From Candidatus Omnitrophota bacterium (GTDB taxonomy: Bacteria; CAIJMQ01), in assembly GCA_018812925.1 (NCBI GenBank), contig JAHJCU010000011.1, positions 1 to 5,096 on the forward strand: a stretch of 5,096 nucleotides of DNA. Direction: 5' to 3'. The number at the start of each line of letters is the position of its first letter. Within the stretch, counting starts at the first letter, position 1. The notes below the pieces were generated by a model. That model had not been told where the DNA came from, searched no databases, and worked only from the letters and a program-made list of their open reading frames with translations. Both the position numbers and the translations under genes were made by a program. Positions 1-5,096 of this stretch are shown in pieces.

Positions 1-6
1 AAACAA

Positions 7-15
7 ATTATATCA
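7..15 (-). promoter_or_regulatory. Possible minus-strand extended -10 promoter
   Basis: The minus strand reads TGATATAAT, an extended -10 element (TGnTATAAT), at the very left edge of the window, pointing out of it. A TTGACA lies only 7 nt upstream of the hexamer, too close to be its -35. The region is AT-rich, so a chance match is quite possible. If real, it would drive a leftward gene that cannot be seen here. Confidence 0.25.
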
Positions 16-32
16 TACTTGTCAAATCTTCT

Positions 33-100
33 GCACATATTTGCCCATTAGATGTGCTTGGAACGTATGAGTTTGAATGAGTACATATTTGTCCAATAGA
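33..100 (+). repeat. Diverged 20-bp direct repeats
   Basis: Positions 33-52 and 81-100 match at 17 of 20 bases, with the shared core ACATATTTG. A third, weaker match (14 of 19) begins at 119 with GTACAT. Start-to-start spacings are 48 and 38 nt. The first copy also begins an inverted repeat, GCACAT (33-38) with ATGTGC (52-57). They could be binding sites of a regulator or decayed repeated DNA; nothing in the window decides between these. Confidence 0.45.
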
Positions 101-144
101 AAGAAAAGTTTTTGGTTGGTACATTTTTGTTTGATTTCTTTATC

Positions 145-172
145 GTAGAAAGTTATCATTTCTACTTTTTTT
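145..172 (+). terminator. Intrinsic terminator of an upstream + strand transcript
   Basis: A perfect 7-bp stem GTAGAAA (145-151) and TTTCTAC (159-165), with a 7-nt loop, is followed directly by seven T residues (166-172). The stem is AT-rich, so it is weak, but stem, loop and uninterrupted T tract fit a rho-independent terminator. It implies a + strand transcript entering from the left, and it separates that transcript from the cdaA promoter candidate just downstream. On the minus strand no T tract follows the hairpin. Confidence 0.6.
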
Positions 173-182
173 GTATACATAA

Positions 183-211
183 TTGACACATTAATTTCTC
201 TTGGCTATACC
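183..211 (+). promoter_or_regulatory. Candidate sigma-70 promoter for the cdaA operon
   Basis: A perfect -35 box TTGACA (183-188) is followed after 17 nt by TATACC (206-211), which matches the first four bases of TATAAT. Transcription would begin near 218 and give a leader of about 200 nt before cdaA. Its place right after the terminator at 145-172 and before a colinear operon supports it. The imperfect -10 and the long leader weaken it, and no better promoter was found between here and 426. Confidence 0.45.
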
Positions 212-240
212 AAAGAAGAATCTGTAATTGAAGAAGCAAA

Positions 241-269
241 ACCCATTAGAAATAGATTTTCTAACGGGT
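241..269 (-). repeat. Hairpin in the cdaA leader, terminator-like on the minus strand
   Basis: Arms 241-252 and 258-269 pair over 12 positions around a 5-nt loop. In a + strand transcript one pair is an A-C mismatch; on the minus strand the same position is a G-T wobble and the stem is followed by TTTTGCTT. It therefore resembles a terminator for minus-strand transcription, yet no minus-strand gene lies between it and cdaA. It shares the core TAGAAAATCTATT and the tail TGGGTTTT with the + strand terminator at 4271-4307, so the two may be copies of one hairpin family. In the + strand it would fold in the 5' leader of cdaA. Confidence 0.45.
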
Positions 270-425
270 CAGTTGCACATACCTAAAAGAGAGATAAGAA
301 AAAATCATTCATATTAACGGGTGGTAGGTAAAAATAACGGTTATAGATTGTCGGTTATCGCAAAACAGAAAATCAAATGTTGAATATAAAACTAAGTTCT
401 CTAAACTAGATATTCATACAGCAAT

Positions 426-1256
426 TTGGATTTTGATTGGTTTTTTAGTTATAATCCAAATATGGAATTGGGCGGAATAAATATTCGTTGGCAGGATATA
501 TTAGAAATACTTATATTAAGTTTTATAATCTATCGTTTCCTTTTGTTTATACGCGGACGCAAAGCTTTTCAGGTGCTTATAGGTCTGCTGGTTATAATTT
601 TCGCAAGTCTTGTTTCCCAAATATTACAATTACAAACTATCTCTTGGATACTTAAAAATTTATTTGTTGCGTGGGCTGTCTTTTTGATTATTGTATTCCA
701 ACCGGAAATAAGGAGGGGGTTGGCAAGAATGGGCAAAACCCCGTTTTTATTTTGGAGCGAACAGGACGGTGTTATTGACGAGGTTATAAATGCGGTAAAT
801 TTTCTTTCAAGAAATAAATACGGAGCATTGATAGTAATTCAACAGGAAGTGGGCTTAAGAGATTATATGGAAAGCGGAGTGACAATTGACGCAAAAGTTT
901 CTTCCGAACTTTTGATTTCTATTTTTACTCCTCATACTCCCTTGCATGATGGTGCGGTTATAATTGAAGATGATAGGATCGTGGCTTCAAACTGTATATT
1001 GCCGATAAAAGAAGAAGATTTGGATATACGTCATATGGGTTCAAGGCACCGAGCGGCTCTTACTCTTTGTAAAGAAACAGATGCCGCAATTCTTGTTATA
1101 TCTGAAGAGACGGGTAAAATTTCATTGGCTTTACGCGGGAGTGTAAGGACTAATCTTGATGGAATATCCTTAAGAGATGAACTTGTGAAGTTATCAAGTA
1201 AGAAAAATGTCTCTTCAAATAAGTTTTTTGTAAAACGGACAGTTCAGGAGAAGTGA
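426..1256 (+). CDS. cdaA: Diadenylate cyclase, CdaA/DacA type
   Basis: This membrane enzyme condenses two ATP into the second messenger c-di-AMP, which in studied bacteria controls potassium and osmolyte transport and cell-wall balance. The 276-residue product is close to the usual size (B. subtilis CdaA has about 273). Three hydrophobic segments lie at about residues 24-42, 46-66 and 75-92, followed by FQPEIRRGL, a typical junction to the cytosolic domain. The DAC domain has both catalytic signatures: LHDGAVI with DGA at 175-177, and GSRHRAA with RHR at 207-209. The start is uncertain. The TTG at 426 is the first possible start in this open frame but has no Shine-Dalgarno site; the ATG at 462 (residue 13) also has none, and both keep the first helix. 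A 9-bp inverted repeat (424-432 and 453-461) spans the TTG and ends directly before the ATG. Only 1 nt separates its stop from the ybbR-like gene, so the two are surely co-transcribed. Confidence 0.95.
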   Translation: MDFDWFFSYNPNMELGGINIRWQDILEILILSFIIYRFLLFIRGRKAFQVLIGLLVIIFASLVSQILQLQTISWILKNLFVAWAVFLIIVFQPEIRRGLARMGKTPFLFWSEQDGVIDEVINAVNFLSRNKYGALIVIQQEVGLRDYMESGVTIDAKVSSELLISIFTPHTPLHDGAVIIEDDRIVASNCILPIKEEDLDIRHMGSRHRAALTLCKETDAAILVISEETGKISLALRGSVRTNLDGISLRDELVKLSSKKNVSSNKFFVKRTVQEK

Positions 1257-1257
1257 T

Positions 1258-1716
1258 ATGAAGCATATTATAAATAATTTACCTTTTAAAATAATTTCTC
1301 TGATTTTATCTCTTGTTCTTTGGCTTTATGTTTCGGGGGAACTCGAACGGGGGTTATGGTGGAAGATAAAAAAAGTAACATTTTCCGAAATACCGATAAA
1401 AATAATGGGATTGCCAAAGAAAGAATTTAATGTGAATATAAAACCGGATAAGGCAGATGTTGTGCTGTATAGTTCCAAACGCAACATAGAAAGTGTAAAT
1501 CGTGATGATATAACTCTATTCGTGAATTTGAGTAGCCTAACGCCTGCAACTTATGAGTTGTCCATAAAAAATATAATCCCGAAAGATTTTAATATTAGTA
1601 AGATTGAACCATCCGTAGTAGTTGTTACCATTGGCAAAGAGTCTGTAAATCCGCTTGTCCCCGATACTCTTATCGAAAAAACAGAAGAGCAAGATTTGTT
1701 CGACTATCGTTTCTAA
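1258..1716 (+). CDS. Short YbbR-domain protein, CdaR-like partner of CdaA
   Basis: YbbR-domain proteins encoded beside cdaA (CdaR in Firmicutes) bind or regulate the cyclase at the outer face of the membrane. This 152-residue product has an N-terminal membrane anchor at about residues 8-25 (KIISLILSLVLWLYVSG), with a short basic N-terminus facing the cytoplasm. One YbbR repeat follows at about 45-128, recognisable from IPIKIMGLP, then VNLSSLTPATYEL and IEPSVVVVTI. B. subtilis CdaR carries four such repeats, so this is a minimal version. The tail (129-152) is short, polar and acidic. The ATG at 1258 follows AGGAG (1246-1250) at 7 nt and starts 1 nt after the cdaA stop. glmM, which often completes the cdaA-cdaR-glmM operon, is not next; pdxJ is. 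Family assignment is firm; regulation of CdaA is inferred from the linkage. Confidence 0.88.
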   Translation: MKHIINNLPFKIISLILSLVLWLYVSGELERGLWWKIKKVTFSEIPIKIMGLPKKEFNVNIKPDKADVVLYSSKRNIESVNRDDITLFVNLSSLTPATYELSIKNIIPKDFNISKIEPSVVVVTIGKESVNPLVPDTLIEKTEEQDLFDYRF

Positions 1717-1745
1717 AATATATAAATAAATTTTCGGAGGATATA

Positions 1746-2459
1746 TTGCTTAAGTTGGGAGTAAATATAGACCATGTTGCAACATTAAGGCAAGCGCGAA
1801 AAACCGTAGAGCCAAGTCCTGTGCAAGCGGCTAAAATTTGCGAACGCGCAGGTGCTGACAGCATTGTTGCGCATCTTCGTGAGGATAGAAGACATATTCA
1901 AGACGAAGATATGCGATTAATCAAAGAAAACATTGGCATAAGATTTAACATGGAGATGGCCGCTACTTCAGAGATTGTAGAAATCGCTTGTTTGTTAAAA
2001 CCCGAACAATCCACTCTGGTTCCTGAAAAAAGACAAGAAATCACAACTGAAGGCGGGTTAGATGTAACCGGTAATAGAGGGGTGCTTAAAGATTACATTT
2101 TTTCTTTAAAAAAAAATGGTATCTTGGTCAGTCTTTTTATTGAACCGATATCTGGACAAATAAAAGCGAGCAAAGAAGTTGGCGCCGATGCAGTTGAACT
2201 TCATACCGGAAAATATGCAAATACAAAAGGAGAAGATCAGAGTAAGGAACTGAAAAAAATAATTGAATCTGCGCATTTTGCTCACACATTGAATTTAAAA
2301 GTTTATGCCGGACATGGATTAAATTATGAAAACGTAAAAGCTATCGCTTCGATTTCTTTTATTGAAGAATTAAATATAGGACATTCAATAATTTCAAGAG
2401 CAGTTTTTGTCGGCTTGGAAAATGCAGTAAAAGAAATGTTAAATCTGCTTAGGAGTTAA
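1746..2459 (+). CDS. pdxJ: Pyridoxine 5'-phosphate synthase PdxJ
   Basis: PdxJ performs the last step of the DXP-dependent vitamin B6 pathway: it condenses 3-amino-2-oxopropyl phosphate with 1-deoxyxylulose 5-phosphate to give pyridoxine 5'-phosphate in the cytosol. The 237-residue length is normal for this TIM-barrel family (E. coli about 243). Family motifs appear in order: GVNIDHVATLRQAR (5-18), HLREDRRHI (43-51), EMA (70-72), VPEKRQEITTEGGLDV (92-107), ELHTGKYA (151-158), AGHGL (188-192) and LNIGHSII. His43, Glu70 and His190 align with the catalytic His45, Glu72 and His193 of the E. coli enzyme, so it should be active. The TTG start at 1746 is supported by GGAGG (1736-1740) at 5 nt spacing and by the family N-terminus starting right after it. 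It lies 29 nt after the ybbR-like gene and 2 nt before nnr. No acpS lies between pdxJ and nnr, although it is found there in some bacteria. Confidence 0.96.
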   Translation: MLKLGVNIDHVATLRQARKTVEPSPVQAAKICERAGADSIVAHLREDRRHIQDEDMRLIKENIGIRFNMEMAATSEIVEIACLLKPEQSTLVPEKRQEITTEGGLDVTGNRGVLKDYIFSLKKNGILVSLFIEPISGQIKASKEVGADAVELHTGKYANTKGEDQSKELKKIIESAHFAHTLNLKVYAGHGLNYENVKAIASISFIEELNIGHSIISRAVFVGLENAVKEMLNLLRS

Positions 2460-2461
2460 AA

Positions 2462-4135
2462 GTGAAAGTAGTTACTTCTTCCCAAATGCAAGAAATAGAT
2501 AAAGAAACCATTTTAAGTTATGGTATATCGTCGCTTGTTTTAATGGAAAATGCGGGGAGAAAAGTTAGTAAAGTAGCAGTGAAGATAGTAGAAAAAGGTT
2601 CCTCGCTTTGTCGCCAAAGCTATAGAGCGCCGCGCCCCCCAAAGTCTTGTACGGCGGGCAGGCAGGTGACTGTTTGCATATGTTGCGGAGGCGGAAATAA
2701 CGGCGGGGACGGATTAGTTGCGGCAAGATATCTATCGGAAAAAAAGTATAAAGTTAAGGTATTTCTTTTTTCGGAAAAATTAAGTAAAGATACAGCCGCA
2801 AATTTCGAGATTTTAAAGAAAACAAGAATACCTTGTATTCTTGTTAATAGTGGGCGTATTTTTGCGGAGTATGAGAAAGTTATTTTTTCTAATGATTTGA
2901 TCATAGACGCACTTATAGGTACCGGACTTAAAGGTAAGGTAAAAGGTTTTTTAACGGATGTTATATCTTCTCTCAATGGTGCCAATATTCCCATACTTTC
3001 CGTAGACTGCCCTTCCGGTTTTACTTCTGATGTAAAATTAACCGACCATAATTGTATAAAAGCTTTTGCTACAGTTACTTTGGCATTGCCTAAACAAGAT
3101 CTGCTTATTTATCCATGTAAAGAATTTGTCGGGAATCTCTATATCGCAGATATAGGTATTCCAAAAAAACTTTTGGCTCAGAAAAAAATTAAAACCTCGC
3201 TTATTGATAGAAAACTTATACTTCAATGGCTTAGTATTCCAAGAAAACCTGATTCGCATAAAGGAGATTGCGGGCATGTTTTTATACTTGCTGGTTCTAA
3301 AAATACGCCGGGTGCGAGTGTGTTGGCCGCGAAGGGAGCGTTAAGAAGCGGAGCGGGATTGGTTACATTAGGTATTCCACAGTGTATCCATCAAATGGTT
3401 GCGACTAAATTAACAGAATCAATGACTTTACCTTTGCCTGAAACTAAAGAGGGCACATTATCTTTAAAAGCAGAAAAGAAAATATTGGAATTTATATCTG
3501 ACAAAGCAGATGTAGTAGTTATTGGTCCGGGGCTTTCTTTAAACAATCAAACAAGAAAACTGATAATAAGTATTTTGCCTAAGATAAAGAAACCCGTTTT
3601 AATTGATGCGGATGGTATAACACATTTATCTAAAAATGCTAATATACTAAAACAAAGAAAATTCTCCACAATTATCACTCCGCATCCCGGAGAAATGGGA
3701 CGATTAGTAAAACTTACTCCTAAAACAATTAATAAAAGAAGGATTGAAATAGTAAAGAAGACATCCTTAAAATATAATATTTTTACGGTTTTAAAAGGAG
3801 CTTCTACTATTATTGGAACTCCCGCCGGCGAGATTTTTATAAATATAACCGGCAATCCGGCGATGAGTAGCGGGGGAATGGGGGATGTTCTTTCGGGTTT
3901 AATTGCAGGATATATGGCGCAAACTCTGAACCAGAACGAGTTCGGTTCGGGGTGGGAATTCTCTCCTCTTCAAGCATGTATCATGGGTGTATATATTCAC
4001 GGATTAGCCGGTGATTACTTGAAAAGTAAAATGGGGGAAAGAGGGATTTTAGCTTCAGATTTAGCGGACGTAATTCCTTTAGTGTCTAAAAAGACTATCA
4101 AAAAAGAATTGACAGATAGGTTTTTTCTGATATAA
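2462..4135 (+). CDS. nnr: Bifunctional NAD(P)H-hydrate epimerase / ADP-dependent dehydratase
   Basis: Nnr repairs hydrated NADH and NADPH: the N-terminal YjeF_N domain interconverts the R and S hydrates, and the C-terminal ribokinase-like domain dehydrates the S form using ADP. Epimerase motifs: LMENAGRKV (27-35), GGGNNGGDG (76-84), the acidic residue in IIDALIGTG (Asp149) and VDCPSG (181-186). Dehydratase motifs: SHKGDCGHVFILAGS (265-279), GAGL (297-300), IGPGL (354-358), IDADG (381-385), HPGE (408-411), LKGA (444-447) and the catalytic GGMGDVLSG (471-479, Asp475). GTG is used as start, with AGGAG (2451-2455) at 6 nt and only 2 nt after the pdxJ stop. At 557 residues it is longer than the roughly 515 of E. 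coli. Two in-frame inserts explain most of the excess: residues 47-68, encoded by GC-rich DNA, and residues 490-500, encoded by a hairpin. Motifs on both sides of each are intact, so I read the gene as functional. The stop codon lies inside the -10 box of the next promoter. Confidence 0.95.
   Translation: MKVVTSSQMQEIDKETILSYGISSLVLMENAGRKVSKVAVKIVEKGSSLCRQSYRAPRPPKSCTAGRQVTVCICCGGGNNGGDGLVAARYLSEKKYKVKVFLFSEKLSKDTAANFEILKKTRIPCILVNSGRIFAEYEKVIFSNDLIIDALIGTGLKGKVKGFLTDVISSLNGANIPILSVDCPSGFTSDVKLTDHNCIKAFATVTLALPKQDLLIYPCKEFVGNLYIADIGIPKKLLAQKKIKTSLIDRKLILQWLSIPRKPDSHKGDCGHVFILAGSKNTPGASVLAAKGALRSGAGLVTLGIPQCIHQMVATKLTESMTLPLPETKEGTLSLKAEKKILEFISDKADVVVIGPGLSLNNQTRKLIISILPKIKKPVLIDADGITHLSKNANILKQRKFSTIITPHPGEMGRLVKLTPKTINKRRIEIVKKTSLKYNIFTVLKGASTIIGTPAGEIFINITGNPAMSSGGMGDVLSGLIAGYMAQTLNQNEFGSGWEFSPLQACIMGVYIHGLAGDYLKSKMGERGILASDLADVIPLVSKKTIKKELTDRFFLI
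2600..2665 (+). repeat. GC-rich in-frame insert inside nnr (palindromic repeat candidate)
   Basis: About 66 nt encode residues 47-68 (SSLCRQSYRAPRPP and onward), between VEKG and VTVCICCGGG. Homologous epimerases, as I remember them, have no such segment. The base composition is about 65% GC inside a clearly AT-rich gene. It contains a perfect hairpin, GCTTTG (2605-2610) with CAAAGC (2615-2620) around a 4-nt loop, and a second possible stem, CGCCG (2628-2632) with CGGCG (2652-2656). The 3' part reads GGCGGGCAGGCAGG. The length is a multiple of three and keeps the frame open. This is the pattern of intragenic palindromic repeats such as the Rickettsia palindromic elements, but no second copy is present in the window. 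Exact ends are uncertain by a few bases. Confidence 0.6.
3928..3961 (+). repeat. Second in-frame hairpin insert inside nnr
   Basis: Residues 490-500 (NQNEFGSGWEF) separate two halves of a conserved stretch, AQTL and SPLQACIMG. In E. coli the corresponding residues (QKL and SPYDAA) are adjacent, so 11 residues (33 nt, 3929-3961) appear inserted. The DNA folds into a hairpin: GAACC (3928-3932) and GAAC (3934-3937) pair with GTTCGGTTC (3940-3948), with one bulged A and a 2-nt loop. The segment is more GC-rich than its surroundings. It lies after the catalytic GMGD motif, in a place where a surface loop could be tolerated. Confidence 0.45.
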
Positions 4136-4136
4136 T
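4109..4136 (+). promoter_or_regulatory. Perfect-consensus sigma-70 promoter at the end of nnr
   Basis: TTGACA (4109-4114) and TATAAT (4131-4136) are both exact, 16 nt apart. The promoter overlaps the last codons and the stop of nnr, so it starts a new transcription unit at about 4143. Downstream come about 130 nt without a gene, a terminator at 4271-4307 and then tRNA-Thr. It may serve the tRNA cluster, a small RNA, or both. Confidence 0.8.
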
Positions 4137-4193
4137 TTTCAAGAGAAATTAAATGTAAGATAGTTATATAGATTGCATATCTGGAAATGAGCG

Positions 4194-4220
4194 ATAGTAT
4201 AGTATAGTGTAGTATAGTAT
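4194..4220 (+). repeat. Tandem ATAGT pentamer repeat
   Basis: Five consecutive 5-bp units ATAGT, one of them changed to GTAGT (4209-4213), are followed by AT. The array contains three TATAGT hexamers (4198, 4203, 4213), each one base from the -10 consensus, so it could also act as a string of weak -10 boxes. Simple repeats like this are prone to length change. Confidence 0.7.
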
Positions 4221-4270
4221 TTGTATGTACTATTATATACGATGTTTTTTGCTTTATTATTTAATATAGA

Positions 4271-4307
4271 CCATTAATAGAAAATCTATTAGTGGGTTTT
4301 TATTTTT
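4271..4307 (+). terminator. Intrinsic terminator just upstream of tRNA-Thr
   Basis: An 11-bp stem (4271-4281 with 4285-4295, one G-T wobble) closes an AAA loop and is followed by GTTTTTATTTTT (4296-4307). This is a strong rho-independent terminator in the + direction. It lies after nnr and after the promoter at 4109-4136, and its T tract ends only 8 nt before the mature 5' end of the first tRNA. It therefore either ends a separate short transcript or works as an attenuator. Confidence 0.8.
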
Positions 4308-4315
4308 CTGGAATT

Positions 4316-4390
4316 GCTGGCGTAGCTCAGGGGTAGAGCAGGGGTTTTGTAAACCTCAGGTCGGGGGTTCAAATCCCTCCGCCAGCTCCA
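4316..4390 (+). tRNA. tRNA-Thr (anticodon UGU)
   Basis: The cloverleaf is complete: acceptor stem GCTGGCG with CGCCAGC, D arm GCTC/GAGC, anticodon stem GGGGT/ACCTC with loop TTTGTAA, and T arm GGGGG/CCCTC-type pairing around TTCAAAT. The anticodon TGT (4348-4350) reads ACA. The 3' CCA is encoded (4388-4390), unlike the other three tRNAs here. It corresponds in order and anticodon to E. coli thrU, first tRNA of the tufB operon. Confidence 0.95.
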
Positions 4391-4393
4391 TTA

Positions 4394-4502
4394 GGACAGA
4401 TGTCGGAAATCAGACATCAGAAGACAAATATAGGATTTAAAATTATTAGTTCTATTTTTTGTTTTTTCTGTTGACTGTATTCTGTCCTCTGTTTTCTGTT
4501 GA
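4394..4502. repeat. Inverted arms of 7-bp periodic repeats, Thr-Tyr spacer
   Basis: The left arm (4394-4428) is five heptads of the type NNNCAGA: GGACAGA, TGTCGGA, AATCAGA, CATCAGA, AGACAAA. The right arm (4468-4502) is five heptads CTGTNNN: CTGTTGA, CTGTATT, CTGTCCT, CTGTTTT, CTGTTGA. The arms are inverted relative to each other, and GGACAGA (4394-4400) pairs perfectly with TCTGTCC (4481-4487). The centre (4429-4467) is AT-rich. A local hairpin, GATGTC (4399-4404) with GACATC (4413-4418), is also possible. It resembles in form the heptanucleotide short tandem repeats described in cyanobacteria; function unknown. Confidence 0.6.
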
Positions 4503-4510
4503 ATTAAAAA

Positions 4511-4592
4511 GGGGAGATACTCAAGCGGTCAACGAGGGCAGACTGTAAATCTGCTGGCTATGCCTTCGAGGGTTCGAATCCTTCTCTCCCCA
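4511..4592 (+). tRNA. tRNA-Tyr (anticodon GUA)
   Basis: A class II tRNA with a long variable arm. The acceptor stem is GGGGAGA with TCTCCCC, followed by discriminator A (4592). The anticodon stem is GCAGA/TCTGC with loop CTGTAAA, anticodon GTA (4545-4547), and the T loop is TTCGAAT. CCA is not encoded and must be added by a nucleotidyltransferase. No strong promoter is seen in the spacer before it, so it is probably transcribed together with tRNA-Thr(UGU). Confidence 0.95.
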
Positions 4593-4598
4593 CTATAA

Positions 4599-4673
4599 TA
4601 GTGACCAGTGGTTAGTGGTCAGTGGTCAGAATAAAAAGTATTAGAGAATTTACTCATCACTGGTCACTGGAAA
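4599..4673. repeat. Inverted arms of 7-bp periodic repeats, Tyr-Gly spacer
   Basis: The left arm (4601-4628) is four heptads GTGACCA, GTGGTTA, GTGGTCA, GTGGTCA. The right arm (4653-4673) is CTCATCA, CTGGTCA, CTGGAAA in the opposite orientation. GTGACCAGTG (4601-4610) and CACTGGTCAC (4658-4667) are perfect inverted copies, and pairing extends to about 14 bp (4599-4612 with 4656-4669) if wobbles are allowed. The AT-rich centre is about 24 nt. The layout matches that of the Thr-Tyr spacer, but the heptad sequence differs. It begins 7 nt after the tRNA-Tyr 3' end. Confidence 0.65.
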
Positions 4674-4682
4674 CTAATTAAT

Positions 4683-4753
4683 GCGGGTGTAGCACAATGG
4701 TAGTGTCGCAGCCTTCCAAGCTGTCTATGGCGGTTCGATCCCGCTCACCCGCT
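4683..4753 (+). tRNA. tRNA-Gly (anticodon UCC)
   Basis: Acceptor stem GCGGGTG with CACCCGC and discriminator T (4753). The anticodon stem is GCAGC/GCTGT (one G-T pair) with loop CTTCCAA, anticodon TCC (4715-4717), reading GGA and GGG. The T loop is TTCGATC. CCA is not encoded. It corresponds to glyT in the E. coli operon. Confidence 0.95.
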
Positions 4754-4802
4754 CTTGTATAGATTAAGGATTTAATTTATTTGTGTAGTCATAATTAAAA
4801 GC

Positions 4803-4830
4803 TTGACATATATTGTTATTTTAGTATAAT
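4803..4830 (+). promoter_or_regulatory. Perfect-consensus sigma-70 promoter for tRNA-Thr(GGU) and tuf
   Basis: TTGACA (4803-4808) and TATAAT (4825-4830) are exact and 16 nt apart, followed by GGAACGC, a GC-rich stretch where stable-RNA promoters have their discriminator. Transcription would start near 4837, about 8 nt before tRNA-Thr. With no terminator between that tRNA and tuf, it very likely drives both, matching the need for high EF-Tu output. Confidence 0.88.
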
Positions 4831-4844
4831 GGAACGCTTTTTTT

Positions 4845-4917
4845 GCTACTGTAGCTCAGTTGGCAGAGCGCATCCTTGGTAAGGATGAGGTCACCGGTTC
4901 AATCCCGGTCAGTAGCT
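4845..4917 (+). tRNA. tRNA-Thr (anticodon GGU)
   Basis: Acceptor stem GCTACTG with CAGTAGC and discriminator T (4917). The D arm is GCTC/GAGC, the anticodon stem CATCC/GGATG with loop TTGGTAA, anticodon GGT (4878-4880) reading ACC and ACU, and the T arm ACCGG/CCGGT with loop TTCAATC. CCA is not encoded (CAG follows). It lies 56 nt upstream of tuf and corresponds to thrT, the tRNA just before tufB in E. coli. RNase P and 3' processing would release it from a shared tRNA-mRNA transcript. Confidence 0.95.
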
Positions 4918-4973
4918 CAGAAAAAAATATAACAGGGAATTAAAATTTTTTTAATAGGGGGGAGGAATAAGAA

Positions 4974-5096
4974 ATGGCAAAAGAGAAATTCGAGAGAAAG
5001 AAACCGCATATAAATATAGGAACGATAGGCCACGTAGACCATGGCAAAACGACGCTAACATCAGCAATAACAAAAGTATTGTCAATTAAAGGTATG
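4974..5096 (+). CDS. tuf: Elongation factor Tu, N-terminal fragment (runs off the window)
   Basis: EF-Tu is the GTPase that delivers aminoacyl-tRNA to the ribosomal A site. Only the first 41 residues are present, but they are unmistakable: [19 protein letters not shown], then the G1 P-loop GHVDHGKT at residues 19-26, with Lys25 and Thr26 as nucleotide-binding residues, and LTSAITKVL of the first helix. The ATG is preceded by GGAGG (4961-4965) at 8 nt spacing. The gene is cut by the window edge, not truncated biologically as far as can be seen. Four of five Ile codons are ATA, unusual for a gene that is normally highly codon-optimised. It is probably co-transcribed with tRNA-Thr(GGU) from the promoter at 4803-4830. 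Confidence 0.97.

Follow-up and report, generated by a model that had tools for sequence, protein, structure and literature searches.

In-frame insertion of palindromes into genes is an already known phenomenon, and REP elements are thought to be mobilised by Y1 (RAYT-like) transposases. Several described systems come close to the one analysed here. Rickettsia palindromic elements (RPEs) are dispersed palindromes that lie in frame within Rickettsia genes (PMC3733652, PMC10969869); the first ones described measured about 150 bp (PMC10969869), and some of those in R. conorii end in CGTC (PMC3733652). GTAG- and CGTC-tagged REPs consist of an imperfect 20–40 bp hairpin with a conserved tetranucleotide on one side, and some are intragenic, including in UvrABCD (PMC3733652). 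MITEs measure 70–300 bp (PMC3733652) and can form in-frame fusions (PMC10969869), and the available part of a report on nematomorph mitochondria describes coding palindromes, i.e. inverted repeats of up to 284 bp in protein-coding genes that are left unbroken (PMC6649704).

Here, we analysed a 68-nt segment of nnr that very probably consists of two small mobile palindromes inserted in frame, the second of which belongs to a 27-nt family with the consensus CCCGCCTGCCAAATCTTGGCGGGCAGG. A partial literature search returned no description of a 27-nt, CAGG-tagged family open in six frames, of its density in genes or of its presence in phage portal genes, and no report linking its tail motif with palindromic elements.

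The nnr insert and its parts

Its domain and structure matches (Table 1) identify the protein that carries the insert as an ordinary bifunctional Nnr. GC content was computed as 63.6% at 2600–2665 cf. 36.1% in the remainder of nnr, and the richest 66-mer in the window (the whole stretch of 5,096 nucleotides analysed here) starts at 2629 and has 65.2% GC, relative to a maximum of 60.6% elsewhere. The insert frame is open and includes a perfect 6-bp hairpin, GCTTTG-TCGC-CAAAGC, at 2605–2620. The initial annotation had described just such a GC-rich, open, in-frame insert of 66 nt with a 6-bp hairpin, and we confirmed this description, with the limits refined from 2600–2665 to about 2599–2666 (68 nt). 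It had also regarded the insert as one palindromic repeat; its palindromic nature stood, but the insert is a composite of two palindromes, an older 5' palindrome (element B) and a copy of the 27-nt family (element A). Folding of the insert alone was not above dinucleotide shuffles (z = -0.55; 53 of 200 were as good), so the hairpin by itself is no evidence and the case is one of comparison.

Table 1. Features of nnr and its insert (positions in the window).
Feature	Position	Strand	Evidence or remark
nnr, bifunctional NAD(P)H-hydrate epimerase/dehydratase, 557 aa	2462–4135	+	Insert host; YjeF_N 9.6e-42, Carb_kinase 2e-57, 2ax3/TM0922 2.8e-83
Element B, 5' palindromic element	2599–2634	+	Contains the hairpin at 2605–2620; encodes SSLCRQSYRAP; also in nnr of G001 and G002
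Element A, degenerate copy of the 27-nt palindrome family, ending in GGCGGGCAGG	2630–2662	+	Model R2 match at 2630–2664, 26.1 bits
33 nt in nnr of G000 and G001, missing from nnr of G002	2632–2664	+	Alignment of three congeneric genes
Second CAGG, downstream of the CAGG tail of element A	2663–2666	+	Sequence

The element A copy in nnr is decayed, with 10–11 mismatches to the ungapped consensus, and in the nnr frame it encodes PPKSCTAG (cf. PPKSCRAG in Ogt). The CAGGCAGG junction at the second CAGG recurs at a 24-nt insert in RACo. Within Nnr, the insert is placed after a helix and before the strand that runs into the GGGNNGGDG motif. In an AlphaFold model built from a shallow alignment, residues 45–67 had a pLDDT <50 and were mostly unstructured, and the N-terminal 36 residues were equally poor.

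Comparison with relatives placed the insert within one clade. Nnr was present in 36 of 41 genomes, including the genome from which the window derives (G000) and two congeners (G001 and G002). The Nnr protein alignment, which the initial annotation had recommended as a check on whether the extra residues were confined to a strain or clade, showed that they were restricted: Nnr of G001, 97% identical to that of G000, shared the insert with a further 9 nt inside it, and G002 retained only its 5' part. No comparable segment was found in aligned Nnr of other families or in TM0922, with the exception of an unrelated His-rich loop (L055). Because two separate assemblies carry the insert, an assembly error is unlikely. 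Identity between G000 and G001 was 82% inside the insert, and the flanks had 1 mismatch in 137 positions and 28 in 1467. Nnr probably remains functional, as judged from its intact frame and motifs.

Element B of G001 and G002 nnr contains CGTC. One more copy was found in G001, where contig C26 begins inside a sequence that resembles the insert's 5' half in nnr (LRRQSFGASA followed by TKIQVLAPL; peptide frame LRRQS(F/Y/H)) and is fused to uvrA. Compared with the putatively ancestral KYPVSTKIQVLAPL of G000 uvrA, this copy tentatively represents a filled site opposite an empty one, at a contig end. A pattern search with the 5' half, allowing up to 3 mismatches, recovered only the nnr copies and one G001 contig end, and the remaining matches look like chance.

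Other repeats were observed elsewhere in the window. Two more palindromes, CCCATTAGAAATAGATTTTCTAACGGG and CCATTAATAGAAAATCTATTAGTGGG, lie at 242–268 and 4271–4296. The TCTAACGGG motif also adjoins copies of family A, in G000 (L203, L213) as well as in G001 (L234), a recurrence that suggests another repeat family. Four tRNA genes (Thr, Tyr, Gly and Thr, as read from the sequence) at 4316–4917 are followed by the start of tuf at 4974–5096, and the genes are interspersed with CAGTGGTTAGTGGTCAGTGG and CTGTCCTCTGTTTTCTGT repeats that look dispersed. The arrangement resembles the E. coli order thrU-tyrU-glyT-thrT-tufB.

A dispersed family of 27-nt palindromes

The family consensus comprises 27 nt, or nine codons, is nearly palindromic and is open in all six frames. 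A BLAST search of the insert against its own genome gave only matches of 14–17 nt, several of them coincidental, and none >17 nt; a plasmid collection searched with the insert gave no match. The initial annotation had proposed a nucleotide search for other copies and would have counted their absence against a mobile repeat; the copies are too degenerate for such a search, so this criterion would have misled. The tail GGCGGGCAGGCAG, which the initial annotation had likened to repeats dispersed in candidate-phylum genomes, is indeed dispersed: with one mismatch allowed, 7 copies were found in G000 and 18 in G001, where a reversed control gave 0. The contexts of these copies share the hairpin CCCGCC...GGCGGGCAGG.

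We rely on a covariance model (R2) of 26 copies with zero rows from nnr. It supersedes a first model (R1), whose match to nnr was circular because two of its rows came from that gene. R2 matched the nnr copy (Table 1) with E = 0.005 over the complete G000 genome, a moderate score, and by sequence comparison 2630–2664 is a degenerate member of the dispersed family. The model gave 40 matches in G000, 61 in G001 and 21 in G002 (both strands were counted, so a palindrome matched on both counts twice), as well as 8, 12, 19 and 7 matches in G004, G005, G007 and G121, respectively (both strands counted), and 0 in G003, G006, G008, G016 and G026. A strict 27-mer pattern occurred in 4 of 386 genomes (G000, G001, G002 and G007), with 0 matches to the reversed control in all; G007 is related to G000 at domain level only and lies outside its class. 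An alignment of 41 copies revealed a sharp boundary, conservation ending directly after CAGG.

Approximately 17 of 27 fetched copies in G000 were within genes, all of them in frame (our own count over fetched sites). The hosts encode ProS, RseC, UvrC, UvrD, Ogt, a radical SAM protein, a proton antiporter subunit, an acyl transferase, HPPK (twice), HypF, a Band 7 protein, a glycosyl transferase, an AIR synthase-like protein (probably ThiL), RACo, the product of a small unassigned ORF and Nnr. Those of G001 include PdxA, MurE, AspS, RACo, PGK, IleS and others. AspS, PdxA and PGK are each exactly 9 residues longer than solved structures, and the gap is element A. In these bacterial genes 5 of the 6 frames are in use (by reading). 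DNA-repair genes of G000 and G001 repeatedly host in-frame palindromes (uvrA, uvrC, uvrD and ogt; L243, L202, L204, L207), and ileS of G001 (L235, G001:C21 near 5165) has in-frame ACAGAGGACAGA-type repeats adjoining an GGCGGGCAGGGAGG tail.

Exact 27-mers were also present in 5 IMG/VR contigs, all within portal protein genes. Among portal genes of 80 relatives, a 27-nt insert encoding PARQxLAGG occupied one site in 3 and RLPSLGGQ was found at a second site in 2, and close relatives were empty; for example, the empty site CAGACCTCC^CGCCACCGC in L264 is filled by 27 nt in L294. In-frame CGTC-like repeats, GTCATTGCGAG...GAAGCAATC, of up to 62 residues and clustered at a few sites, are carried by portal genes (L272, L283, L286, L294, L298, L301, L309, L315 and L338), some of the same genes among them, and separate CGTC-like repeats (GTCATTGCGAG...) occur in G001.

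Filled and empty sites and the possible origin of the insert

Presence or absence of inserts among close relatives was observed in RACo, FolK, Ogt, a lipoprotein-like gene, uvrA and, for 33 nt, nnr. RACo of G000 has 24 nt, CCCCGATAAAATCAACGGGGCAGG, where G001 has the empty site CCAGA^CAGGTGAAATC; a further family copy in RACo of G000 is nested in an older palindrome that is empty in G001, and at another place RACo of G001 has 54 nt extra. FolK of G000 is 21 nt longer near its end, Ogt of G000 is one copy (24 nt) ahead of G002 with the extra copy adjacent, and the lipoprotein-like gene has 42 nt in G001 and none in G002. In uvrA of G000 (L243, G000:C11 near 229126–229163), a palindrome that belongs to a different family, PRRPSDVGAGSPDGRRDG, adds 54 nt in frame; G001 lacks it. 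As judged from the sequences compared, sites that are filled in one species and empty in a related one point to mobility. Together with the dispersed in-frame copies and nine-codon inserts, they support the initial proposal of an RPE-like repeat, mobile and palindromic, whose entry leaves genes unbroken. Junctions in RACo, FolK and portal genes revealed no target-site duplication flanking the element and no constant target.

In the order of events that we propose, element B would have entered nnr in an ancestor common with G002, followed by a copy of element A in the G000/G001 lineage, although the 33-nt difference could be a deletion in G002. Genes tolerate the family because its unit is nine codons and open in six frames, such that any landing adds about nine residues, such as PARQxLAGG, LPAKxWQAG or PPKSxRAG, and copies landing in tolerant loops would outlast selection. 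The hairpin may be moved in trans by a single-strand transposase (IS200/IS605- or RAYT-like), with the CAGG/CCTG foot as its putative recognition tag and no target-site duplication. Y1 transposases numbered 4 in G001 and 2 in G002, none of these genes being directly flanked by the 27-mer family, and none was found in G000 (92% complete). Besides these transposase results, the junctions that lack a constant target or duplication and the insert lengths other than 27 nt, what counts against the mobile reading is that the nnr copy is decayed and scores only moderately (E of 0.005) and that element B has just one other copy, located where a contig ends.

An alternative is a replication-based origin, by which GC-rich hairpins would arise and be copied locally through polymerase template switching or short-repeat recombination, without a transposase, and selection would retain multiples of three. 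The failure to find a dedicated transposase, the variable insert lengths (21, 24, 27, 42 and 54 nt, several filled/empty differences being 21, 24, 42 or 54 rather than 27 nt), the additional adjacent copy in ogt and the lack of visible target-site duplication are all in keeping with it. We nevertheless consider it unlikely, as the recurrence of one 27-nt consensus, ending sharply at CAGG, in numerous unrelated loci, in G007 and in phage genes requires long-range copying of one particular sequence. Much less probable is a loop selected for Nnr regulation or partner binding that happens to be repeat DNA: two species have retained the insert and its frame has survived a 9-nt change in length, but it diverges much faster than its flanks between G000 and G001, as a neutral spacer would, and the (weak) structural model predicts no secondary structure for it. 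That the segment is an ordinary fast-evolving Nnr loop, GC-rich and with a short hairpin by chance, is hardly credible despite its unexceptional fold and the want of BLAST matches >17 nt elsewhere in the genome, given the R2 match obtained without nnr training rows, the filled and empty sites of sister copies, the stepwise difference restricted to one clade and the parallel 9-residue inserts in other enzymes.

Insertion of two mobile palindromes remains our preferred reading. More speculatively, and with some doubt, we suggest that such frame-proof, CAGG-tagged 27-nt palindromes are exchanged across lineages by phages and bacteria that are not related, and that they continue to lengthen core enzymes and structural proteins of phages by nine residues at a time, by means of a host or phage single-strand transposase acting in trans. 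In-frame palindromes in core genes, best known from Rickettsia, are dense in an uncultured lineage unrelated to that genus, and genes of phages carry them too. The length and sequence of the element make every landing frame-safe, and it would be a small source of new protein segments; single-copy differences with exact filled and empty sites make its movement and its role in protein evolution directly testable.

Comparison with known palindromic elements

Element A is a dispersed unit of 27 nt, unlike the animal mitochondrial palindromes of nematomorphs, for which the available part of the source mentions no such unit (PMC6649704). It resembles MITEs in being short, inverted-repeat and non-autonomous in kind, but is much shorter than these and has no visible target-site duplication. 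With REPs it shares a hairpin, a tetranucleotide foot (CAGG/CCTG) and the absence of target-site duplication, and its 27 nt fall within the hairpin size of GTAG- and CGTC-tagged REPs, which also resemble it in their hosts, as uvrA, uvrC, uvrD and ogt carry inserts here. It departs from these REPs in its CAGG/CCTG tag, in the intragenic position of most fetched copies and in that no Y1_Tnp gene flanked by the repeat was found. RPE descriptions set element A apart by its length, by its CAGG/CCTG tag (it ends in CAGG rather than CGTC) and by where it occurs, namely a different lineage and the genes of phages. Like RPEs, however, the palindromes described here are dispersed through the genome, lie in frame within unrelated and apparently functional genes, form several families per genome and include double insertions in one gene.
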